Origin: Catenovulum agarivorans DS-2
GTDB lineage: Bacteria > Pseudomonadota > Gammaproteobacteria > Enterobacterales > Alteromonadaceae
DNA length: 64,000 nt
Direction: 5' to 3'
Assembly: GCF_000568405.1 (NCBI RefSeq)
Contig: NZ_ARZY01000006.1
Location: 1 to 64,000, forward strand
Part shown: positions 1 through 64,000 of the stretch, one piece after another
Layout of the letters: every line of letters starts with the position of its first letter
Numbering within the stretch: position 1 is the stretch's first letter
Made by a program: the position numbers and the translations under genes
Notes under the pieces: generated by a model
The model's database searches: none
What the model was told of the DNA's origin: nothing
What the model saw: only the letters and a program-made list of their open reading frames with translations

Positions 1-124
1 TACTGTTATCAGTAGGCCTTTTTTCGTTTATCGATTTATATTAAACGAGCTGCTGAAAGTTTGTTTAAAAGCATGTAAACTTTTGCCCAAGCTAATTTGA
101 TGTGCAAAACGGACAACACCAGAC

Positions 125-1327
125 ATGTACGAATCTTTTTATGGCTTAAAAGATAAGCCATTTCATCTAACGCCAGATCCCACTTTTTTCTTTGCAAGTA
201 AACTGCATACACGAGCACTATCTTATTTGAAGTACGGTATCGGTCAGGGTGAAGGTTTTATCGTGATCACTGGCGCAATTGGTACGGGTAAAACGACTAT
301 TGCGAATAGTTTGTTATCTGATTTAGACCAACAAAATGTCAAGGCGATTCAAATTGTCACACCTAAATTAAACCCTGACGACCTCATTACCGTGACAGCT
401 GCTAAATTGGGGTTAGTCACAGAAAACCGCAGCAAGGGCGAGTTGTTGCAAGGAATTGAAAAAGAATTAACCCAGTTAGTCAATTCCAATCAACGAGCGC
501 TATTAATTGTTGATGAAGCGCAAAATCTTCCGCTTGAGTCGGTCGAAGAATTGCGTATGCTATCCAACTTTCAGGTAAATGGTAAACCATTATTACAAAG
601 CTTTTTACTAGGTCAGCCAGAATTAAGAGATTTATTGCAATTACCGTCAATGGAACAATTCCGACAAAGAATTGTTGCATCATGCGATTTAAAGCCGCTT
701 AATGCAATCGAAACGCATGAGTACATAGAATTTAGGGTTAATGCTGCAGCAGGTAAAGAACTGAAGTTGTTTTCTGATGAAGCGATAGAGGCGATCTATC
801 ATTTTACCACGGGTATACCGCGTAGAATTAATACAGTCTGTGATCGAATTTTGTTATATGGATTTTTGGAAGAAAAGAATTACTTAACTGAAGTTGAAGC
901 AAAAACAGTAATCGACGAAATCGTTGAAGAATCAGTCGAACAAGCTCAACCTTCTGTGCCAACTCAATCTGCTAGTAATAACAAAGATGAGGTTAAAGAG
1001 AGTCGCTCTAGTCAAAAAGAATTGGATATCAGCAAAGAAACCTTGCTGGAGGATTTAGCGCCACCCCAAAGTAACAGTGCTAAAGGTAACTATCAAGTTC
1101 CACCAGATGTGACCCAAGACATTACCCACCTGCGTAATATGATCCAAGAAATTCGCGCAACACTTGAAACTTCCATTGAATATAAACTCAAAGTGAGCCG
1201 TTATATTGATAATGCGATTAATCGAAAGTTGAAGCAGCTTAAACAATTGGCGAGTGTCGAGATGGAAGAAGGCAGCCAAAAAGCTGATTCAGACATTACT
1301 GACGAAGATGTTACCGCTAAAGATTGA
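125..1327 (+). CDS. XrtA/PEP-CTERM system-associated secretion ATPase (ExeA/GspA-like AAA ATPase)
   Basis: The 400-residue protein belongs to the ExeA/GspA-like AAA ATPases and matches the subfamily found in exosortase A/EPS loci. It starts MYESFYGL, typical of the family, has a Walker A motif GAIGTGKTT near residues 50-58 and a Walker B segment ending LLIVDEAQ near 126-133. After the AAA core (to about residue 270) comes a low-complexity, charged linker and a C-terminal predicted helical region (about 335-385). The family is thought to energise assembly or export at the envelope; the exact partner is not known. In most XrtA loci this gene lies next to the outer-membrane barrel and kinase genes. 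Here those are about 54 kb away and the ATPase instead faces prsR. Convergent with prsR across a hairpin. The ribosome-binding site is weak, but no better start is present. Confidence 0.88.
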   Translation: MYESFYGLKDKPFHLTPDPTFFFASKLHTRALSYLKYGIGQGEGFIVITGAIGTGKTTIANSLLSDLDQQNVKAIQIVTPKLNPDDLITVTAAKLGLVTENRSKGELLQGIEKELTQLVNSNQRALLIVDEAQNLPLESVEELRMLSNFQVNGKPLLQSFLLGQPELRDLLQLPSMEQFRQRIVASCDLKPLNAIETHEYIEFRVNAAAGKELKLFSDEAIEAIYHFTTGIPRRINTVCDRILLYGFLEEKNYLTEVEAKTVIDEIVEESVEQAQPSVPTQSASNNKDEVKESRSSQKELDISKETLLEDLAPPQSNSAKGNYQVPPDVTQDITHLRNMIQEIRATLETSIEYKLKVSRYIDNAINRKLKQLKQLASVEMEEGSQKADSDITDEDVTAKD

Positions 1328-1331
1328 TTAA

Positions 1332-1359
1332 GAGTCGTCAACCTTGCTCGTGACGACTC
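1332..1359. terminator. Convergent hairpin between ATPase and prsR
   Basis: A perfect 9-bp inverted repeat (GAGTCGTCA at 1332-1340, TGACGACTC at 1351-1359) with a 10-nt loop sits in the 42-bp gap between convergent stop codons. There is no clear T-tract on either strand, so it may act as a weak bidirectional terminator or mRNA-end stabiliser. Confidence 0.5.
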
Positions 1360-1369
1360 GTGGAAAAAG

Positions 1370-2734
1370 CTAACTGTTGGTTTTTAGATCAGTCAGTTGA
1401 TACTTTTCTATAAGCGAGTATAAGGTTGGCCGGGTAACGCCAAGCATTTCCGCGGTTTTTGACATATTTTGTTCAGCGAGATTATAAGCTTGTCTAATCG
1501 CGTTTGACTCGGCAATTTCACGAACTTCCCTAAGGTTTAATGACTTAAGCTCGCTGCTGTTATTGTCACCACTAACAAATAGACCGAGGTCTTCCGCTGT
1601 TATAAAAGGCGTATCGGCCATTACCACAGCTGATTTGAGTTTGTTTTGCAACTCTCGAATATTACCTGGCCATTTATGCTGTAACATTGCTTGTTTAGCA
1701 TCGTCACTAAAACCTTTAATGCTTTTATTGTATTGTTCGTTGTAACTATCTATAAATGATTTTGCCAGTAGGAGCACATCGTTTTCGCGCTCTCTTAGCG
1801 GCGGAATGTTTATAATTAACTCACTGACACGATAAAACAAATCTTCCCTAAAAGTTTGTTCCGTAGACATTTGTTGTAAATTTCTGTGTGTTGCACATAT
1901 TACGCGGATATCGACTGAAATTTCTTCTCTACCACCAACGCGTTCGATCACACGTTCTTGTAAAAAACGCAGCATTTTGGCTTGCAATGGTAATGGCATA
2001 TCACCGATTTCATCTAAAAACAGTGTGCCGCCTTGGGCCATTTCAATCTTACCTTTAGTGGTTTTCGCTGCACCAGTAAATGCACCTTTTTCATAACCGA
2101 ATAACTCACTTTCGAGTAAATTTTCTGGAATTGAAGCACAATTTATCGCGATAAATGCTTTGTCGGAACGGTCACTATGGTTATGAATAGAGCGTGCAAA
2201 CACTTCTTTACCTGTGCCACTTTCACCTAAAAGTAGCGTGGTGATTTCGGTTTTGGCAATTTTTTCCGCACGCTTGGTTGCCGCTAAAATTGAAGGACTA
2301 TTGCCAATGATTGAGCCCATCGACGCGCTCACTTTACTCAGTCGTCGGTTCTCATTTTCTAAATCAACTAAATTAAACGCTCGGTGAATTATGGTATTTA
2401 GCGTGTCAACATCGACAGGTTTTTGATAGAAATCATACGCGCCAAGTTCAATTGATTTTAACGCATGTTCTTTGTCTGTATTGCCAGTCAATACAATTAC
2501 TTTAGTTGATGGGGCAAGTGAAAGTATTTCAGTTAGTGCGGCTAAGCCCTCCGATGCGTTGGCAGGATCGGGCGGCAAACCTAAATCTAACGTCACAACT
2601 TCTGGCTCGTATCGTCTAAGCTGGGCAATTGCACTTGCTCTATCATCAGCAAATACAATCTCGTAATCAGAAAGGCCCCATTTTAATTGTTTTTGAATGC
2701 CTTTATCGTCATCTACTACCAGTAATCTGGACAT
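1370..2734 (-). CDS. prsR: PrsR, sigma-54-dependent response regulator of the PEP-CTERM system
   Basis: NtrC-type response regulator of 454 residues. The receiver domain (1-125) has the acidic pocket D8-D10, phosphoacceptor D50 (TLDLGLPP), T83 and K105. The sigma-54 activator ATPase (about 140-385) has Walker A GESGTGKE (170-177), the sigma-54-contacting GAFTGA loop (217-222) and Walker B LFLDEIG. A Fis-type helix-turn-helix occupies roughly 415-450. The architecture and the neighbouring PrsK match the PEP-CTERM system response regulator family. It should activate RpoN promoters, and three such candidates lie in this window (5097, 10950, 14791). A good Shine-Dalgarno (AGGAAAG) precedes the ATG. 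It is 19 bp downstream of prsK and probably co-transcribed with it. Confidence 0.93.
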   Translation of the reverse strand: MSRLLVVDDDKGIQKQLKWGLSDYEIVFADDRASAIAQLRRYEPEVVTLDLGLPPDPANASEGLAALTEILSLAPSTKVIVLTGNTDKEHALKSIELGAYDFYQKPVDVDTLNTIIHRAFNLVDLENENRRLSKVSASMGSIIGNSPSILAATKRAEKIAKTEITTLLLGESGTGKEVFARSIHNHSDRSDKAFIAINCASIPENLLESELFGYEKGAFTGAAKTTKGKIEMAQGGTLFLDEIGDMPLPLQAKMLRFLQERVIERVGGREEISVDIRVICATHRNLQQMSTEQTFREDLFYRVSELIINIPPLRERENDVLLLAKSFIDSYNEQYNKSIKGFSDDAKQAMLQHKWPGNIRELQNKLKSAVVMADTPFITAEDLGLFVSGDNNSSELKSLNLREVREIAESNAIRQAYNLAEQNMSKTAEMLGVTRPTLYSLIEKYQLTDLKTNS

Positions 2735-2753
2735 TTAACTTTCCTAATATTTA

Positions 2754-4781
2754 TTATTTTGGTAATTCTAAAATAAATTCGGTGCCTTGGTTTTCAACAG
2801 ACGAGACCAACAAGCTGCCACCGGCTTGTTCAGCATAAAGTTTTGCATCATACGCGCCTATACCCATACCCGCATTCCCTTTTGTAGTCACAAACGGTTT
2901 AAACAGTTTGTTTTTTATAAAGTCGGCTGACATGCCAATGCCAGTGTCTTTTATCTTTATTTTAATTGTATCAACCAACTCGACTAACTCGACGTTGACA
3001 TAACCATCGTTGGCTGTTGCTTGTTGTGCATTGTCGATAAGATGGTATAAAACATTTGTCAGTTTTTCTATATCGACTTTCACTTCAATTGGTGTTTCAC
3101 TGATTAAATTAGGCAAGGGATGAATGTTTTGGCACCTTTGTTGAATTAACTTGGCCACTTCATCGGTTAAATTAATTGTGGATAATGCATTATTCTCTTC
3201 CGTTGATTTATTCATAAGTTGCGCGAGCATTTTTTCCATTCTTTCTTTGCTGTAGCCTAATGTTTCAAAAGTGTCGTCAATAAACTCTGGGTTGTGTTTA
3301 TGTTTTTCTGCGTTAGCCAAAATCATGTCGACTTGAGCTAACACGTTTTTCAAATCGTGAATAACAAACGCTGACATCCGGCTAAATGCGGCAAATTGAG
3401 CATTTTCGGTAATTTGTTTATTCGCTTCGTGCTGAAAGAGGTAATGCCCGACCTGAGTGGTGACAACTGACATATAATCTCTTATCTCCCAGTTAAAATT
3501 CAAGTATTCACCGCCGCTGTGATTGAGGCACACAACACCCCAGAGTTTTTCTTGATGATAAATAGGGACCACAACATGAAAGGGACTATTATCTATCAGG
3601 TTATATGGAATGGATAAACCGGGGTAGTGTTGGCTATTACTTTGATAGTCTTTGAGATCAACGATCCAATTCGTTTTTTCAATAAAAGGTAGGACTAAAG
3701 CTAAAATTTGCTCACAGCTGTTAGGCTGATTCTGTTGCTGTAAGTTTTTATCAGCAACTGCTTGCAACTTTCCTAATCTATTTTTGTATAAAGCACCGAC
3801 ATCGTATTCGATTGAAAACAGAAATACCGTCAGCGCGCGGTTGTAATAATCGTCTTGATTTTGCAGTGGTGAATTGAGTAAGTTAGTTAGATTTAGCCAC
3901 TGCACACGGTAGTCGAATTGGTTTGCAAAAAAATGTTTTTCTAAAAATACTTTAAGATTTTTTTTAAGAGACTCAGAGATAAATAAGGCAAACAATAAAG
4001 TAAAAGCAAGCGCAACAAATATGCTTTGTACCATGCCCGTCCATTGCGACTCGATACTTTTGATATAGTAGCCAGCTAGTGCCATCAGGGTGAGGTAGAC
4101 GCCAGCTGCTAACAGTAAACTACTTTGAAAAACCATTTCGCGAGAAATGTATACCTTGATGCCTAATGTCTTAGAGCGTTTGATTGACCAAAGCAACAAA
4201 GGAACCAGTGCTGTGTGCAAATAACCTCTGGCTAACCACATATCTGGGTTTACTTGCAGAACTAAACTAGCATTGGCAAAAATAATAAAATCAAATATTA
4301 ATAGGGTGCCGAGAGCAAGAATCAGTGGTTTTAACCCCCATAGCTTACGATCTGCTTTGCGGTAGAGTATTTCAAGCAAAATCAGTGACAACACAGTTAA
4401 CGACAAGTAACCAATATAAAACCAAGCTTCACCAATAAGCTTAAGTTGCCCTAGAGTTGGGGTGAAAATAGTGACAAGTAAAATGATAATCGAATAACGA
4501 GACAATAGAAGTTTGTTAAAATTCCAGCCATTATTCAGTAAGCTGAGCAATAACAGCCCTGTGCTACCCAAACGTAAGCTTTCAACCCAGATAATGCTGG
4601 ATGTGGATAAGTCACTTGTCTGCTCTACTAAATGCCCCAGCGACCAAATAAATCCGCATAGGGCAAATAAGACGAACAAAACATATGCAGATGATTTTTG
4701 CTTATTTACAATACCCAACAGAATTAATGTGAAGTAAGCGAATAAGGCTGTGGCAAAACCTAGCCAGTTAATAATTTCCAT
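2754..4781 (-). CDS. prsK: PrsK, membrane histidine kinase of the PEP-CTERM system
   Basis: A 675-residue sensor kinase. Residues 1-270 hold a series of hydrophobic segments (multi-spanning membrane sensor), followed by a GAF-like domain (about 310-450). The kinase core has an H-box around H475 (HDLKN), N-box LIDNAQQA (581-588), G1 box DTGIGM (612-617) and a glycine-rich G2 box (635-642). This matches the XrtA/PEP-CTERM histidine kinase family, the expected partner of PrsR encoded directly downstream. Inferred role: it senses an envelope signal and phosphorylates PrsR D50 to switch on sigma-54 promoters of PEP-CTERM genes. The signal is not known. Confidence 0.93.
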   Translation of the reverse strand: MEIINWLGFATALFAYFTLILLGIVNKQKSSAYVLFVLFALCGFIWSLGHLVEQTSDLSTSSIIWVESLRLGSTGLLLLSLLNNGWNFNKLLLSRYSIIILLVTIFTPTLGQLKLIGEAWFYIGYLSLTVLSLILLEILYRKADRKLWGLKPLILALGTLLIFDFIIFANASLVLQVNPDMWLARGYLHTALVPLLLWSIKRSKTLGIKVYISREMVFQSSLLLAAGVYLTLMALAGYYIKSIESQWTGMVQSIFVALAFTLLFALFISESLKKNLKVFLEKHFFANQFDYRVQWLNLTNLLNSPLQNQDDYYNRALTVFLFSIEYDVGALYKNRLGKLQAVADKNLQQQNQPNSCEQILALVLPFIEKTNWIVDLKDYQSNSQHYPGLSIPYNLIDNSPFHVVVPIYHQEKLWGVVCLNHSGGEYLNFNWEIRDYMSVVTTQVGHYLFQHEANKQITENAQFAAFSRMSAFVIHDLKNVLAQVDMILANAEKHKHNPEFIDDTFETLGYSKERMEKMLAQLMNKSTEENNALSTINLTDEVAKLIQQRCQNIHPLPNLISETPIEVKVDIEKLTNVLYHLIDNAQQATANDGYVNVELVELVDTIKIKIKDTGIGMSADFIKNKLFKPFVTTKGNAGMGIGAYDAKLYAEQAGGSLLVSSVENQGTEFILELPK

Positions 4782-4818
4782 AAATTAAGTGCTTGATAAA
4801 TAATTTGCTTCGGTCACA

Positions 4819-4846
4819 ATATTAATTAATTAAAACCAAAGCTCAA
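4819..4846 (-). promoter_or_regulatory. Candidate sigma-70 promoter for prsKR
   Basis: Reading the minus strand, TTGAGC (complement of 4841-4846) is followed after 16 bp by TAATAT (complement of 4819-4824), about 38 bp before the prsK ATG. This is the only reasonable sigma-70-like pair I see there; it is a pattern match only. Confidence 0.35.
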
Positions 4847-5096
4847 TCATAGTGTCGAATATTTTGACATTGTTTTTCGATAAGGGCGCGGTATGGCTAC
4901 ATTAGACGTACAATAGCCTGATTGAATTTAATTTTGCTGTTTGAGTGCTGAAGGGGTTATGAGATAGTTAGGTTAGTATTGCTTTTTTGATTTCTACCCA
5001 CAGAACACGAGTTTATATCTGGTTGGTTGTGTCGGGATCCTTTACAGTGCTTTTGTCGAGCTTGAAAAAGGTGTTTTAAATCAGGTGTTTAATTGT
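4847..5096. other. Intergenic region between divergent prsK and Tat-protein gene
   Basis: Within the 419-bp gap between prsK and the gene at 5201 I see no coding frame of note. It holds a likely prsK promoter at the left and a sigma-54 element plus leader hairpin at the right. The middle part (4850-5060) may carry upstream activator sites for PrsR, as expected for a sigma-54 promoter, but I could not identify a convincing palindrome. Confidence 0.4.
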
Positions 5097-5112
5097 TGGT
5101 TTGTTTTTTGCA
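5097..5112 (+). promoter_or_regulatory. Sigma-54 (-24/-12) promoter of the Tat-protein gene
   Basis: TGGTTTGTTTTTTGCA keeps the invariant GG (5098-5099) and GC (5110-5111) at the canonical 12-bp offset and a perfect TTGCA -12 element. The CAC of the -24 box is replaced by TTT. Transcription would start near 5123, giving a leader of about 78 nt. PrsR, encoded next door, is the natural activator. Confidence 0.55.
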
Positions 5113-5143
5113 TATTTGGTGGATAAGGTATACTATTACTAGT

Positions 5144-5177
5144 AAATGGTATTTGAGCGACTCGTTAAGTACCATTT
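5144..5177 (+). repeat. Inverted repeat in the leader of the Tat-protein gene
   Basis: AAATGGTA (5144-5151) is repeated inverted as TACCATTT (5170-5177) with an 18-nt spacer that itself contains GAGCGACTC. It lies between the predicted start of transcription and the ribosome-binding site (AGGAG, about 5189-5193). It could be a leader stem-loop or an operator. Confidence 0.4.
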
Positions 5178-5200
5178 AAATTAATTTAGGAGTTCTTGGC

Positions 5201-6121
5201 GTGAAAGGCAGAAGACAATTTTTAGCACGTACATCAGCTGCCGCTGTTGTTGGGTCTATTCCAGCTAAGTCTGTTTGGGCGGCAAACGGGATGTTGAATT
5301 CAATTGTGGCTTCAGGACACGGTTCGGATTTCACTTATCACCGCGACATTAGATTATTGAGGCCGTGTTCAATTAAAAATGTATTAGAAGACCCATCACT
5401 TGGTTTAGGGTCTTATGATTTGAACTTTTATGAGACGTTTAACGAAGGACCTAATAAAAAATTCTCTGAGATTTTAGATTGTTATTGTTGTCCAATTGAT
5501 CCAGTGACTCTGAATAAGGATATTAGTAACGTTGTTTTTTTAGTTGTAAATGGTACATCCCAAAAGCAAATTAAAATTGACTATACAGTAACTACTCGGG
5601 TCTCGACTCATCCTATTGGATATTACGCTGCTGTAGAAGCAGCTGCGGGTGGTTCAGGTTGGACTGTCCAAGAATATGTTATCAAGGCAGGTAACCCCTA
5701 TCATAGCAATCCAGCTAAAAGAGGGTTTTTCTATCATTCAACCGATGGTTATATCACAGGTGATTCAACAATAAATTCAACAGGGTATAACGGGTGGTAT
5801 AAAGGCTACTCTGGTATAACAGAACTAAAAAATCCGAGCTATGAAGCAGGTGGCTTTGCAAACAATACTTGCGATGAAACAACTGTCCTTATGGCTACAA
5901 TATATTTAAACGCTGTATTGGATTATGAATTCAGAGGGAGCTCAGACCCTAGAGCGTGGCAGGGAGAACATAATATTTTTTATCCTATATTGCGATATCC
6001 AGCGACTTATACAGACGTCAATAATTTGATTACAAGCATAAAAGATACCCAAACAAAGAGCCAGCTTGGTGCAATATTTGCCGAATATGGTGTAGACAAC
6101 TTTGGTGATTCATGCAGTTAG
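5201..6121 (+). CDS. Predicted Tat-exported protein of unknown function
   Basis: I do not recognise this 306-residue protein. The GTG start is supported by AGGAG eight bases upstream. The N-terminus reads MKGRRQFLAR, a twin-arginine motif (R4-R5, then F7-L8), followed by an Ala-rich hydrophobic stretch and a VWA-A cleavage site near residue 27, so Tat export is likely; tatABC is in the same window. The mature part has six cysteines (56, 94, 96, 97, 224, 305), including a C-Y-C-C cluster, and is rich in Gly, Tyr and Asn. It ends in Ser-Cys-Ser and has no PEP-CTERM signal. It is preceded by a sigma-54 promoter and followed by a strong terminator and then a PqqD/kinase/nucleotidyltransferase cassette. 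That layout suggests it may be the substrate of that cassette; this is inference. Confidence 0.8.
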   Translation: MKGRRQFLARTSAAAVVGSIPAKSVWAANGMLNSIVASGHGSDFTYHRDIRLLRPCSIKNVLEDPSLGLGSYDLNFYETFNEGPNKKFSEILDCYCCPIDPVTLNKDISNVVFLVVNGTSQKQIKIDYTVTTRVSTHPIGYYAAVEAAAGGSGWTVQEYVIKAGNPYHSNPAKRGFFYHSTDGYITGDSTINSTGYNGWYKGYSGITELKNPSYEAGGFANNTCDETTVLMATIYLNAVLDYEFRGSSDPRAWQGEHNIFYPILRYPATYTDVNNLITSIKDTQTKSQLGAIFAEYGVDNFGDSCS

Positions 6122-6148
6122 TTGTTGTCAACTGATAAAGCTATTTTG

Positions 6149-6181
6149 CTCACCTATTATGTGAAATAGGTGAGTTTTTTT
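6149..6181 (+). terminator. Strong rho-independent terminator
   Basis: Perfect 10-bp stem CTCACCTATT (6149-6158) / AATAGGTGAG (6165-6174), 6-nt loop, then a run of seven T. It ends the Tat-protein transcript, leaving only about 30 bp before the next gene, so the downstream cassette probably depends on read-through or a promoter overlapping this site. Confidence 0.88.
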
Positions 6182-6211
6182 ATTACTTTTCGTTTTAGTG
6201 GCGTGTGATTC

Positions 6212-6409
6212 TTGTTTTTAAAGCAGCATATCCTGTTTAATGAGTTTTCAGATGGAAGTGGTGTCGTTTTATTTAATCCCACTAACGGAGCTGTTATTGG
6301 TATTCGATATTCGATCGAGCAGTTAGTGCCACAAAATAAAGATGTACCGGAATCGTTAATTAATGACCTGATAAAACAAGGTTTTTTACAAGCAGTTAAG
6401 GTTAGCTAA
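6212..6409 (+). CDS. PqqD-like small protein of the HPr-rel-A system
   Basis: A 65-residue protein with a TTG start (an upstream in-frame GTG is cut off by a stop). The sequence pattern (a hydrophobic strand, then VVLFNPTNGAVIGI, then a helix with a conserved Leu/Val pattern) is that of PqqD-type peptide-recognition domains, which bind leader peptides in ribosomal peptide pathways. A PqqD-related protein next to an HprK-related kinase and a nucleotidyltransferase is a known gene trio found mostly in exosortase-bearing proteobacteria; its function is not established. It abuts the kinase gene directly (stop TAA, then TTG). The initiation signal is weak. Confidence 0.72.
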   Translation: MFLKQHILFNEFSDGSGVVLFNPTNGAVIGIRYSIEQLVPQNKDVPESLINDLIKQGFLQAVKVS

Positions 6410-7267
6410 TTGAAGTCATTAATCGATTTTGGTGCAGTAAAAATCTATATTGATTGCTCTGTCAAGTTGGCTGAGCGAAATATAAATCATCTGTACCCAT
6501 CATATGTTCTTGAAGATAACACTGTACCTCCAGACTACTTTGTTTCATTAAAGTATGGCGGTGGCATTCGCCGATTTGTTCGTAAGCAAGTGTTATTTGA
6601 ACAAGATAGCAAATCTCACTTTAAGCCTGTTCCCGAAAATCATGCTTATGCTTCGTTTGAATGGGGGTTAAATTATGTGGTATCGAATTATGCACAAGAA
6701 TTTTTAACGATTCATTCAGGTGTTGTTGCAAACAACGACAAGGCTGTTATTTTCCCAGCCCCACCTGGTTCTGGAAAAAGTACGTTAACCACCTATTTAA
6801 TGGGGTTGCCTGGCTGGCGTTTACTTTCTGATGAAATGGCTCTGATGTTGCCTGAAACAAGCTATATCCAGCCACTTATCAAACCGGTGTGCTTAAAAAA
6901 TAATTCAATTGATATTGCAAAAAAGTGGTTTCCAGATGGTAAATTTTCGTCAATAGCATCAGCAACAGCAAAAGGTGACGTTGCTCATCTATCCCCGCCA
7001 GCGTCCAGTTGGCAACAACGTGACCGGGTTGCTAAAGCAAAGGCGATCATTTTTCCTAAATATACCCCAAACAAAAAAATGGAAATATATAAGCTTGATA
7101 AAAATCAAGGGTTTATGCAGTTAGCTGAAAATGTAATTAACTTGTCGCTGCAGGGAGAGAGAGGCTTCAACACATTGACGCACTTGATTGAAAATACTGA
7201 GCAATTTGAAATACTCTACAGTGATGTAAATGAAGTTAAAGATTTTATTGAGCAGGACCTGCTTTGA
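6410..7267 (+). CDS. HprK-related kinase A
   Basis: A 285-residue protein related to the C-terminal kinase domain of HPr serine kinase/phosphorylase. It has a P-loop APPGSGKST (117-125), a preceding conserved His (IHSGVV, H102) and a downstream acidic SDE (140-142), as in HprK and in PEP carboxykinase-like folds. The N-terminal DRTGG domain of true HprK is absent. Related stand-alone kinases phosphorylate a C-terminal serine in some lasso peptides, so a peptide or protein substrate is plausible here. TTG start with AAGG eight bases upstream. It overlaps the next gene by four bases. Confidence 0.82.
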   Translation: MKSLIDFGAVKIYIDCSVKLAERNINHLYPSYVLEDNTVPPDYFVSLKYGGGIRRFVRKQVLFEQDSKSHFKPVPENHAYASFEWGLNYVVSNYAQEFLTIHSGVVANNDKAVIFPAPPGSGKSTLTTYLMGLPGWRLLSDEMALMLPETSYIQPLIKPVCLKNNSIDIAKKWFPDGKFSSIASATAKGDVAHLSPPASSWQQRDRVAKAKAIIFPKYTPNKKMEIYKLDKNQGFMQLAENVINLSLQGERGFNTLTHLIENTEQFEILYSDVNEVKDFIEQDLL

Positions 7268-8379
7268 GCAAACATAAGATTTCTTCACAACAATTATTTG
7301 ACTTGTTAGCCGACAGTCAGAACGCGTTAGATTTGAGTGATAGTGATTGGGTTGATGTTATTAGGATCTTCCGTTCAGAAAGTGTTCTCGCTCGATTTGC
7401 TTGCCAACTTGAAGAATCAGGCGTTATCACCCAATTACCGAGTTATGCGACTAAGCATTTGGCGAATGCAAAGTTGGTTGCGCAGCGTCAAGTATCATCT
7501 GTTCGGTTCGAGTGTGCAGAAATCCTTCATATTGCAAAAAATACATGTGAAAAACTTTATTTACTAAAAGGTGCTGCATACTGCTTGGCTAGTTTGCCTG
7601 TTTCGAAAGGGAGAACTTTCTCTGATATTGATTTGCTGGTGACTAAAGATGTGCTAGCACAAACTGAGACGTCGCTTAAACTTCATGGTTGGTTATCCGA
7701 ACCATTGTCCAAATACGATGAGGCGTATTATAGAGAGTGGGCGCATGAAGTACCACCAATGAAGCATTCGGGGCGGGGCACTGTTATCGACCTTCATCAC
7801 AATCTATATTTGCCTGTATCAGGACGAGCACCTAAAGTTGAACTGTTTTTAGAAGGTGCGATTGAGACAGATGGCTTTCATATATTACGGCCGGCCGCAA
7901 TGACTTTACATGCAATTATCCACTTAATGTTAAATGATGACTTAAAACATGCATTTCGTGATCTAAATGACTTACATTTGATGATGACTGAATTTAGCAA
8001 GCAAGCGTTTTGGGAAGATTTATTAGATTTAGCTCACAAATCCGGATTTGAAAATGAGCTGTTTTTAGCTTGTAGATATTGTAGGCACTTTTTTAAAACC
8101 TCCATATCGACGGAATACCTAACCAAGTTAGCTAATATGCAAAACATGAATCAATCGGAGATCAAGCTGTTAGATAGGTTCTATGCACTTGCCTTGTCAC
8201 CAAAACACTATCTGGTTAAAAGGGCATCAGCTAACTTTGCTGAGCTTGTTATCATTACCCGCGCTCACCTTAAAAAAATGCCAATCAAAATCTTACTTTA
8301 TCATACTGCGTATAAAGTTTACCGTTCTGCTGTCGAGTCTTTGCTAGGTAAAGCATTTTTTGAAAAATCAAACTCTTAA
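7264..8379 (+). CDS. NTP_transf_5-type nucleotidyltransferase
   Basis: A 371-residue member of the 'uncharacterised nucleotidyltransferase' family. The signature KGAAY (102-106) followed by GRTFSDIDLLV (116-126) supplies the nucleotidyltransferase fold's paired aspartates (D121, D123). The rest is helical. Family members occur with HprK-like kinases and PqqD-like proteins in this trio and in some lasso-peptide clusters, where they are suspected to add a nucleotidyl group to the phosphorylated product. Here the gene starts with a TTG overlapping the kinase stop (TTGA), so the two are translationally coupled. Confidence 0.82.
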   Translation: MSKHKISSQQLFDLLADSQNALDLSDSDWVDVIRIFRSESVLARFACQLEESGVITQLPSYATKHLANAKLVAQRQVSSVRFECAEILHIAKNTCEKLYLLKGAAYCLASLPVSKGRTFSDIDLLVTKDVLAQTETSLKLHGWLSEPLSKYDEAYYREWAHEVPPMKHSGRGTVIDLHHNLYLPVSGRAPKVELFLEGAIETDGFHILRPAAMTLHAIIHLMLNDDLKHAFRDLNDLHLMMTEFSKQAFWEDLLDLAHKSGFENELFLACRYCRHFFKTSISTEYLTKLANMQNMNQSEIKLLDRFYALALSPKHYLVKRASANFAELVIITRAHLKKMPIKILLYHTAYKVYRSAVESLLGKAFFEKSNS

Positions 8380-8382
8380 CAC

Positions 8383-8406
8383 CCCCGTTAGGTTTAATGC
8401 ACGGGG
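8383..8406. terminator. Hairpin between convergent genes
   Basis: CCCCGT (8383-8388) pairs with ACGGGG (8401-8406) across a 12-nt loop in the 27-bp gap between convergent stops. GC-rich, but without a T-tract. Confidence 0.45.
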
Positions 8407-9159
8407 CTATTCCAACAGCGCCCGTAAATATTTAACGGGTATAGCGTAAGTAATCGCGCTAGGGGCGGATAGCACGTTTTCTTTGCTTTGTTTAACCAAA
8501 ACCTTGTTGATAACCCCGATAACTTCACCTGTTGATTGCAGATATAACGGGCTTCCACTATTGCCAGGGTAAGCAGTTGCGTCTAATTGGTAAGTCATCC
8601 ATGGCGCTTTTAAACGCTTTAACCTCGCAATATTGAGTTGTGTACTTGTTGCTGCTGGTACTGCTACTGGGGTTACAGCACTAATTATCCCTCTGTGGGT
8701 GACTGGGTATAAACCTAGCACGCTGCCAATTGGGTAGCCTGTAAAAGCAATTTCGTGACCCTCTTCAACAAGGTTGTCTCCTTCAACAAAGTTGAGTGGC
8801 GGCAGTTTGTGAGTGGTTAATTGGAGAATTGCTAAATCATGCTCTTTGTCTGTTTTTACCAGCTTGGCAAAATCTAACTTAGGTGTTTTTCCTGTACCAA
8901 TAAAAACCACAATCGAGCTTTTATCTCCAGAAATTATTTCAGGGATAACATGGTGATTAGTTGCAACTAATCTGCCATCTCCAATGGCAAAACCAGTACC
9001 GCGCACTTGTGCTCGCGGCGAGCTGGTCGGGCTATAAACACCAATCGCTACAATCGAAGGTTTAATGCTCTTAATTGTTTGTACTAATGGCTGGCTAAGG
9101 GCATTAAATGATAAAAATCCTAGTATAAATAACGCGTAACAGGTACATTGTTTAACCAT
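8407..9159 (-). CDS. Secreted trypsin-like serine protease (Do/S1 family)
   Basis: A 250-residue trypsin-fold protease with a signal peptide (hydrophobic run to about residue 22). The catalytic triad is visible: H70 in ATNHHV, D108 in EHDLAIL and S201 in YPGNSGSP. There is no PDZ domain, unlike DegP/DegS. I chose the ATG at 9159 because AAGGAA lies about ten bases upstream and the signal peptide then begins MVKQ; an upstream GTG at 9186 would add nine residues containing that ribosome-binding site. Probably periplasmic. Divergent from the DUF218 gene, with only 38 bp between starts. Confidence 0.85.
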   Translation of the reverse strand: MVKQCTCYALFILGFLSFNALSQPLVQTIKSIKPSIVAIGVYSPTSSPRAQVRGTGFAIGDGRLVATNHHVIPEIISGDKSSIVVFIGTGKTPKLDFAKLVKTDKEHDLAILQLTTHKLPPLNFVEGDNLVEEGHEIAFTGYPIGSVLGLYPVTHRGIISAVTPVAVPAATSTQLNIARLKRLKAPWMTYQLDATAYPGNSGSPLYLQSTGEVIGVINKVLVKQSKENVLSAPSAITYAIPVKYLRALLE

Positions 9160-9197
9160 AGTGATTATTTCCTTAATTGACGTCACAGTTAGGTAAG

Positions 9198-9986
9198 ATG
9201 GACTTTTTATTCGCCCTCAAAAAAATTATTGGTTTGGTGTTATCACCGCTTCCGTTATCGTTAATCTTGATTGTTATCGGATACGTATTTTTATTCAAGC
9301 AAAGCGTAAAGGTATTATGGGCAAAGTCATTTATCGGTAGTGGCTTATTTATTTTATTCTTGTCTTCATTACCTATTTTTTCCCACGTTTTGATAAAACC
9401 AATAGAGTTTAGTGTAAAAAAATTCGACGCCTCAAAAATGCCAGTAGCAGATAACATTGTGGTGTTAGGTTGCTACAGTACCGAAGATAAAGCATTACCG
9501 CAAATAGCTAATATACATGAATGCTCGTTATATCGCATTGTAGAAGCTTATCGTTTAAGTAAAGTTTATCCACAAGCTGCCGTTATATTGTCTGGTTGGG
9601 ATAAAGGAGATGACAGAACATACAGTCACCCAGAATATCTAGCGAACTACTTAATTCGCTTAGGGCTACCGCCACAGCGAATAACATTGTCGGTTGGCAA
9701 CCGTGATACAGTAGATGAAGCAAACGCATTAGCGAAACATATGCGTGGTAAAAATAATTTGATTGTCAGTTCAGCGAGTCATTTTAAGCGAATTAATAAA
9801 ATATTTGCTCAGCAAAAACTTGATTTTACTCCGGTTCCTACCGAATATTTAACAAAAGATAAAGTGCACTGGCATTGGCAGTTGTTTTTACCACAAGCAA
9901 ACGCGTTATATACAAGTCAACGCGCTTGGTATGAATATTTGGGGAATTCATGGGAATCCATAAAACAAATGTTTGCCAGCAGTTAA
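9198..9986 (+). CDS. YdcF/ElyC-like DUF218 membrane protein
   Basis: A 262-residue protein with two N-terminal hydrophobic segments (about residues 8-35 and 44-65) followed by a DUF218 domain: NIVVLGC, then AVILSGW, then TVDEA and NLIVSSASH. This fits the YdcF/SanA/ElyC group; ElyC acts in envelope biogenesis and lipid-carrier metabolism in E. coli, but the reaction is not settled. The ATG at 9198 is preferred over a TTG seven codons upstream because AGG lies just before it. Eleven bases separate it from the patatin gene, so the two may be co-transcribed. Confidence 0.82.
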   Translation: MDFLFALKKIIGLVLSPLPLSLILIVIGYVFLFKQSVKVLWAKSFIGSGLFILFLSSLPIFSHVLIKPIEFSVKKFDASKMPVADNIVVLGCYSTEDKALPQIANIHECSLYRIVEAYRLSKVYPQAAVILSGWDKGDDRTYSHPEYLANYLIRLGLPPQRITLSVGNRDTVDEANALAKHMRGKNNLIVSSASHFKRINKIFAQQKLDFTPVPTEYLTKDKVHWHWQLFLPQANALYTSQRAWYEYLGNSWESIKQMFASS

Positions 9987-9997
9987 ACGAGATTACA

Positions 9998-10840
9998 ATG
10001 GAAGCGCAAAATAGTATTAAAATTGTTCCAGTATTTTCAGGAGGCGGTACGCGGCTTGCTGCGCATATTGGTATTTTACAGGCACTTAAAGAGCTGAAAA
10101 TTTCTTTCTCGTGTTTAGTTGGCGTTTCCGGTGGTAGCATTATTGCTTCATTGTATTGCTCAGGTATGTCGATTGAGGATATAAAAGCGCTTGCACTTGA
10201 AACTGATTTTAGAAAATTTCGAGGCTACAGCCTAATTCGTTTACTAAAAGATGGTGGATTAAGCTCAGGAGATAAGTTTGAAAAGTGGATGGATAAACAA
10301 TTAAGCGGTAAAACCTTTGCTGACCTGCCGCATGATTTAAATATACTTGCGACAGATGTGAATGGCGGCGGTCCTGTGGTCTTCAATCGTAGAAACACCC
10401 CTGAGTTAAAAGTATCCAAAGCCGTGCGTTTTTCAATGTCTATTCCGTTGGTGTTTTCATTTCAAAAATTTGAAGAATATATTTTAACCGATGGCGCAAT
10501 TTTATCGGAAGATGCTTTGTTTAACGATTGGGCTGGAGATGGCACGCCTACAATTTGTTTTCGCTTAAAAAGCAAACCTGTCAAAAAACAACAACAGAAG
10601 CACAGTATATTCCCACTAAAGCGTTATGTGCTGATGTTAGTACGCACTTTTATGACGGCTGTATCCAGAGAATATGTGCAAGCAAACCACTGGCATAGTA
10701 CGATTATTGTTGATACTGGCAATATATCGCCAGTCGATTTTACAATATCAAATGAACAAAAAGAAGAGCTGTACAAAGCAGGTTATTTAACAGCATTATC
10801 GATTATACCTAAAAAGCTTGTGCAACCAGTCGCAAATTAG
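9998..10840 (+). CDS. Patatin-like phospholipase (RssA-like)
   Basis: A 280-residue patatin family protein. It has the oxyanion-hole glycine stretch SGGGTRLAAHIG (14-25), the nucleophile elbow GVSGG with S44 and the second catalytic residue D165 in TDGA, the Ser-Asp dyad of patatin lipases. No signal peptide; probably cytoplasmic or membrane-associated acyl hydrolase. Start ATG at 9998 (MEAQNS) follows the previous stop; an upstream in-frame ATG at 9950 would overlap the DUF218 gene and adds residues not typical of the family. Confidence 0.87.
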   Translation: MEAQNSIKIVPVFSGGGTRLAAHIGILQALKELKISFSCLVGVSGGSIIASLYCSGMSIEDIKALALETDFRKFRGYSLIRLLKDGGLSSGDKFEKWMDKQLSGKTFADLPHDLNILATDVNGGGPVVFNRRNTPELKVSKAVRFSMSIPLVFSFQKFEEYILTDGAILSEDALFNDWAGDGTPTICFRLKSKPVKKQQQKHSIFPLKRYVLMLVRTFMTAVSREYVQANHWHSTIIVDTGNISPVDFTISNEQKEELYKAGYLTALSIIPKKLVQPVAN

Positions 10841-10949
10841 CCAAGTTAAACTTGTATTTAGTCAGCATTTTTTACATTATTAAAATAATTAAATAGAAGC
10901 TAGTAGTTTAGTGTTTTTATGCTTCTGTTTTAAAAGGTTTTTTGTTTTG

Positions 10950-10965
10950 TGGTGCATTATTTGCA
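10950..10965 (+). promoter_or_regulatory. Sigma-54 (-24/-12) promoter of PEP-CTERM gene at 11025
   Basis: TGGTGCATTATTTGCA carries GG (10951-10952) and GC (10963-10964) at the exact 12-bp offset, with a perfect TTGCA. Transcription would start near 10976, about 49 bp before the ATG. Same element type as at 14791 and 5097. Confidence 0.65.
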
Positions 10966-11024
10966 TTGGGTTGGAGAAAGGGCAATACTAGCCCGATGTA
11001 ATGAATTTATTAAGTAGGTGATTT

Positions 11025-11756
11025 ATGAATAGTTTTGTTTCAGCGGTGAAAGCTATTGTTTTGGGTGGTGCGTTAGCATGTGCTCCATTAATGGCTACAC
11101 CTATCAGTATCGACTGGACAGGTACACCTTACGAGGGCAATGGCACTTCTCCAATTCACCTGCAAAATTTAAATAATGTCGAAGTATTCGAATTCAACGG
11201 TGATATATCGGGAGTTTCGCAGGTATCTCAGTTTGATGGTGTAGCAGACCCGTCTGATTATGGTGTTTCTCAGCAGAAAGGAGAGACTCTTTTTGTTTCA
11301 TCTGACCCTGACGGGGGAACTAAAGATTGGTTTTTACAAGCCGATTTTAGCAACCCACAAATCGGTGATGGCGTCAGCATTAGCTTGAAAAGCAATTGGT
11401 ACTGTGAGTTTAGTTTGTTTGATCCATGCTCATTCGGCGACTTGTTAATTGATACTGAACTCTTTCAGCTTAACATCTCGTCGCAAGTCACTAACTATGG
11501 CGATGGTGATGATTTACTTTATACAGGCTTAGTAAATAACGTTAATAGCGCTTTAGACCCATTCGGGTTTTCAGGGCGTGAGGTTGAATTTAGCTTAATT
11601 CAAGGTGCGGAAGTTGACGGCCAAACTGTTGATTTTACTGGAAACGCATTGCTTTCTTTCAATATAGTCGAGGTTCCTGAACCTGGAACATCTTATATTG
11701 CATTTATGCTTGCAGCTTTTGTTTTGATGTTCAAAACTAAGAAACGCCAGAGATAA
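11025..11756 (+). CDS. PEP-CTERM sorting domain protein 1
   Basis: A 243-residue secreted protein. An N-terminal signal peptide (cleavage near MATP, about residue 25) and a C-terminal sorting signal VPEPGTS (from residue 217), a hydrophobic stretch and a basic tail (KTKKRQR) define a PEP-CTERM substrate, expected to be processed by XrtA (46752-48245). The mature region is Asp/Gly/Ser-rich and beta-type with a cysteine pair around residues 127-134 (WYCEF...PCSF). No recognised domain. Its own sigma-54 promoter and its position beside PrsK/PrsR targets suggest regulated expression at the surface or in the EPS matrix. Confidence 0.9.
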   Translation: MNSFVSAVKAIVLGGALACAPLMATPISIDWTGTPYEGNGTSPIHLQNLNNVEVFEFNGDISGVSQVSQFDGVADPSDYGVSQQKGETLFVSSDPDGGTKDWFLQADFSNPQIGDGVSISLKSNWYCEFSLFDPCSFGDLLIDTELFQLNISSQVTNYGDGDDLLYTGLVNNVNSALDPFGFSGREVEFSLIQGAEVDGQTVDFTGNALLSFNIVEVPEPGTSYIAFMLAAFVLMFKTKKRQR

Positions 11757-11908
11757 ACAGCTATAGTTGCCACTAGGCTTACACTTGAAGTAAAAACAGG
11801 CTATATTTAATCTAACAAAAGCTTCTGATCTAAATAGCGAGTTACTTTTATAAGCTCGCTTTACGGAATAAGAATAATTAAATAGCTAACAGATTAATTA
11901 GGCTGGTT

Positions 11909-12739
11909 ATGAACCTACAAAAAACACTGTCCTCGCTGTCCAAAAAGCCCATCATAGGCGGCATCTTCAAATTCATTTTGGGTTATGCCGCTAACAAAAC
12001 AGCCAAAAGCATAGCCCATCACTTTAGCCAATTTTTGCAGCCGCAACTCGCTATCACAGACGAGTTGCAACAAGAATCATATAAAGTGCGCTACAACGTC
12101 TATTGTCATGAATTGCACTTTCTAGAAGAAAATGACCTTAAACTTGAGAAAGACCACTTTGATGAACACTCAATTCATGTGGTGATTAAGCACAAATCAA
12201 CCAATGCAATTGCAGGTACAGTGCGTATAGTTACCTCAGAAAACGAGCAGCAAAAATTGCCATTGGAAGCCTATTGCCCAGACGCAGTTGACTCTCATGA
12301 AATGCATCCAGCCAATCAAGAGCGTACTTCGATTTGTGAAGCATCTAGATTGGCTGTACCAGCTGAGTTTAGACGCCGTAACGTCGATAAGTACGATGGT
12401 GCAGCGACAGGTGTTATCAATGAGCAATCATATTCTGAGATGGAGTTGCGCTGTTTCCCATTTATTGCGATTGGTTTGTATTTGTGTGCAGCCAACATCA
12501 CGATTGCCAAAGGCATTGACCACATATACGTCATGATGGAACCTAGGTTAGCTAGGAGTTTACGTTTTGTTGGTATTCCTTTTACCCAAATTGGTCCTGT
12601 TGTTGAATATCATGGTAAACGTGCGCCTTTTCATATTGACCCCAGAGTACTGTTGAAGACTTTATCACCTGGTTACAAAATGTTGATGAAAAATATTGAA
12701 AAAGAACTAAAACGCCAAGGTTTAGGTCGCGAAATCTAG
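11909..12739 (+). CDS. PEP-CTERM/exosortase-associated acyltransferase (autoinducer-synthase-like GNAT)
   Basis: A 276-residue protein of the exosortase-associated acyltransferase family, distantly related to acyl-homoserine-lactone synthases and GNAT enzymes. Typical features are the N-terminal YKVRYNVYCHEL segment, a conserved EASRLAV and a later region ending near FHIDPR. The acyl substrate and acceptor are unknown. AGG upstream of the ATG. It is 12 bp from a ThiF-like gene, which has an excellent ribosome-binding site, and the nitroreductase-like gene follows 7 bp later, so this is a tight three-gene operon flanked on both sides by PEP-CTERM genes. Confidence 0.86.
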   Translation: MNLQKTLSSLSKKPIIGGIFKFILGYAANKTAKSIAHHFSQFLQPQLAITDELQQESYKVRYNVYCHELHFLEENDLKLEKDHFDEHSIHVVIKHKSTNAIAGTVRIVTSENEQQKLPLEAYCPDAVDSHEMHPANQERTSICEASRLAVPAEFRRRNVDKYDGAATGVINEQSYSEMELRCFPFIAIGLYLCAANITIAKGIDHIYVMMEPRLARSLRFVGIPFTQIGPVVEYHGKRAPFHIDPRVLLKTLSPGYKMLMKNIEKELKRQGLGREI

Positions 12740-12751
12740 AAGGAGATCCTA

Positions 12752-13606
12752 ATGTTTGATTATAACAGCGCTTTTTCGCGTAACATTGGTTGGGTTACCA
12801 AAGAAGAGCAGCAGGTTTTACGGGGAAAACGGGTTGCAACCGCTGGTGCTGGTGGGGTTGGCAGTGAGCACATTGTTACGCTTGCGCGGTTAGGCATTGG
12901 CAAGTTTAATATTTCAGATTTTGATGAATACGAGGTGCACAACTTTAACCGTCAAGCGGGCGCTTTTATGTCGACTATCAATCGACCTAAAGTAGAAGTG
13001 ATGGAAGAAATTGCAAGTGATATCAATCCAGAACTTGAGATTAAATCATTCCCTGAAGGTATAAATGAAAGCAATGTGGATGAGTTTCTAGCAGACGTTG
13101 ACATATACGTGGACAGCTTAGACTTTTTTGCATTGCAGGCTAGAAAGCTAGTTTACCGAAAATGTTATGAAAAAAAGATCCCGTTAGTTACAGCGGCTCC
13201 GTTAGGTATGGGTACTGCTTTGTTGTGTTTTATGCCAGGCAAAATGAATTATGAAGAATACTTTCGTTTTGAAAACTGTAAAAACGAAGAAGAGCAATAT
13301 ATTAAGTTTTTGATTGGCTTAGCGCCTTCTCTGGCACAAAATTCCTATCTAGTGGATAAAACCGCAGCAGATTTTGCCGCACGCAAAGGCCCGTCTACAC
13401 CAATGGCGGTAAAAATGTGTGGTGGTGCAGCTGGCACTTATGTGCTTAAAATTCTTTTAAACCGAGGGCCAATTCTTGCTGCACCTTGGGGCATTCAATT
13501 TGATGCATACAAAAATGTTGTTAAAAAGACCTATCTGCCCTTTGGTAATAATGGTCTGTTACAGCGCATTAAGTTTCAAATAGCTAAAAAGCTGGTACTC
13601 AAGTAG
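12752..13606 (+). CDS. ThiF/E1-like adenylyltransferase-family protein
   Basis: A 284-residue Rossmann-type E1/ThiF/MoeB family protein. The nucleotide loop GAGGVGS (32-38), the acidic DFDEYEVHNFNRQ segment (56-68, with the family's N..RQ) and K80 are all present, as needed for ATP binding and acyl-adenylate formation. I do not see the paired CxxC zinc motifs of MoeB/ThiF, nor an obvious catalytic cysteine in the usual place, so sulfur transfer or ubiquitin-like conjugation is uncertain. AAGGAG ribosome-binding site. Family members fused or adjacent to nitroreductase-like domains are known (Rv1355c type). It may activate a carboxylate for the neighbouring enzymes; inference. Confidence 0.82.
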   Translation: MFDYNSAFSRNIGWVTKEEQQVLRGKRVATAGAGGVGSEHIVTLARLGIGKFNISDFDEYEVHNFNRQAGAFMSTINRPKVEVMEEIASDINPELEIKSFPEGINESNVDEFLADVDIYVDSLDFFALQARKLVYRKCYEKKIPLVTAAPLGMGTALLCFMPGKMNYEEYFRFENCKNEEEQYIKFLIGLAPSLAQNSYLVDKTAADFAARKGPSTPMAVKMCGGAAGTYVLKILLNRGPILAAPWGIQFDAYKNVVKKTYLPFGNNGLLQRIKFQIAKKLVLK

Positions 13607-13613
13607 AGATATT

Positions 13614-14705
13614 ATGAAACCTTCAGTCACAATTTCCCCTTTATTAACCAAAGTCTTAGATTCCGCACGCTGGGCACCTAGTGGTGACAACGTTCAGTGT
13701 TGGCGCTTTGAAATAACCGGCGAGCACACATTTGTTATTCACGGTAAAGATACTTCTGATCATGTTGTATACGATTTAGAGGGGCACGCAAGCTGGTTAG
13801 CTGTCGGTTGTTTGCTCGAAGCGATTGATTTATCTGCTGCACATGAAGGTTATGAAGCAGTTTTTCAACATATTGATTGCGAATTGCCTCAGGAAATTCG
13901 CATTGGTGTAGAATTAAGCGAGCGGCCTGGTATTGCGCAAGACCCATTATATTCACAAATTATTCGTCGTTGCGTTCAAAGAAAACCAATGGGCACAACC
14001 CCGCTTAGCAGTGCGGAGAAAAAAGCGTTTGAGCAATCCTTACCCAATGGATTTGAGGTAATATGGTTAGAAGGTGATCGAGTTAAGCAGCAAGTTGCTA
14101 AATTTATGTACGGCAATGCTGATACTCGGTACTCGATGAAAGAGGGGTATGAGGTACACTCTAAAATAATCGATTGGCGGCCTGAATGTCGGCGGTATAG
14201 CCCAGATCTTATACCGCCGTTAGCGCTGGGGCTCGATGCTATCAATATAGCATTGACAAAGTGGTCGTTAAAAAGCTGGTCGCGTTTTCATTTTCTAGAA
14301 AAATACCTTGCTGGCACTGTATTGCCAAGGTTACTAATGGACTACCGCACCTCAATCAAATGTTCAGCGCACTTCGTCATTGTGGGCGATAAAACTGCAA
14401 AATCACAATGGGACTATCATAACGCCGGCAGAGCTGTTTATCGGTTTTGGCTAACTGCTGCTCAGCTCAATTTAGGTTTTCAACCAGAGCAAACCCCAGT
14501 TATTTTTTCGGAGTATATTCGTAATGGTGTTGAGTTCAGTGAAAATCCTTACACGAATCAAAATGCTGACAAAATGGATCAAGTGTTCAAGCAACTGATT
14601 GGCGAAGACAAGGTGCAGCGCTCTGTATATATGGGAAGAGTTGGACGCAGCGAATTACCAACCTCAAGATCTGTGCGCAAACCACTTACAGAATTATTGC
14701 TATAA
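13614..14705 (+). CDS. Nitroreductase-like flavoprotein
   Basis: A 363-residue nitroreductase-fold protein. The N-terminal ARWAPSGDNVQCWRF (18-32) is the flavin-binding start of this family, and the C-terminal part (RVGR) fits the phosphate-binding end. It is longer than ordinary nitroreductases, with an inserted middle region (about 180-250), like the Rv1355c-type proteins in which a ThiF-like domain is fused to a nitroreductase. It lies 7 bp after the ThiF-like gene. A redox step on a small molecule or peptide is plausible but the substrate is unknown. Confidence 0.78.
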   Translation: MKPSVTISPLLTKVLDSARWAPSGDNVQCWRFEITGEHTFVIHGKDTSDHVVYDLEGHASWLAVGCLLEAIDLSAAHEGYEAVFQHIDCELPQEIRIGVELSERPGIAQDPLYSQIIRRCVQRKPMGTTPLSSAEKKAFEQSLPNGFEVIWLEGDRVKQQVAKFMYGNADTRYSMKEGYEVHSKIIDWRPECRRYSPDLIPPLALGLDAINIALTKWSLKSWSRFHFLEKYLAGTVLPRLLMDYRTSIKCSAHFVIVGDKTAKSQWDYHNAGRAVYRFWLTAAQLNLGFQPEQTPVIFSEYIRNGVEFSENPYTNQNADKMDQVFKQLIGEDKVQRSVYMGRVGRSELPTSRSVRKPLTELLL

Positions 14706-14790
14706 ATACTGTCATTTTTTTTTACACTCAACGTTGTTGTTAAAGAGTGTTATTGGGTGAATTTTAATAAAAACAATAAGTTAAAGTAGT

Positions 14791-14806
14791 TGGCACGCAC
14801 TTAGCA
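14791..14806 (+). promoter_or_regulatory. Sigma-54 (-24/-12) promoter of PEP-CTERM gene at 14872
   Basis: TGGCACGCACTTAGCA differs from the consensus TGGCACG-N4-TTGCA at a single position. GG (14792-14793) and GC (14804-14805) have the exact spacing. Start of transcription expected near 14817, 55 bp before the ATG. Confidence 0.75.
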
Positions 14807-14871
14807 TTGTTGTTTGTAGATTCGAAAAAAACTTGTCGAATACGTACAGAATTCTTAATGGAGAGATAGCG

Positions 14872-15858
14872 ATGAAAAAATTAACTTTAGCAGCTTTAAT
14901 AGCATTAGGTAGTGCATCTGCAAACGCAGGCGTTGTATATTTTGACCCTGATCAAAATGGAACGGCAGTAGAGACTCAAGGCTTCAAACTCACTGCTCCT
15001 AATGGCGGTAGTGATTTAACTGATGTATACATCTATTTAGGTACCGATGGTGTTTTTAGTGATGGTGATGTGTTTAAAGAAACTGTTGTGTATGATACTG
15101 CTTCATATATTGATGGTTCAAATATGTCAACTACAGTTAGCTCACCAATAAGTGGTACTCCTGATTACCCTCGCATTAATATTTCTGTAGATATCCAAGG
15201 TGTTGTACAGAATGTAAACACTGATTTCGCCAGTTTATCTGCCGCCGCAAGTACTGCTGGATTATCTGGTCCTCTTGATCCAACTGATAGTGATGCCGAT
15301 GGTGTAACTGATTTTAATGAATTAGCGTATAAATTTACGTCATTTGAAATCATATTCCAAACAGGTTTGGCAACTCTAAGTGCTTACAACATGAACGAAT
15401 TGTTTCCTGGTAGTGGGGTATATATGGAAGATGGCTCAACGACTGTTATCGGTCAATTCGACGTTGTAGGTGGTGGTGCTGATAGTGTATCTACTCCAGG
15501 TACTGGCACACGTCAATCCTCTAAATTCGCGCTTGATTTGGCTATTAACGAAGATTTTGTAGAAAATAATGAAACTCTAGTTTCTTCTGTTTATAAAGAT
15601 GCTGGCGGTAATCCTTTGGTAGAATGGGATGATGTAAATGAACTAGTTGTTGGTACGCTTGAGTTATTAGGTGTGGGTAATGCTACTCCGGAGCAAATCA
15701 CTGGGGCTGGCGCTGACCAAGATGGAGTTTATATGATTGTTGAAGCTCAAGGCGATGGCGGTGGTCTTGAATTTGTTGTACCAGAGCCTGCTTCTTTAGC
15801 TGTATTTGGTATGGGTCTATTAGGTTTAGCTGGTGCAATGCGTCGCCGCCAAGCTTAA
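14872..15858 (+). CDS. PEP-CTERM sorting domain protein 2
   Basis: A 328-residue secreted PEP-CTERM protein. Signal peptide MKKLTLAALIALG...ANA, and a C-terminal VPEPASL (from residue 303), Gly/Leu-rich membrane segment and RRRQA tail, a classic exosortase substrate. Mid-protein DPTDSDADGVTDFNE (about residues 140-154) resembles a calcium-binding thrombospondin type 3/dockerin-like loop. ATG 14872 is chosen because GGAGAG precedes it and the signal peptide then starts properly; an upstream ATG at 14833 would add 13 polar residues. It has the best sigma-54 promoter in the window and its own terminator, so it is a single-gene unit. Confidence 0.93.
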   Translation: MKKLTLAALIALGSASANAGVVYFDPDQNGTAVETQGFKLTAPNGGSDLTDVYIYLGTDGVFSDGDVFKETVVYDTASYIDGSNMSTTVSSPISGTPDYPRINISVDIQGVVQNVNTDFASLSAAASTAGLSGPLDPTDSDADGVTDFNELAYKFTSFEIIFQTGLATLSAYNMNELFPGSGVYMEDGSTTVIGQFDVVGGGADSVSTPGTGTRQSSKFALDLAINEDFVENNETLVSSVYKDAGGNPLVEWDDVNELVVGTLELLGVGNATPEQITGAGADQDGVYMIVEAQGDGGGLEFVVPEPASLAVFGMGLLGLAGAMRRRQA

Positions 15859-15885
15859 TCGCTATATTAGTTAATTTAATGTTTA

Positions 15886-15911
15886 AAAAAGGTAGCTTCG
15901 GCTACCTTTTT
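15886..15911 (+). terminator. Rho-independent terminator after PEP-CTERM gene 2
   Basis: AAAAAGGTAGC (15886-15896), a TTCG tetraloop and GCTACCTTTTT (15901-15911): a near-ideal terminator that could work on both strands. Confidence 0.9.
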
Positions 15912-15988
15912 GCGTTTGTGCGGCTGTAAAAAAGTGCAGTAGCATATATACTGGTAACTACAATAAAAATACAGAACAGAGAAGGGAT

Positions 15989-18727
15989 ATGAATAAAAAG
16001 TACTTAGCAATACTACTTGGCTCCGCATTGATGGCCGGGTGTGGTCAACAAAGCTACCAATCTAATTTAGAACAAGCTCAGCAGCAATTAAGTAAAGAGC
16101 AAGAGCAAGCTGCTGTTATTTCCCTTAAAAACGCAATTCAACAAGATCCAAATCAATCGGAAGCTCGTGTTTTACTCGGTTCAGTTTATGCTCGGCAAGG
16201 TTTATTTAGTGCCGCAGAAAAAGAACTTACCAAAGCAATTGAGTTAGGCGCCAAAGAGAGCCAAGTCTTACCTGTACTTGCTGAGGTATGGTTATACTTA
16301 GAAGATAGTGGCAGCTTAGATAAATACAGTGATAAGAACGACGATGCAAAGTTTTATTTGGCTGCCTACCACTTAAACCAAGGTTTAGAAAGCAAGGCAG
16401 TTGAGTTGTTTACACAAGTGTCACGCCAAGCTGGTGACGGGGCAATTTATAAATTGTCTAGCGAGTTTGTCAAAATCTTTAATCAGCAACAAAATTCGTT
16501 AGCACATCTATCGGAAGTCGCGCTCGCTTACCCTGAGCACAGGTATGTTCAACAAATATATGCGCGTTCGTTGGCTATAAGCGGTGAGTATAAAAAAGCA
16601 GTTAGTGTTTACCAAGATTTGGTCAACCAATCACCTAGTTTTATTCAATTAAAGTTATTTTTAGCTGATGCGCAGGTAAAAAGTGGTAACTATAAGGCTG
16701 CTAGCCCAAACATTAAAGAATTGCTTAAATTTGCTAAACATCATGCCTATCTAAACTATTTAAATGCAATTGTTGATTTTGAAGCGCAAGAATTTGAATC
16801 CGCTAAACTTTCTGCAGAGCGGGCGCTACAAGCAGGCTTTGAAAATAAAATCGCCCGTATTATTGCGGGCGTAAGTTCATTTCGATTAAACAATTTAGAA
16901 CAAGCCTACAATCACTTGCAGCCCGTGGCCGACGATATACCAGAAGGGCATGATCTGAAGCGTTTATTGGCAGCGTTGCAAATATCTTTGGGTTACACAG
17001 ATGAAGCCTTGATCAACGTGCTGGAAAGCGATACAGAAGTAGACCCTGATTTAGTCGCGGCTCTAGGGTATCAATTACATAGCAAGCAGCAAACTGAAGG
17101 TCTGCAGTCTCTGCTGAAAAAGGTCGAAGGCAAATCTATCGACAACCCACAAACGTTGGCACGTATCGGTGCATTGAAACTGACGCTAGACCAAGATGGC
17201 AATGGTGGGGTGGATGAACTTGAAAAAGTATTTGCACTCGATTCTGATATAGAAATAGCGAAACGCTTGTTATTAATTCGGTATTTAGATAAAGGTGAGT
17301 TTGATAAAGCAATTGATTTAGCCAATAAATTGATTGAGCAATATCCGTCTAAAGCAGAGGGGCATAATTACACGGCCGTTATCTACGAGCGCATGGGTGA
17401 GATTGACAAGGTTGATCAAGCTTTCTCTAAAGCGATTGAAGTTGAGCCAAGCAATGCAGCGGCTTTGTTGTATTTTATTGGACAAAGTGCACAAAACAAT
17501 GACTTTGATAGTGTTGGTAAATACTTAAAGCAATTGCTTGATGAGCACCCGACTCATATAAGAGGCTTGTCACTCAACATGATCTACCAAAAGCAGCAAG
17601 GAAATGCTGCGAAAGGTTTAAATGCATATCGTAAAGCGTTTGAATTAAGCAATGAGTCATTGGCTTATAGGTTAGCGTATGGTAAGGCCTTATCAAGTGA
17701 AGGTAAGTACCCTGAGGTTATTTCTTTATTAAAACCAGTTGAAAAACAATTAAATTTGCCTGATTTGTATTGGCACCTACTTGCCAATGCTTATATTAAT
17801 CAAAACAACTTATCTGCTGCAGAATACGCATATAAACAGTGGTCGACCCTTGCCCCTAATAACTTAGTCGCAAGGTTAAGTTTAATTTCTACCATTGAAC
17901 TAACGAATGATTTTAATCGAGCGTTACGTGAAACCGAAACTGCGCTTGACTATTTTCCAAACGACTTGCGCCTAAAGTTAATGAAAGCAAGATATTTGGT
18001 TGAAGTAAGGCAGCTATCGAAAGCGCAGCAAGTTTTAACCGACTTAAATATGCCAAGCAATGAATTGGTACAAGCTCTGCAGGGGCGTATATGGCTTTAT
18101 ACTGAGCAATACAACAAAGCCGTAGCGCCGTTAACGGCTTATTATAATACTGATTCTAGAGCGCAACATGCAATTCGAGTTGCTAAGGCTTATATTGGGG
18201 CAAAACAGAATAGCGATGCTGTTGACTTTCTGAAAAAGCATATTCAAGCGAATGAACAAGACGTCGTCAGCAAATCATATTTAGCTAACTACCTCTCCAG
18301 CCAAAACTCGCTCAATGATGCTTCCAAGTTGTTTGAGTCAGTGTTGCAGCAGCAACCGAATAATCCATTGGCACTCAATAATTTGGCTAATTTGCATTTA
18401 GCTAAAGGTAAGCTTCAACAAGCAGAGACTTTAGCTTTACGAGTAACCAAACACCATCCTGAGATGGCAGCTGGTTTTGATACCCTCGGCAGTGTATACA
18501 AAGCTCAGGAGCAATTTGATAAAGCTCACAAGGCTTACGAAACTGCGTTTAAACTAAACGCTGGTAGCTTAGAGGTTATGCTCAATTATATTGAGAGTTT
18601 AGCTAAAGTCGGCCAAAAGTCATTAGCTGCCCAGTATATCGACTCGTTGGAACCGCTAAAGGCAAAGTTAGACCCAAGCGAATTATCAAAATTGAACGCA
18701 AGAATAGCTAAAATTAACGCCATCTAA
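15989..18727 (+). CDS. prsT: PrsT-like TPR lipoprotein of the PEP-CTERM system
   Basis: A 912-residue lipoprotein: signal peptide with lipobox LMAGC (Cys18), then tetratricopeptide repeats along almost the whole length, many with the A-x-x-Y/F-x-x-A-L pattern. Size and repeat content match the XrtA/PEP-CTERM TPR lipoprotein PrsT. It is thought to act at the envelope in EPS or PEP-CTERM protein handling; partners are unknown. Good ribosome-binding site (AGAAGGG). Convergent with a second, paralogous TPR lipoprotein. Confidence 0.9.
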   Translation: MNKKYLAILLGSALMAGCGQQSYQSNLEQAQQQLSKEQEQAAVISLKNAIQQDPNQSEARVLLGSVYARQGLFSAAEKELTKAIELGAKESQVLPVLAEVWLYLEDSGSLDKYSDKNDDAKFYLAAYHLNQGLESKAVELFTQVSRQAGDGAIYKLSSEFVKIFNQQQNSLAHLSEVALAYPEHRYVQQIYARSLAISGEYKKAVSVYQDLVNQSPSFIQLKLFLADAQVKSGNYKAASPNIKELLKFAKHHAYLNYLNAIVDFEAQEFESAKLSAERALQAGFENKIARIIAGVSSFRLNNLEQAYNHLQPVADDIPEGHDLKRLLAALQISLGYTDEALINVLESDTEVDPDLVAALGYQLHSKQQTEGLQSLLKKVEGKSIDNPQTLARIGALKLTLDQDGNGGVDELEKVFALDSDIEIAKRLLLIRYLDKGEFDKAIDLANKLIEQYPSKAEGHNYTAVIYERMGEIDKVDQAFSKAIEVEPSNAAALLYFIGQSAQNNDFDSVGKYLKQLLDEHPTHIRGLSLNMIYQKQQGNAAKGLNAYRKAFELSNESLAYRLAYGKALSSEGKYPEVISLLKPVEKQLNLPDLYWHLLANAYINQNNLSAAEYAYKQWSTLAPNNLVARLSLISTIELTNDFNRALRETETALDYFPNDLRLKLMKARYLVEVRQLSKAQQVLTDLNMPSNELVQALQGRIWLYTEQYNKAVAPLTAYYNTDSRAQHAIRVAKAYIGAKQNSDAVDFLKKHIQANEQDVVSKSYLANYLSSQNSLNDASKLFESVLQQQPNNPLALNNLANLHLAKGKLQQAETLALRVTKHHPEMAAGFDTLGSVYKAQEQFDKAHKAYETAFKLNAGSLEVMLNYIESLAKVGQKSLAAQYIDSLEPLKAKLDPSELSKLNARIAKINAI

Positions 18728-18737
18728 CGTTTAACCT

Positions 18738-18767
18738 GTCAATCAGCTAGTTAAGTAGCTGATTGAC
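18738..18767. terminator. 12-bp perfect hairpin spanning the convergent prsT ends
   Basis: GTCAATCAGCTA (18738-18749) and TAGCTGATTGAC (18756-18767) are exact inverted copies around a 6-nt loop. The right arm encodes the last codons of the minus-strand gene and the left arm covers its stop. There is no T-tract, so termination is uncertain; mRNA 3'-end protection is an alternative. Confidence 0.6.
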
Positions 18768-21488
18768 CTTGTGTTGCTGCTGTGGTGTTAGATTAATTAG
18801 ACTATTCAACAGTTCTCTGGCTTCATCTCTAAACTTTAAATCCATCAGTGCTTCGGCTTTGTTTATTTTTATTTCAGCACTGTCTGGGGCTGCTTCTAAA
18901 GCTTTATCAAAATACTCAAGCGCCTGCATTTTTTTACCGTTGGCGGATAGGGCGCTAGCTAGCGTATCTATCACACCTGGGTTATTTGGGGCCAACTCAT
19001 AGGCCTTTTGAGCGAGCTCTAGTGCATGGCTACTATCACCCTGTTGAAGCGCTAGATAGGCTAAGTTATTTAGCACTAGATAATTTGGGTTAAACTTTTC
19101 ATTAATGTATAAGTAAGTATCGTAAGCTTGCTTATGTTGGTTAGTTGCCAAGTAAGCATTTGCTAGCGCAAGGTTTAATGGTTGGCTGTTTTTTAACCAT
19201 TTGGACTTGTCTAGGCGCTTAATAACGTCTTGGTGTTGGCCACTAGCAGCTGTAGCCTGTACTAAAGCAAACAAATTGCTTTCAGAAGGGAATAATTCAA
19301 AAGAATTGGAAAAGTGCTCACTTGCTTTGGCAAATTCTTTACTTTGCAAAGCTATGTTTCCAAGTGTTTTGTGATATAACCAGTTCGAATTAATGTTAGT
19401 TTCTGAATGCAGTTTTTCTAATATAGGTTTATCTACAATCAAGCCTAACACAGACTGGTAATACACTTTTAATAGTTGAAAACCTAGGATATTAGGATCA
19501 CTCGCTATTTTATCATTAACAAAACTCAATGCTTGCTGGAAGTCTCCATTTAATTCATAAACCTTTAGCAATTTTTGTTCTATTTGTCGATTGGCTGCAC
19601 TTTCAAGTGACGACTTATAATAAAAAATAGCTTTATCTGTTTTATTGGATTTCAAATAGACATCGCCTAAAACACCATCAATTACCGCTAGTTGCTGATT
19701 ATCTGATAAATTTATACGTCGGGTTCTTTCTAGGATTGCTACCGACTCATCGAATTTGCTTTGCAATGCGTGAGCGTACGCGTAATGGATAGCGATGAGA
19801 GCACTTGAATTATCTTTGTCGTATTGTTGGCGCAAAAAATCTGTAACTTTGCGTTGGTATTGCTGCTGTTTGCTTAACGTTAGCAAAGCTTGTAGCGCGC
19901 CTAAATGTTGATCATTGTGCTGTACCACTCTAGTGTAGTTATCGTAGGCTTGAGCAAACTCATCGGCTTTGTGGGCTACTACACCAAGCTGGAAAAGTGC
20001 AGCGATATTATTTTTATCAATTTCTAGTACGCGCTCGAGCGCTTTTTTTGCAAGCTCAGGTTTGTTTGCTTGCTGGTTTATGGCGCTTTGTAACAACCAG
20101 CCTTGCGCTTTTTGTTCAGGAGTATCACTTTGTTGCCATCTAAGCGCAATACCTTGTGCTTTCTCTAGTTTATCTTGTGCCAAGTAGGCAGACGCTAATC
20201 CCCTCTCGGCTACTTCAAGCTCAGGCGTTAATGATAGTGCTTTTTCTAATGTGGCCGTGCCTTGCTCAAAATTCTCCATCTGCAACATTAAAATACCTTG
20301 ACGAGTGAGTTCGTCACTGGTGTTGTCTGAGACTTCCATAGCCGATGCTAACAAGGATTCTGCTTCGGCTCTATTGCCTGTACGCAACATATGCAAGCTT
20401 GCGGTGCTTAGCAACTGACTATCTGCTTGCTCGCTAGTTGTTAACGTCTCTAACGTCGCTAATGCTTCAGTTTGATAACCTAATCTTAACTGCAAATCTA
20501 CTAGCAGTTTGTTGGCAAAATGGTCTGGGGCAAGCTGGCCATCCAAGGCTTTTAAATGCTCGTAGGCTTGTTCGTATTTTCCTAGCTGATAATTACTATA
20601 GCCTGCAATAAGCCTAGCTGTAGAGTTATCAATGCGGTTTTGAATTGCATATTCTGACAGTTGTTTTGCGTTGATAAAGTCTTTATTAGCAATGCTTACC
20701 TGACTGTGTAAAAAATTAATATAGGGGTGCGAATTGTATTGGGAGAATAATTTTTTAGTGATTTTTTCAGCTTTATCTATTTGCTGTGCGTTGATATAAG
20801 CTGCTGCTGATTGCATCTTGAACGGCAGGTGTTGTGAGTATTGTTGACTCAAGATTGCCATAGCATCAGCCGCCTTTAGGTTGGCTTGCTGCAATAGTAA
20901 TATTTGTGGTTTTAGCGCTAGCGCGGCAAGCTTGTTTGGATGTGCTTGAAGCTCTTCGTTTACCAAATGCAAGGCCCTATTATAGTCTTGGTTTGATAAT
21001 GCTATATAGGCTTTGGATAATCTTTGCCATTCTGTTGGCGATTTAGATAATTCGGAAAACTTCTCTATCGCTGCGTTAGATTTGTTTTCTTGAAGGTCGA
21101 TAATCGCTGAAAAGTAACGATTGGTTGGTGTTGGGGCGTCACTAAAGCTTTTAATAACATTAGCAAAATTATAGTTGTAATAGCTAAGTTGTACTAAATA
21201 GTTAGAGGCTTCGGTTCGGTTATAACCTAGCTCAAGTGCTTTTTTTAATTCTTTTTCTGCTTGGGCAAATGCGCCAGTGTAAAAATAAGCTTCGCCTAAA
21301 GCGTATCGATATTGGGCGTTTTCTGGTGCTTTAGAAACTGCATTTTTAAATTCTATAATGGCAGTGTCATCATTCTGAGCCGCCAAATGTGCCTGTGCCT
21401 GTTGATAATGCTCGTTGGCAGACTTTTCAAAGCAGCCAGTCAATAGTACAGCAGAGATAATTGCAGGGACAAATTTATTGAATTTCAT
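18747..21488 (-). CDS. Second PrsT-like TPR lipoprotein
   Basis: A 913-residue TPR lipoprotein with signal peptide and lipobox LLTGC (Cys19 when started at MKFNKF). Length, repeat layout and N-terminal region (a FEK..ANEHYQQAQ start after the lipid Cys, like the GQQSYQSNLEQAQ of the neighbour) show that it is a paralogue of the gene at 15989. An in-frame ATG two codons upstream (21494) is also possible. The pair is convergent; both probably sit in the inner leaflet of the outer membrane. Whether they are redundant or have different partners is not visible. Confidence 0.86.
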   Translation of the reverse strand: MKFNKFVPAIISAVLLTGCFEKSANEHYQQAQAHLAAQNDDTAIIEFKNAVSKAPENAQYRYALGEAYFYTGAFAQAEKELKKALELGYNRTEASNYLVQLSYYNYNFANVIKSFSDAPTPTNRYFSAIIDLQENKSNAAIEKFSELSKSPTEWQRLSKAYIALSNQDYNRALHLVNEELQAHPNKLAALALKPQILLLQQANLKAADAMAILSQQYSQHLPFKMQSAAAYINAQQIDKAEKITKKLFSQYNSHPYINFLHSQVSIANKDFINAKQLSEYAIQNRIDNSTARLIAGYSNYQLGKYEQAYEHLKALDGQLAPDHFANKLLVDLQLRLGYQTEALATLETLTTSEQADSQLLSTASLHMLRTGNRAEAESLLASAMEVSDNTSDELTRQGILMLQMENFEQGTATLEKALSLTPELEVAERGLASAYLAQDKLEKAQGIALRWQQSDTPEQKAQGWLLQSAINQQANKPELAKKALERVLEIDKNNIAALFQLGVVAHKADEFAQAYDNYTRVVQHNDQHLGALQALLTLSKQQQYQRKVTDFLRQQYDKDNSSALIAIHYAYAHALQSKFDESVAILERTRRINLSDNQQLAVIDGVLGDVYLKSNKTDKAIFYYKSSLESAANRQIEQKLLKVYELNGDFQQALSFVNDKIASDPNILGFQLLKVYYQSVLGLIVDKPILEKLHSETNINSNWLYHKTLGNIALQSKEFAKASEHFSNSFELFPSESNLFALVQATAASGQHQDVIKRLDKSKWLKNSQPLNLALANAYLATNQHKQAYDTYLYINEKFNPNYLVLNNLAYLALQQGDSSHALELAQKAYELAPNNPGVIDTLASALSANGKKMQALEYFDKALEAAPDSAEIKINKAEALMDLKFRDEARELLNSLINLTPQQQHKVNQLLN

Positions 21489-21592
21489 ACACATTCTTTG
21501 ATTTATGTAATAATGTTCATCAGTATACGAGGTTAAGCAATTTGATTGAAGCTAAAACCGAGCAGAAAAACACCAAGCGACTTGCACTTTAA

Positions 21593-22657
21593 ATGGATAA
21601 AACTTCTCTACCGCAGATTCGTACTGTTAGCTGCAACGAATTTATAAATATGGTTAAACGCATAACAGAAACTACGCCAATCAGCCCATTTCTGTCGGTA
21701 AATTGGATGCATGCGTGGAGCCAAATGGTGCCAGACGCAATTTATTATTGTGTATATATTCGTGATGAAGCGATAGGTGGGTTTGCTCTGCGGCAAACTA
21801 AAACGGTTCGTTATGGTATATACAAATGTCAGCTTTTTTTACACCGTGCTGGTCAGCAAGTACGTGACCAAGTTTGGATTGAAGAGAATGATGTCATCTG
21901 TTTGCCAGAGTATCGCAAGCAAGTTTGGCAAGCGTTGCTAGCGAGTTTCAAACAATCGAGCAGTGACGAATTGATTGTGGCAATGAGTTATGAACTCGCT
22001 GACATTGATTATACCGGCTTTAAGCTAGAGCAAGAGCTTACTTCACCAAGTTATGCTCGAACGCTAGAAGCAAGTTATGCAAATATTGATAATTTGCTCG
22101 CAGCTTTTTCTCGAAATACCCGCTCACAAATCAAAAGAGCGATTAAAAAATTACCTAGGGGCGTTGAGCTAGCTAATGCCAAAAATTCGCAACATGCGTT
22201 TGATATGCTTGATTGGGCAGCGTTGCATCACCAAAAACGCTGGCACGACAGCGGGTTTTTAAATCCTACCTTTGTCGAATTCCATCAGAGGGTTATTCGT
22301 TTTGGTGTCGTTAATGATAGTGTGCGACTGCTACAGTTCAGTGTCGGAGAGCAAGTTGCAGCGGTTTATTATTACTTTTTACAGAATAAACGTGTATATT
22401 TTTACCTAGGTGCAGTTAATTACGACAGTTTTGACGATAAGCACAAAATTGGCTTAGTTGCACACTGTTATGCGATGAGTTATTTTGCTGGATTAGGTTA
22501 CAAGATTTATGACTTTTTAGCTGGAGAGGCTAGGTATAAAGCGTCGTTGTCCAATATCCAAACTGAGCAGCATATGTATGTTGTGTCTAAGCCTAAACTT
22601 AAGCTAGCAGTCATAAACGCACTGAAGTCGATAAAGCAGATAATAACTAGAAAATAA
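21593..22657 (+). CDS. GNAT/FemAB-like acyltransferase (BioF2-like acetyltransferase)
   Basis: A 354-residue protein with a C-terminal BioF2-like GNAT domain (about residues 170-310), as in the CelD/FemAB-type acetyltransferases that decorate polysaccharides. A region FSRNTRSQIKRAIKK (around 174-188) is the typical start of this domain. No signal peptide. It is the first gene of the long plus-strand EPS operon, and only 15 bp separate it from the next gene. No obvious Shine-Dalgarno precedes the ATG. It likely transfers an acyl or aminoacyl group to an EPS precursor. Confidence 0.78.
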   Translation: MDKTSLPQIRTVSCNEFINMVKRITETTPISPFLSVNWMHAWSQMVPDAIYYCVYIRDEAIGGFALRQTKTVRYGIYKCQLFLHRAGQQVRDQVWIEENDVICLPEYRKQVWQALLASFKQSSSDELIVAMSYELADIDYTGFKLEQELTSPSYARTLEASYANIDNLLAAFSRNTRSQIKRAIKKLPRGVELANAKNSQHAFDMLDWAALHHQKRWHDSGFLNPTFVEFHQRVIRFGVVNDSVRLLQFSVGEQVAAVYYYFLQNKRVYFYLGAVNYDSFDDKHKIGLVAHCYAMSYFAGLGYKIYDFLAGEARYKASLSNIQTEQHMYVVSKPKLKLAVINALKSIKQIITRK

Positions 22658-22672
22658 ATATGGATCAGTTTC

Positions 22673-25165
22673 ATGAGCCCGAGCTTTAATATTGCTATTT
22701 CAATCGAAGAAAACCTCGGGGTGAGTCGAATAGCACAACCCTGCCAATTTTCAATCCCATTTATTCAAGGTCAAACCCCCAACGCTGAATACGTTGACTT
22801 GGTATCACAAACAGGAAGATCGATTCGGTGCAGCAAGCGGATTTTGGGTTACTGGCCGGACGGCAGTATTAAATGGTTGCAGATTGCATTTTTAGCCAAC
22901 GTGGATGCTAATCAAAAACAGCAACTCAATGTAGTCATTTGTGAACCTAAAAAAGAAAGACAGCAACAAAAAATCACAACTGTAGATAAGGCTGACGTTG
23001 CTGTCGGCATAAAGTTGCAAGTGAGCAAACAGCCTTTGTTTGAATCGTCTGCACAGTGGCAACTAATTGAAAGTACAGAGTTAACGTCTACCCAACAAGC
23101 AAAGTTTCAATGGCCGGGCGATGAAAATATACAAATTGAATTACTGCGAACAAGTTATTTGGAAACGGGTGATAGTTTGTATGCGGTTAAGTTACTTAAT
23201 GCTCGAGCGGCAACCCACTCAGGTGGTTTATGGGACTTAGGTGACAGCGCATCACTCGATATTGAATTTTGTCACGTCGAATTTGCACAGTTGCCGAGTC
23301 AATTGAGTTTGACGGAAAACTCAATAGAGCAAACACCACACAATTTGCTGAGGCTTGTGCAGGTGGCAAGTGGCGGTGAAAATTGGTCAAGCCCAGTTCA
23401 CTTGGATAAAAACCTACAAATACCCTATAAACTAAATGGTGCACAGCTGATTTATGCTAATGGTGATATACAAAACCTCGCAAACGCAAGGGTTAATCCA
23501 CAAGTGGCTTGCGCTGAGCAATTTACCATTAAGCCGCAGCAATTTTGGCAGCATTTCCCGAAAGGGCTGGCGGTTGAACAAAACAAGGTAATAGTTGAAC
23601 TATTGCCAAAATGTGAATATTTACATGAACTGCAAGCTGGTGAGCAAACCAGTTTGTTTATTAGCTGTTACAACCAGCAAAACACTACTGATTTTGCCAG
23701 TCAAGGTCTTGCAGTTAAAGTTGATTTTGAACATATTCAAAACTGTCAGGTGTGGCCAAATTTAGCTCGACCAGATAAACCTTCAGCAATTGAAAAAATT
23801 ATTCAATTGAGTGTGGCTGGTGAAAGTAATTTCTTTGCCAAGCGTGAAGTCGTCGATGAGTATGGTTGGCGAAATTTCGGAGATTTATACGCAGACCATG
23901 AAACGGATGGTTATACTGGAGATGACATCTTTGTTTCACATTATAACAATCAGTACGATCCCATTTATGGTTTTCTCCGCCAATGGACACTAACACAAGA
24001 TTCACGTTATTTAGAGCTGGCGCAAGATTTAGCTAAGCATGTAAAAGATATTGACATCTACCATACGGAATTAGATAAAGCCGAATATAACCATGGACTG
24101 TTTTGGCACACTGATCATTATCTGCCTGCTAAAACTGCAACGCACAGGACTTACTCCAAACATCATGAACAGGGCGCATACATGGACCATGCCGGTGGCG
24201 GTGGCCCAGGGGGACAGCACTGCTATACGACAGGGCTTATGTATCATTACTTTTTAACGGGTGATGAAAGCTCTAAACAAGCCGTGTTGAATTTAACCCA
24301 ATGGATTGGCCATATTTACGATGGTGAAGGTGGGTTATTAGAAGCTTTGTTAGCGGTTAAAAATGCAGGGCAGGCAGGTTATACGAATTTAGTTACAGGT
24401 CAATATCCTTTAGACCGAGGGGTTGGCAATTTTGTTAATGCGTTATTGGACTCATATCAACTGACAAATGACTCATCATACTTAACCAAGGCATTTGACG
24501 TATTACAAAACACCATTCACCCGAACGAAGACCTATCCATTAGAGAGCTAAGCAATGTAGAGTATTCTTGGTTTTATACTGTTTTATTGCAAGCCGCTTG
24601 CCGTTATTTGCAAATAAAAGAGCAAGCGCAAGAACTCGACACAAGTTTTTATTATGTGCGGGATGCTTTGTTGCACTATGTGTTGTGGATGGAGCAAAAC
24701 GAATATCCGTATCTAGAAAAACCTGAAATATTAGAATACCCAAATCAGACATGGACAGCACAAGATATGCGTAAAGCCAATATTTTCGCTTTGGCGGCTT
24801 ATTATGCGCCAGAGTCTGATATGGCAAACAAATTTTGGCACAAAGCTTTGTATTTTTACCAATATGTTGCAGATACGCTGAGTCAAGATGACAACCAAGA
24901 ATATACGCGTATTTTAGTGTTGTTAATGCAAAATCATGGTGTGATTGAATATTTTAGTCTGCATAAACCAGAGCAAAAATTTGCAGCGGTCCGCAGTTAT
25001 AAACAGCCAAACTGGCATAAAACCTCAACTAAAATTGTTCGACTTTTGAAATTATCTGTAACTAGGTTAGTTAAAATATCGGTTAAGCGTGAATTAAATT
25101 GGTTGGCCAAACGCTCGGCTAAAGTTGCGAAACTACTTGGAAAGTCATCTAAGGAGGCGTGCTAG
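22673..25165 (+). CDS. RIFT-barrel/exo-rhamnogalacturonan-lyase-like protein
   Basis: An 830-residue protein that resembles the YetA/PcRGLX group: an N-terminal RIFT-type barrel with SILGYWPDGSIKW-like signature (residues about 55-70) and a central helical-barrel region with conserved D-E-Y-G-W-R-N-F-G-D-L (about 403-413), NNQYD and a Gly-rich HAGGGGPGGQH loop (about 504-514). These resemble polysaccharide lyase families acting on rhamnogalacturonan-type chains. There is no signal peptide, so it would act in the cytoplasm or not as a secreted lyase, which is odd for the family. The C-terminus is very basic. Placed inside the EPS operon, it may trim or modify an EPS intermediate; inference. 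Confidence 0.68.
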   Translation: MSPSFNIAISIEENLGVSRIAQPCQFSIPFIQGQTPNAEYVDLVSQTGRSIRCSKRILGYWPDGSIKWLQIAFLANVDANQKQQLNVVICEPKKERQQQKITTVDKADVAVGIKLQVSKQPLFESSAQWQLIESTELTSTQQAKFQWPGDENIQIELLRTSYLETGDSLYAVKLLNARAATHSGGLWDLGDSASLDIEFCHVEFAQLPSQLSLTENSIEQTPHNLLRLVQVASGGENWSSPVHLDKNLQIPYKLNGAQLIYANGDIQNLANARVNPQVACAEQFTIKPQQFWQHFPKGLAVEQNKVIVELLPKCEYLHELQAGEQTSLFISCYNQQNTTDFASQGLAVKVDFEHIQNCQVWPNLARPDKPSAIEKIIQLSVAGESNFFAKREVVDEYGWRNFGDLYADHETDGYTGDDIFVSHYNNQYDPIYGFLRQWTLTQDSRYLELAQDLAKHVKDIDIYHTELDKAEYNHGLFWHTDHYLPAKTATHRTYSKHHEQGAYMDHAGGGGPGGQHCYTTGLMYHYFLTGDESSKQAVLNLTQWIGHIYDGEGGLLEALLAVKNAGQAGYTNLVTGQYPLDRGVGNFVNALLDSYQLTNDSSYLTKAFDVLQNTIHPNEDLSIRELSNVEYSWFYTVLLQAACRYLQIKEQAQELDTSFYYVRDALLHYVLWMEQNEYPYLEKPEILEYPNQTWTAQDMRKANIFALAAYYAPESDMANKFWHKALYFYQYVADTLSQDDNQEYTRILVLLMQNHGVIEYFSLHKPEQKFAAVRSYKQPNWHKTSTKIVRLLKLSVTRLVKISVKRELNWLAKRSAKVAKLLGKSSKEAC

Positions 25166-25168
25166 TTT

Positions 25169-26125
25169 ATGCAAGTATCATTTATTATTCCGCATAAAGG
25201 GCGAACTGAGATGTTAGCTCAAACCGTTGCTTCCATTTGGCAGCAAGATTTTGCAGGCGATCAATTTGAAGTCATAGTGGTGACACAAAATCAGGACTTG
25301 GACAATGGCCTATTGACGGCAGGTGATGGACGTACTGCCAAGTTGGTTTTTCAAACGCCAGATAAAACTATATCAGCATCGCGCAATTTGGGGGTACGCC
25401 ATGCAAAAGGTGATTATCTCGCTTTTTTAGATGCGGATGTTGAGCTTTCGAGTAATTGGATTAAAGCAATGCTCGCAGAGCTTAATTCTGCACCCGATAG
25501 AGTGCTCGTGAGTGCTATGCAGCAGTGCAATGACAGCGCGCCACCGCTAGAAAAAATTAGAACCGCATTAAGTAATGCGGATGTAGATTGCAACCTCAGG
25601 TTTTTGCCTGGCCGTAACTTATTGTTGGCGCGTGAAACGTTTTTTGCAGCAGGGCAATTCCCCGAACATTTGATTACTTGTGAAGACTACTACTTTACCG
25701 ACCAAGTGCACAAACATGGCAAATTGTTTTACTCGTCGGCCGCAACGTATATCCACTTGGGTGAAGATAAAATTCTCGGCGAAATGTACAAAAAGGAAAT
25801 TTGGCGAGGTCAATCGAATATTCAATCGATTAAAGGCCGTAATATCCCATTCAGTGAAATTCCGAGCTTCATTGTACCTGTATGGATTGCTTTTTTTGCA
25901 TTGATGGCAGTCGTAAGCCTATTGTTTATTTCTGTAAATGCAGCTGTTGGGTGTATAGCCGCTGCGCTATTACCAATTGTTATCTACGCATTTAGGTTAT
26001 ACAAATTGCCGTCAAATACGGTATCCTATTGGCAAATATTAAAATTTTATCTAGTTTATTTCCCCGCAAGGATTGTAGGTACGTTTGGTGGGGTGATTAA
26101 AGCGGTGGAGTTAAAACAACAATGA
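25169..26125 (+). CDS. Family 2 glycosyltransferase with C-terminal membrane segments
   Basis: A 318-residue GT-A fold enzyme (MQVSFIIPHKGR start, DXD-like FLDADVEL near residues 90-97, and ISASRNLGVRHAKGDY before it). Two hydrophobic segments around residues 230-275 suggest attachment to the inner membrane. AAGGAG ribosome-binding site within the end of the preceding gene. It overlaps the next glycosyltransferase by four bases (ATGA), so coupling is expected. It probably adds a sugar to the lipid-linked EPS unit. Confidence 0.85.
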   Translation: MQVSFIIPHKGRTEMLAQTVASIWQQDFAGDQFEVIVVTQNQDLDNGLLTAGDGRTAKLVFQTPDKTISASRNLGVRHAKGDYLAFLDADVELSSNWIKAMLAELNSAPDRVLVSAMQQCNDSAPPLEKIRTALSNADVDCNLRFLPGRNLLLARETFFAAGQFPEHLITCEDYYFTDQVHKHGKLFYSSAATYIHLGEDKILGEMYKKEIWRGQSNIQSIKGRNIPFSEIPSFIVPVWIAFFALMAVVSLLFISVNAAVGCIAAALLPIVIYAFRLYKLPSNTVSYWQILKFYLVYFPARIVGTFGGVIKAVELKQQ

Positions 26126-27255
26126 CAAGCCAACCCATCAAAGTTTTACAATTTATCTGCCCAACAGGGTTTTATGGCGCCGAACGCTGGATTTTAGCGC
26201 TTGCTCGTTATTTGCAGCCTGAACAAGTGCAATGTGATTTAGCCGTAACGCTTGAATCGAACACGCATGATTTAGAACTGGTTAAACAATATAAAAAGCT
26301 TGGCTTAAAGACCTTTGAAGTACCAATGAAAAACAAATTTGATTTAGCGGTGATTGACCGCATGGTTGAATTGGTTAAACGCGAAGGTTATACGGTTATC
26401 CATACGCATGGCTATAAGTCAGATATTATAGGTGTTCGAGTTGCAAAAAAGGCGGGGATCCGCTGTGTGGTAACGCCACATGGTTTTGAAAATGCAAAAG
26501 ATTTTAAATTAAGAGCTTTTATTTGGCTAGGTTGCCAAGCAATGAAGTTTGCGCATGTGGTGGCGCCTTTGTCTAAAGCTTTATGTGATGATGTATTGCG
26601 CATGGGGGTCAAACCAAATAAGTTGCAATATATTCAAAACGGCGTTGATTTATCTGAAGTTGAAGCTCAGCGGCAGCGAGAAAACCCGCTCAAGTCTAGT
26701 GGTCATGCTAAGCGCATTGGTTTTATTGGCCAAATGATCAGCCGTAAGAATATTTTTGATATTTTAGATATTTTTAATGATTTAGCCGCAAAATATCCAG
26801 AAATTACTTTATCGCTATTAGGTGACGGCGATCAGCGTGCTGAACTTGAAGCTTATACACAGAACCTACAATATAAAGATAGAATCGAATTTTTAGGCTT
26901 TCGTGATGACAGGTTAGAGCTATTACAAAGTTTTGACCTGTTTGTGATGACTTCTACTTTAGAAGGCATCCCGCGCTGTTTAATGGAAGCTACGGCAATG
27001 GGCATTCCGGTTGCTGCATATAATATAGCGGGTATTGATCAACTGATTCAGCATCAAAAATCAGGTTTACTGGCGACACTTGGTGACAAACAAACATTAA
27101 CCCAATACTGGGAAAACTTGTTATTCGACGACGTGTTAGCCACAAAATATGCCGATGTTGCGCGTGAATATGTATACCAAAACTATTCTGGTAAACGTAT
27201 GGCTGATGAATATTATCAGCTGTTTGTAAACATGGAAAATGGACAGTTTGATTAA
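26122..27255 (+). CDS. Family 4 glycosyltransferase
   Basis: A 377-residue GT-B retaining glycosyltransferase: an N-terminal CPTGFYGAERWIL (G-x-x-x-A/G-E type) and a C-terminal nucleotide-sugar domain with IGFIGQMISRKN and the E-x7-E region STLEGIPRCLMEA. Predicted to work at the cytoplasmic side of the inner membrane on the EPS repeat unit. ATGA overlap upstream and TAATG overlap downstream. The donor sugar cannot be read from the sequence. Confidence 0.87.
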   Translation: MTSQPIKVLQFICPTGFYGAERWILALARYLQPEQVQCDLAVTLESNTHDLELVKQYKKLGLKTFEVPMKNKFDLAVIDRMVELVKREGYTVIHTHGYKSDIIGVRVAKKAGIRCVVTPHGFENAKDFKLRAFIWLGCQAMKFAHVVAPLSKALCDDVLRMGVKPNKLQYIQNGVDLSEVEAQRQRENPLKSSGHAKRIGFIGQMISRKNIFDILDIFNDLAAKYPEITLSLLGDGDQRAELEAYTQNLQYKDRIEFLGFRDDRLELLQSFDLFVMTSTLEGIPRCLMEATAMGIPVAAYNIAGIDQLIQHQKSGLLATLGDKQTLTQYWENLLFDDVLATKYADVAREYVYQNYSGKRMADEYYQLFVNMENGQFD

Positions 27256-28250
27256 TGGCGCCGTTGCACAAACCAAAAGTTAAATTTGTTATCTCTGTAG
27301 ACACGGAAGAAGAGTGGGACTGGTCAGGGCCTTTTCCACAAAAAGACTTTTCGGTCGACAACGTACAACAAATCCCAGCATTTCAAAATTTTTGCCAAGG
27401 TTTGGGCATTAAACCAAGTTACTTTGTAGATTATGCTGTTGCAAATGATCCTAACAGTGTTGATTTATTGAACAGTGCAGTTGCAGGCGGAAAAGGTGAA
27501 ATCGCTGCACATCTTCATCCTTGGTGCAATCCCCCATATTATGCTCAAACCACTGAATTTGAATCGCATGTGATTAACCTGCCAATAGGGCAAGTTGAAG
27601 CCAAGCTAAAACAGTTAACTGACAAACTGAAAACTGTATTTAATACACATCCACGAGCATTTCGTACCGGTCGCTGGGGTATTTCTGGCGATGTATTAAA
27701 GTTGCTGGTGAAGTTTGGATATGACATAGACTCCAGTGTTTATCCCTACTATAGGCATAAATTTTTTACCTGCCAAGGAGCGCCTATTTACCCTTACTTT
27801 CCTGACTTTGACAATGTGGTTAATACGGGAGAGCAGCGGGATATTTTACAAATTCCTGTGTCGGTTGGGTTTAATCATGCAAACTTTGCCTTGAGCAATA
27901 AAATTCACAACTGGATAGAAACGCCTGCTTTGCAATGGCTGAGGCCTGTAGGTGTAGCGTGGCACAGTCGTTTATTGCGCAAACATTATTTATGCCCAGA
28001 GCTGTCTACAGCCAAGGATATGATTTGTTTAGTTAAAAGTATGCTGAAGCGTAATGAAAAAGTGTTTCATATGTATTTGCACAGTTCGAGCTTACTGACA
28101 AGCTCAACAGGCTTTATGCGTGATGGAGAAGGTGCGCACACGATAGTTGAGCGCATTCAACCTGTGTTTGAGTATTTGCAACAAAATGCTGATGTGGAGT
28201 GCATGACAATTTCACAGGTCGCAGATTGGTTTAAACAGGAGCAGGCATGA
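27255..28250 (+). CDS. Polysaccharide deacetylase family protein (WalW-like)
   Basis: A 331-residue NodB-like deacetylase-fold protein. VISVDTEEEWDW near the N-terminus provides the metal-binding aspartate region, a later EIAAHLHPW has the His pair, and TGRWG resembles the arginine/tryptophan motif. No signal peptide, so it likely acts on cytoplasmic lipid-linked sugars. Overlaps upstream (TAATG) and downstream (ATGA). A true secreted deacetylase of the XrtA set is separately encoded at 48259. Confidence 0.74.
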   Translation: MAPLHKPKVKFVISVDTEEEWDWSGPFPQKDFSVDNVQQIPAFQNFCQGLGIKPSYFVDYAVANDPNSVDLLNSAVAGGKGEIAAHLHPWCNPPYYAQTTEFESHVINLPIGQVEAKLKQLTDKLKTVFNTHPRAFRTGRWGISGDVLKLLVKFGYDIDSSVYPYYRHKFFTCQGAPIYPYFPDFDNVVNTGEQRDILQIPVSVGFNHANFALSNKIHNWIETPALQWLRPVGVAWHSRLLRKHYLCPELSTAKDMICLVKSMLKRNEKVFHMYLHSSSLLTSSTGFMRDGEGAHTIVERIQPVFEYLQQNADVECMTISQVADWFKQEQA

Positions 28251-29335
28251 GCAGCCTTGGACAAATAGAAATTAACCTAGCGACCAATCTGCAACAAGTT
28301 GCTTGGGATGAATATGTTAAGCAGCATAAAAATGCTACACCTTACCATATGTTTGCTTGGGGATTAGCGGTTGAGCAGGCATACCTGCATAAAGCTTATT
28401 ATCTAATCGCAACTCAACAAAATACTATTGTTGGTGTGTTACCTCTGGTTCAGTTTAAAAAGCCTTTTACAAAACAACAATTATGCAGCTTACCTTTTTG
28501 TGATTTAGGTGGGGTATTAGCCGACAACAAACAGGTTGAACAAGCTTTGTTGGCTGAAGCAGGCAAATGGTTAATGCAAAATAACCAGCAATTCATTGAC
28601 TATCGTGCGACAGAAGTGAATTACGACAGTGCAGTTTCAGAGCAAATTGATTTAGATAACAAAAAAGTCAGAATGCTGCTGCAACTACCAGAAAGTTCGC
28701 AGGCTTTATGGGATGGTTTTAAAAGCAAACTGCGTAGCCAAATTCGCAAAGCGGAAAAAAACGGTTTAACTGCTGAAATATCAGCTGCCAACAATAAAGA
28801 ACAAAAATTTATTGATGGTTTTTATCAAGTGATTAGCCGAAACATGCGTGATTTAGGCTCACCTGTGCATAGTAAAGCTTGGTTTGACAGTATATTGAAT
28901 TTTTATGGGGAAAATGCAGTTATCGCCCTTGTGTATAAAGATGACATAGTGGTTGGCGCAGGCATAGTACTAACCTGCGGCAATAAAGCTTGTATCCCTT
29001 GGGCTTCTACTGTGGCTGAATACAACCGTCTTGCGCCGAATATGTTGTTGTATTGGACTTTGTTAAAGCACGTTTCCGATCACAATATAGGTAGTTTTGA
29101 TTTTGGTCGCTCAACGTTTAATGAAGGCACTTATCGGTTTAAGTCTCAGTGGGGCGCACAGCCTGAATTATTAGACTGGTGTCAGCTTAACGCAAGTGGT
29201 CAGCGTATTAATACGGAAACAACCGCAACAGGCAAAGGTAAAATGCGCGCGCGGGTCGAAAACATTTGGCGCAAGTTGCCGCTCTCAGTTACAGAAACTG
29301 TCGGCCCAAAAGTTAGAAAATATATTAGTTTGTAG
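28247..29335 (+). CDS. XrtA/PEP-CTERM system-associated FemAB-like protein
   Basis: A 362-residue FemAB/GNAT-family protein fitting the subfamily found in exosortase A loci: an N-terminal PYHMFAWGLAVEQAY, a central LRSQIRKAEKNGL motif and a late FDFGRSTFNEGTYRFK. FemAB proteins transfer aminoacyl or acyl groups from tRNA or CoA; the PEP-CTERM members are expected to decorate the EPS or its carrier. ATGA-coupled to the upstream deacetylase gene; 20 bp before the amidotransferase gene. Confidence 0.86.
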   Translation: MSSLGQIEINLATNLQQVAWDEYVKQHKNATPYHMFAWGLAVEQAYLHKAYYLIATQQNTIVGVLPLVQFKKPFTKQQLCSLPFCDLGGVLADNKQVEQALLAEAGKWLMQNNQQFIDYRATEVNYDSAVSEQIDLDNKKVRMLLQLPESSQALWDGFKSKLRSQIRKAEKNGLTAEISAANNKEQKFIDGFYQVISRNMRDLGSPVHSKAWFDSILNFYGENAVIALVYKDDIVVGAGIVLTCGNKACIPWASTVAEYNRLAPNMLLYWTLLKHVSDHNIGSFDFGRSTFNEGTYRFKSQWGAQPELLDWCQLNASGQRINTETTATGKGKMRARVENIWRKLPLSVTETVGPKVRKYISL

Positions 29336-29355
29336 CCTTTTTTGTAGGAATTAGC

Positions 29356-31272
29356 ATGTGTGGAATAGCAGGGTTTAGTCGAGTTAATTTCTCTGGTGAT
29401 ACAGAGCTATTAGTGCAAATGGGCAATACAATCGCACACCGCGGGCCTGATGCGCATGGCGAATATGTCAATGACAATGTTGGTTTGTGCCATAGACGTT
29501 TATCTATTATCGACTTGTCTGAAGCGGGTAAACAACCAATGCATTCTGCAGATGGGCAAGTATCTATCGTCTTTAACGGTGAAATTTATAACTATCAATC
29601 GGTACGTGCTGAACTGATCGAAAAAGGCCATGAGTTTGCTAATCAAACCGATACTGCGGTTATCATTGCTGCATACAAAGAATATGGTGAAGACTGTTTA
29701 GCCCATTTAAATGGGATGTTTGCTTTTGCAATATGGGACCAGGCTCAACAAAAGCTGTTTATTGCGCGTGATAGGCTTGGCAAAAAACCTTTATATTATT
29801 ATTTTGATGGTACAGACATCTTTTTTGCTTCAGAGCTTAAAGCGCTGAAACAAATCCCACAAATACCAACAGAAATTAGAACTGACGCTGTTTATGACTT
29901 TTTTGCTTACCAGTATATTCCAGATCCAAAAACCATATATCAAAATATCTACAAGTTGGAACCTGGTCATTGCATTAGTTTTCAGCAAGGTAAGTTAGAT
30001 AAACGCCAATATTGGGACGTTAGTTTTGCCAATACAGATAATGCTGACATCAAACAACACGAACAGGAACTGATTAAAACAGTTACTGAATGTACTAAAA
30101 CACGTATGGTAGCAGATGTACCTTTGGGCGCATTTTTGAGTGGTGGTGTCGACTCAAGTGGCATAGTTGCTTTGATGTCTAGTGTTGCCAAGGAGCAAGA
30201 CGGCGACAAAGCGAAACCAGTGACTACCTGTTCAATCGGTTTTGATGTTAAAGCATTTAATGAAACCGAATTCGCGCAAGTTGTTGCAGACAAATACCAA
30301 ACCGACCACCATGAATTTATTGTTCATCAAAACGTTAAAGACAACTTAGCCAAAATTGTGCGCTATTTTGACGAGCCATTTGCTGACCCTTCGCTTGTTC
30401 CAACTTATTTTGTATCTGAGCTTGCACGCCAACAAGTAACAGTTGCCGTGGCTGGTGATGGTGGCGACGAAATTTTTGCCGGTTATGAAAAATACGCGGT
30501 AGACGCCCAAGAGAATAAAATTCGTGATGCCTTTCCTAGCTGGTTTAACAAAAACATAGCACCAAGTTTAGCGAAAATTATCAGTGTTACTCCACTGCTT
30601 AATAGAAGTACTGTGGGAAGAAAAGCTTGTTCATTGTTAAATACTTTAGCCGTAGACCCTGCTATGGGCTTTTATTACTCCAATGCATTTATAACGGATA
30701 AAACTTGGTTAAGTCTGGTTAATGAACAAACCTCAGCAGAGCTAGCTGGTTATCACCCGAGTAAAATTACTTTAGACAAATATAGCCAAGCGGATGGCCC
30801 AGATCATTTAGCTAAAGTGCTGTACACTGATTTAAAAACCTTTTTACCGGGTGGCATTTTAGTTAAAGCCGACCGCATGAGTATGGCGAATTCGTTAGAA
30901 GTGCGCGCGCCATTGCTTGACTATACTGTGGTTGAACAAGCGGCTAACATACCGTCCGAATACAAGTTTAATCAAGGCGATAAAAAACATATTTTAAAGA
31001 ATATATTTAAACCTTTATTGCCAGATGAAATTTTATATCGAAAAAAAATGGGCTTCAGTGTGCCGCTGGCAGATTGGTTTAGAAATGAAATTAAACAGAT
31101 AGCAGAAGATAAACTATTGACCAATAATGCAGGTTTAGTTAAGTATTTTAAAGCCGACGCAATTAAAAAATTATGGGATGAACATCAATCAACCAAACAT
31201 GACCATGGTGCAGTGCTTTGGAGCTTGTTGATGTTCCAAATGTGGTGGGATGAGTATGTCACAGCAGAATAA
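29356..31272 (+). CDS. Asparagine-synthase-type amidotransferase of the XrtA system
   Basis: A 638-residue class II glutamine amidotransferase: the mature N-terminal Cys2 (MCGIAGF), an Ntn glutaminase domain (to about 200) and an ATP-pyrophosphatase domain with SGGVDSSG (near residues 264-271). Length and context (between FemAB-like and glycosyltransferase genes) match the exosortase-system amidotransferase rather than housekeeping AsnB. It probably aminates or amidates an EPS sugar or uronic acid. AGGA ribosome-binding site. Its 3' end overlaps the next gene by 23 bases. Confidence 0.86.
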   Translation: MCGIAGFSRVNFSGDTELLVQMGNTIAHRGPDAHGEYVNDNVGLCHRRLSIIDLSEAGKQPMHSADGQVSIVFNGEIYNYQSVRAELIEKGHEFANQTDTAVIIAAYKEYGEDCLAHLNGMFAFAIWDQAQQKLFIARDRLGKKPLYYYFDGTDIFFASELKALKQIPQIPTEIRTDAVYDFFAYQYIPDPKTIYQNIYKLEPGHCISFQQGKLDKRQYWDVSFANTDNADIKQHEQELIKTVTECTKTRMVADVPLGAFLSGGVDSSGIVALMSSVAKEQDGDKAKPVTTCSIGFDVKAFNETEFAQVVADKYQTDHHEFIVHQNVKDNLAKIVRYFDEPFADPSLVPTYFVSELARQQVTVAVAGDGGDEIFAGYEKYAVDAQENKIRDAFPSWFNKNIAPSLAKIISVTPLLNRSTVGRKACSLLNTLAVDPAMGFYYSNAFITDKTWLSLVNEQTSAELAGYHPSKITLDKYSQADGPDHLAKVLYTDLKTFLPGGILVKADRMSMANSLEVRAPLLDYTVVEQAANIPSEYKFNQGDKKHILKNIFKPLLPDEILYRKKMGFSVPLADWFRNEIKQIAEDKLLTNNAGLVKYFKADAIKKLWDEHQSTKHDHGAVLWSLLMFQMWWDEYVTAE

Positions 31273-32368
31273 ACCGACAAGAGTAATGCACCTAACCTAT
31301 GATATGCGCATAGGTGGTACTGAAATGGTGATTAAAAATATAATTGAAGGTAGTGCTAGCGAATCCTTAATTCACAGCATTTATTGCATTGAAGAGCCTT
31401 TAGGTCCTTGGGGGCAAGAGCTACAACAGAATGGCGTTCAAATTACTAGTTGTAATCGTCAACCTGGTTTTGATAGCAATTTGATTGGCGAAATCAGAAA
31501 GCACCTTAAACAGCATAAAATTGACGTATTGCATTGCCATCAATATACACCATGGGTTTACGGCTGTATTGCCGCTATGTTTACTAAAACCAAAGTGATA
31601 TTTACTGAACATGGGCGCTTTTACCCAGATTTTGGCACATGGAAGCGTAAGCTTGTTAACCCTATTTTATGTAAATTTACGAATCATATAACAGCAATTT
31701 CTAAAGCGACTAAAGAAGCGCTAGTAGAGCATGAAAATATACCAAGAGGCAGAATTGAAGTTATTTACAATGGTATTAAGCCAGTAGAAGTAAACGAAGA
31801 AGAAGTTACAGTTTTACGTAAAAAGTTGGCTATTTTACCAGGTACTAAAGTATTAGGGACAATCGCAAGGCTAGATCCCATAAAAAACCATAAAATGATG
31901 TTGGATGCGTTTGCAATGGTGTTAAAAGAACATCCCGACACAGTTTTAATTATTGTCGGTGATGGTGAAGAAAGAGATAATATTGAAAAACAAATTGCTA
32001 AGTTGGGCATTCAAGATAAAGTAATAATGCCAGGCTATGATCCTAAACCAGCGAAATATCTTGCATTGATGGATATATTTTTACTGTCTTCTTTGTCTGA
32101 AGGAACTTCAATGACTTTGTTAGAAGCGATGAGTTTGGGAAAGTCTTGCGTTGTTACGGATGTAGGCGGCAACCCTGAAGTTATCAAGCAGGGTTTTAAT
32201 GGAGAGGTATCTCCAAGCAATGAGCCTGCGGAATTTCGGAATAGAATTCAATACTTGCTTTCATTTGAAAGATACTTAATATTTTCACGAAACGCATATG
32301 TAGACTTCGAAAATAGATTTTTTTCAGCAAAGATGTGTTCTAATTACAAGCAAAAATATGATGATTAG
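31250..32368 (+). CDS. Family 4 glycosyltransferase (XrtA locus)
   Basis: A 372-residue GT-B enzyme with DMRIGGTEMVI near the N-terminus and SSLSEGTSMTLLEAMSLG as the E-x7-E donor-site region. It resembles the sugar transferases of PEP-CTERM/EpsH1-associated EPS operons. Start ATG at 31250 or, two codons on, 31256; both lie inside the end of the amidotransferase gene. Its final codons overlap the next gene. Confidence 0.84.
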   Translation: MSMSQQNKPTRVMHLTYDMRIGGTEMVIKNIIEGSASESLIHSIYCIEEPLGPWGQELQQNGVQITSCNRQPGFDSNLIGEIRKHLKQHKIDVLHCHQYTPWVYGCIAAMFTKTKVIFTEHGRFYPDFGTWKRKLVNPILCKFTNHITAISKATKEALVEHENIPRGRIEVIYNGIKPVEVNEEEVTVLRKKLAILPGTKVLGTIARLDPIKNHKMMLDAFAMVLKEHPDTVLIIVGDGEERDNIEKQIAKLGIQDKVIMPGYDPKPAKYLALMDIFLLSSLSEGTSMTLLEAMSLGKSCVVTDVGGNPEVIKQGFNGEVSPSNEPAEFRNRIQYLLSFERYLIFSRNAYVDFENRFFSAKMCSNYKQKYDD

Positions 32369-33731
32369 CCTAAATAATTTTGTATTCACCGTGTTCTTAT
32401 TTCTGGGTATACTATCAACTCAAGCATTCGCGTGTATTATTGAAAACAATGCAATTGAACTTGAAGTTTATGAAAAAATCAAGACTATCTATGGGCGTGA
32501 TGTTTGTGACACACTTAAAAAAGTTGCAACAGCTAAGAAGCTACCTTTAATTGATATTAAAATGTTTGAATATGAAGGGGGGTTTAGACTTTCTCCGAAA
32601 AATCTCATTCAAAGTGATAATTTTAGTAACGTTGACTTTTCTTATGGCGTAATGACCTATGATTCAATACGCAACTCCATATTTATTAGTGGAAATCCTA
32701 AATATGGCTCCATTATCGAGTTTGCAGTGCCTGAGATTGTAAAGTCAAAAAATATTCAAGACTTCGTAATTGTAGAAACCTCAAGGCAACCTTATTTTCG
32801 GTTTTATAATCCTAACGATGTAGCATCAAAAAAAATAACTGGTATAGACGGATTTTTCAGGATTACAGGCATTGGTAAATTAGGCCGATCGCTAATAGTA
32901 AATTATATAAATTGGTATGATGCTAATGCTAATGAAGCTGATACGTCTATTGTGATCACGGATGCTCACAACATGGTTGCAAGTGAAATTAAAGGCCCAT
33001 ATCAAATAGAAGGGGCAGCTAGGGCTTCCGGTTGGATTACGCCAATACCTGAAATTTGGCAGGACTTGCTTGGAGGCAGTCACATATTGGGTAATCAACC
33101 TTATGCTTCTATAATTTCGCGGTTATCCGTAGGCCCAAGTGCGTTTGCATTTTATCCAAGACCAGATATGGTTTACAGTGAAGCTAGGCACGTTCCATCT
33201 GTGCGTCTATTAGATTTCCCACTAAAGAATTTTTTAAAGTTAGACCAACTTTATGGGGATGATGTTAGCACGCGCGCTATTTTAAATAATGAAATGTTAA
33301 ATAATGACTTATGGACTGTTTTGAGTGGTGCGGCAATTGGATTTATTGCCCCAAATACAAGGGCTTATGTAACTATTGGGAAGTCAGGGGGGCATAAATC
33401 GGGAGTCGGCTACAAAATTAAGCAACTCAATTCAGGCTCTACAAACACTTGTGGTGGGTCTTGCGCAAGGGACTTTAATGACCATGGCTCCTATTATTGG
33501 ATGTGGGATGCTTATGACTTGTTTAAAGTGAGGTTGGGGCTAATGGAACCTTTTGAAGTTAGGCCTTACGATTATGGATACTTCGAAGTACCAGTTGGTA
33601 ATGACCTATTAGCGTCAAGTGGAGCTTATGATACTGAAAATAAAAGATTATTTTTATCTTTTCGAAGCGGGGATACGTTGCGGCGATTTGCTAGACCTCC
33701 GCTAATACTCACTTACAAGCTGAACATATAG
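32358..33731 (+). CDS. Secreted protein of unknown function inside the EPS operon
   Basis: A 457-residue protein I cannot name. It has a clear signal peptide (hydrophobic to TQAFA, about residue 24) and no transmembrane tail, so it is probably periplasmic or secreted. The mature part is beta-rich with a central GW-x-TPIPEIW, then GSHILGNQPYASI, and a cysteine pair at TCGGSC (about 388-393). These blocks and the repeated aromatic-Gly spacing would suit a propeller-like or sugar-binding fold, without proof. It overlaps the upstream glycosyltransferase by 11 bases and is followed 9 bp later by a GT2 gene, so it is co-expressed with EPS synthesis. Confidence 0.72.
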   Translation: MMISLNNFVFTVFLFLGILSTQAFACIIENNAIELEVYEKIKTIYGRDVCDTLKKVATAKKLPLIDIKMFEYEGGFRLSPKNLIQSDNFSNVDFSYGVMTYDSIRNSIFISGNPKYGSIIEFAVPEIVKSKNIQDFVIVETSRQPYFRFYNPNDVASKKITGIDGFFRITGIGKLGRSLIVNYINWYDANANEADTSIVITDAHNMVASEIKGPYQIEGAARASGWITPIPEIWQDLLGGSHILGNQPYASIISRLSVGPSAFAFYPRPDMVYSEARHVPSVRLLDFPLKNFLKLDQLYGDDVSTRAILNNEMLNNDLWTVLSGAAIGFIAPNTRAYVTIGKSGGHKSGVGYKIKQLNSGSTNTCGGSCARDFNDHGSYYWMWDAYDLFKVRLGLMEPFEVRPYDYGYFEVPVGNDLLASSGAYDTENKRLFLSFRSGDTLRRFARPPLILTYKLNI

Positions 33732-33740
33732 AGTAATATA

Positions 33741-34634
33741 ATGAGCCTGCCACTTATTTCCGTAATTATTCCAGCATACAACGCGGAAGCATATATAGAA
33801 GAAACACTGGAAAGTGTACTAGAACAAGATTATAGCAACCTAGAAATAATCGTTGTTAACGACGGTTCGACTGATAATACGTTAAAAATCTTAAATAATT
33901 ACCAAGATAAAATTACGGTTTTTGATATTACTAACTCTGGCGTCTCATATGCCCGAAACTATGCAGTTAAACATGCAAAAGGTGATTGGTTAGCTTTTAT
34001 AGATGCTGATGACCTTTGGAATCCAGATAAACTGTCAAAGCAATATGAGCAGTTGAATGGCCATTTGTGGTCTCATTGTAATTCGTATTACATTGGTGAA
34101 GAGCAATCGGGTAAGGTGACTCGATTGGATCTTTCTGAACAATCAGGTGGTTCAATTTTTGAAAAGTTAATTCTTGAAAATTTTATCACGACTTCGACAA
34201 TTCTGATTGATAAACAAACCTTTATTGATGCGGGAGGCTTTGACGAGAAGTTAGCCGCGCTTGAAGATTGGAAGCTCTGGCTCGATATTGCTTTTAAACA
34301 CCCGATTTCATACGTAGAACAGCCAGTTGCTAAATATCGTGTTTACCAGGGGTCAACTTCCCGCAAAGCAAGAAAAATGTTGCCACTTCATTTAGCGGTA
34401 ATTGAACATGCATTTACTAAGAATGTATCGAACAACCATTCGTTAAAAAAACTAGCCCAAGAAAAATCTTACACCATTTGTTCTTACTTAGCCGAAGATG
34501 CCGGCGATAGTCGTTTTGCATTACATTGTGCATGGCATGCTATGAATATTGGTCGATTTAAATTGCTTTTAGTTAAGCGCTTTGTAAGAACGCTACTTAA
34601 TTCAGTAAAAAATAAACCTAATATAACCTTTTAA
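33741..34634 (+). CDS. Family 2 glycosyltransferase
   Basis: A 297-residue GT2 enzyme: SVIIPAYNAEAYIEETLESV, VVNDGSTDNT and a DXD-like FIDADDLW (near 90-97) followed by the acceptor-site region ALEDWKLW. No membrane segment, so cytoplasmic and likely peripheral. It probably adds one sugar of the repeat unit. Confidence 0.88.
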   Translation: MSLPLISVIIPAYNAEAYIEETLESVLEQDYSNLEIIVVNDGSTDNTLKILNNYQDKITVFDITNSGVSYARNYAVKHAKGDWLAFIDADDLWNPDKLSKQYEQLNGHLWSHCNSYYIGEEQSGKVTRLDLSEQSGGSIFEKLILENFITTSTILIDKQTFIDAGGFDEKLAALEDWKLWLDIAFKHPISYVEQPVAKYRVYQGSTSRKARKMLPLHLAVIEHAFTKNVSNNHSLKKLAQEKSYTICSYLAEDAGDSRFALHCAWHAMNIGRFKLLLVKRFVRTLLNSVKNKPNITF

Positions 34635-34658
34635 AAATCCAGTTATTAGAAACTTGAA

Positions 34659-35981
34659 ATGAATAAATTAAAAATAAAAATTCTGAAAGAGAAGTTAATT
34701 GAATTGATCAAATATGATCATAATCAATGGAAATTTCCGTTTGTTTTAGTTGCTCATTTAGCCGTATTTGCACACTCACTTATGGGAAAACGCCTTAATG
34801 CTTTTAATATTGTCTCAAGTGTTTATCGCACTGGTTGGAAGGGCAGTTTTAGTTTTGGTGTTTATTGGGCAAAAAAGGCGTTTAACGACACTGATAATGC
34901 TAAGCAATTGGTGCAACTAGCCATTGATGATATTCAGCCTCTATCCAATACTGCGCAATTTATTGAACATCCCGACCGCATGTTAGATGGCATTGTGACT
35001 GTACTTAAAAGTCCAAGTAATAATGAAAAAGGGGTGATTTTACTTAACTACAGCTACTACTTTTTACTTTTCAGAAAGTTTTACGATATTGAGAAAATCA
35101 GTCAGGATTACATCATTATCCTAGAACCAAGCTGGGCTGGTTTTTGTGAAGTGAGTATTCTCTCATACGCAAACACCTCTGATAGTGTTTATCTAATGTG
35201 TTATGAGAAGCGTGATCTCGATTTTATCCAAGCGCTGGATTGTAAAATTAAACCGTTAAAAATCGGTCCGAGTTGGTTTGTTAACCATACGAACTTCCAA
35301 CCTCATAATGTTGAGCGTGATATTGACATTATCATGGTAGCCGCTTGGGCGAAATTTAAACGTCATGGTGCTTTTTTTAAAGCCATCTCAAAATTAAAGG
35401 GCTTAGGGGTGACACCTAAGATCACTCTCGTTGGTTATCCTGTTGATATGACGCAAGATGAGATTGTCGAGCTGGCTGAGTTTTATGGGGTAAAAGACTG
35501 GTTAACTATCTATGAATCAATCACTCATCAAGAGGTTTCTGCCTTATTAAACCGCAGTAAAGTTAACGTACTTTGGTCTAAGTTCGAGGGGAATAACCGT
35601 GCTATTATCGAGGGGATGTTCTGTAACACTATTGTTGTGATGAGAGAAAATCACAATTATGGTGAGCACTATGACTTTATCAATCCGCAGACAGGTGATT
35701 TTGCTGGTGAAGATACACTAGCAGCTAAAGTGAAAGATTTACTAACTCGCCATGAATCTTTCTCTCCACGTGATTATGTCATCAACAACCGTAGTTGTAT
35801 TGAAGCAGCCGCAATCATGAATAAAGAAATTTCCAATAATGAACGTGCTATTGGTAGAAATTGGTCAAAAGATATGGTTGTAAAAGTGAATGAATTACAC
35901 CAAATGGACTATTTGGATTTAAGTGATCGAGAGCAGTTTAAGCGCGATTACGAAACATTATTAAGCAATTTAAAATCTTAG
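34659..35981 (+). CDS. Family 1/4-type glycosyltransferase
   Basis: A 440-residue protein. The C-terminal half looks like a GT-B donor domain: IIMVAAWAKFKRHG, then PKITLVGYP, and a KVNVLWSKFEGNNRAIIEGM stretch as the donor-site motif. The N-terminal half is less conserved and I cannot assign the acceptor. It lies 24 bp after the GT2 gene and 6 bp before the pyruvyltransferase gene. Confidence 0.75.
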   Translation: MNKLKIKILKEKLIELIKYDHNQWKFPFVLVAHLAVFAHSLMGKRLNAFNIVSSVYRTGWKGSFSFGVYWAKKAFNDTDNAKQLVQLAIDDIQPLSNTAQFIEHPDRMLDGIVTVLKSPSNNEKGVILLNYSYYFLLFRKFYDIEKISQDYIIILEPSWAGFCEVSILSYANTSDSVYLMCYEKRDLDFIQALDCKIKPLKIGPSWFVNHTNFQPHNVERDIDIIMVAAWAKFKRHGAFFKAISKLKGLGVTPKITLVGYPVDMTQDEIVELAEFYGVKDWLTIYESITHQEVSALLNRSKVNVLWSKFEGNNRAIIEGMFCNTIVVMRENHNYGEHYDFINPQTGDFAGEDTLAAKVKDLLTRHESFSPRDYVINNRSCIEAAAIMNKEISNNERAIGRNWSKDMVVKVNELHQMDYLDLSDREQFKRDYETLLSNLKS

Positions 35982-35987
35982 GGATAA

Positions 35988-36914
35988 ATGATGGAATTAA
36001 ATTTAGACTCATTAGAGCAGTTATTAAAGTCTTTTGAAGAGAACGTATATTTTTATCCAAACCCTGGTAATGCAGGTGACTCACTAATTGCATGCGCCAC
36101 TTTTCAATTTTTTGACAAAATTGGTTTGAATTATGAATTAGTTAAGGATGCATCTTTTGATGCTACTGGTAAAACCGTCATGTATGGCGGTGGTGGTAAT
36201 TTTGGCGGTGAAGAAAGCCGTGCCGGTCAGTTTGTCAAAAAGTACAAAGATACAGCGAAAAACCTAGTGTTTTTACCTCATACCATTTTTGGTGCAGAGC
36301 AATTATTAGCCTCTTTAAAGTCAAATGCCCATATTATTTGTCGTGAAAGAGTGTCTTACGATCATGTTAATAAGACAAGTCCTAACGCACATGTATATCT
36401 TCACGATGATATTGTTTTTCAATCTGATCACAGCAAATTTATTGCTAAAGAGCCAAAAGTAAACTTTTTGCCATATTTAGTTAAAGAGTTTACATCACGT
36501 CTGTTGGGCCAGTCTGATTATGATTTTGGTTTGAGCCTTAAGGGGTATTTGAGCTACAAAGCGTTCTTAAAGACCATTCCAGAAAGACGAAAGAAGAATG
36601 ACAAAGTGCTTAAGGCATTTCGTGTTGATGTCGAGAGAACATCAGATGTTGTCCCTGAGGGAAATGTTGATCTGTCTGCGGTGCTGGAGTTGAGTTCATG
36701 TCAAAAAGATTTAGCAGCATTATCTTGCTATCACTTTTTAAACGAAATTAACGCGTATGAAGAGGTGCACACTAATCGCTTACACATTGCTATTGGAGCT
36801 GCTTGTTTAGGTAAAAATGTAAAATTACATGCTAACAATTACTTTAAAATACGTGCCATTTATGAATATTCAATTCTAGGTAAGTTCGATAACGTAGAAT
36901 GGGTCGATAATTAG
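35988..36914 (+). CDS. Polysaccharide pyruvyl transferase family protein (1)
   Basis: A 308-residue CsaB/WcaK-type polysaccharide pyruvyl transferase: FYPNPGNAGDSLIA near the N-terminus, YGGGGNFGG around 60-70, RERVSYDHV and a late HTNRLHIAIGAACLG. Enzymes of this family add a pyruvate ketal to a sugar from phosphoenolpyruvate, giving acidic EPS. A second member is encoded on the other strand at 39268. Confidence 0.84.
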   Translation: MMELNLDSLEQLLKSFEENVYFYPNPGNAGDSLIACATFQFFDKIGLNYELVKDASFDATGKTVMYGGGGNFGGEESRAGQFVKKYKDTAKNLVFLPHTIFGAEQLLASLKSNAHIICRERVSYDHVNKTSPNAHVYLHDDIVFQSDHSKFIAKEPKVNFLPYLVKEFTSRLLGQSDYDFGLSLKGYLSYKAFLKTIPERRKKNDKVLKAFRVDVERTSDVVPEGNVDLSAVLELSSCQKDLAALSCYHFLNEINAYEEVHTNRLHIAIGAACLGKNVKLHANNYFKIRAIYEYSILGKFDNVEWVDN

Positions 36915-36964
36915 CAATAACTGCTTACAAAAAAATGTTTTATTAGATTAAAGGATAGTTTCAA

Positions 36965-37642
36965 GTGAAATCATTAATAGGCCGTGTTTATAGAAAACAT
37001 TTACCAAACTCTTTTCAACACAAAATAGATTTAATCCGGGGTGAATCTCAGGTATTTTGGCCTCATTTTATTGATACAGGGAGCCTTTTTATCCATATAC
37101 CTAAAGCTGCAGGAACAAGTATTGCTAGGTCTTTGTATGGAAGAAATGTTGGGCATCGAAAAGCGGATTTCTATCAAAAAGTATCACGTTCTCAATTCGA
37201 AGAGCTATTCTCATTTGCTTTCACTAGAAACCCTTGGAGCAGAGCAGTATCAGCATATCAATTTGCTAAACAAGGAGGGACTAATTTAGTACAACCTAGA
37301 AATGATTCTATTTTTAAATCAAAATATTTTGAGTCTTTCGATAATTTTGTTTTGAACTGGTTGAGCTATATTGATTTTGACGAAGAGGATTTGATTTTCG
37401 AACCTCAATATAGATATGTGTGTGATAAAACTGGCGCAATTATTGTAAATTTCATTGGAAAAACAGAAAATATTAGTGAGGATATCACTTATGTTCAAGA
37501 AAAGCTTCGAACAGTAATCAATATTGATCATTTAAATCAGTCTAAACACGAGAACTATCTTGAGTTTTATTCAACTAAAACTATTGACGCTATCGCTAAA
37601 ATTTACGAAAAAGATATTGAGCTCTTTAGTTATGATATCTAA
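36965..37642 (+). CDS. Carbohydrate sulfotransferase family protein
   Basis: A 225-residue sulfotransferase (family 2 type). It contains the PAPS 5'-phosphosulfate loop FIHIPKAAGTSI (about 42-53) and the 3'-phosphate-binding FTRNPWSRAVSAY (about 86-98). GTG start at 36965 with a nearby AAAGGA. Predicted to sulfate an EPS sugar, a common trait in marine polymers. No signal peptide, so the donor is cytoplasmic PAPS. Confidence 0.84.
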   Translation: MKSLIGRVYRKHLPNSFQHKIDLIRGESQVFWPHFIDTGSLFIHIPKAAGTSIARSLYGRNVGHRKADFYQKVSRSQFEELFSFAFTRNPWSRAVSAYQFAKQGGTNLVQPRNDSIFKSKYFESFDNFVLNWLSYIDFDEEDLIFEPQYRYVCDKTGAIIVNFIGKTENISEDITYVQEKLRTVINIDHLNQSKHENYLEFYSTKTIDAIAKIYEKDIELFSYDI

Positions 37643-37710
37643 AAACATATCACTATTAAGTAATGTTAATTTAAAGATGTAAAAGCTTTACTTAGATTTA
37701 TTTTTTTCAG

Positions 37711-37727
37711 TACACTTTGAAAGTGTA
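37711..37727 (+). repeat. Odd palindrome upstream of the flippase gene
   Basis: TACACTTT-G-AAAGTGTA is a perfect 17-bp palindrome (single central G) 15 bp before the TTG start of the gene at 37743, next to the ribosome-binding site. It may be a repressor operator or a leader hairpin. Confidence 0.4.
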
Positions 37728-37742
37728 TAAGGTAATTAATAT

Positions 37743-39203
37743 TTGACATTAGCCTCCAAGGTTGCCAAAAGTACGTCTTTAGTGCTTGCAGTTCGCTTAT
37801 TCCAACGAAGTGTTGGTATTATTAGTTTACTCATTTTAGCGAGATTACTAACACCTCAAGACTTTGGTATTGTGGCTATTGCTACAATGCTAGTTTTCCT
37901 GTTTGATACTCTGTCAGAAGGAGGGACACAGCAATATATCATTCAAAAAAAATCATTAGATGAGTTAGATGTTATCACCGCATGGACCATATCAATCTTA
38001 TCTAAACTCGTTTTATTTGTTGCTTTACTTTTCTCTGCACCTGTTCTAGCAGATTTTTTAAATGCTCCTGAAGCAGAAGCCGCGATCAGAGTGATGGCAT
38101 TGGTTCTGCCGATATCCGCTGTTGGAAGTCCTAAATTATTCTTGCATCGACGGGACCTTGAATATGGCATTATTTCTAAAATTTTATTGATTGATCGAGT
38201 TGTTAGCTTTACTGTGACCATTGCCTTGGCATTCTATTTGCAGACGTATTGGGCGATGGTTTATGGCGTTCTGGCCGCGTATACCTGTAAGACTTTGCTG
38301 TCGCATTATTACGCGCCTTATCCAATAAAGTTTTCGTTAATCCGTTTAAAAGAACAAATGAGCTTTTCGTTATGGATGTTTCTTCGTTCTATTTTGGGTT
38401 ACATCAGAGCAGAGTTTGATATCATTTTTGTCAGTAAGCTGTATGGTGCAGATCAGCTTGGTGGATTTAGCTTAATGAGGAATCTATCTTATTTACCGAG
38501 CCGAGAAATTATCTCCCCTGTTTCCAATGTTTTTCTAGCGAGCTTTTCTGAAATCAAACGCCGAGGTGATCATCTTGGCGATCACGTAGTTATGGTGTTA
38601 ACCATTTTGTTATTCGCTATTACACCTGTAATTGGTTATTTGCACGTTTTTAATCAGGACTTAGTGTCGATATTTTTAGGTGAACAATGGTTAGTATTTT
38701 CACACCTTTTACCTTTGCTATCGGTCTTTACTATAACGTTTGCAATTTCTACTTTTATCCAGCAGGGACTAATTTCCAATGGTGATGTTAAATTGTTGTC
38801 CATCTATGATATGGTCACACTTAGTGCCTTACTGAGCTTATTCACTTTCTTTTTTACAGGCAATATTGAAGAGTTTATTGGTTACAGAATTGCATTTTCA
38901 TTTCTCACTCTTGGCATTTTAATCGTATTTTCTTTTGTTCGATTTAGACTACCTATTTTTAGTTTGCTATTTATATTTAGTCAGTTAGCTTCGGCTTGCT
39001 ACTTATCGGTTTATTTATCTGAATTAATACAAGGTGAAGGTATTGCTCACTTAATTATCGGGAGTAGTATTTACTTCGCCAGTTATATATTTATATGTTT
39101 GGTTTTACTATTTATTTTCCAAAAACACAGGATTTTAAAAGAAGTGATAGCATTCGCTCGCCGAGTGATTAGAGCTAAGTTTAAAAAGTCAGCCGATAAT
39201 TAG
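37743..39203 (+). CDS. Polysaccharide flippase (Wzx/MOP family)
   Basis: A 486-residue integral membrane protein with about 12-14 hydrophobic segments, of the lipopolysaccharide/EPS flippase group in the MOP superfamily (ARLLTPQDFGIVAIA near the N-terminus is characteristic). It would move the undecaprenyl-linked repeat unit to the periplasm. The TTG start has AAGG nearby; there is no later ATG that keeps the first membrane segment. Last gene of the plus-strand block; a bidirectional terminator follows. Confidence 0.86.
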   Translation: MTLASKVAKSTSLVLAVRLFQRSVGIISLLILARLLTPQDFGIVAIATMLVFLFDTLSEGGTQQYIIQKKSLDELDVITAWTISILSKLVLFVALLFSAPVLADFLNAPEAEAAIRVMALVLPISAVGSPKLFLHRRDLEYGIISKILLIDRVVSFTVTIALAFYLQTYWAMVYGVLAAYTCKTLLSHYYAPYPIKFSLIRLKEQMSFSLWMFLRSILGYIRAEFDIIFVSKLYGADQLGGFSLMRNLSYLPSREIISPVSNVFLASFSEIKRRGDHLGDHVVMVLTILLFAITPVIGYLHVFNQDLVSIFLGEQWLVFSHLLPLLSVFTITFAISTFIQQGLISNGDVKLLSIYDMVTLSALLSLFTFFFTGNIEEFIGYRIAFSFLTLGILIVFSFVRFRLPIFSLLFIFSQLASACYLSVYLSELIQGEGIAHLIIGSSIYFASYIFICLVLLFIFQKHRILKEVIAFARRVIRAKFKKSADN

Positions 39204-39218
39204 CTAATAGGTATCTGT

Positions 39219-39248
39219 AAAAAGCGCTAAAAGCAATTTAGCGTTTTT
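39219..39248. terminator. Bidirectional terminator between convergent EPS blocks
   Basis: AAAAAG, stem CGCTAAA (39225-39231), loop AGCAA, stem TTTAGCG (39237-39243) and TTTTT form a symmetric A-tract/T-tract terminator that can serve both strands. Confidence 0.85.
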
Positions 39249-39267
39249 AATTGAGATGAGCTTAGTG

Positions 39268-40311
39268 CTAAGAGTTAATTAGATTATTGATTTGGTCCGC
39301 AAATAACTGATTGTGGGCAACTTGTTGTTCTATTATTGATTGTTGTTCAATGTGATCTGAAATGGCTCTGCAAGTTACAGAAACTGCTAACTCGATATCA
39401 TTCATCTGTTGTGGTTCAACACCTGATACCTGGGTATGAGTTTGGACAAAAGACTTAATCTTTTCATCGCAATAAAGTGGCACAAAAGGCACACCTGTCG
39501 AATAAGACATGATACATCCATGTAAACGAGAACTGACCACAACCTTAGCTTTAGATAGCTTCAATAGCATACCTTGATGATCGGAAGTCATATTTGAGTG
39601 TTCTTGATATTCTAGGCCCATTTTATCCGCTAGTTGTTTCATAGACACCCTTAAGTCATCGAGTTCCACACCTTTTAGGCGAAGGTCTGATGGATGATAC
39701 ATATGGAGTAGGGTGTTGGTTTGACCTGAATTTCCTTTATAAAGCTCATTTACATAGCCCACTGAAGGGCAGATACCCATATGAATATCCCTTGGCGCAA
39801 CCTTTTGAATTTGTTGTTCGGTATAAGTGTCTCTAACACCAATTAACTGAGCTTGATTGATTATTTGAGCAAGGTAGTCATCATCGAATTCAGGTCGACC
39901 AGCCATTTTATTGATACCTATGCCAAACAGGACATATCTTAAACCGGAAGCTAACACTGTATCCCAAAAAGGCTTAAATACTGGCTGTAATAAACCACCA
40001 CCGCCTATAACGAGTATGCAACTAGGGTTATTTTGTTTAATCTCGGCAATGCTTTTATCAAAGTGTTTTTTCCATACGGGTGAGCAAAATAATTCAGCAC
40101 CAGGTTGTTTAACTAAACTTTTTATCCCTAAAAACGAAATATAATCACCAACATTTCGTTTATTTGCATAAATGTAAGCAACCTTGGCATTCTCAATTTG
40201 CTTGGCATTATTGAGCTTTTGTCTGATGTAAAATGGTAACGAGCCATACAAATCAATATGCTCTGACAGGTATAAGTCATATCGCCACTGGAGAAAAGAA
40301 GGTAACTTCAT
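39268..40311 (-). CDS. Polysaccharide pyruvyl transferase family protein (2)
   Basis: A 347-residue pyruvyltransferase-fold protein: YANKRNVGDYISFLG in the N-terminal part, VIGGGGLLQPVF around 100-112, GVRDTYTEQQ and a late VVSSRLHGCIMSY. It differs from the copy at 35988 and belongs to the WcaK/CsaB group. It lies 2 bp behind the glycosyltransferase gene on the same strand, so the pair is an operon. Confidence 0.82.
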   Translation of the reverse strand: MKLPSFLQWRYDLYLSEHIDLYGSLPFYIRQKLNNAKQIENAKVAYIYANKRNVGDYISFLGIKSLVKQPGAELFCSPVWKKHFDKSIAEIKQNNPSCILVIGGGGLLQPVFKPFWDTVLASGLRYVLFGIGINKMAGRPEFDDDYLAQIINQAQLIGVRDTYTEQQIQKVAPRDIHMGICPSVGYVNELYKGNSGQTNTLLHMYHPSDLRLKGVELDDLRVSMKQLADKMGLEYQEHSNMTSDHQGMLLKLSKAKVVVSSRLHGCIMSYSTGVPFVPLYCDEKIKSFVQTHTQVSGVEPQQMNDIELAVSVTCRAISDHIEQQSIIEQQVAHNQLFADQINNLINS

Positions 40312-40313
40312 TT

Positions 40314-41501
40314 TTACACATCTTCCATTAATAATTTGTTATAAACCTTTGCGATCTTATCACCGGTAATCTGCCAGCTAAAATCTTTGGCTCGCCTAAC
40401 AGCATTATCCTGCAAGTTTTGCCATATTGCAGGGGCCGTGAGGGCTAGTTCAATATTGTTACTAAGCGCTTTATAGTCTTCTGCATCAGCTGATAAAACT
40501 GCATTTTGACCTATCTCTTTTAATACACCAGCGTTGGAGCAAATAACAGGAGTGCCTAAGCTCATTGCTTGCAATAGAGGAAAACCGAAACCTTCTTCAC
40601 GTGATGCAAAAAGTAACAAGGTGCTGTTTGCAAAAAAATCGATTAATTGCTCATGAGTTACCCAGCCGTGAATTTTTACTTCATCTTTTACCCCACAGGC
40701 AACTAGGGTTTTCATTAAGATTGAATCATCACCACCGGTGAACCCAGATATAGTTAATGGGTATTGCTCACGTAATGGCGCAGATAACATTGCCCAGGCC
40801 CGGATCATATTCTCTGGGTTTTTCTGATAACTATCGCCACCTAGCATTAGTATGCCTTTGCGCTTATCTTGTGGCGTTACTGCTTGCTCATTATTTTCAA
40901 AGCCCTCGGGAATACCGTGGTAAACAAAATCAATTTTGTCTTTAATGTGAATAAAACACTCGGTTAAAGAATTGGCCGCGTATTGTGAGATAGTCAGTAT
41001 ATGGTCTGCTTTTTTAGAGCCCCTAGCATAAATAGCGTGCTTATATAACTTCATCCTGATGCTGTAGATGGCATCTCGAAGGCCTTTTTTAAAAATTGCA
41101 GGCGAGAACATATTTAAACTTGTCCACTCCATCGCATCATGGAATGTAACTAGTTGTTTGACATCTGTGTTTAAACAAACACGGTTGCCTGGCATATGTA
41201 TTAAATCAATGGCATGTTGAGTCAACAATTTAGGTAATATGGTTTGTTCCCAACTTATTTCATCTTCAGCATCAGCATTGATTATAGTGGTATTATTTGA
41301 TTGACATATTTCGTCAAGCCTAATCTGATAGTTTTGTGGGCTATCATTGTGTTCAAACCCTTTATTTATCAGAATAAAAAATTGATGTTCAGATAAGATT
41401 TTTGGTAATAACTTACAAAGCATAAAGGTATAAAGAGGCATGCCCCTTTGTTTACGTAAGATAAACCTTGCATCAATAGCTATTCTTTTGGTTTTCATCA
41501 T
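40314..41501 (-). CDS. Family 4 glycosyltransferase
   Basis: A 395-residue GT-B enzyme: KRIAIDARFILRKQRGMPLY at the start, GILMLGGDSYQKNP for the donor domain and ASREEGFGFPLLQAMSLG as the donor-site motif. Its first 29 bases overlap the end of the O-ligase gene, so the three minus-strand genes are tightly coupled. Confidence 0.86.
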   Translation of the reverse strand: MMKTKRIAIDARFILRKQRGMPLYTFMLCKLLPKILSEHQFFILINKGFEHNDSPQNYQIRLDEICQSNNTTIINADAEDEISWEQTILPKLLTQHAIDLIHMPGNRVCLNTDVKQLVTFHDAMEWTSLNMFSPAIFKKGLRDAIYSIRMKLYKHAIYARGSKKADHILTISQYAANSLTECFIHIKDKIDFVYHGIPEGFENNEQAVTPQDKRKGILMLGGDSYQKNPENMIRAWAMLSAPLREQYPLTISGFTGGDDSILMKTLVACGVKDEVKIHGWVTHEQLIDFFANSTLLLFASREEGFGFPLLQAMSLGTPVICSNAGVLKEIGQNAVLSADAEDYKALSNNIELALTAPAIWQNLQDNAVRRAKDFSWQITGDKIAKVYNKLLMEDV

Positions 41502-42771
41502 TTTTTAATTTTATCAAATTGTCTTTAGCGATTGAGATAGTATAAAGAATGTAAAGCCATGGATAAAAGGCAACATTTATGAACATCCCACCAGCACAAT
41601 AGAGTAAAGTGAACGTTTTCAAAGCACTTGAAGAATGAGTTTCCCAAGCTTCTTGCTGTGGGTAGTTCTTAGTATTTAAAATTAAAGTGTGGGCTATTAT
41701 CAAAAGAAATATTAATAGACCACCATAGCCTGTTTCAGCTAAAACCTCTATGTAAATATTATGGTAGGCTTTAGCTCCTCTTTGTGAAATTATAACCTCT
41801 CCTTCCGTGCCGTATCGATCGAGTTTTCCAGCATTGTCTAAATACGCATAAAACCCGCCTCCAAGAATTGGCTTATTTGCTACATAGTCAAATGTCCATC
41901 GCCAAACTACAATTCGGCCCACGGCAGATTTTTCTGTTGTGGTTCCTTCATCGATTGTTTGCATTCTGTCTAACCAGTCTTGGGTCACAAATTGTGAGCC
42001 AACCAAGCCTAGTATTAACAAAAAAGCTATTCCTTTTAGTTTTTGATGTGTGTAGTACAAGTGAAGGAGTAGATAGATTCCCAAAACCACTAGCCCTGTT
42101 CTCGCTTGTGTGCCAATTTGGGTCGTCAAGGAGCAAAAAATCACAAAATAACAATAATATTTGAATATTTTCTTGTCCGACAGATAGCTATAATTTGCTA
42201 GGTATAATGCGAGCGGGATTACGCAAACAGCTAACGTAGCAAGCATGCTGCCCTCGGAGTACATGAAACCGGATCCCTGAAGCCCAATTAAAGAAACACC
42301 ATAGCCGCCCCCACCCATAGCGGATTTAACCCCTGCTATTGTTATAAATAGAGTGGAAGCCATGAATAAGATTGATAATACATATTCAAAATCCTTTCTA
42401 CTTGAAATAGTAAAGGGTATGAAAAACATTAAGAACAAAGTCTTGATTACAACATCGTACTTGATAGCTGACATAGTGGGATGTTGTGCGTTTAGGTGGG
42501 ATAGGGTCACCCAAACCATGAATGCCAGAAATAAAATATAAAATAGCTTGTTGTCAACTCTCTTGAGTTTTTTAGCGTTTACAATTAGTGTAAAGAAAAA
42601 AAAAGCCGTTAAGATTAGAGACAACGGCTTTCCACTGAGGAATGAAAAAGAAGTGTTTTGTGGTTTTACTGTATCGACCCACAATACCGCAGCTAACGCA
42701 ACGCAAGGCCTGGACCAGCCAAACCAAATCATAAGGCATATTATTATAGTGTAAAACAAGTCTGTAATCAT
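41473..42771 (-). CDS. O-glycosylation/O-antigen ligase-like protein of the exosortase A system
   Basis: A 432-residue polytopic membrane protein of the O-antigen ligase/polymerase fold. The N-terminal half is hydrophobic, followed by a periplasmic loop with GRIVVWRWTFDYVANKPILG (about 280-300) and HNIYIEVLAETGY (about 338-350), typical of the WaaL/Wzy group. It fits the exosortase A-associated 'O-glycosylation ligase' family. It may ligate EPS to protein or polymerise it; it is not clear which. Its ATG overlaps the stop of a small upstream ORF. Confidence 0.84.
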   Translation of the reverse strand: MITDLFYTIIICLMIWFGWSRPCVALAAVLWVDTVKPQNTSFSFLSGKPLSLILTAFFFFTLIVNAKKLKRVDNKLFYILFLAFMVWVTLSHLNAQHPTMSAIKYDVVIKTLFLMFFIPFTISSRKDFEYVLSILFMASTLFITIAGVKSAMGGGGYGVSLIGLQGSGFMYSEGSMLATLAVCVIPLALYLANYSYLSDKKIFKYYCYFVIFCSLTTQIGTQARTGLVVLGIYLLLHLYYTHQKLKGIAFLLILGLVGSQFVTQDWLDRMQTIDEGTTTEKSAVGRIVVWRWTFDYVANKPILGGGFYAYLDNAGKLDRYGTEGEVIISQRGAKAYHNIYIEVLAETGYGGLLIFLLIIAHTLILNTKNYPQQEAWETHSSSALKTFTLLYCAGGMFINVAFYPWLYILYTISIAKDNLIKLKNDENQKNSY

Positions 42772-42866
42772 TTATCTTGATCCTCGCCTAAGAGGAAACT
42801 GCGAATGACATAAACGATTACAAACACATGAATTAATAAAGCCCCTGAATCGACACCAATATCCAT
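42768..42866 (-). CDS. Putative 32-residue membrane protein upstream of the O-ligase gene
   Basis: A short frame of 32 codons plus stop, not part of any longer gene. It starts at ATG 42866 with AAGAG eight bases upstream and ends in TGA that overlaps the O-ligase ATG (ATGA), a strong sign of translational coupling. The product (MDIGVDSGALLIHVFVIVY... ending ...GEDQDK) has a single hydrophobic helix of about 14 residues with charged C-terminus. No known family. It may be a small partner of the ligase or simply a leader peptide. Confidence 0.55.
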   Translation of the reverse strand: MDIGVDSGALLIHVFVIVYVIRSFLLGEDQDK

Positions 42867-43024
42867 TATGCTAGCTCTTAAATAGTTGTCCCATATAACA
42901 ATTTACGTTTATTTTTTGGAGTTTTCCAACGTTAAAAGATTTGTTTAATAAGGGTGCAATATTTTTTATTTAATTTCTTTTGATGTAAAGTACCTCAATC
43001 GGTTTTAAAAATAAAGAAAAGACT

Positions 43025-44239
43025 TTGAAAATTATAATAATAGCCCAACGTTTGCCTTACCCACCCAACAAAGGTGAAAAACTTCGTAGCTACTATCAAA
43101 TAGAATATTTGGTGAACCAAGGTCATAGTGTGACTGTGGTTGCCCCTACCGAAAGTACTAGTGATCTGCAAGATGGACAAAAATTGCAGCAGAAACTGAA
43201 TGTTAAGGTTGAGCTGGTGGATATTGGCAACCGAAAACTCAAACTGCTCACTGGTTTGCTAGCTAATCAGTGTTTAAGTGTTGCAAATTTTTATGGCAAA
43301 GCTTTGCAGGTACAAGTGGACAGTTTGTTAGCAACAGTGCAATTCGATTGCATATTATGTACAGCATCAAGTGTCGCTGAATATGTCTTCAAAAGTCCTA
43401 TGGTGGACAAGAATCGTGACAAGCTTATGCTACTGATGGACTTTATGGATTTAGATTCAGACAAGTGGCGTCAATACGCGGTTAAATCTAAATTTCCTAT
43501 GAGCTGGGTATATCAGCGTGAAGCAAGGCTATTGTCCAAATACGAGAATCGTATCCATGAATATTTTGACCAGTGTTTTTTTGTTTCAAATCAAGAGGTT
43601 ACCTTGTTTGGCAAACAGTTAAATAGTCAAAATACCAGCATTGCGATTGGCAATGGCATTGATTTCTCAGAGTTTAAACCTGTGCTGTTGGCAGATAAAC
43701 CTCAAGGCTGTAATTTGTTATTTACCGGAGTGATGGACTATGCACCGAATGTAGATGCTGTTGTCTGGTTTGTTGAGCAGGTATGGCCAAAAATTATTGC
43801 AGAGTGCTCTAATGCAAAATTTATCATTGCGGGTATGCGCCCGACAGCTAAGGTTAAAGAGCTCACTAAATTCCAAGGCATTGAAGTCACTGGTTTTGTT
43901 GATGATATTATGCCGTATTACAACCAAGCGCATGTTTTTGTTGCACCTTTTCGTATTGCTAGAGGTGTGCAAAATAAAGTTTTACAAGCTTTTGCTTGCG
44001 GTTTGCCGACGGTTGCAACCTCTATGGGGGCAGAAGGGATAAACTGTCAAGATGGCCAACATTTATTAGTCGCGGATGAAGCAGATGATTTTGCGAATGC
44101 AGTTCTTCGGTTGATAAATGAGGGAACACTCGCGCAAGGCTTAGGCACTAACGCGGTAGATTTGATGCAAGCTGAGTACGCGTGGGAGAGTAAACTATCA
44201 GCGTTAAACATTGTGCTGAGTAAGGAATCTATCGCATGA
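43025..44239 (+). CDS. Family 4 sugar transferase, PEP-CTERM/EpsH1 system-associated
   Basis: A 404-residue GT-B enzyme. The start MKIIIIAQRLPYPPNKGEKLRSYY closely fits the sugar-transferase family associated with PEP-CTERM/EpsH1 loci, with donor-domain FTGVMDYAPN and APFRIARGVQNKVLQAFACG. TTG start, with an A-rich AAGAAAAG upstream. Opens a plus-strand group of three coupled genes (ATGA overlaps with the next two). Confidence 0.87.
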   Translation: MKIIIIAQRLPYPPNKGEKLRSYYQIEYLVNQGHSVTVVAPTESTSDLQDGQKLQQKLNVKVELVDIGNRKLKLLTGLLANQCLSVANFYGKALQVQVDSLLATVQFDCILCTASSVAEYVFKSPMVDKNRDKLMLLMDFMDLDSDKWRQYAVKSKFPMSWVYQREARLLSKYENRIHEYFDQCFFVSNQEVTLFGKQLNSQNTSIAIGNGIDFSEFKPVLLADKPQGCNLLFTGVMDYAPNVDAVVWFVEQVWPKIIAECSNAKFIIAGMRPTAKVKELTKFQGIEVTGFVDDIMPYYNQAHVFVAPFRIARGVQNKVLQAFACGLPTVATSMGAEGINCQDGQHLLVADEADDFANAVLRLINEGTLAQGLGTNAVDLMQAEYAWESKLSALNIVLSKESIA

Positions 44240-44820
44240 AATCACTGATAAAAAACTGTGTCGACCTAATATTCATACTAATCAATGCACCATTATTAAT
44301 TTTATATTTTGTAATCTGCTTGGTGTTTGGCAAGAATAATGGTGTATTTAGTGCCTTTGCGCAGTTTTATAGCATGTTGCCCGGTCAACTAGGCAATTAT
44401 GCGCGGGCGAATTTTTATCGTTTTGTGATGCAAAATTGCCATCCTAGAGTTGTAGTATCGTTTGCGACTTTATTTTCTCAGCAAAAAACCAGTATAGGTT
44501 CGGGTGTATACATAGGCCCGCAGTGTAATATAGGTGCTTGTATTATCGAAAAAGATTGTTTGTTAGGTAGTGGCGTGCATGTACTAAGCGGCAAAGGTCA
44601 GCACAATTTTGATGATTTAGACACGCCCATTCGTGAACAAGGTGGCACTTTTTCACAAGTAACAATTGGTGAGGATAGTTGGATTGGCAATGGTTCAATC
44701 ATCACTGCAAATATAGGTAAAAAGTGCATTATCGGCGCAGGCTCTGTGGTGACAAAAGATATTCCAGATTACTCAATAGCAGTCGGTAATCCGGCGAAAG
44801 TCATTCGGCAACGACAATGA
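44236..44820 (+). CDS. Hexapeptide-repeat O-acyltransferase
   Basis: A 194-residue protein with one or two N-terminal hydrophobic segments and a left-handed beta-helix (hexapeptide repeat) domain: IGSGVYIGPQCNIG, GEDSWIGNGSIITAN, CIIGAGSVV and NPAKVIRQR at the end. Typical of acetyltransferases in EPS/LPS operons (WcaF/CysE-like). Probably O-acetylates an EPS sugar. Overlaps the upstream gene by four bases and is coupled to the downstream gene. Confidence 0.87.
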   Translation: MKSLIKNCVDLIFILINAPLLILYFVICLVFGKNNGVFSAFAQFYSMLPGQLGNYARANFYRFVMQNCHPRVVVSFATLFSQQKTSIGSGVYIGPQCNIGACIIEKDCLLGSGVHVLSGKGQHNFDDLDTPIREQGGTFSQVTIGEDSWIGNGSIITANIGKKCIIGAGSVVTKDIPDYSIAVGNPAKVIRQRQ

Positions 44821-45920
44821 TTATGTTGCGTCGGCTACTGTATTTATTTCCTGTGCTTGTTAGCATAATGGTCGCCAGTACAGAAGTCGCGGCGCAATCT
44901 GACTGTTACTTAGTTAATTCAACACAACAGCTCTATCAAGCTCTATCAACCCAAAATACACAGCAAGTGACAGATATATGTTTGGCCGATGGTGTCTATA
45001 GATTAAACCGCACTCTAGTTATAGCTCGTCCTCACATTAGCATACGCTCTCAGTCTAATGATCCGACTAAAGTTGTGTTACAAGGCTCTGGGATGAAGCA
45101 GACAAAACAAGTGGATAATTTAATTTGGATTGGCGCAAGCCATGTTAAATTGCTTTCGCTAACCTTACGCGCTGCGGGCAATCACCTGATTCAAGTTGCG
45201 GGTGAACAAAACGCTGACTATTTCTATATGGCAGATTGTATCCTGCAAGATGCTTATGAGCAGTTATTTAAAGTATCCAAAGATCGCAGTGGTAAAATTA
45301 CCAGTGATTTCGGCATCATTGAGCATACTATCTTTGAGTATACTCAAGGTATAGGTCCAAATTGGTATATTGGTGGTATTGATGTTCATACCGCGCAAAA
45401 CTGGCTAATAAAAGACAATGCTTTTTTTAACATTGCTAGCCCTAGAAAACATATTGCTGAGCATGCAATCCACTTTTGGAGTAATTCAATTGGCACACGA
45501 GTCATTGGCAATTTAATTGTCGATTCAGATCGTGGCATAGGGTTTGGTATGGCTAAAAGCAAACATTATGGTGGAGAAATTCGCAATAATTTTATTTACC
45601 ATGGTCATTACGCAAGGACTCAAAGACCCTTTGCTGATGTTGGTATTGTGCTCGAGAGTTCAACGAATACAAAAGTTATAGAGAATTTTGTTTACCTCAA
45701 CTCTGGTTATGCAAATGCAATTGAATATAGATACAGGAGCTTAGATAAAAATTTAATCAGCAATAATGTAACGAATAAAAGAATTAAACAAAGAGATTTT
45801 GGTTCGGCTCAATTAATTGATAATAAGCAGTTAGATGATGAAGATTATTTCCAACAACAGCTTTGGCAATTTGTTCAACAACATCCACTAAAAGCTAGGC
45901 TTGCGCCTAGGTTGCATTAG
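44817..45920 (+). CDS. Secreted right-handed beta-helix protein
   Basis: A 367-residue protein with a signal peptide (to about AAQSD, residue 27) and a repetitive beta pattern with Asn ladders typical of right-handed parallel beta-helices (polysaccharide lyase- or pectate-lyase-like). Typical turns: LKDNAFF, VIGNLIVDSDRG, IRNNFIYHG, VIENFVYLNSG. Placed in the EPS block, it may be an EPS lyase, epimerase or trimming enzyme; the active site cannot be assigned. Its stop overlaps the end of the convergent methyltransferase gene by four bases. Confidence 0.78.
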   Translation: MIMLRRLLYLFPVLVSIMVASTEVAAQSDCYLVNSTQQLYQALSTQNTQQVTDICLADGVYRLNRTLVIARPHISIRSQSNDPTKVVLQGSGMKQTKQVDNLIWIGASHVKLLSLTLRAAGNHLIQVAGEQNADYFYMADCILQDAYEQLFKVSKDRSGKITSDFGIIEHTIFEYTQGIGPNWYIGGIDVHTAQNWLIKDNAFFNIASPRKHIAEHAIHFWSNSIGTRVIGNLIVDSDRGIGFGMAKSKHYGGEIRNNFIYHGHYARTQRPFADVGIVLESSTNTKVIENFVYLNSGYANAIEYRYRSLDKNLISNNVTNKRIKQRDFGSAQLIDNKQLDDEDYFQQQLWQFVQQHPLKARLAPRLH

Positions 45921-46765
45921 GTGGTAAGAGGGGCTGCAATCCCAATAACATCATATTGATGTGTCGTAAACTGCTTAAAAAATGGCGTGTTACGGTCAAT
46001 TACTTGGTTCGATTGACTTGGAACAAACCAAGTAAATTCACGATGTTTTTCGGCTTCTATGAAAATATCTTCTGCAGTGATGTTTTCGCGTTTAAGTACA
46101 TCCGGGTGTATTTCAACCATAATGACTACATTTTCACATTGTTTTAATAGGCTTTTAGCTCCAGCTAAGGCTGCAACTTCTTGTCCTTCAACATCAATTT
46201 TAATCACAATGTTTTTGTACTCGTATAGAGCATAAGCTGCATACAAATGATCAATTGTCACAACTTGAGTTGAGCCTGGGACATTTTTGTCAATATAGCC
46301 TTCGTGATCTGAACCTAAGCCGGTATTAAAGTTTAAGTTAACCAAACCATTAAAATCGGAAATTGCGAAATTTAGCGGCAGAAAACCAATAGATTCGGCA
46401 TTTTTTTGTAAAATCTTAAATGAATTAGGGTTAGGCTCTAGTGCAATTATTTTATCCAGTGGGCATTGGCTATCGAGTTGTGCACTTACGGTTCCAATAT
46501 CTGCGCCTAAATCTAACAAACAGCTTGAACCTTTAAATTGCTGGATGACACCGGCCAAAGGCTTGATATCTTCGGGATAATAATTTGCAGGTCCATATTC
46601 TAGCCAAAAACACCATTGATCCCAAGGCACATAGAAATCCTTGCCTTTGATTTTGTGTTGGATAAGTCTTCTGCCAAAACCAAGTTTTAAACCTAGGCGG
46701 TAAATTGCATATTTACCTCTGACTTCATTGAGTTGTAACCACTGAAGCAGTTTATTGGTAAACAT
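45917..46765 (-). CDS. FkbM family methyltransferase
   Basis: A 282-residue SAM-dependent methyltransferase of the FkbM type: LLDLGADIGTVSAQL (SAM-binding motif I, about 87-101), ALEPNPNSFKILQKNA and IDVEGQEVAALAGA (about 189-202). Likely O-methylates an EPS sugar. Overlaps the exosortase gene by 14 bases upstream and the convergent beta-helix gene by four bases at its 3' end. Confidence 0.85.
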   Translation of the reverse strand: MFTNKLLQWLQLNEVRGKYAIYRLGLKLGFGRRLIQHKIKGKDFYVPWDQWCFWLEYGPANYYPEDIKPLAGVIQQFKGSSCLLDLGADIGTVSAQLDSQCPLDKIIALEPNPNSFKILQKNAESIGFLPLNFAISDFNGLVNLNFNTGLGSDHEGYIDKNVPGSTQVVTIDHLYAAYALYEYKNIVIKIDVEGQEVAALAGAKSLLKQCENVVIMVEIHPDVLKRENITAEDIFIEAEKHREFTWFVPSQSNQVIDRNTPFFKQFTTHQYDVIGIAAPLTT

Positions 46766-48245
46766 GTTGCAGCTGCTTTACGAAACTCATTGCTGACTGT
46801 ATTAGCGCTTGTTGAGCTTGTTTTTTATCTTTTAATTCAGTGTATTCTGCTGAGACCAACAACCTATGACTTTGTTTGTCGGCGCCAAGAAATTTATCTA
46901 ATGTTTGTAGCAATTTACTTTTGACTGCTGAGTTGCCTGTATATTGATTAGTTACATAGATATCAAGCAATAATCGATTGTTACCATGTGGGCTAGTTAT
47001 TTCACTCAGGCGAGCCGTGTATGCGTTGCCATTGTTAAGAGGTATAGTTCGTGAGGTTTTTAAACTCCAACTTGTCGGGTCGTAACGTCTATGTACACCT
47101 GATACCAGTTCTCCATCGCTATTTGCCGCGTAATAGGCAATAAATATTTCTACAGAGTGGCCAAATCTGTTTGTTTGGGTAAATTGGATTTTATCTGCAT
47201 CAGCTATTTTAGGGCTGACGGCAAATTCTTTAGGGTCGTTTGCAGTCACCAGGTTTAGCTGTTTTACCTCAATAGGTTTAGGGGAGTCAATTAAACTCAA
47301 CCATAACCATTGTGTAATTAGCAATCCACAGACAAATGCGAAGTGGTAGTTGGTTTTTTGGGAGTTAATCGATAGTTTTGCTTCAGTTTTTTTGAAAGTA
47401 GCTTGTTTTTGCTTATTTGTTGTTGGCGATAGATCCCGCATCCAGTTACCGAGGATAATCAGCATAAACAATACTAAACAATAGAAAAACCAACCATAAA
47501 TGAGGTGGTCAGCACCTGCTGCATATTGCATGTCGGTTAAATGTGCAATATAGATAATGCCAAATACCCGAACTCCGTTAGCGAGAATGGGGACAATAAA
47601 GGATACTAGTACAAAAGCTAACTGTCTTTTAAGGCTATAAAAGCTCACATAAGCAAATAAACACCCAAATACAATAGATACAATAAAAAAGCTAATACCT
47701 GAGCAGGCTTCGGCAACTAAGAAGCGCCCTTGAGGAATTTCGATGTACAAACCGTTTATATAGGTGGGGATATCTATCAGTTTGAGAAGAAATATTGCGA
47801 TACTTGCCGCTACTTGCTGTAGAGTTGGGATGAGCTCCTCACCCACTGGAATAGCAAACAACATAAATGCCAGCGGAAATAGGATCACTTTACTTGCTTT
47901 CAAACCCATTATAGAAACAACTATCAGTGGTAATGCAGCGAAGGTGGCCATATGCATCAAGAGAGCTATATCACCCGCATAGCCATAGATGTAAACTAAA
48001 ATGCATGGTATTAGCAAAGTTAACCAGACAAATTGTGGTTGAATCGTTTGTAGTTGCAATTCAGTGCGTTTTTGCCAGATCAAATATAGGCTGATTGGCA
48101 GTACAAACAGGCAGTGGTTAAAAATGTCTGAGGTGATCCATACTGTATAGGCGGTTATGAGTCCTTGGTTAAACGCAACGGCCCAAAAAATGGTAGATAA
48201 CCCTAGAATTATGTCTACCTTGCGATTTATAAGCGTATGTTGCAT
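46752..48245 (-). CDS. xrtA: Exosortase A fused to an EpsI-like domain
   Basis: A 497-residue polytopic membrane protein. The exosortase core (residues about 1-270) has the catalytic triad in the right order: C181 in EACSG, R226 in NGVR and H247 in ADHLIYGW. This is the transpeptidase-like enzyme that recognises VPEP C-terminal signals, here those at 11025 and 14872. The C-terminal part (about 300-497) starts with another hydrophobic segment and is soluble, in keeping with the EpsI/DUF3485 domain often fused to XrtA. Lies between the methyltransferase and deacetylase genes with small gaps. Confidence 0.92.
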   Translation of the reverse strand: MQHTLINRKVDIILGLSTIFWAVAFNQGLITAYTVWITSDIFNHCLFVLPISLYLIWQKRTELQLQTIQPQFVWLTLLIPCILVYIYGYAGDIALLMHMATFAALPLIVVSIMGLKASKVILFPLAFMLFAIPVGEELIPTLQQVAASIAIFLLKLIDIPTYINGLYIEIPQGRFLVAEACSGISFFIVSIVFGCLFAYVSFYSLKRQLAFVLVSFIVPILANGVRVFGIIYIAHLTDMQYAAGADHLIYGWFFYCLVLFMLIILGNWMRDLSPTTNKQKQATFKKTEAKLSINSQKTNYHFAFVCGLLITQWLWLSLIDSPKPIEVKQLNLVTANDPKEFAVSPKIADADKIQFTQTNRFGHSVEIFIAYYAANSDGELVSGVHRRYDPTSWSLKTSRTIPLNNGNAYTARLSEITSPHGNNRLLLDIYVTNQYTGNSAVKSKLLQTLDKFLGADKQSHRLLVSAEYTELKDKKQAQQALIQSAMSFVKQLQHVYQ

Positions 48246-48258
48246 GCGAAATCCAGTT

Positions 48259-49119
48259 CTATTTTAAGTATACGTTCTGCATAGTCGACCAATGATAGCG
48301 GTCAAGCAATGTTGCTAATCGACCTTCCATTTTATTAATATTCAAATAATGCCTAAATTTCGATTTAAACGGAGCATCAGTCACTCGGGGTTGATCGGGG
48401 TCGATTTCCCACGGGTGGAAATAAAATGAGTATGGCTGCTGTTCTTTAGCTAAATATTTGTCAACCAGTTTGTGTGCCAGCATAGTTGGGTACAAACGAA
48501 AGTAGCCCCCTCCACCAATTGGAATCTGTTTGCCCGCTAGTTTTAGAGTCGGTACAGGAATTTCAATAATACCTTCTGGCCTAGTATATTTGAATCTAGG
48601 CCAGTGGGGAGTTCCATATAGGTCATGTTTTACAGGGTAGGTACTAGAGCTATATTTAAAACCCAATTCTGCCAAGACTTCAAAAGCCCATTCATTTGAT
48701 TCATCGATAGAAAAGCTTGGGGCCCTATAACCGGTTATCGCTTGACCAATAGTATCTTCCAAATGAAGTTTGGAACGTTCAACGTCTGCTTTAAATTCTT
48801 CGCGTGTTTGAGTGGTTGCTCGTTTATGTGCAAAACCATGGCTGGCAACTTCATGACCGCGGTTATGAATATCTTTAAGTAATTGAGGGTAACGCTCACC
48901 AACCGCGCCTAAAATAAAAAAAGTACCTTTACAGCCATGGTTATCAAATAAATCTAGCAGCCGGTAGGTGTTGTGCTCAACACGTTGCGGCAATTTATCC
49001 CAATCGTCGCGGCTAAATTGTTTTTCAAATGCAGACACATGGTAATAGTCTTCTACATCAACCGTCATAGCATTGATTATAGAAGATTTTTTTCGGGCGT
49101 TGTGGTTAGTTGTTTGCAC
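48259..49119 (-). CDS. XrtA-system polysaccharide deacetylase
   Basis: A 286-residue NodB-type deacetylase of the exosortase-associated family: TVDVEDYYHVSAF (D-D/H metal motif), SHGFAHKR (about 94-101), RAPSFSID and FYFHPWEID. GTG start directly after the EpsB-like gene stop, with AAGGG upstream; an internal ATG at 49068 lacks a ribosome-binding site. No signal peptide, so it likely acts on cytoplasmic or membrane-bound N-acetyl sugars. Confidence 0.88.
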   Translation of the reverse strand: MQTTNHNARKKSSIINAMTVDVEDYYHVSAFEKQFSRDDWDKLPQRVEHNTYRLLDLFDNHGCKGTFFILGAVGERYPQLLKDIHNRGHEVASHGFAHKRATTQTREEFKADVERSKLHLEDTIGQAITGYRAPSFSIDESNEWAFEVLAELGFKYSSSTYPVKHDLYGTPHWPRFKYTRPEGIIEIPVPTLKLAGKQIPIGGGGYFRLYPTMLAHKLVDKYLAKEQQPYSFYFHPWEIDPDQPRVTDAPFKSKFRHYLNINKMEGRLATLLDRYHWSTMQNVYLK

Positions 49120-49121
49120 GT

Positions 49122-50537
49122 TTAACGCCCTTTTCCAAATAAGATGACTTCAACAGTACGAAGTAAAATAAGCAAATCAAATAAGATTGATCTGTGTTTG
49201 ATGTAATAAAGGTCAAATTTTAGTTTTTCTATGGTGTCTTCGCTTGAAGAACCATATGGGTATTTTAACTGCGCCCAGCCTGTTAAACCTGGTTTGACGT
49301 TGTGGCGCTGATTGTAATACGGAATTTGTTTAATAAACTCAGTTACAAATTGTGGGCGCTCAGGTCGTGGCCCAACAAAGCCCATTTCACCTTTAAACAC
49401 GTTAAATAGCTGCGGTAATTCGTCGATGCGGTATTTACGTAAAAAGCCACCGATTTTTGTTGTGCGGTCATCATTTTTCTGGGCAAACTGCGCACCGCCT
49501 TTTTCAGCGTCAGGACGCATGCTACGGAACTTAATGATTTTAAATACCCGGCCGTCTAATCCTACACGTTCTTGTTTATAAAAAACCGAGGCGCCTGTTT
49601 TTCTACCGTCTTCGAGATAAATCAATATGGCAGTAATTAACATAAATGGGCATGCGAACACAAAAACGAAAACCGCGATAAAAGCATTAAATAAATAATC
49701 TAAAGATTCTCTAAGGTGGTTGGTGGTTCTAAAACCATTTGAGTAGATAACCCAGCTTGGGTAGATTAAATTAACTGCGACTTGACCTGTTTCACGTTCA
49801 ATAAAGTCCAAAATGTCGGTGATTTCGACTCCACGGATTTTAAAGTTAAATAAAGCTTGTAGAGGTAACGCATCACGTCGCTCGTCACAGGCAATAACAA
49901 TTTCTTGAATGTCATTTTCTAAGACAAACTTTTCCAGTTCTTCTTGGACTTCTAAATTAATAATGGTTTCGTTTTGTATTCCATTAAATTTGTCGCCAAC
50001 AAGTGGAACAAATCCAACCAAATTAATACCGCGGCGGTCGGCTTTACGGCGCATGCGCTTTTCAATAATTGAGGCGCGCTCGCCTGCCCCTATAATCAGT
50101 ACATCTTTGCGAGAGAACCCAAACCATTCGTTTTCCATGATGACAAAACGGAAAATCGACAAGCTGACTATGCCAACAACCGCTGCAGATGGAATAAAGT
50201 AGTTGTTTACCTCTAAAGATGGAAACAAATTGAGTAGCACACCGTCGTGTAAAAAGTAGGCTATACCTATGCTGACTAATATTCGACGCACGACCCCGCG
50301 GATGGATTCACGCAGACGCAGCTCGTACAAACCAACAGCCAGCAATGACAGTTGAGAGAAAGCAACAAAAATTAATACATTTGATAAATGGACTTGCAAT
50401 GTAGAAAAGTCGTCAAAAGAGTCTGCGAAAGAAGCTATATATAAACCTAAGTAGCCAGCAATACACAAAATGGTGGTTTCTATTACAATAAGAGGCTTTA
50501 TTTTTTGATGTGTATGCCCCGCGTAAGTATATGCCAT
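49122..50537 (-). CDS. Undecaprenyl-phosphate sugar transferase (EpsB-like, XrtA system)
   Basis: A 471-residue priming glycosyltransferase. Four to five N-terminal hydrophobic segments and a Rossmann-type domain (VLIIGAGERASII, residues about 145-157) precede a membrane segment (about 280-305) and the bacterial sugar-transferase domain: FYKQERVGLDG, FKIIKFRSM, PQLFNVFKGEMGFVGPRPE and KPGLTGWAQ. It would transfer the first sugar phosphate to undecaprenyl phosphate. First gene of the minus-strand block; the 262-bp gap upstream is shared with the export operon. Confidence 0.92.
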   Translation of the reverse strand: MAYTYAGHTHQKIKPLIVIETTILCIAGYLGLYIASFADSFDDFSTLQVHLSNVLIFVAFSQLSLLAVGLYELRLRESIRGVVRRILVSIGIAYFLHDGVLLNLFPSLEVNNYFIPSAAVVGIVSLSIFRFVIMENEWFGFSRKDVLIIGAGERASIIEKRMRRKADRRGINLVGFVPLVGDKFNGIQNETIINLEVQEELEKFVLENDIQEIVIACDERRDALPLQALFNFKIRGVEITDILDFIERETGQVAVNLIYPSWVIYSNGFRTTNHLRESLDYLFNAFIAVFVFVFACPFMLITAILIYLEDGRKTGASVFYKQERVGLDGRVFKIIKFRSMRPDAEKGGAQFAQKNDDRTTKIGGFLRKYRIDELPQLFNVFKGEMGFVGPRPERPQFVTEFIKQIPYYNQRHNVKPGLTGWAQLKYPYGSSSEDTIEKLKFDLYYIKHRSILFDLLILLRTVEVILFGKGR

Positions 50538-50799
50538 AAGTCTAATTGTGTTCCGTTGATGTTAAGTTGCCTCGCCAGTAACTGCATACACCTGGCTCTT
50601 AATCGTAGGCGATTTATTGAGTATATTTTACTTAATTGTCGGCGAGTATACTATGATGGTAAAGTAACAACAATATGAAACGGCTGGATTAAAATTAATC
50701 TAAGCTTGATTGATTTAATTTGTCTTTGCTCTATGATGTCGACGTAGTGAATTGACTTAAGTTGGTTGAAAAGCTAAAAGGCCAAAGGAATAAATAACA
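50538..50799. other. Divergent intergenic region between EpsB-like and export genes
   Basis: A 262-bp non-coding gap between two divergent EPS operons. It has AT-rich blocks, and an AAAGGAA ribosome-binding site lies just before the ATG at 50800, but I could not find a -24/-12 element or a convincing sigma-70 pair on either strand. Promoters for both operons should be here. Confidence 0.4.
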
Positions 50800-51435
50800 A
50801 TGCAGCTTATCAAAATAAACAAACTATCAAAGGTGGCCTCACTGGTTGCCTTATTATGCGTAGGCGGTTGCGCAACGAATCAGTTACCTCAAGCAACTAT
50901 TCATGCCTCTAAAACAACTGATATTTCTGACTACAAATACCTAATTGGTCCGGGCGATTCGCTGAACATTTTTGTTTGGCGTAATCCTGAAATTTCAGGG
51001 ACTTTTGTTGTTCGACCAGATGGCAAAATTACCACTTCTTTAGTTGAAGATATTGACGTCTCGGGCAAAACACCGACTGAACTTGCACGTAATGTTGAGC
51101 AAATTCTAGCAACTTACATAAAAGACCCTATCGTGACTGTAAGTGTTGGTGGTTTTGTGGGTCCTTACAGTGAGCAGGTTCGAGTAATAGGTCAAGCTGC
51201 ATCACCACAGGCGATAAACTATCGAGAAAATATGACGCTGCTAGATTTGATGGTGCAAGTCGGCGGCTTAACTCAGTTTGCTGATGGTGATTCCGCAAAG
51301 TTAGTTCGAGTGGTGTCAGGACAGCAACAAACCTACAATATTCGAATTGATAGTTTAATTAATGATGGTGACATTAGTGCCAATGTTGATTTATTGCCTG
51401 GCGACATAGTGATTATTCCTGAAGCTTGGTTTTAG
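50800..51435 (+). CDS. XrtA-associated polysaccharide export lipoprotein (Wza/EpsA-like)
   Basis: A 211-residue lipoprotein: signal peptide with lipobox VGGC (about Cys25), then the polysaccharide-export domain YLIGPGDSLNIFVWRNPE and an SLBB-type domain with IGQAASPQAINYRENMTLLDLM and LLPGDIVIIPEAWF at the end. It forms the outer-membrane export channel component. AAAGGAA ribosome-binding site. First gene of the export operon. Confidence 0.92.
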   Translation: MQLIKINKLSKVASLVALLCVGGCATNQLPQATIHASKTTDISDYKYLIGPGDSLNIFVWRNPEISGTFVVRPDGKITTSLVEDIDVSGKTPTELARNVEQILATYIKDPIVTVSVGGFVGPYSEQVRVIGQAASPQAINYRENMTLLDLMVQVGGLTQFADGDSAKLVRVVSGQQQTYNIRIDSLINDGDISANVDLLPGDIVIIPEAWF

Positions 51436-51504
51436 TTAGGCTCAAGCAAACCATTTAATAACGTAAAAGAACAATTAGATTTTAGATAAGAGTTATGTGC
51501 ACTA

Positions 51505-53124
51505 ATGGATAATCTTCAACAAACGATTGATGAAATTATTGGCTATCTGAAAGGAATTTGGATAAAAAAGCGTTTTATCATTATCACCACTTGGTTAATT
51601 TGTCCTATCGCTTGGTTATATGTCGCTAATATGCAAGATGTATATCAATCTAATGCGAGGGTTTTTGCCGATACCCGTTCAATTCTCCAACCTTTATTGC
51701 GAGGTTTGGCACTGCAGACAAATATTGATCAAGAGCTGCAATTGATGACTAAAACTTTGTTGTCTCGCCCCAATTTAGAAAAAATTGCACGTAACACTGA
51801 TTTGGATATTAACGCTAAAACAGAAGCCCAGTACGAAAGTTTAATCAGCATGCTCAAGCGGGAAATTAACTTTAAAGCTTCCGGAAGAGAAAATATCTAT
51901 ACTATAAACTTTGAGCATTCAGACCCTCAAGTGGCTAAACGTGTGGTTGAAGAAACATTAACGCTATTTGTTGAGTCCACTTTGGGGTCTAATCGGCAAG
52001 ACTCAGATACCGCAACTAAATTTTTAGATTCTCAAATCGCTGAATATGAAAAACGTCTAGCTGCCGCAGAAACTCGCTTGTCTGATTTTAAACGTCGTCA
52101 TGCTGACGTGGTTGTGCAATCAACTGGTGGTGTTTATGGTCAGCTGTCACAGTTGAAATCACAGTTGGAAGCAACTAATTTGCAAATTCAGGAAGCGGAA
52201 TCTCGTTTAGAGCAAGTGCAGTCTGCCTTATCTGCATCAAAGCAAAGTGCAGCGTCGTCCGCTTCATCTAGCAATGTTCTTGAAACCCAATATGATGCCA
52301 GAATTGAGAGTTTACAAACTAAACTAGATGATTTGTTAATTCGTTATACTGCTCGACACCCAGATGTCATTGAAGCGCGCTCTATGCTCAAGCGCTTGCA
52401 AGAGCAACGCGAACAAGAAATTGCCGAATATCAACAAAGCTTGATAGGTGAAGAGGGGGATGTCGCTAATATCCAAGGTCGAGTCGGTCAAGAAATGGTT
52501 ATTACCATGCAGACGCTCAAAAATGAATTGGCGTCACTAAATGTACGTAAACAAAATGCTGAAAACAAGATTCAAGCTTTGCAAGATAAAATGGATTTAA
52601 TTCCGCAAATTGAAGCTGAAATGGCTGGGTTGAATCGAGATTATGGCATTACCAAGAAAAAGTATGATGAGCTGCTGGTACGCCGTGAGTCTGTGTTGAT
52701 GTCTAAACAGGCTGATTTACAATCAGATGATGTGCAGTTTAGAGTAATTGAACCGCCTAGAGTGCCGTTATCACCCAGTGGTCCACCGAGAGTCATTTAC
52801 AACATCTTGGTACTGATAGTCGGCTTTGGTGCGGGTATAGGCTTAGCGTTTTTAACCAGCCAAATAAATCCTGTTATTCTTCGTCCCCAGCAACTCACAA
52901 AGATTACTGGGTTGCCGGTGTTTGGTACGATATCGCATGTTGACTACCAGCAGTTAAGAAAGGTTGAAAACAAAAAACTAATGGTGTTTTGGGTGTCAAA
53001 CGCCTTTATCTTAACTGGCTTTGCTGGATTTACATTGTTAGCTATTACCGGTCATCAACTCAATATTGAATTTGTCGGTAAGCTGTTTTCCTTTGTGAGT
53101 GAGAAGTTAGGGGGCGTTATATAA
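51505..53124 (+). CDS. XrtA-system polysaccharide chain-length determinant protein (Wzz/GumC-like)
   Basis: A 539-residue polysaccharide co-polymerase: an N-terminal membrane segment (about 23-42), a large periplasmic part with long coiled coils (about 170-380), a Pro-rich segment PPRVPLSPSGPP before the second membrane segment (about 420-445) and a third hydrophobic segment near 495-515. It sets EPS chain length together with the kinase. The stop overlaps the kinase start by one base (TAATG). Confidence 0.92.
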   Translation: MDNLQQTIDEIIGYLKGIWIKKRFIIITTWLICPIAWLYVANMQDVYQSNARVFADTRSILQPLLRGLALQTNIDQELQLMTKTLLSRPNLEKIARNTDLDINAKTEAQYESLISMLKREINFKASGRENIYTINFEHSDPQVAKRVVEETLTLFVESTLGSNRQDSDTATKFLDSQIAEYEKRLAAAETRLSDFKRRHADVVVQSTGGVYGQLSQLKSQLEATNLQIQEAESRLEQVQSALSASKQSAASSASSSNVLETQYDARIESLQTKLDDLLIRYTARHPDVIEARSMLKRLQEQREQEIAEYQQSLIGEEGDVANIQGRVGQEMVITMQTLKNELASLNVRKQNAENKIQALQDKMDLIPQIEAEMAGLNRDYGITKKKYDELLVRRESVLMSKQADLQSDDVQFRVIEPPRVPLSPSGPPRVIYNILVLIVGFGAGIGLAFLTSQINPVILRPQQLTKITGLPVFGTISHVDYQQLRKVENKKLMVFWVSNAFILTGFAGFTLLAITGHQLNIEFVGKLFSFVSEKLGGVI

Positions 53125-54065
53125 TGAGCACAATTGAAAAAGCATTGGCCAAACAAAAGGCTAAAGAGAATGCTGAATCTCAGCTCGATGAGACCGTCGC
53201 CATAGAAGTCAATCAAGCAACTCCTAGTGCTTCTGAATCAACTTCTGAACCTATTGCTGAATCAGCTGTTGTGGAAAAACAACAGGGCAAAGCTAGAGAT
53301 GATATGGATGGAAAACAGTTTGGCAAAGAACTGGTTTTGCCGCTTGAGTCGCTAGACAATGATGGTTATGTGTCACTGAGCAGTAAACGTAAGTTAATTA
53401 ATGAAGAGCTTAGAGCAATTAAACGCAAAGTATTGGCGAATGCATTCGGACCTTTGGCTAATACTCTAGATTCCGCAAACTTGGTTGCCATTACTAGTAC
53501 AATGCCACAGGAAGGGAAATCTTTTACTTCAATTAATTTAGCGTTAAGCATTGCGCTTGAGCAAGACAAAACTGTGTTGTTAGTGGATGCGGATGTTTTA
53601 AAACCTTCGGTTAGCAAAAAGCTCGGAGTGGAAGATAAAATAGAGCAGGGGTTGATGGATTATTTGTTAGGTGATGTGGACGATGTTAGGGATATTATCT
53701 ATCGCACTAATATAGACAACCTACGATTTATCCCTGCTGGTAAATCTAGCCATTTATCAACAGAATTATTAGCCAGTGAGCGTATGGCTCAACTAGCTCA
53801 CGAGTTTGTCAGTCGCTACCCAGACCGAGTTGTGGTTATGGATGCACCGCCTTTATTAGGTATTAACGAAACTGTTGTCCTAGCTAATCTCGCTGGTCAG
53901 GTGTTAGTGGTTGTAGAAGAAGAGTCAACCAAGATTCAAGGGCTGAAACAGGCAATCGAACAGTTGGACAAAGACAAAGCGGTTGGTTTTGTGGTCAACA
54001 AAACTAAGAAAAATACTGGCATTACTGGTTATGGATACGCCTATGCTTATGCAAACCACGAGTAA
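53124..54065 (+). CDS. XrtA-associated tyrosine autokinase
   Basis: A 313-residue BY-kinase (CpsD/CapB type). An acidic, Ser-rich N-terminus is followed by the Walker motifs: A MPQEGKSFTS (about 129-138), A' VLLVDADVLKP (about 149-159) and B VVVMDAPP. The C-terminus ends in a tyrosine cluster (GYGYAYAYANHE) for autophosphorylation. It regulates EPS polymerisation through the chain-length protein. The 3' end overlaps the next gene by 17 bases, so the next start lies within the Tyr-cluster codons. Confidence 0.92.
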   Translation: MSTIEKALAKQKAKENAESQLDETVAIEVNQATPSASESTSEPIAESAVVEKQQGKARDDMDGKQFGKELVLPLESLDNDGYVSLSSKRKLINEELRAIKRKVLANAFGPLANTLDSANLVAITSTMPQEGKSFTSINLALSIALEQDKTVLLVDADVLKPSVSKKLGVEDKIEQGLMDYLLGDVDDVRDIIYRTNIDNLRFIPAGKSSHLSTELLASERMAQLAHEFVSRYPDRVVVMDAPPLLGINETVVLANLAGQVLVVVEEESTKIQGLKQAIEQLDKDKAVGFVVNKTKKNTGITGYGYAYAYANHE

Positions 54066-55701
54066 AAAGTTAGTTCAAAATATTTGTTTACTATTGCCCG
54101 CTGCATTGAGTTGCAGTCTTGCATCTGCAGGCGATATAACCCTGCAACCTGCTGTCGCAGCTGATTATTATAATCTATCAGTCGACTTTGTTGATGAAGC
54201 GGACCAGCCCGATATTTCTGAGTCTGTATATAAAATTGCACCTAGTTTTTCAGCTGCTTACGACAGTAAAAAGTTGCGAGTTTCGAGTAATTTAGTTGCT
54301 GAGAAAACAACTCATAGTGAACAAAAGTCACATAACAGCTCGTTTGTTTCTTATGGGGTGCAAGGACAAGCTTTGTTGATTGAAAACTTGTTAACTTTAG
54401 ATGGTTCAATAAATAAAAGTTTTCGTTCTGCCAGCTCTCAAATAGGCGGCTTTAATGACAGTATATTTGGCAGTGAAGAGCTTGTAGGTGTCACCAATTC
54501 TAGTGTTGGTTTAAACCTTGCTGCTGCCAATAGCAATATGTTGCAGCTTCGGGCAAATGTCCAATTGCAACGCAGTAAAGCGGATGAAAACATAGACTTA
54601 GCCGATTTTGGCTCGCAAGGCATTAGCCGATACGATACCAAAAGTGCTTCGGCTGGGTTCGCAGTTAGCAGCCAAGCTAACAGCCGAGTTATTTGGAATT
54701 TATCTGGACAGGCTACAGAATCAGATCGCTCACAGACAAGTAATTACCGAAACTCTACCTTTGCGGGCGAACTAACCGTGCCAGTTACCTCCGAGCTCGC
54801 GATAACAACCAATGGTTCTGTTAATAAAAACAGTATAGCTGATGATCAGGCTTTGTCTGACGGTTTAACCTATAAACAATACGGCGCGGGTTTACGCTGG
54901 AGTTTCGCTAAACAGAGCTATTTAAGTCTTCTTGGTTATCGTTCTCAATCTGGAGAGCAAGAAACGCGCAGTTTTATTGGTGGTGAATTTAACTGGGTGT
55001 TATCGTCACGCACGCAAATGTCGTTAACTGCCGACCGAAATCAATTTGGTGAGCAATATGGTTTTAGTTTGACCCAAGCAAGCCGATTTGTGCGTACGCA
55101 AATGTCCTACAGCGAAGGGGTAGACATTCAGTCGCGGAATAATTTTATTTCTACCCAAGTTGGCTCATTTATATGTCCGGATGATGTGTTGGATTTATCC
55201 CAGTGTTATGTACCCGAAGATTTAAATTATCAACCGGCGTTGGGCGAACAGCAAGTTAATATCTTTGGTCGAGATATTGAACTGGTTGATGTAGTAAGCC
55301 GTTTTGAAACTGGCCAGGTGACTATCGCTTATGATAATCAACGTAAGTTAAAGCTTTCCGCTGGCCTTAACTATTCAGAACGAGTTGCACTTGAAGATAG
55401 TGCAGTGGGTGGAAGTTTAAATCGAAAGAGCAAAGGGTATAGCTTGTCAGCCGATTATGCGATGTCTTCTAAGACCAGTGTTACGCTCAGCAACTCGCTC
55501 AGTCGCAATACCTACTTAAATTCCGACGGAGTTGCAACCGACAGAGTTGAAGACAACAAAATGTGGCAAATTAAACTCACGTCAGCTCGTTCTTCTTCGT
55601 TAAACTTAACTGCAAGTCTTAGTCAGCGAGAGAGCAATAGATTAGGCCAAGCGTATACAGATAAACGCTTGCAGCTAGGTGTGAGTTATACTTTTAATTA
55701 A
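54049..55701 (+). CDS. PEP-CTERM system-associated outer-membrane beta-barrel protein
   Basis: A 550-residue outer-membrane barrel, matching the family linked to PEP-CTERM/EPS export. The ATG at 54049 gives a good signal peptide (MQTTSKKLVQ... SCSLASA). The rest is a series of amphipathic beta strands with alternating aromatic residues, ending ...LQLGVSYTFN, an outer-membrane C-terminal strand. Starts further upstream would put the signal deep inside the protein. It probably completes the export machinery; a large loop contains a CPDD...SQCY cysteine pair. Confidence 0.83.
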   Translation: MQTTSKKLVQNICLLLPAALSCSLASAGDITLQPAVAADYYNLSVDFVDEADQPDISESVYKIAPSFSAAYDSKKLRVSSNLVAEKTTHSEQKSHNSSFVSYGVQGQALLIENLLTLDGSINKSFRSASSQIGGFNDSIFGSEELVGVTNSSVGLNLAAANSNMLQLRANVQLQRSKADENIDLADFGSQGISRYDTKSASAGFAVSSQANSRVIWNLSGQATESDRSQTSNYRNSTFAGELTVPVTSELAITTNGSVNKNSIADDQALSDGLTYKQYGAGLRWSFAKQSYLSLLGYRSQSGEQETRSFIGGEFNWVLSSRTQMSLTADRNQFGEQYGFSLTQASRFVRTQMSYSEGVDIQSRNNFISTQVGSFICPDDVLDLSQCYVPEDLNYQPALGEQQVNIFGRDIELVDVVSRFETGQVTIAYDNQRKLKLSAGLNYSERVALEDSAVGGSLNRKSKGYSLSADYAMSSKTSVTLSNSLSRNTYLNSDGVATDRVEDNKMWQIKLTSARSSSLNLTASLSQRESNRLGQAYTDKRLQLGVSYTFN

Positions 55702-55716
55702 AGCCTCTTCAGTTAA

Positions 55717-55756
55717 CCGAAAGAAACATCTAGATTTTAACTATAGTTTCTTTCGG
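55717..55756. terminator. Convergent hairpin between the export operon and DUF2959 gene
   Basis: CCGAAAGAAAC (55717-55727) and GTTTCTTTCGG (55746-55756) form an 11-bp perfect stem with an 18-nt loop in the gap between convergent genes. Confidence 0.6.
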
Positions 55757-55770
55757 CCAGCTAAACTTGA

Positions 55771-56418
55771 TTAGTTAGCATTCAAACTATTAATAAACTT
55801 CTCAGACTCTTTAATTGACCGGTCAATTTCTTTAATGATTGCTTGAACATCTCTTTCAATTCCAGCAAGTTCGCCTTTAAGTGCACCAACTGCTTGAGCA
55901 TTTAAGTTATGTTTTAAAAATAATACGTTATCTTGTAGTGCAGATAAAAACGGCTGCATTTTACTTTCAGACTGCCGCATGGCTCGCAACAAGGTTTTAT
56001 AACGCGATTTGGTCTTAGCCAGCTTAGTTGCACTTTGTGAACGCAGCCTTGCGCTTGAGTATTGTTCTAATTCATCTTGCCATTCGTCAAAGAGGTCTTC
56101 GGCCACATCTTCCACTTTATCAATGTGGTTTGATACTGCCTCCGCGGCACTTTTGCTCGCTTCGTACTCATCATTTAATTGTTCGTATCGAGCTTGTAGC
56201 CCACCACCATCAAATGCAATAACACTTTGGAATTGCTCTAGGGCTGATTTAAACTCTTGTTGAGCTTCTTGTTGTGCGTTTTGCACATCTTCGACACGGT
56301 CAACCAATATATCGCGTTTATGGTAGCCTACTTTTTCCATTGCCGAATAATAAGCCGATTGACACGCACTTAATGTTAACGCGAAACATAGCACAATTAG
56401 CTTGTTTGAAATTTGCAT
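55771..56418 (-). CDS. DUF2959 family lipoprotein
   Basis: A 215-residue lipoprotein: signal peptide with lipobox LSACQ, and a long, highly helical, Glu/Gln-rich body with predicted coiled coils. The start YYSAMEKVGYHKRDILVDRVEDV is typical of DUF2959. Function unknown; members occur in gammaproteobacteria. 15 bp downstream of the Pmp3-like gene on the same strand. Confidence 0.85.
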   Translation of the reverse strand: MQISNKLIVLCFALTLSACQSAYYSAMEKVGYHKRDILVDRVEDVQNAQQEAQQEFKSALEQFQSVIAFDGGGLQARYEQLNDEYEASKSAAEAVSNHIDKVEDVAEDLFDEWQDELEQYSSARLRSQSATKLAKTKSRYKTLLRAMRQSESKMQPFLSALQDNVLFLKHNLNAQAVGALKGELAGIERDVQAIIKEIDRSIKESEKFINSLNAN

Positions 56419-56433
56419 CTAAGTGGGTCCTGT

Positions 56434-56631
56434 TTAGTCTTTGTTGTCGACAGCAGACATCAACTCTTTGTGGCGCTTGTCGTTTTTGGAGCTATGGACC
56501 ATAAATAAAGCGTGAACTATGCCTGGTACATAGAAAAATAGGCACAACACTAAATTGAGCAGTGCCAAAATAGGACGACCAACAAATAACACTGCGATAG
56601 GTGGCAGTAGAATGGCTAACAAATACATCAT
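56434..56631 (-). CDS. YqaE/Pmp3 family small membrane protein
   Basis: A 65-residue protein with two hydrophobic segments and the Pmp3/YqaE signature (LLAILLPPIAVLFVG, then a second helix with FYVPGIVHALFMV). Family members help keep membrane potential under stress. Precedes the DUF2959 gene on the same strand. Confidence 0.9.
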   Translation of the reverse strand: MMYLLAILLPPIAVLFVGRPILALLNLVLCLFFYVPGIVHALFMVHSSKNDKRHKELMSAVDNKD

Positions 56632-56698
56632 AACAAAAGACCTCTATGGTTTGCAGAACTCAGATAGTTTCTTAACTGTGTTTAAGTTTAGCCGAATG

Positions 56699-57697
56699 TT
56701 ATTGCTGTTGAAAATTTATTTCTAACCTTAATGCAATGCCAGGCGTTTGGCTAAACTCACGATAATCTGGATAGTGAATAAATGGTTCAATCTCAAAAAA
56801 TAACCAGCTACGCAGTGCTTGGAGTCGATAGCGAACGAATATTCCTTTGTTTTCGAGATGATAACCTTGGTTTATATAACCATGGGCAAATATACCGCTG
56901 ATCAGCGCAGATTGACTATTGAGTTGATGGTATAACAATAAATTGTGGCGCCACTCAGGGTCTTGTTCGTCTTGAATGTACTCCCAGCTATTGTCCTGCC
57001 GCCATAAGCTATGATCTGACAGTTGATGATCAAACTTAAAATTAAAACGTGCGCCAATTCCGTTGGACAGGTAGTAATACAGCGCAGGTTCAACTTCAAA
57101 ATTAAATTTGTTGGTGATAGCAAACTGTCTGCGATAGCGGGTGCGAATATAGATATCCGCACCTTTTGCAAACCCCACTCGGGTTGAAATAAACTTACTT
57201 TTGTTTTGCGAGTGAATATAGCGCACGGCGACGCTGACATCTTCATTTTTGCCTTGGCCTTCGGTTTCACTTATCACTCGGTCTGACTCTTTTGCTTCGT
57301 TAGAGTCATTATAGTCCGCGACAATTACATCCCATTTATCTTCTAAATTGGGCAAGCGCGCACGGACTCGGAATTGGTTTTCGAAGCGGGCAACATTGCT
57401 TTCAATAGGGATATAGCTTAAACGTAGGCGTGCCGAAGCACTGGCTCTATCTTCGTCGAATTGATCTTGGCCAAAAAAACCATCGAACCAGTTGGCTGTA
57501 TCTGTAATCGTCTCGGTGACGTCTTCTTGTACGGTGTCGTACCACTTTACTGAATGTTCACTAGAGGTCGAATTGGCTAAAGCATTGTGCTGGGTCAAAA
57601 AAAGCACCACTATCGAAATGATTCTTTGTGGTAAAGACAGCCGAGTTACATTAAGATAAGCAAAAAAATTAAGTGTCAAGCGACCAACAGACAACAT
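56699..57697 (-). CDS. Predicted outer-membrane beta-barrel protein of unknown function
   Basis: A 332-residue protein with an N-terminal signal (hydrophobic stretch near residues 26-40, AxA-type cleavage near NALANS), an acidic stretch, then alternating beta strands ending LRLEINFQQQ, as in outer-membrane barrels. I do not recognise the family. It is divergent from tatA, with only 46 bp between starts. Confidence 0.72.
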   Translation of the reverse strand: MLSVGRLTLNFFAYLNVTRLSLPQRIISIVVLFLTQHNALANSTSSEHSVKWYDTVQEDVTETITDTANWFDGFFGQDQFDEDRASASARLRLSYIPIESNVARFENQFRVRARLPNLEDKWDVIVADYNDSNEAKESDRVISETEGQGKNEDVSVAVRYIHSQNKSKFISTRVGFAKGADIYIRTRYRRQFAITNKFNFEVEPALYYYLSNGIGARFNFKFDHQLSDHSLWRQDNSWEYIQDEQDPEWRHNLLLYHQLNSQSALISGIFAHGYINQGYHLENKGIFVRYRLQALRSWLFFEIEPFIHYPDYREFSQTPGIALRLEINFQQQ

Positions 57698-57743
57698 CTA
57701 GTGTTTTTCCTCGCTTACAAACAACAAACCCCAGGAGTCTACA

Positions 57744-58007
57744 ATGTTAGGTGGTATTAGTATTTGGCAGTTACTCATAGTATTAATCATAGTCGTTTTA
57801 TTGTTTGGTACAAAAAAATTGAAGAATCTAGGCAGTGATTTAGGTGCAGCCATTAAAGGATTCAAAGATGAGTACAAAGGTGATGAGCAGAACTCAAAAA
57901 CAGAAACCGACATCACAGAAAACAAAGAACAAACGAAAATTGAAGAGACACAATCATCTGAGCGTCAATCTTCTAGCACAACCGCGGATAAGCAAAAAGT
58001 AGAATAG
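57744..58007 (+). CDS. tatA: Tat translocase subunit TatA
   Basis: An 87-residue protein with one N-terminal membrane helix ([18 protein letters not shown]), the [10 protein letters not shown] hinge, an amphipathic helix and an acidic, Ser-rich tail. It forms the twin-arginine translocation pore. AGGAG ribosome-binding site. First of tatABC; one predicted Tat substrate is encoded at 5201. Confidence 0.96.
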
Positions 58008-58008
58008 T

Positions 58009-58362
58009 ATGCTAGATATTGGTTTTTGGGAATTAATACTCATAGGTATTGTTGCTTTGGTTGTACTGGGGCCCGATAAGCTTCCAGGTGCCGTAAGAAG
58101 TGTTGCGTCCATTATGCGTAATGTTCGCCAAACCGCCAATAATCTAAAAGCTGAGCTAAACCATGAGCTGCGGGTCAACGAGTTGCATCAGCAACTAAAG
58201 GAAGCCGAGCAAAAAGGCATGACAAACTTAAATGAAGGTGAACGCAGCGCGATTGCTGAATTAGAAGCCGCAGCGCGTGAAGTGAACTCAATTCATAAAG
58301 ACATCACTCAGCCAACATCTGAGCAATCAGCCCAAACCAAACCGAAAAACGAACAGCCATGA
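58009..58362 (+). CDS. tatB: Tat translocase subunit TatB
   Basis: A 117-residue protein with one N-terminal helix (MLDIGFWELILIGIVALVVLG), the GPDKLP motif, a long amphipathic helix and a charged tail. Substrate-receptor partner of TatC. Follows tatA by one base and overlaps tatC by four (ATGA). Confidence 0.96.
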   Translation: MLDIGFWELILIGIVALVVLGPDKLPGAVRSVASIMRNVRQTANNLKAELNHELRVNELHQQLKEAEQKGMTNLNEGERSAIAELEAAAREVNSIHKDITQPTSEQSAQTKPKNEQP

Positions 58363-59105
58363 GCGAATCTCAACCTCTGATTGCACACTTAGTCGAATTA
58401 AGAAATCGTCTGCTGAAAATTGTCCTAGCAGTGCTTATTGTATTTGTTGCTATGGTTGGTTTTGCTAATGATATATATTCGTGGATAGCGCAACCCTTGC
58501 TCAATGCACTGCCTGAAAACACCAATATGATAGCAACAGGAGTTGCAACGCCATTTTTAACACCGTTTAAATTAACCATGGTGTTATCAATTTTCGCGGC
58601 TATGCCATTTGCGTTGTATCATGTTTGGGCGTTTATTGCCCCTGCTTTATATCAACACGAAAAGCGCTTAATCGCACCTTTGTTATTTAGTTCATCTTTA
58701 TTGTTTTACGGTGGAATGGCCTTTGCGTATTTTGTAGTCTTTCCTTTGGCGTTTCCATTTTTTGTTGGCTCAGCCCCCGATGGGGTAACCGTTTCGACCG
58801 ATATAAATAGCTATTTAGATTTTGTTTTAAAATTATTTTTCGCTTTTGGTATCGCATTTGAAATTCCGATAGCAATTATTTTAATGGTGTGGGCTGGGAT
58901 ATCTACGCCTGCAGCGATAGCGGAAAAGCGTCGTTTTGTTGTTGTGGGTGTATTTGTTGTTGGCATGTTATTAACACCTCCAGACGTGATATCACAAACT
59001 TTGCTTGCTATTCCCATGTGGTTTTTATTTGAATTTGGTTTGATATGTTCCAAATTGTATTACAAGCCAGATACTGAGCAAAAAGAACAAGAGGAAGGTA
59101 ACTAA
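58359..59105 (+). CDS. tatC: Tat translocase subunit TatC
   Basis: A 248-residue protein with six hydrophobic segments and TatC hallmarks: HLVELRNRLLK near the start, a P-L-A-F-P-F-F region and the conserved LLTPPDVISQ. It recognises twin-arginine signal peptides. ATGA coupling to tatB. Confidence 0.96.
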   Translation: MSESQPLIAHLVELRNRLLKIVLAVLIVFVAMVGFANDIYSWIAQPLLNALPENTNMIATGVATPFLTPFKLTMVLSIFAAMPFALYHVWAFIAPALYQHEKRLIAPLLFSSSLLFYGGMAFAYFVVFPLAFPFFVGSAPDGVTVSTDINSYLDFVLKLFFAFGIAFEIPIAIILMVWAGISTPAAIAEKRRFVVVGVFVVGMLLTPPDVISQTLLAIPMWFLFEFGLICSKLYYKPDTEQKEQEEGN

Positions 59106-59107
59106 CA

Positions 59108-59932
59108 TTGCAGACTCCGTCGGCAGAGCTCTTCGATATTGGGGTTAACCTAACCAGCAGCCAATTTGATAAAGATAGAACCGAAATTGTCGAGCACGCT
59201 GCATCGCTCGGAGTTGGCAGTTTTGTGATTACTTCAACCAGCGCTAGTGAGACAAAGCAAGCGCTGAAACTTCTAGAGCAATATCCAAATTTATACGCTA
59301 CTGCAGGTTGTCACCCGCATGATGCAAAAGACTTTACTGCTGATGACCTTGCTTTTATCCACGACAGTTACCTGTTAAATCAGCGTGTTGTTGCGATAGG
59401 TGAGTGTGGTCTTGACTATAATAGAGATTTTTCCCCACGCGACTGCCAACGCGATGTATTTCGCCAACAATTAAAGGTTGCGCAGAGTTTAAATGCTCCT
59501 GTTTTTTTACATCAACGTGATGCACACCAAGACTTTTTAAACATTTTAACTGCGCATATTAGCGATTTTAGTAAAGTGGTTGTTCACTGTTTTACAGGCA
59601 ATGAAGCTGAGCTTTTAAGCTATGTAGAGCTTGGTTGTTATATCGGTATCACTGGCTGGGTATGTGATGAAAGGCGAGGCCACCATTTATTGCCATTATT
59701 ACAACATATTCCGGCCGACAGGTTGTTAATTGAAACCGACGCGCCGTATTTAATCCCAAGACATATTCAAAAACAAACAAAAAGTCGCCGTAACCAGCCA
59801 GGCTATCTAGTGGACATTGCTCAGTTTATAGCTGAACAAACGGGTATAAGTTTTGAACAATTGGCTTCTCAAACTTACAAAAATAGCTTACGCTTCTTCC
59901 AAATTAATAATAAATATAAATTGGCAGAATAA
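59108..59932 (+). CDS. tatD: TatD family metal-dependent DNase
   Basis: A 274-residue TIM-barrel hydrolase very similar to E. coli TatD: IGVNLTSSQF at the start, HPHD, GECGLDY, HCFTG, GITGWVCDERRG and ETDAPYL. Acts as a 3'-5' exonuclease in DNA quality control; not part of the Tat translocase itself. TTG start with GAGGAAGG upstream. Its stop overlaps the next gene (TAATG). Confidence 0.93.
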   Translation: MQTPSAELFDIGVNLTSSQFDKDRTEIVEHAASLGVGSFVITSTSASETKQALKLLEQYPNLYATAGCHPHDAKDFTADDLAFIHDSYLLNQRVVAIGECGLDYNRDFSPRDCQRDVFRQQLKVAQSLNAPVFLHQRDAHQDFLNILTAHISDFSKVVVHCFTGNEAELLSYVELGCYIGITGWVCDERRGHHLLPLLQHIPADRLLIETDAPYLIPRHIQKQTKSRRNQPGYLVDIAQFIAEQTGISFEQLASQTYKNSLRFFQINNKYKLAE

Positions 59933-61263
59933 TGGTCATTTCAGATTCGCAAATACTATGGTTAGCTAGTATTAGTATCACGATTGCGTTAATGGCAAGC
60001 ATTCAGCACTCTGTGATCAATAGTCGATTGTCTGCTTTACCTATGGCACAAGGCGTGGCTGCTACACTTGTTATGTTTGCATTGATTGGTGTGATGGACT
60101 CAAGTGGGAACCTGTCTTTAAAGCTTGCTGGCTGGGTTGCCCTGTTGGTTGGCCTGTATGGTTTTGTGAGTGTGCAAGTTTGGCTGAATAAATGGTTACT
60201 CAATGCAATAGCTAATCTATTAGCCATTTTAGTTGGCATGTTGTTATTGTGTATTGCAGCGGTCGCTTGCATTGTTTACTTGACGATAGAATGGACCTTA
60301 GTGCCATTAGGAATGCTTACCCTAGCGCTGCTCGGTTATAGTGTTTGGTGGAGTGTTAAATCAAGCTGTAAAAATTTAGAAAAGCTTGTTGTTTGTATCG
60401 TACCTTGCGTGTGGATTTGTGCTATTGCAGTGGGTTTTTATAGTGTATTTATTGCTCTACTTATGGTCAGTGCAACGATTGTGGCTGGGTTGTTTCTAGT
60501 GCTGTCTAGATACGTTAACACACAAAAAAACTGTTTGGCCCAGTTGCAAGAACTTACAGATACTTATAGAGATAAAACTTTTCAATTGAAGTCTGAGTTG
60601 CAAGAACAGCAAGATGCATACGAAACGCTAGAGTCAGATGTGCGAGAACGTAACTTTGAATTGGAAGTAACCTTAAGAGAATTACAAGAAAAGAACCAAG
60701 AGTTAGAGCGATTAAATACCCTTGATGCGCTAACGGGCGTGCGCAACCGTCGTTATTTCGATCAGCGAATTACCGCAGAATTACGCCGCGCAAGACGTGA
60801 ACAAACTGAACTCGGCTTGATCATGCTGGATATCGATCATTTTAAATCGATTAATGATGAGTACGGACATCTAGTTGGAGATCTGGTCATTCAACATATT
60901 GCGTCACTGTGTAAGAAGCTATTGCCAAGGTCAACAGATGCACTTTGTCGTTATGGTGGGGAAGAGTTTGCGGTAATATTACCCAACACCCCATTGCAAG
61001 GTGGCTTGCAGGTAGCAGACAATTTATGCCAGCAAATTGAACAGTCAGTTTGTCATGCCGACGGGCATCAAATTTCAGTCACGGCTAGTTTTGGCGTTCA
61101 CGTTCAATTGGTTGCGCAAAATAACCAAGCGTCTGATTTAATCGCATTAGCCGATAAAGCTTTGTATCAAGCAAAACAAACCGGGCGTAATAGAGTTTGC
61201 CACTCGGCAGAGTTGTCGCAAACAACGGCTTCTAAGCCCAATGATAAACCTTTATTAAACTAG
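59932..61263 (+). CDS. Membrane-bound diguanylate cyclase (GGDEF)
   Basis: A 443-residue protein: about six hydrophobic segments (residues 10-195), a coiled coil (about 205-262) and a C-terminal GGDEF domain with active-site GGEEF (342-346) and an inhibitory I-site RSTD (333-336) five residues before it. It should make cyclic di-GMP, a common regulator of EPS and biofilm production. The sensory input is unknown. TAATG overlap with tatD. Confidence 0.9.
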   Translation: MVISDSQILWLASISITIALMASIQHSVINSRLSALPMAQGVAATLVMFALIGVMDSSGNLSLKLAGWVALLVGLYGFVSVQVWLNKWLLNAIANLLAILVGMLLLCIAAVACIVYLTIEWTLVPLGMLTLALLGYSVWWSVKSSCKNLEKLVVCIVPCVWICAIAVGFYSVFIALLMVSATIVAGLFLVLSRYVNTQKNCLAQLQELTDTYRDKTFQLKSELQEQQDAYETLESDVRERNFELEVTLRELQEKNQELERLNTLDALTGVRNRRYFDQRITAELRRARREQTELGLIMLDIDHFKSINDEYGHLVGDLVIQHIASLCKKLLPRSTDALCRYGGEEFAVILPNTPLQGGLQVADNLCQQIEQSVCHADGHQISVTASFGVHVQLVAQNNQASDLIALADKALYQAKQTGRNRVCHSAELSQTTASKPNDKPLLN

Positions 61264-62277
<1,014 letters not shown>

Positions 62278-62522
62278 ACTAGCTGTATGCTGAACTAAAG
62301 TTTTTTCGAGCGGTCAGAGCAGAACACATTTACGGCTTATATAGCCGTTAAAAGCCAATATGATCGTCTTTATGGCGCCTTTACATAGAATGTTATTTAA
62401 AGTTGTGCTGAATACGTCTATTATAGCGGGCTTATTGCAACGGCCTGTTGTATTTGTTGTGCTTTAGTTTGATTTTTCAGACAGGATCAAAAAAGATTAA
62501 AAGAGTGACTAAAGGGGTACTC
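62278..62522. other. Intergenic region between hemB and lipoprotein gene
   Basis: A 245-bp gap. It holds a hairpin ACGGCT-TATAT-AGCCGT (62332-62348) without a clear T-tract, which may weakly end the hemB transcript. No other element stands out. Confidence 0.4.
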
Positions 62523-63914
62523 ATGAATATTAGAAATGTTGGATGGTCTGCATTATTTAGCAGTGCCGTATTGCTGACAGGGTGTGGTGGTAGCGGTTCA
62601 AATGAAAGCAACAGTACCAGTTATCTAACTTATTACAACTTATCAGCTAACACTGCTGTAACTAAGTTATATCACGAAGACACGCTTCGTGCGTCGGTTG
62701 CATATCAAGGCAAATCGACTAGACAAAGTGTTGAAGCTGGCACTAAGAATGTGCAGCTTAGAGTAGATGAATCAGACGACGTCACTACAACTTTATATGA
62801 TGAAGATTTGAATTTAGCGCAGGACAAGCGTAATTATTTAATCTCTGTTGGTGATTTAGACGGTGACAATGGTGATGCGCCATTATTGTTTACCTACAAC
62901 ATCATTAATTCGAATGACCTAGACGATGACAAATTCGAGTTTAACTTGATGCACTTAGCCTTAAAATCTGCAGCAACATTAACTGTAGATGTCATTGATA
63001 AAGATAGTGGCGAATTAGTTGATACATTAACAGCAGAATATGGCAAAAGCGTTACTAAACAACTGGATACAGACAGATATTATTTTACCGTTGAAGACAG
63101 CTCTGAAAACCTTTTGTATACCTCTTCAGGTATCACTTTTGGTAGTTCGCAATTCTATTTTGCATTAGTGGACACCCAGTTAAATGGTGAAGACAAATTA
63201 ACTATGGTGTTTTTACCTGATTCAACCTCTTCTGTTACAGAGTATAAAGACCCTGATCTTAAGTCTTACTTCAGAGTTTACAATAGTGCAGAAGCTTTTG
63301 ACGGCAACACGTTAACCTTAGAAGGTGGTGCGTTAGAAAATCAAAAGGTTGAATACCCTAATATTAAAGCAGACGATTTAGCTGATAGCTCATTTGAACT
63401 AGAGCAAGGCTCGTATAGCTTAAGTCTAGAAGGTTCTAACATAGTAAAAGCGCTATATTCATTCGCTAGTGGTGTAGACCGTACGGTTGTATTTTATCGT
63501 GATGACGAAGGTAATTTAGACGATGTATCTTTCACTAATACAAGCCGCCCAGATACGACAAATCATCAGATTACTTTTGTAAACTTGTTAAACAACCAAG
63601 GTGATGATGAAGTCGATTTATATTTTGTTGCACCAAACGCGAATTTTGCAACAACGGCATACCGATTAACTCAACGCGAATTGGGTAATGTTGCTCGTAT
63701 GGCAGTGCCATCGAACACTTATGACATCTATGTTGCGGTTGATGATGGTGACGGCGCACCAAAAGTTGTTGCGCAGCAATTGGGCGTAAAATTTAGTTCT
63801 GATGAATCTGCCGGTGACAAAACAGGTGACTGGGTACTTATTGCTGAGCCAGCTCAAGATACAGATACACCAGATCAAGGTGGCGTTAGCACGATTCGTT
63901 TATTCGAAATGTAG
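62523..63914 (+). CDS. Repeat-containing surface lipoprotein of unknown function (DUF4397-like)
   Basis: A 463-residue lipoprotein: signal peptide with lipobox LLTGC (about Cys20) and a long, Asp/Ser-rich, beta-type body with several similar blocks, such as YLTYYNLSANTAVTKLY near the start and ITFVNLLNNQGDDEVDLYF later, resembling DUF4397-type repeats. It ends in a Thr/Asp-rich tail. Acidic overall. ATG 62523 is chosen; an earlier in-frame start would put the signal deep inside. Followed by a terminator. Confidence 0.72.
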   Translation: MNIRNVGWSALFSSAVLLTGCGGSGSNESNSTSYLTYYNLSANTAVTKLYHEDTLRASVAYQGKSTRQSVEAGTKNVQLRVDESDDVTTTLYDEDLNLAQDKRNYLISVGDLDGDNGDAPLLFTYNIINSNDLDDDKFEFNLMHLALKSAATLTVDVIDKDSGELVDTLTAEYGKSVTKQLDTDRYYFTVEDSSENLLYTSSGITFGSSQFYFALVDTQLNGEDKLTMVFLPDSTSSVTEYKDPDLKSYFRVYNSAEAFDGNTLTLEGGALENQKVEYPNIKADDLADSSFELEQGSYSLSLEGSNIVKALYSFASGVDRTVVFYRDDEGNLDDVSFTNTSRPDTTNHQITFVNLLNNQGDDEVDLYFVAPNANFATTAYRLTQRELGNVARMAVPSNTYDIYVAVDDGDGAPKVVAQQLGVKFSSDESAGDKTGDWVLIAEPAQDTDTPDQGGVSTIRLFEM

Positions 63915-63929
63915 TAACGCATGATAAGT

Positions 63930-63967
63930 AGGTGTTGTGAGTGATTCCGTTATCACAGCACCTTTTT
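63930..63967 (+). terminator. Rho-independent terminator
   Basis: AGGTGTTGTGA (63930-63940) pairs with TCACAGCACCT (63953-63963; one G-U pair) and is followed by a T-tract. Ends the lipoprotein transcript. Confidence 0.82.
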
Positions 63968-64000
63968 ATCTAGCCTTCAGGCTATTTAGATACAATTCTC

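Follow-up and report, generated by a model that had tools for sequence, protein, structure and literature searches.

A Tat-leader protein encoded beside the HPr-rel-A genes is the probable target of their modification enzymes

Among the described systems closest to the locus studied here are the lasso-peptide tailoring sets. PMC8498205 describes HPr-kinase homologues that phosphorylate a Ser of the precursor, and it connects a nucleotidyltransferase with hexoses carried on the resulting phosphate. PMC9266682 ascribes an essential His-Lys-Asp-Asp set to the lasso-tailoring kinases. As described there, such sets (paeninodin PadeK/ThcoK; pseudomycoidin PsmK and PsmN; RRE B1) combine an RRE, an HprK-like kinase and a nucleotidyltransferase, and target a Ser in precursors that carry a leader (PMC8498205, PMC9266682). 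Likewise, the trio that NCBI calls the "HPr-rel-A system", which carries no function, comprises a kinase (TIGR04352), an NTP_transf_5 nucleotidyltransferase and a PqqD-like protein (TIGR04353, 'HPr-rel-A system PqqD family peptide chaperone'). The NCBI models name these enzymes but give no substrate. Our literature search found no publication on HPr-rel-A, HprK-related kinase or PF14907, nor on PqqD proteins alongside exosortases or an RRE combined with a kinase and Tat signal, and further related topics gave lasso-peptide papers only.

We analyzed a window of 64,000 nucleotides from Catenovulum agarivorans DS-2 (contig NZ_ARZY01000006.1, positions 1 to 64,000), in which such a trio follows the gene of a Tat-leader protein. 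All four ORFs were found in the order given by the sequence-only reading, with the Tat protein ahead of the PqqD-like protein, the kinase and the NTP_transf_5 enzyme. The three genes of the trio abut or overlap one another, ORF4 overlapping the kinase gene, and their order is that of the HPr-rel-A system. The HPr-rel-A models describe the enzymes only, whereas the unit in the window adds the Tat protein, whose family is covered by no Pfam or NCBIfam family. The enzymes had already been named by NCBI; the Tat partner of the trio, its two types and its fixed serines are newly reported here. The kinase gene of the window also lies near PrsK and PrsR genes.

Features of the locus, in window coordinates
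Feature	Position	Strand	Remarks
ORF1: Tat-leader protein, 306 aa	5201-6121	+	GTG start, SD-like GGAG upstream; proposed trio substrate
Twin-arginine leader, residues 1-27	5201-5281	+	RR at 5210-5215; ends in SVWA
Post-leader serine motif SIVASGHGS	5300-5326	+	S34 5300-5302, S38 5312-5314, S42 5324-5326
Intrinsic-terminator-like hairpin and T-tract	6148-6185	+	between the Tat gene and the trio
ORF2: PqqD-like protein, 65 aa	6212-6409	+	proposed RRE-type leader binder
ORF3: HprK-related kinase A, 285 aa	6410-7267	+	TIGR04352 over cut-off
ORF4: NTP_transf_5 nucleotidyltransferase, 371 aa	7264-8379	+	PF14907
HtrA/trypsin-like protease	8407-9186	-	frequent trio neighbor, outside the core

Two samples of kinase loci were compared. 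Set 1 comprised kinase loci over the cut-off (n = 82; G580 was left out of 83, its kinase being split over contig ends), and set 2 was a second sample (n = 80) that partly overlaps it (at least L144, L145, L149, L150 and L151). A Tat-leader protein is encoded directly upstream of the kinase at 72/82 loci of set 1, the window included, and at 76/80 loci of set 2; many loci are related, so these counts are not independent events. L092 and L193 are cut by contig ends and were counted as misses. Some calls were made by eye: in set 1 the Tat protein was scored present at L052, L075, L079 (an 82-aa ORF) and L103, and it is also present in L096, while in set 2 it was scored present at L154, L182, L212 and L217 and absent at L179 and L213. 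A kinase without a recognizable Tat protein directly upstream was seen at 9 of the 82 and 3 of the 80 loci, and six of those nine were also without a PqqD-like gene (by eye).

The linkage holds in the reverse direction as well. A search with the window Tat protein alone reached 20 other genomes, and PqqD-like and HprK genes followed directly in all 20; a first contig scan and a search of plasmids with the same protein gave no match. Among 147 family genomes, the Tat profile matched 64 and the kinase 66, with both present in 64 and the Tat protein alone in none, and in 64 of 65 cases the Tat match preceded that of the kinase by 228-838 bp. Conserved neighborhood across genomes thus strongly supports the suggestion of the sequence-only reading that Tat protein and trio belong together. 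The refuting condition named by that reading, an absence of conserved linkage, was put to the test and did not hold. Linkage of this kind shows shared function, not catalysis.

The ORF1 product has a twin-arginine leader (...RRQFLARTSAAAVVGSIPAKSVWA) and the C-terminus ...DSCS. Features of a Tat substrate are present in the sequence (twin arginine, hydrophobic stretch, AxA-like end), and a leader resembling RRxFTKAGxAASGVxLTLASRPVLG recurs among the relatives, which are about 125-300 aa long. In alignment A2 (the window protein and 73 of the 76 set-2 Tat proteins; L181, L186 and L212 were left out, their ends being uncertain) the twin arginine is kept in 74/74 members. Library Tat models match 2/74 and 7/74 of these members in two library searches and leave the window protein unmatched. 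PDB sequence relatives of the family were absent below E 0.35, and the predicted model (pLDDT 55.9) was too poor for a fold search. The two public plasmid records examined label it simply 'hypothetical protein'.

Just after the leader, the long type aligned in A2 keeps two serines almost without exception (S34 in 73/74 members, S38 in 72/74) and a third, S42, in 53/74; a C-terminal stretch is also kept (N237 in 69/74). Without alignment, S...S after the leader was found in all 76 set-2 proteins (shuffled mean 33.9, maximum 44) and S...SG in 56 of them (5.8 when shuffled). The motif is nevertheless not found everywhere: in set 1, S...S, which occurs by chance in one of two shuffled segments, follows the leader in 38/67 proteins, with 29/29 within the order and 9/38 outside it. 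The short type has a serine near the C-terminus in 33/33 members of alignment A4, which holds 33 of 38 short-type proteins: 28 of the 29 without S...S after the leader and five of the same lineages added by eye (L081, L082, L088, L089, L100), with L060, L075, L079, L096 and L103 left out. On the kinase tree, which near relatives weaken, the long type forms one group (1 change, support 55/5) and the short type requires 10 changes, with scattered losses.

Because the Tat protein usually lies beside the trio and its serines are almost unchanging, it is probably the target that the trio modifies before export. S34, S38 and S42 are the modification sites that we propose from their conservation, although serines could also be conserved because folding or a different partner requires them. 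The earlier choice of site, the C-terminal Ser of Ser-Cys-Ser, was not upheld: the C-terminal residue is Ser in 10/76 set-2 relatives, and S34 and S38 are nearly fixed instead. We rejected it as a general long-type site, though in the short type there is a fixed serine near the C-terminal end.

The enzyme assignments of the sequence-only reading were confirmed for the kinase and the nucleotidyltransferase. ORF3 scores 289.7 bits against TIGR04352 HprK_rel_A (cut-off 200) and has no match to a Pfam family, the HPr kinase domain included, at E up to 1. It contains H102, a Walker A motif at G120-T125 and D141-E142. In a weak alignment (E 0.031) with the PTS HPr kinase/phosphorylase 1jb1, the upstream His, the Walker A Lys and the following Asp align, and the set placed by this weak alignment (H102, K123, D141, E142), a putative counterpart of the lasso-type His-Lys-Asp-Asp set with Glu in fourth place, is kept in 81/81 kinases. 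ORF3 differs from the PTS enzyme in having no Pfam match and in being linked to a gene for a predicted exported protein. ORF4 scores 131.8 bits against PF14907 NTP_transf_5 (cut-off 31.2). D121, D123 and D176 of its motif LKG...D121xD123...D176 are kept in 71/72 members, and the nucleotidyltransferase gene directly follows the kinase gene in 71/80 set-2 loci. A search for PDB sequence relatives of this enzyme at E up to 1 returned none.

The PqqD-like label of ORF2 comes from its relatives; on its own, the window protein gave no hit to any Pfam or NCBIfam model (E up to 1). Among the 38 proteins of alignment A3 (the window protein plus 37 drawn from the 76 loci with a PqqD-like ORF), 23 match TIGR04353 and 8 match PF05402 PqqD (E up to 0.1). 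The profile count of 76/79 is a generous one, since the profile was iterated at E 0.01 and its candidates were limited to ORFs with suitable length and position. The family profile matches the lasso RRE TbiB1 at E=1.9e-4. The predicted model of ORF2 (pLDDT 88.6) has as its best PDB match TbiB1 with leader, a weak hit at E 0.22. We propose ORF2 as an RRE-type leader binder on these resemblances.

Set against the lasso tailoring sets, which act on a peptide, the substrate candidate here is a protein of roughly 125-310 aa with a Tat leader, its fixed serines follow the leader (long type), and no lasso cyclase lies beside the trio. The lass_lactam_cya model (cut-off 525) gives the AsnB-like protein encoded at 29356-31272 in the window a score of 299; XrtA amidotransferase is a better fit for this protein. 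As in RRE-dependent RiPP pathways, a conserved leader with a divergent remainder is common to both substrate types. At 306 aa the window protein is longer than the short precursor of a RiPP, and we do not class the system as one.

On balance, we think it fairly probable that the four genes together make up a unit for protein modification, which carries out leader binding, Ser phosphorylation, addition of a second group and Tat export. We infer the following order of events. The PqqD-like protein would bind the Tat leader of the ORF1 product in the cytoplasm, and the HprK-related kinase, by analogy with the lasso-tailoring enzymes, would phosphorylate one or more of the near-invariant post-leader serines (S34, S38). 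The NTP_transf_5 enzyme would then probably add a second group, sugar or nucleotidyl, to the phosphate, as is reported of PsmN, a pseudomycoidin enzyme that we liken to it by its description as a nucleotidyltransferase. The modified protein would be exported through Tat with loss of the leader and, in the order to which the window belongs, may work in the exosortase/PEP-CTERM exopolysaccharide envelope.

A more speculative extension, which we offer tentatively, is that entire exported proteins pass through an RRE-guided modification line. Here the PqqD-like protein would read the Tat signal peptide, hold the precursor until the kinase and nucleotidyltransferase have placed a phospho-linked group on the fixed serines of the mature domain, and only then release it for Tat. 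The product would be a new kind of envelope phospho(glyco)protein in exosortase bacteria, and the holding step a new kind of Tat proofreading. If this were true, RiPP-style leader recognition would extend to large Tat-exported envelope proteins. With an almost constant exported partner and specific candidate serines in hand, the HPr-rel-A system becomes testable.

NapD and DmsD are Tat proofreading and maturation chaperones for redox enzymes. They are small Tat-leader binders, as is expected of ORF2, and the PqqD-like protein might mainly be such a chaperone, the kinase and nucleotidyltransferase using nucleotides to control release or export and leaving no lasting mark. It would fit this that the leader is the part common to both substrate types (in a comparison confined to these two alignments, hhalign pairs A2 with A4 over the leader only, 38 columns at probability 95.7). 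It would also fit that the window leader is nearly devoid of n-region outside the Tat signal; with only 3 residues ahead of RR, there is scarcely space for a distinct recognition sequence, which counts against our preferred reading. We nevertheless consider a chaperone role of this kind unlikely, since it leaves unexplained both the near-fixed serines in the mature part and the presence of a nucleotidyltransferase whose DxD...D site is conserved. Unlike NapD and DmsD, the ORF2 family is of the PqqD/RRE type by profile and is accompanied by a kinase and a nucleotidyltransferase.

A different target for the trio is quite unlikely in our view: the Tat protein would be a co-exported partner or reader, and a PEP-CTERM protein, polysaccharide carrier or peptide encoded elsewhere would be modified. 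The window is an XrtA locus, and in the order sample an exosortase scores over the cut-off in 29/29 kinase-bearing genomes (75/295 genomes overall). In the phylum sample, however, an exosortase was detected in 32/61 kinase genomes, many of the others being incomplete, and we rejected it as a constant partner in general and kept it for the order. The Tat protein lies beside the kinase in 24 of the 29 phylum kinase genomes without a detected exosortase; the Tat gene rather than the exosortase is the more constant neighbor of the trio. A regulatory phosphorelay seems very improbable. The kinase, which is HprK-like and adjoins PrsK/PrsR in the window, would sense metabolites like the PTS HprK and reversibly phosphorylate the Tat protein or another one as a pre-export signal. 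Against this, it lacks the Pfam match noted above, PrsR-like and PrsK-like genes are near 15 and 12 of the 80 set-2 kinase loci, respectively, and a reversible signal on an export-bound protein would be hard to use. Modification of the Tat protein is the reading that we prefer.

The regulatory part of the sequence-only reading fared less well. The terminator between ORF1 and ORF2 is real in the window, where 6148-6175 forms an 11-pair hairpin with a T-tract (fold z -4.05). The layout is not general: among the 72 of 76 set-2 loci with a usable PqqD coordinate, a terminator-like hairpin follows the Tat gene in 15, compared with 11/72 after the HprK gene and 9/72 in shuffled sequence, so we rejected the terminator as a general device for precursor excess. 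At these 72 loci the median distance from the Tat stop to the start of the longest PqqD ORF is 12.5 nt. The 'inducible-type promoter' of ORF1 found no backing either, with 7 promoter-like matches in the region versus 11.1 expected. Sigma-54 control by the neighboring PrsR was rejected, there being no -24/-12 match (<=2 mismatches) in 4782-5200; such matches were in total at chance level (51 vs 42.75). Rfam gave no match at gathering scores within 4700-8500. The promoter-like match nearest upstream of ORF1, read from the sequence, is at 5107-5134, and an 8-bp inverted repeat (5144-5151/5170-5177) lies downstream of it. The protease beyond the trio has a match at 34/80 loci of set 2, and at 15/37 order/family long-type loci versus 1/23 phylum long-type loci.

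The sequence-only reading had placed a Tat-exported protein of the window with the three genes after it, which encode a PqqD-like protein, an HprK-related kinase A and an NTP_transf_5 nucleotidyltransferase (NTase). The linkage check, set beforehand, bears this out from both sides. We searched 147 family genomes with the window Tat protein alone (E up to 0.001), which is the unbiased direction, and found matches in 21, the window's own included. Many of these span just about residues 2–55. In each of the 20 other matching loci (L003–L022, all read), a PqqD-like ORF and the kinase directly follow the Tat protein; these loci are short, and the NTase mostly lies beyond their ends.

From the kinase side, TIGR04352 was detected above its cut-off in 29/295 order genomes and 61/398 phylum genomes. 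These samples overlap and comprise 83 distinct kinase places, the window's own being one; DNA was taken for 82. An upstream protein fits a Tat-leader pattern at 68 of the 82 loci, compared with 67 of 976 other ORFs of at least 120 aa at the same loci. Reading the 14 pattern misses by eye added four, for a final count of 72/82. Neither pattern nor eye found a Tat protein directly upstream at nine loci, and one more is cut by a contig end. Among the matches listed, the best 80 of 287 kinase relatives have a Tat protein upstream at 76 loci and lack one there at three, with one again cut by a contig end. This relatives set includes Alteromonas, Glaciecola, Massilia, Duganella, Sulfuricella, Gallionella, Methylobacter, Cellvibrionaceae and Magnetovibrio, and is not independent of the sample of 82, since at least five contigs are apparently common to both.

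A Tat-family profile run over the 147 whole family genomes matched in 64; 66 have the kinase and 64 have both, with no Tat match in a genome without the kinase. The downstream kinase match lies 228 to 838 bp from the Tat match in 64/65 cases. Because the profile was built from kinase neighbours, this count mainly shows the absence of copies elsewhere. All linkage counts come from related genomes and are not independent events. At six loci (L070, L071, L072, L078, L086, L094) with kinases over the TIGR04352 cut-off, no PqqD-like or Tat gene was seen by eye directly upstream; these kinases keep an intact Walker A and Asp-Glu. At L179 and L213 the PqqD-like gene is kept and the upstream gene is, by eye, an HslV-like protease, not a Tat protein.

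Features of the Tat–trio unit and its surroundings in the window
Feature	Position	Strand	Remarks
Perfect 8-bp inverted repeat	5144-5177		AAATGGTA/TACCATTT; between promoter-like site and Tat gene
Tat protein, 306 aa	5201-6121	+	twin-arginine leader
Hairpin with T-tract	6148-6175	+	between Tat gene and trio
PqqD-like protein, 65 aa	6212-6409	+	abuts kinase gene
HprK-related kinase A	6410-7267	+	TIGR04352, 289.7 bits, cut-off 200
NTP_transf_5 nucleotidyltransferase	7264-8379	+	PF14907, 131.8 bits, cut-off 31.2
HtrA/trypsin-like protease	8407-9186	-	beside trio
ThiF-like adenylyltransferase and nitroreductase-like pair	12752-14705		beside exosortase acyltransferase
XrtA-type amidotransferase	29356-31272		TIGR03108, 690.1 bits, under cut-off 816.9; also lasso-cyclase-like, 299 bits, cut-off 525
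Exosortase A	in ORF 46752-48245		
tatC	58359-59105		TIGR00945, 239.6 bits; about 50 kb from Tat gene

We found no Pfam or NCBIfam family covering the Tat proteins; generic Tat-signal models fit few members, and weakly. Both public records opened (Vibrio alfacsensis and Sphingomonas parapaucimobilis plasmids) annotate the protein as 'hypothetical protein'. It occurs in two types. In an alignment of 74 long-type proteins with a mean column identity of 11%, the most fixed positions are both arginines (74/74), S34 (73/74), S38 (72/74) and N237 (69/74), all other columns reaching at most 64/74. More broadly, this region approximates C-[ST]-x-S-G-x-x-S-G-N-x-S (NSIVASGHGSDF in the window). Without alignment, S...S occurs within 34 residues past the leader in 76/76 proteins of the relatives set (500 shuffles of these residues gave a mean of 33.9 and a maximum of 44), and S...SG in 56/76 versus 5.8 in shuffles. 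In the sample set S...S is present in 38/67 Tat proteins, 29/29 inside the order and 9/38 outside.

Most Tat proteins without S...S are of the short type (129–194 aa, leader kept). Their C-terminal pattern is near [ST]C[WF]xS[FL], with the serine in 33/33 and the cysteine in 32/33 of the proteins aligned, of which 28 were chosen for absent S...S and five by eye. These 33 are from a lineage resembling the Sphingomonas plasmid protein and from others mostly without a detected exosortase. When the profiles of the two types were compared, the leader alone aligned, in a comparison that had no ordinary Tat leaders as control. Given both alignments, the two types fix serines at different places beside the same kinase family. 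A C-terminal Ser, suggested earlier as the modified residue, does not hold as a general site, as just 10/76 of the relatives set end in Ser.

H102, K123, D141 and E142 are invariant in 81 kinases (window plus 80 relatives) and, in a weak alignment (E 0.031), fall on the His, Walker Lys and Asp-Asp of HprK structure 1jb1. The NTase residues LKG, D121, D123 and D176 are kept in 71/72. TIGR04353 matches 23/38 PqqD-like proteins; no library family match was found for the window's own. The family profile reaches E=1.9e-4 with TbiB1, a lasso RRE, and just 0.26 with PqqD itself. A model of the window protein (pLDDT 88.6) ranks TbiB1 with leader first among structures, but at E 0.22.

Beyond the observed gene unit, fixed serines and intact catalytic residues, we think that the three enzyme genes form a line that modifies Ser residues of the Tat protein under guidance of its leader, and we infer every chemical step. 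The PqqD-like protein would recognise the Tat leader, post-leader serines would be phosphorylated, the NTase would probably perform a second transfer, and the modified protein would leave by Tat export. Counting against such a line are the kinase loci that lack a neighbouring Tat protein, the missing library match of the window PqqD-like protein, a window leader whose n-region is very short, and the weakness of the structural support. In mode of working we liken the trio to the lasso-peptide tailoring set. According to two reviews (PMC8498205, PMC9266682), HprK homologues there, which depend on a His-Lys-Asp-Asp set, phosphorylate a Ser of the precursor, and the hexoses on the phosphoserine of pseudomycoidin are attributed to the nucleotidyltransferase PsmN, which may instead carry out a nucleotidyl transfer. 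The window unit differs from lasso and RiPP pathways in precursor size and cyclase, and for that reason we do not class it as either. The enzymes are already named as the HPr-rel-A system, with no stated substrate; we report an exported partner that is nearly constant, the two types in which it occurs and the serines fixed in each. Our search, which mostly excluded subscription papers, found no literature on the HPr-rel-A system itself, and lasso terms gave lasso papers.

In the window the trio sits in an XrtA/PEP-CTERM exopolysaccharide locus (TIGR03015 ATPase, PrsR, PrsK, PrsT, FemAB, chain-length and autokinase genes). The closest kinase among the matches listed is from Alteromonas sp. KUL42 (69% identity). 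Exosortase exceeds its cut-off in 29/29 kinase genomes of the order versus 75/295 overall (Fisher p 4.4e-20, relatedness ignored), and was detected in 32/61 kinase genomes of the phylum sample. Among the 29 kinase genomes of that sample without it, many incomplete, the kinase adjoins the Tat protein in 24. Exosortase is therefore a common setting of the kinase, and the Tat protein its more constant partner. ThiF matches lie near the trio in 14/80 loci of the relatives set. A match to the window's HtrA/trypsin-like protease lies within about 6 kb in 34/80 loci of that set and, counted separately, in 15/37 order/family loci and 1/23 phylum loci; this protease could process the exported protein.

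The strong terminator read between the Tat gene and the trio is a real hairpin in the window but no rule, with hairpins after 15/72 Tat genes versus 11/72 kinase genes and 9/72 shuffled stretches. The promoter proposed for the Tat gene was not confirmed, promoter-like matches in the region being not above chance. The RNA fold of the upstream inverted repeat is modest (z -1.77). The Glaciecola/Paraglaciecola loci L146–L149 have a short hairpin immediately downstream of the Tat stop codon. Its sequence in L147 and L149 is AGGGATGC...GCATCCCT, with TTTCTGAT coming next.
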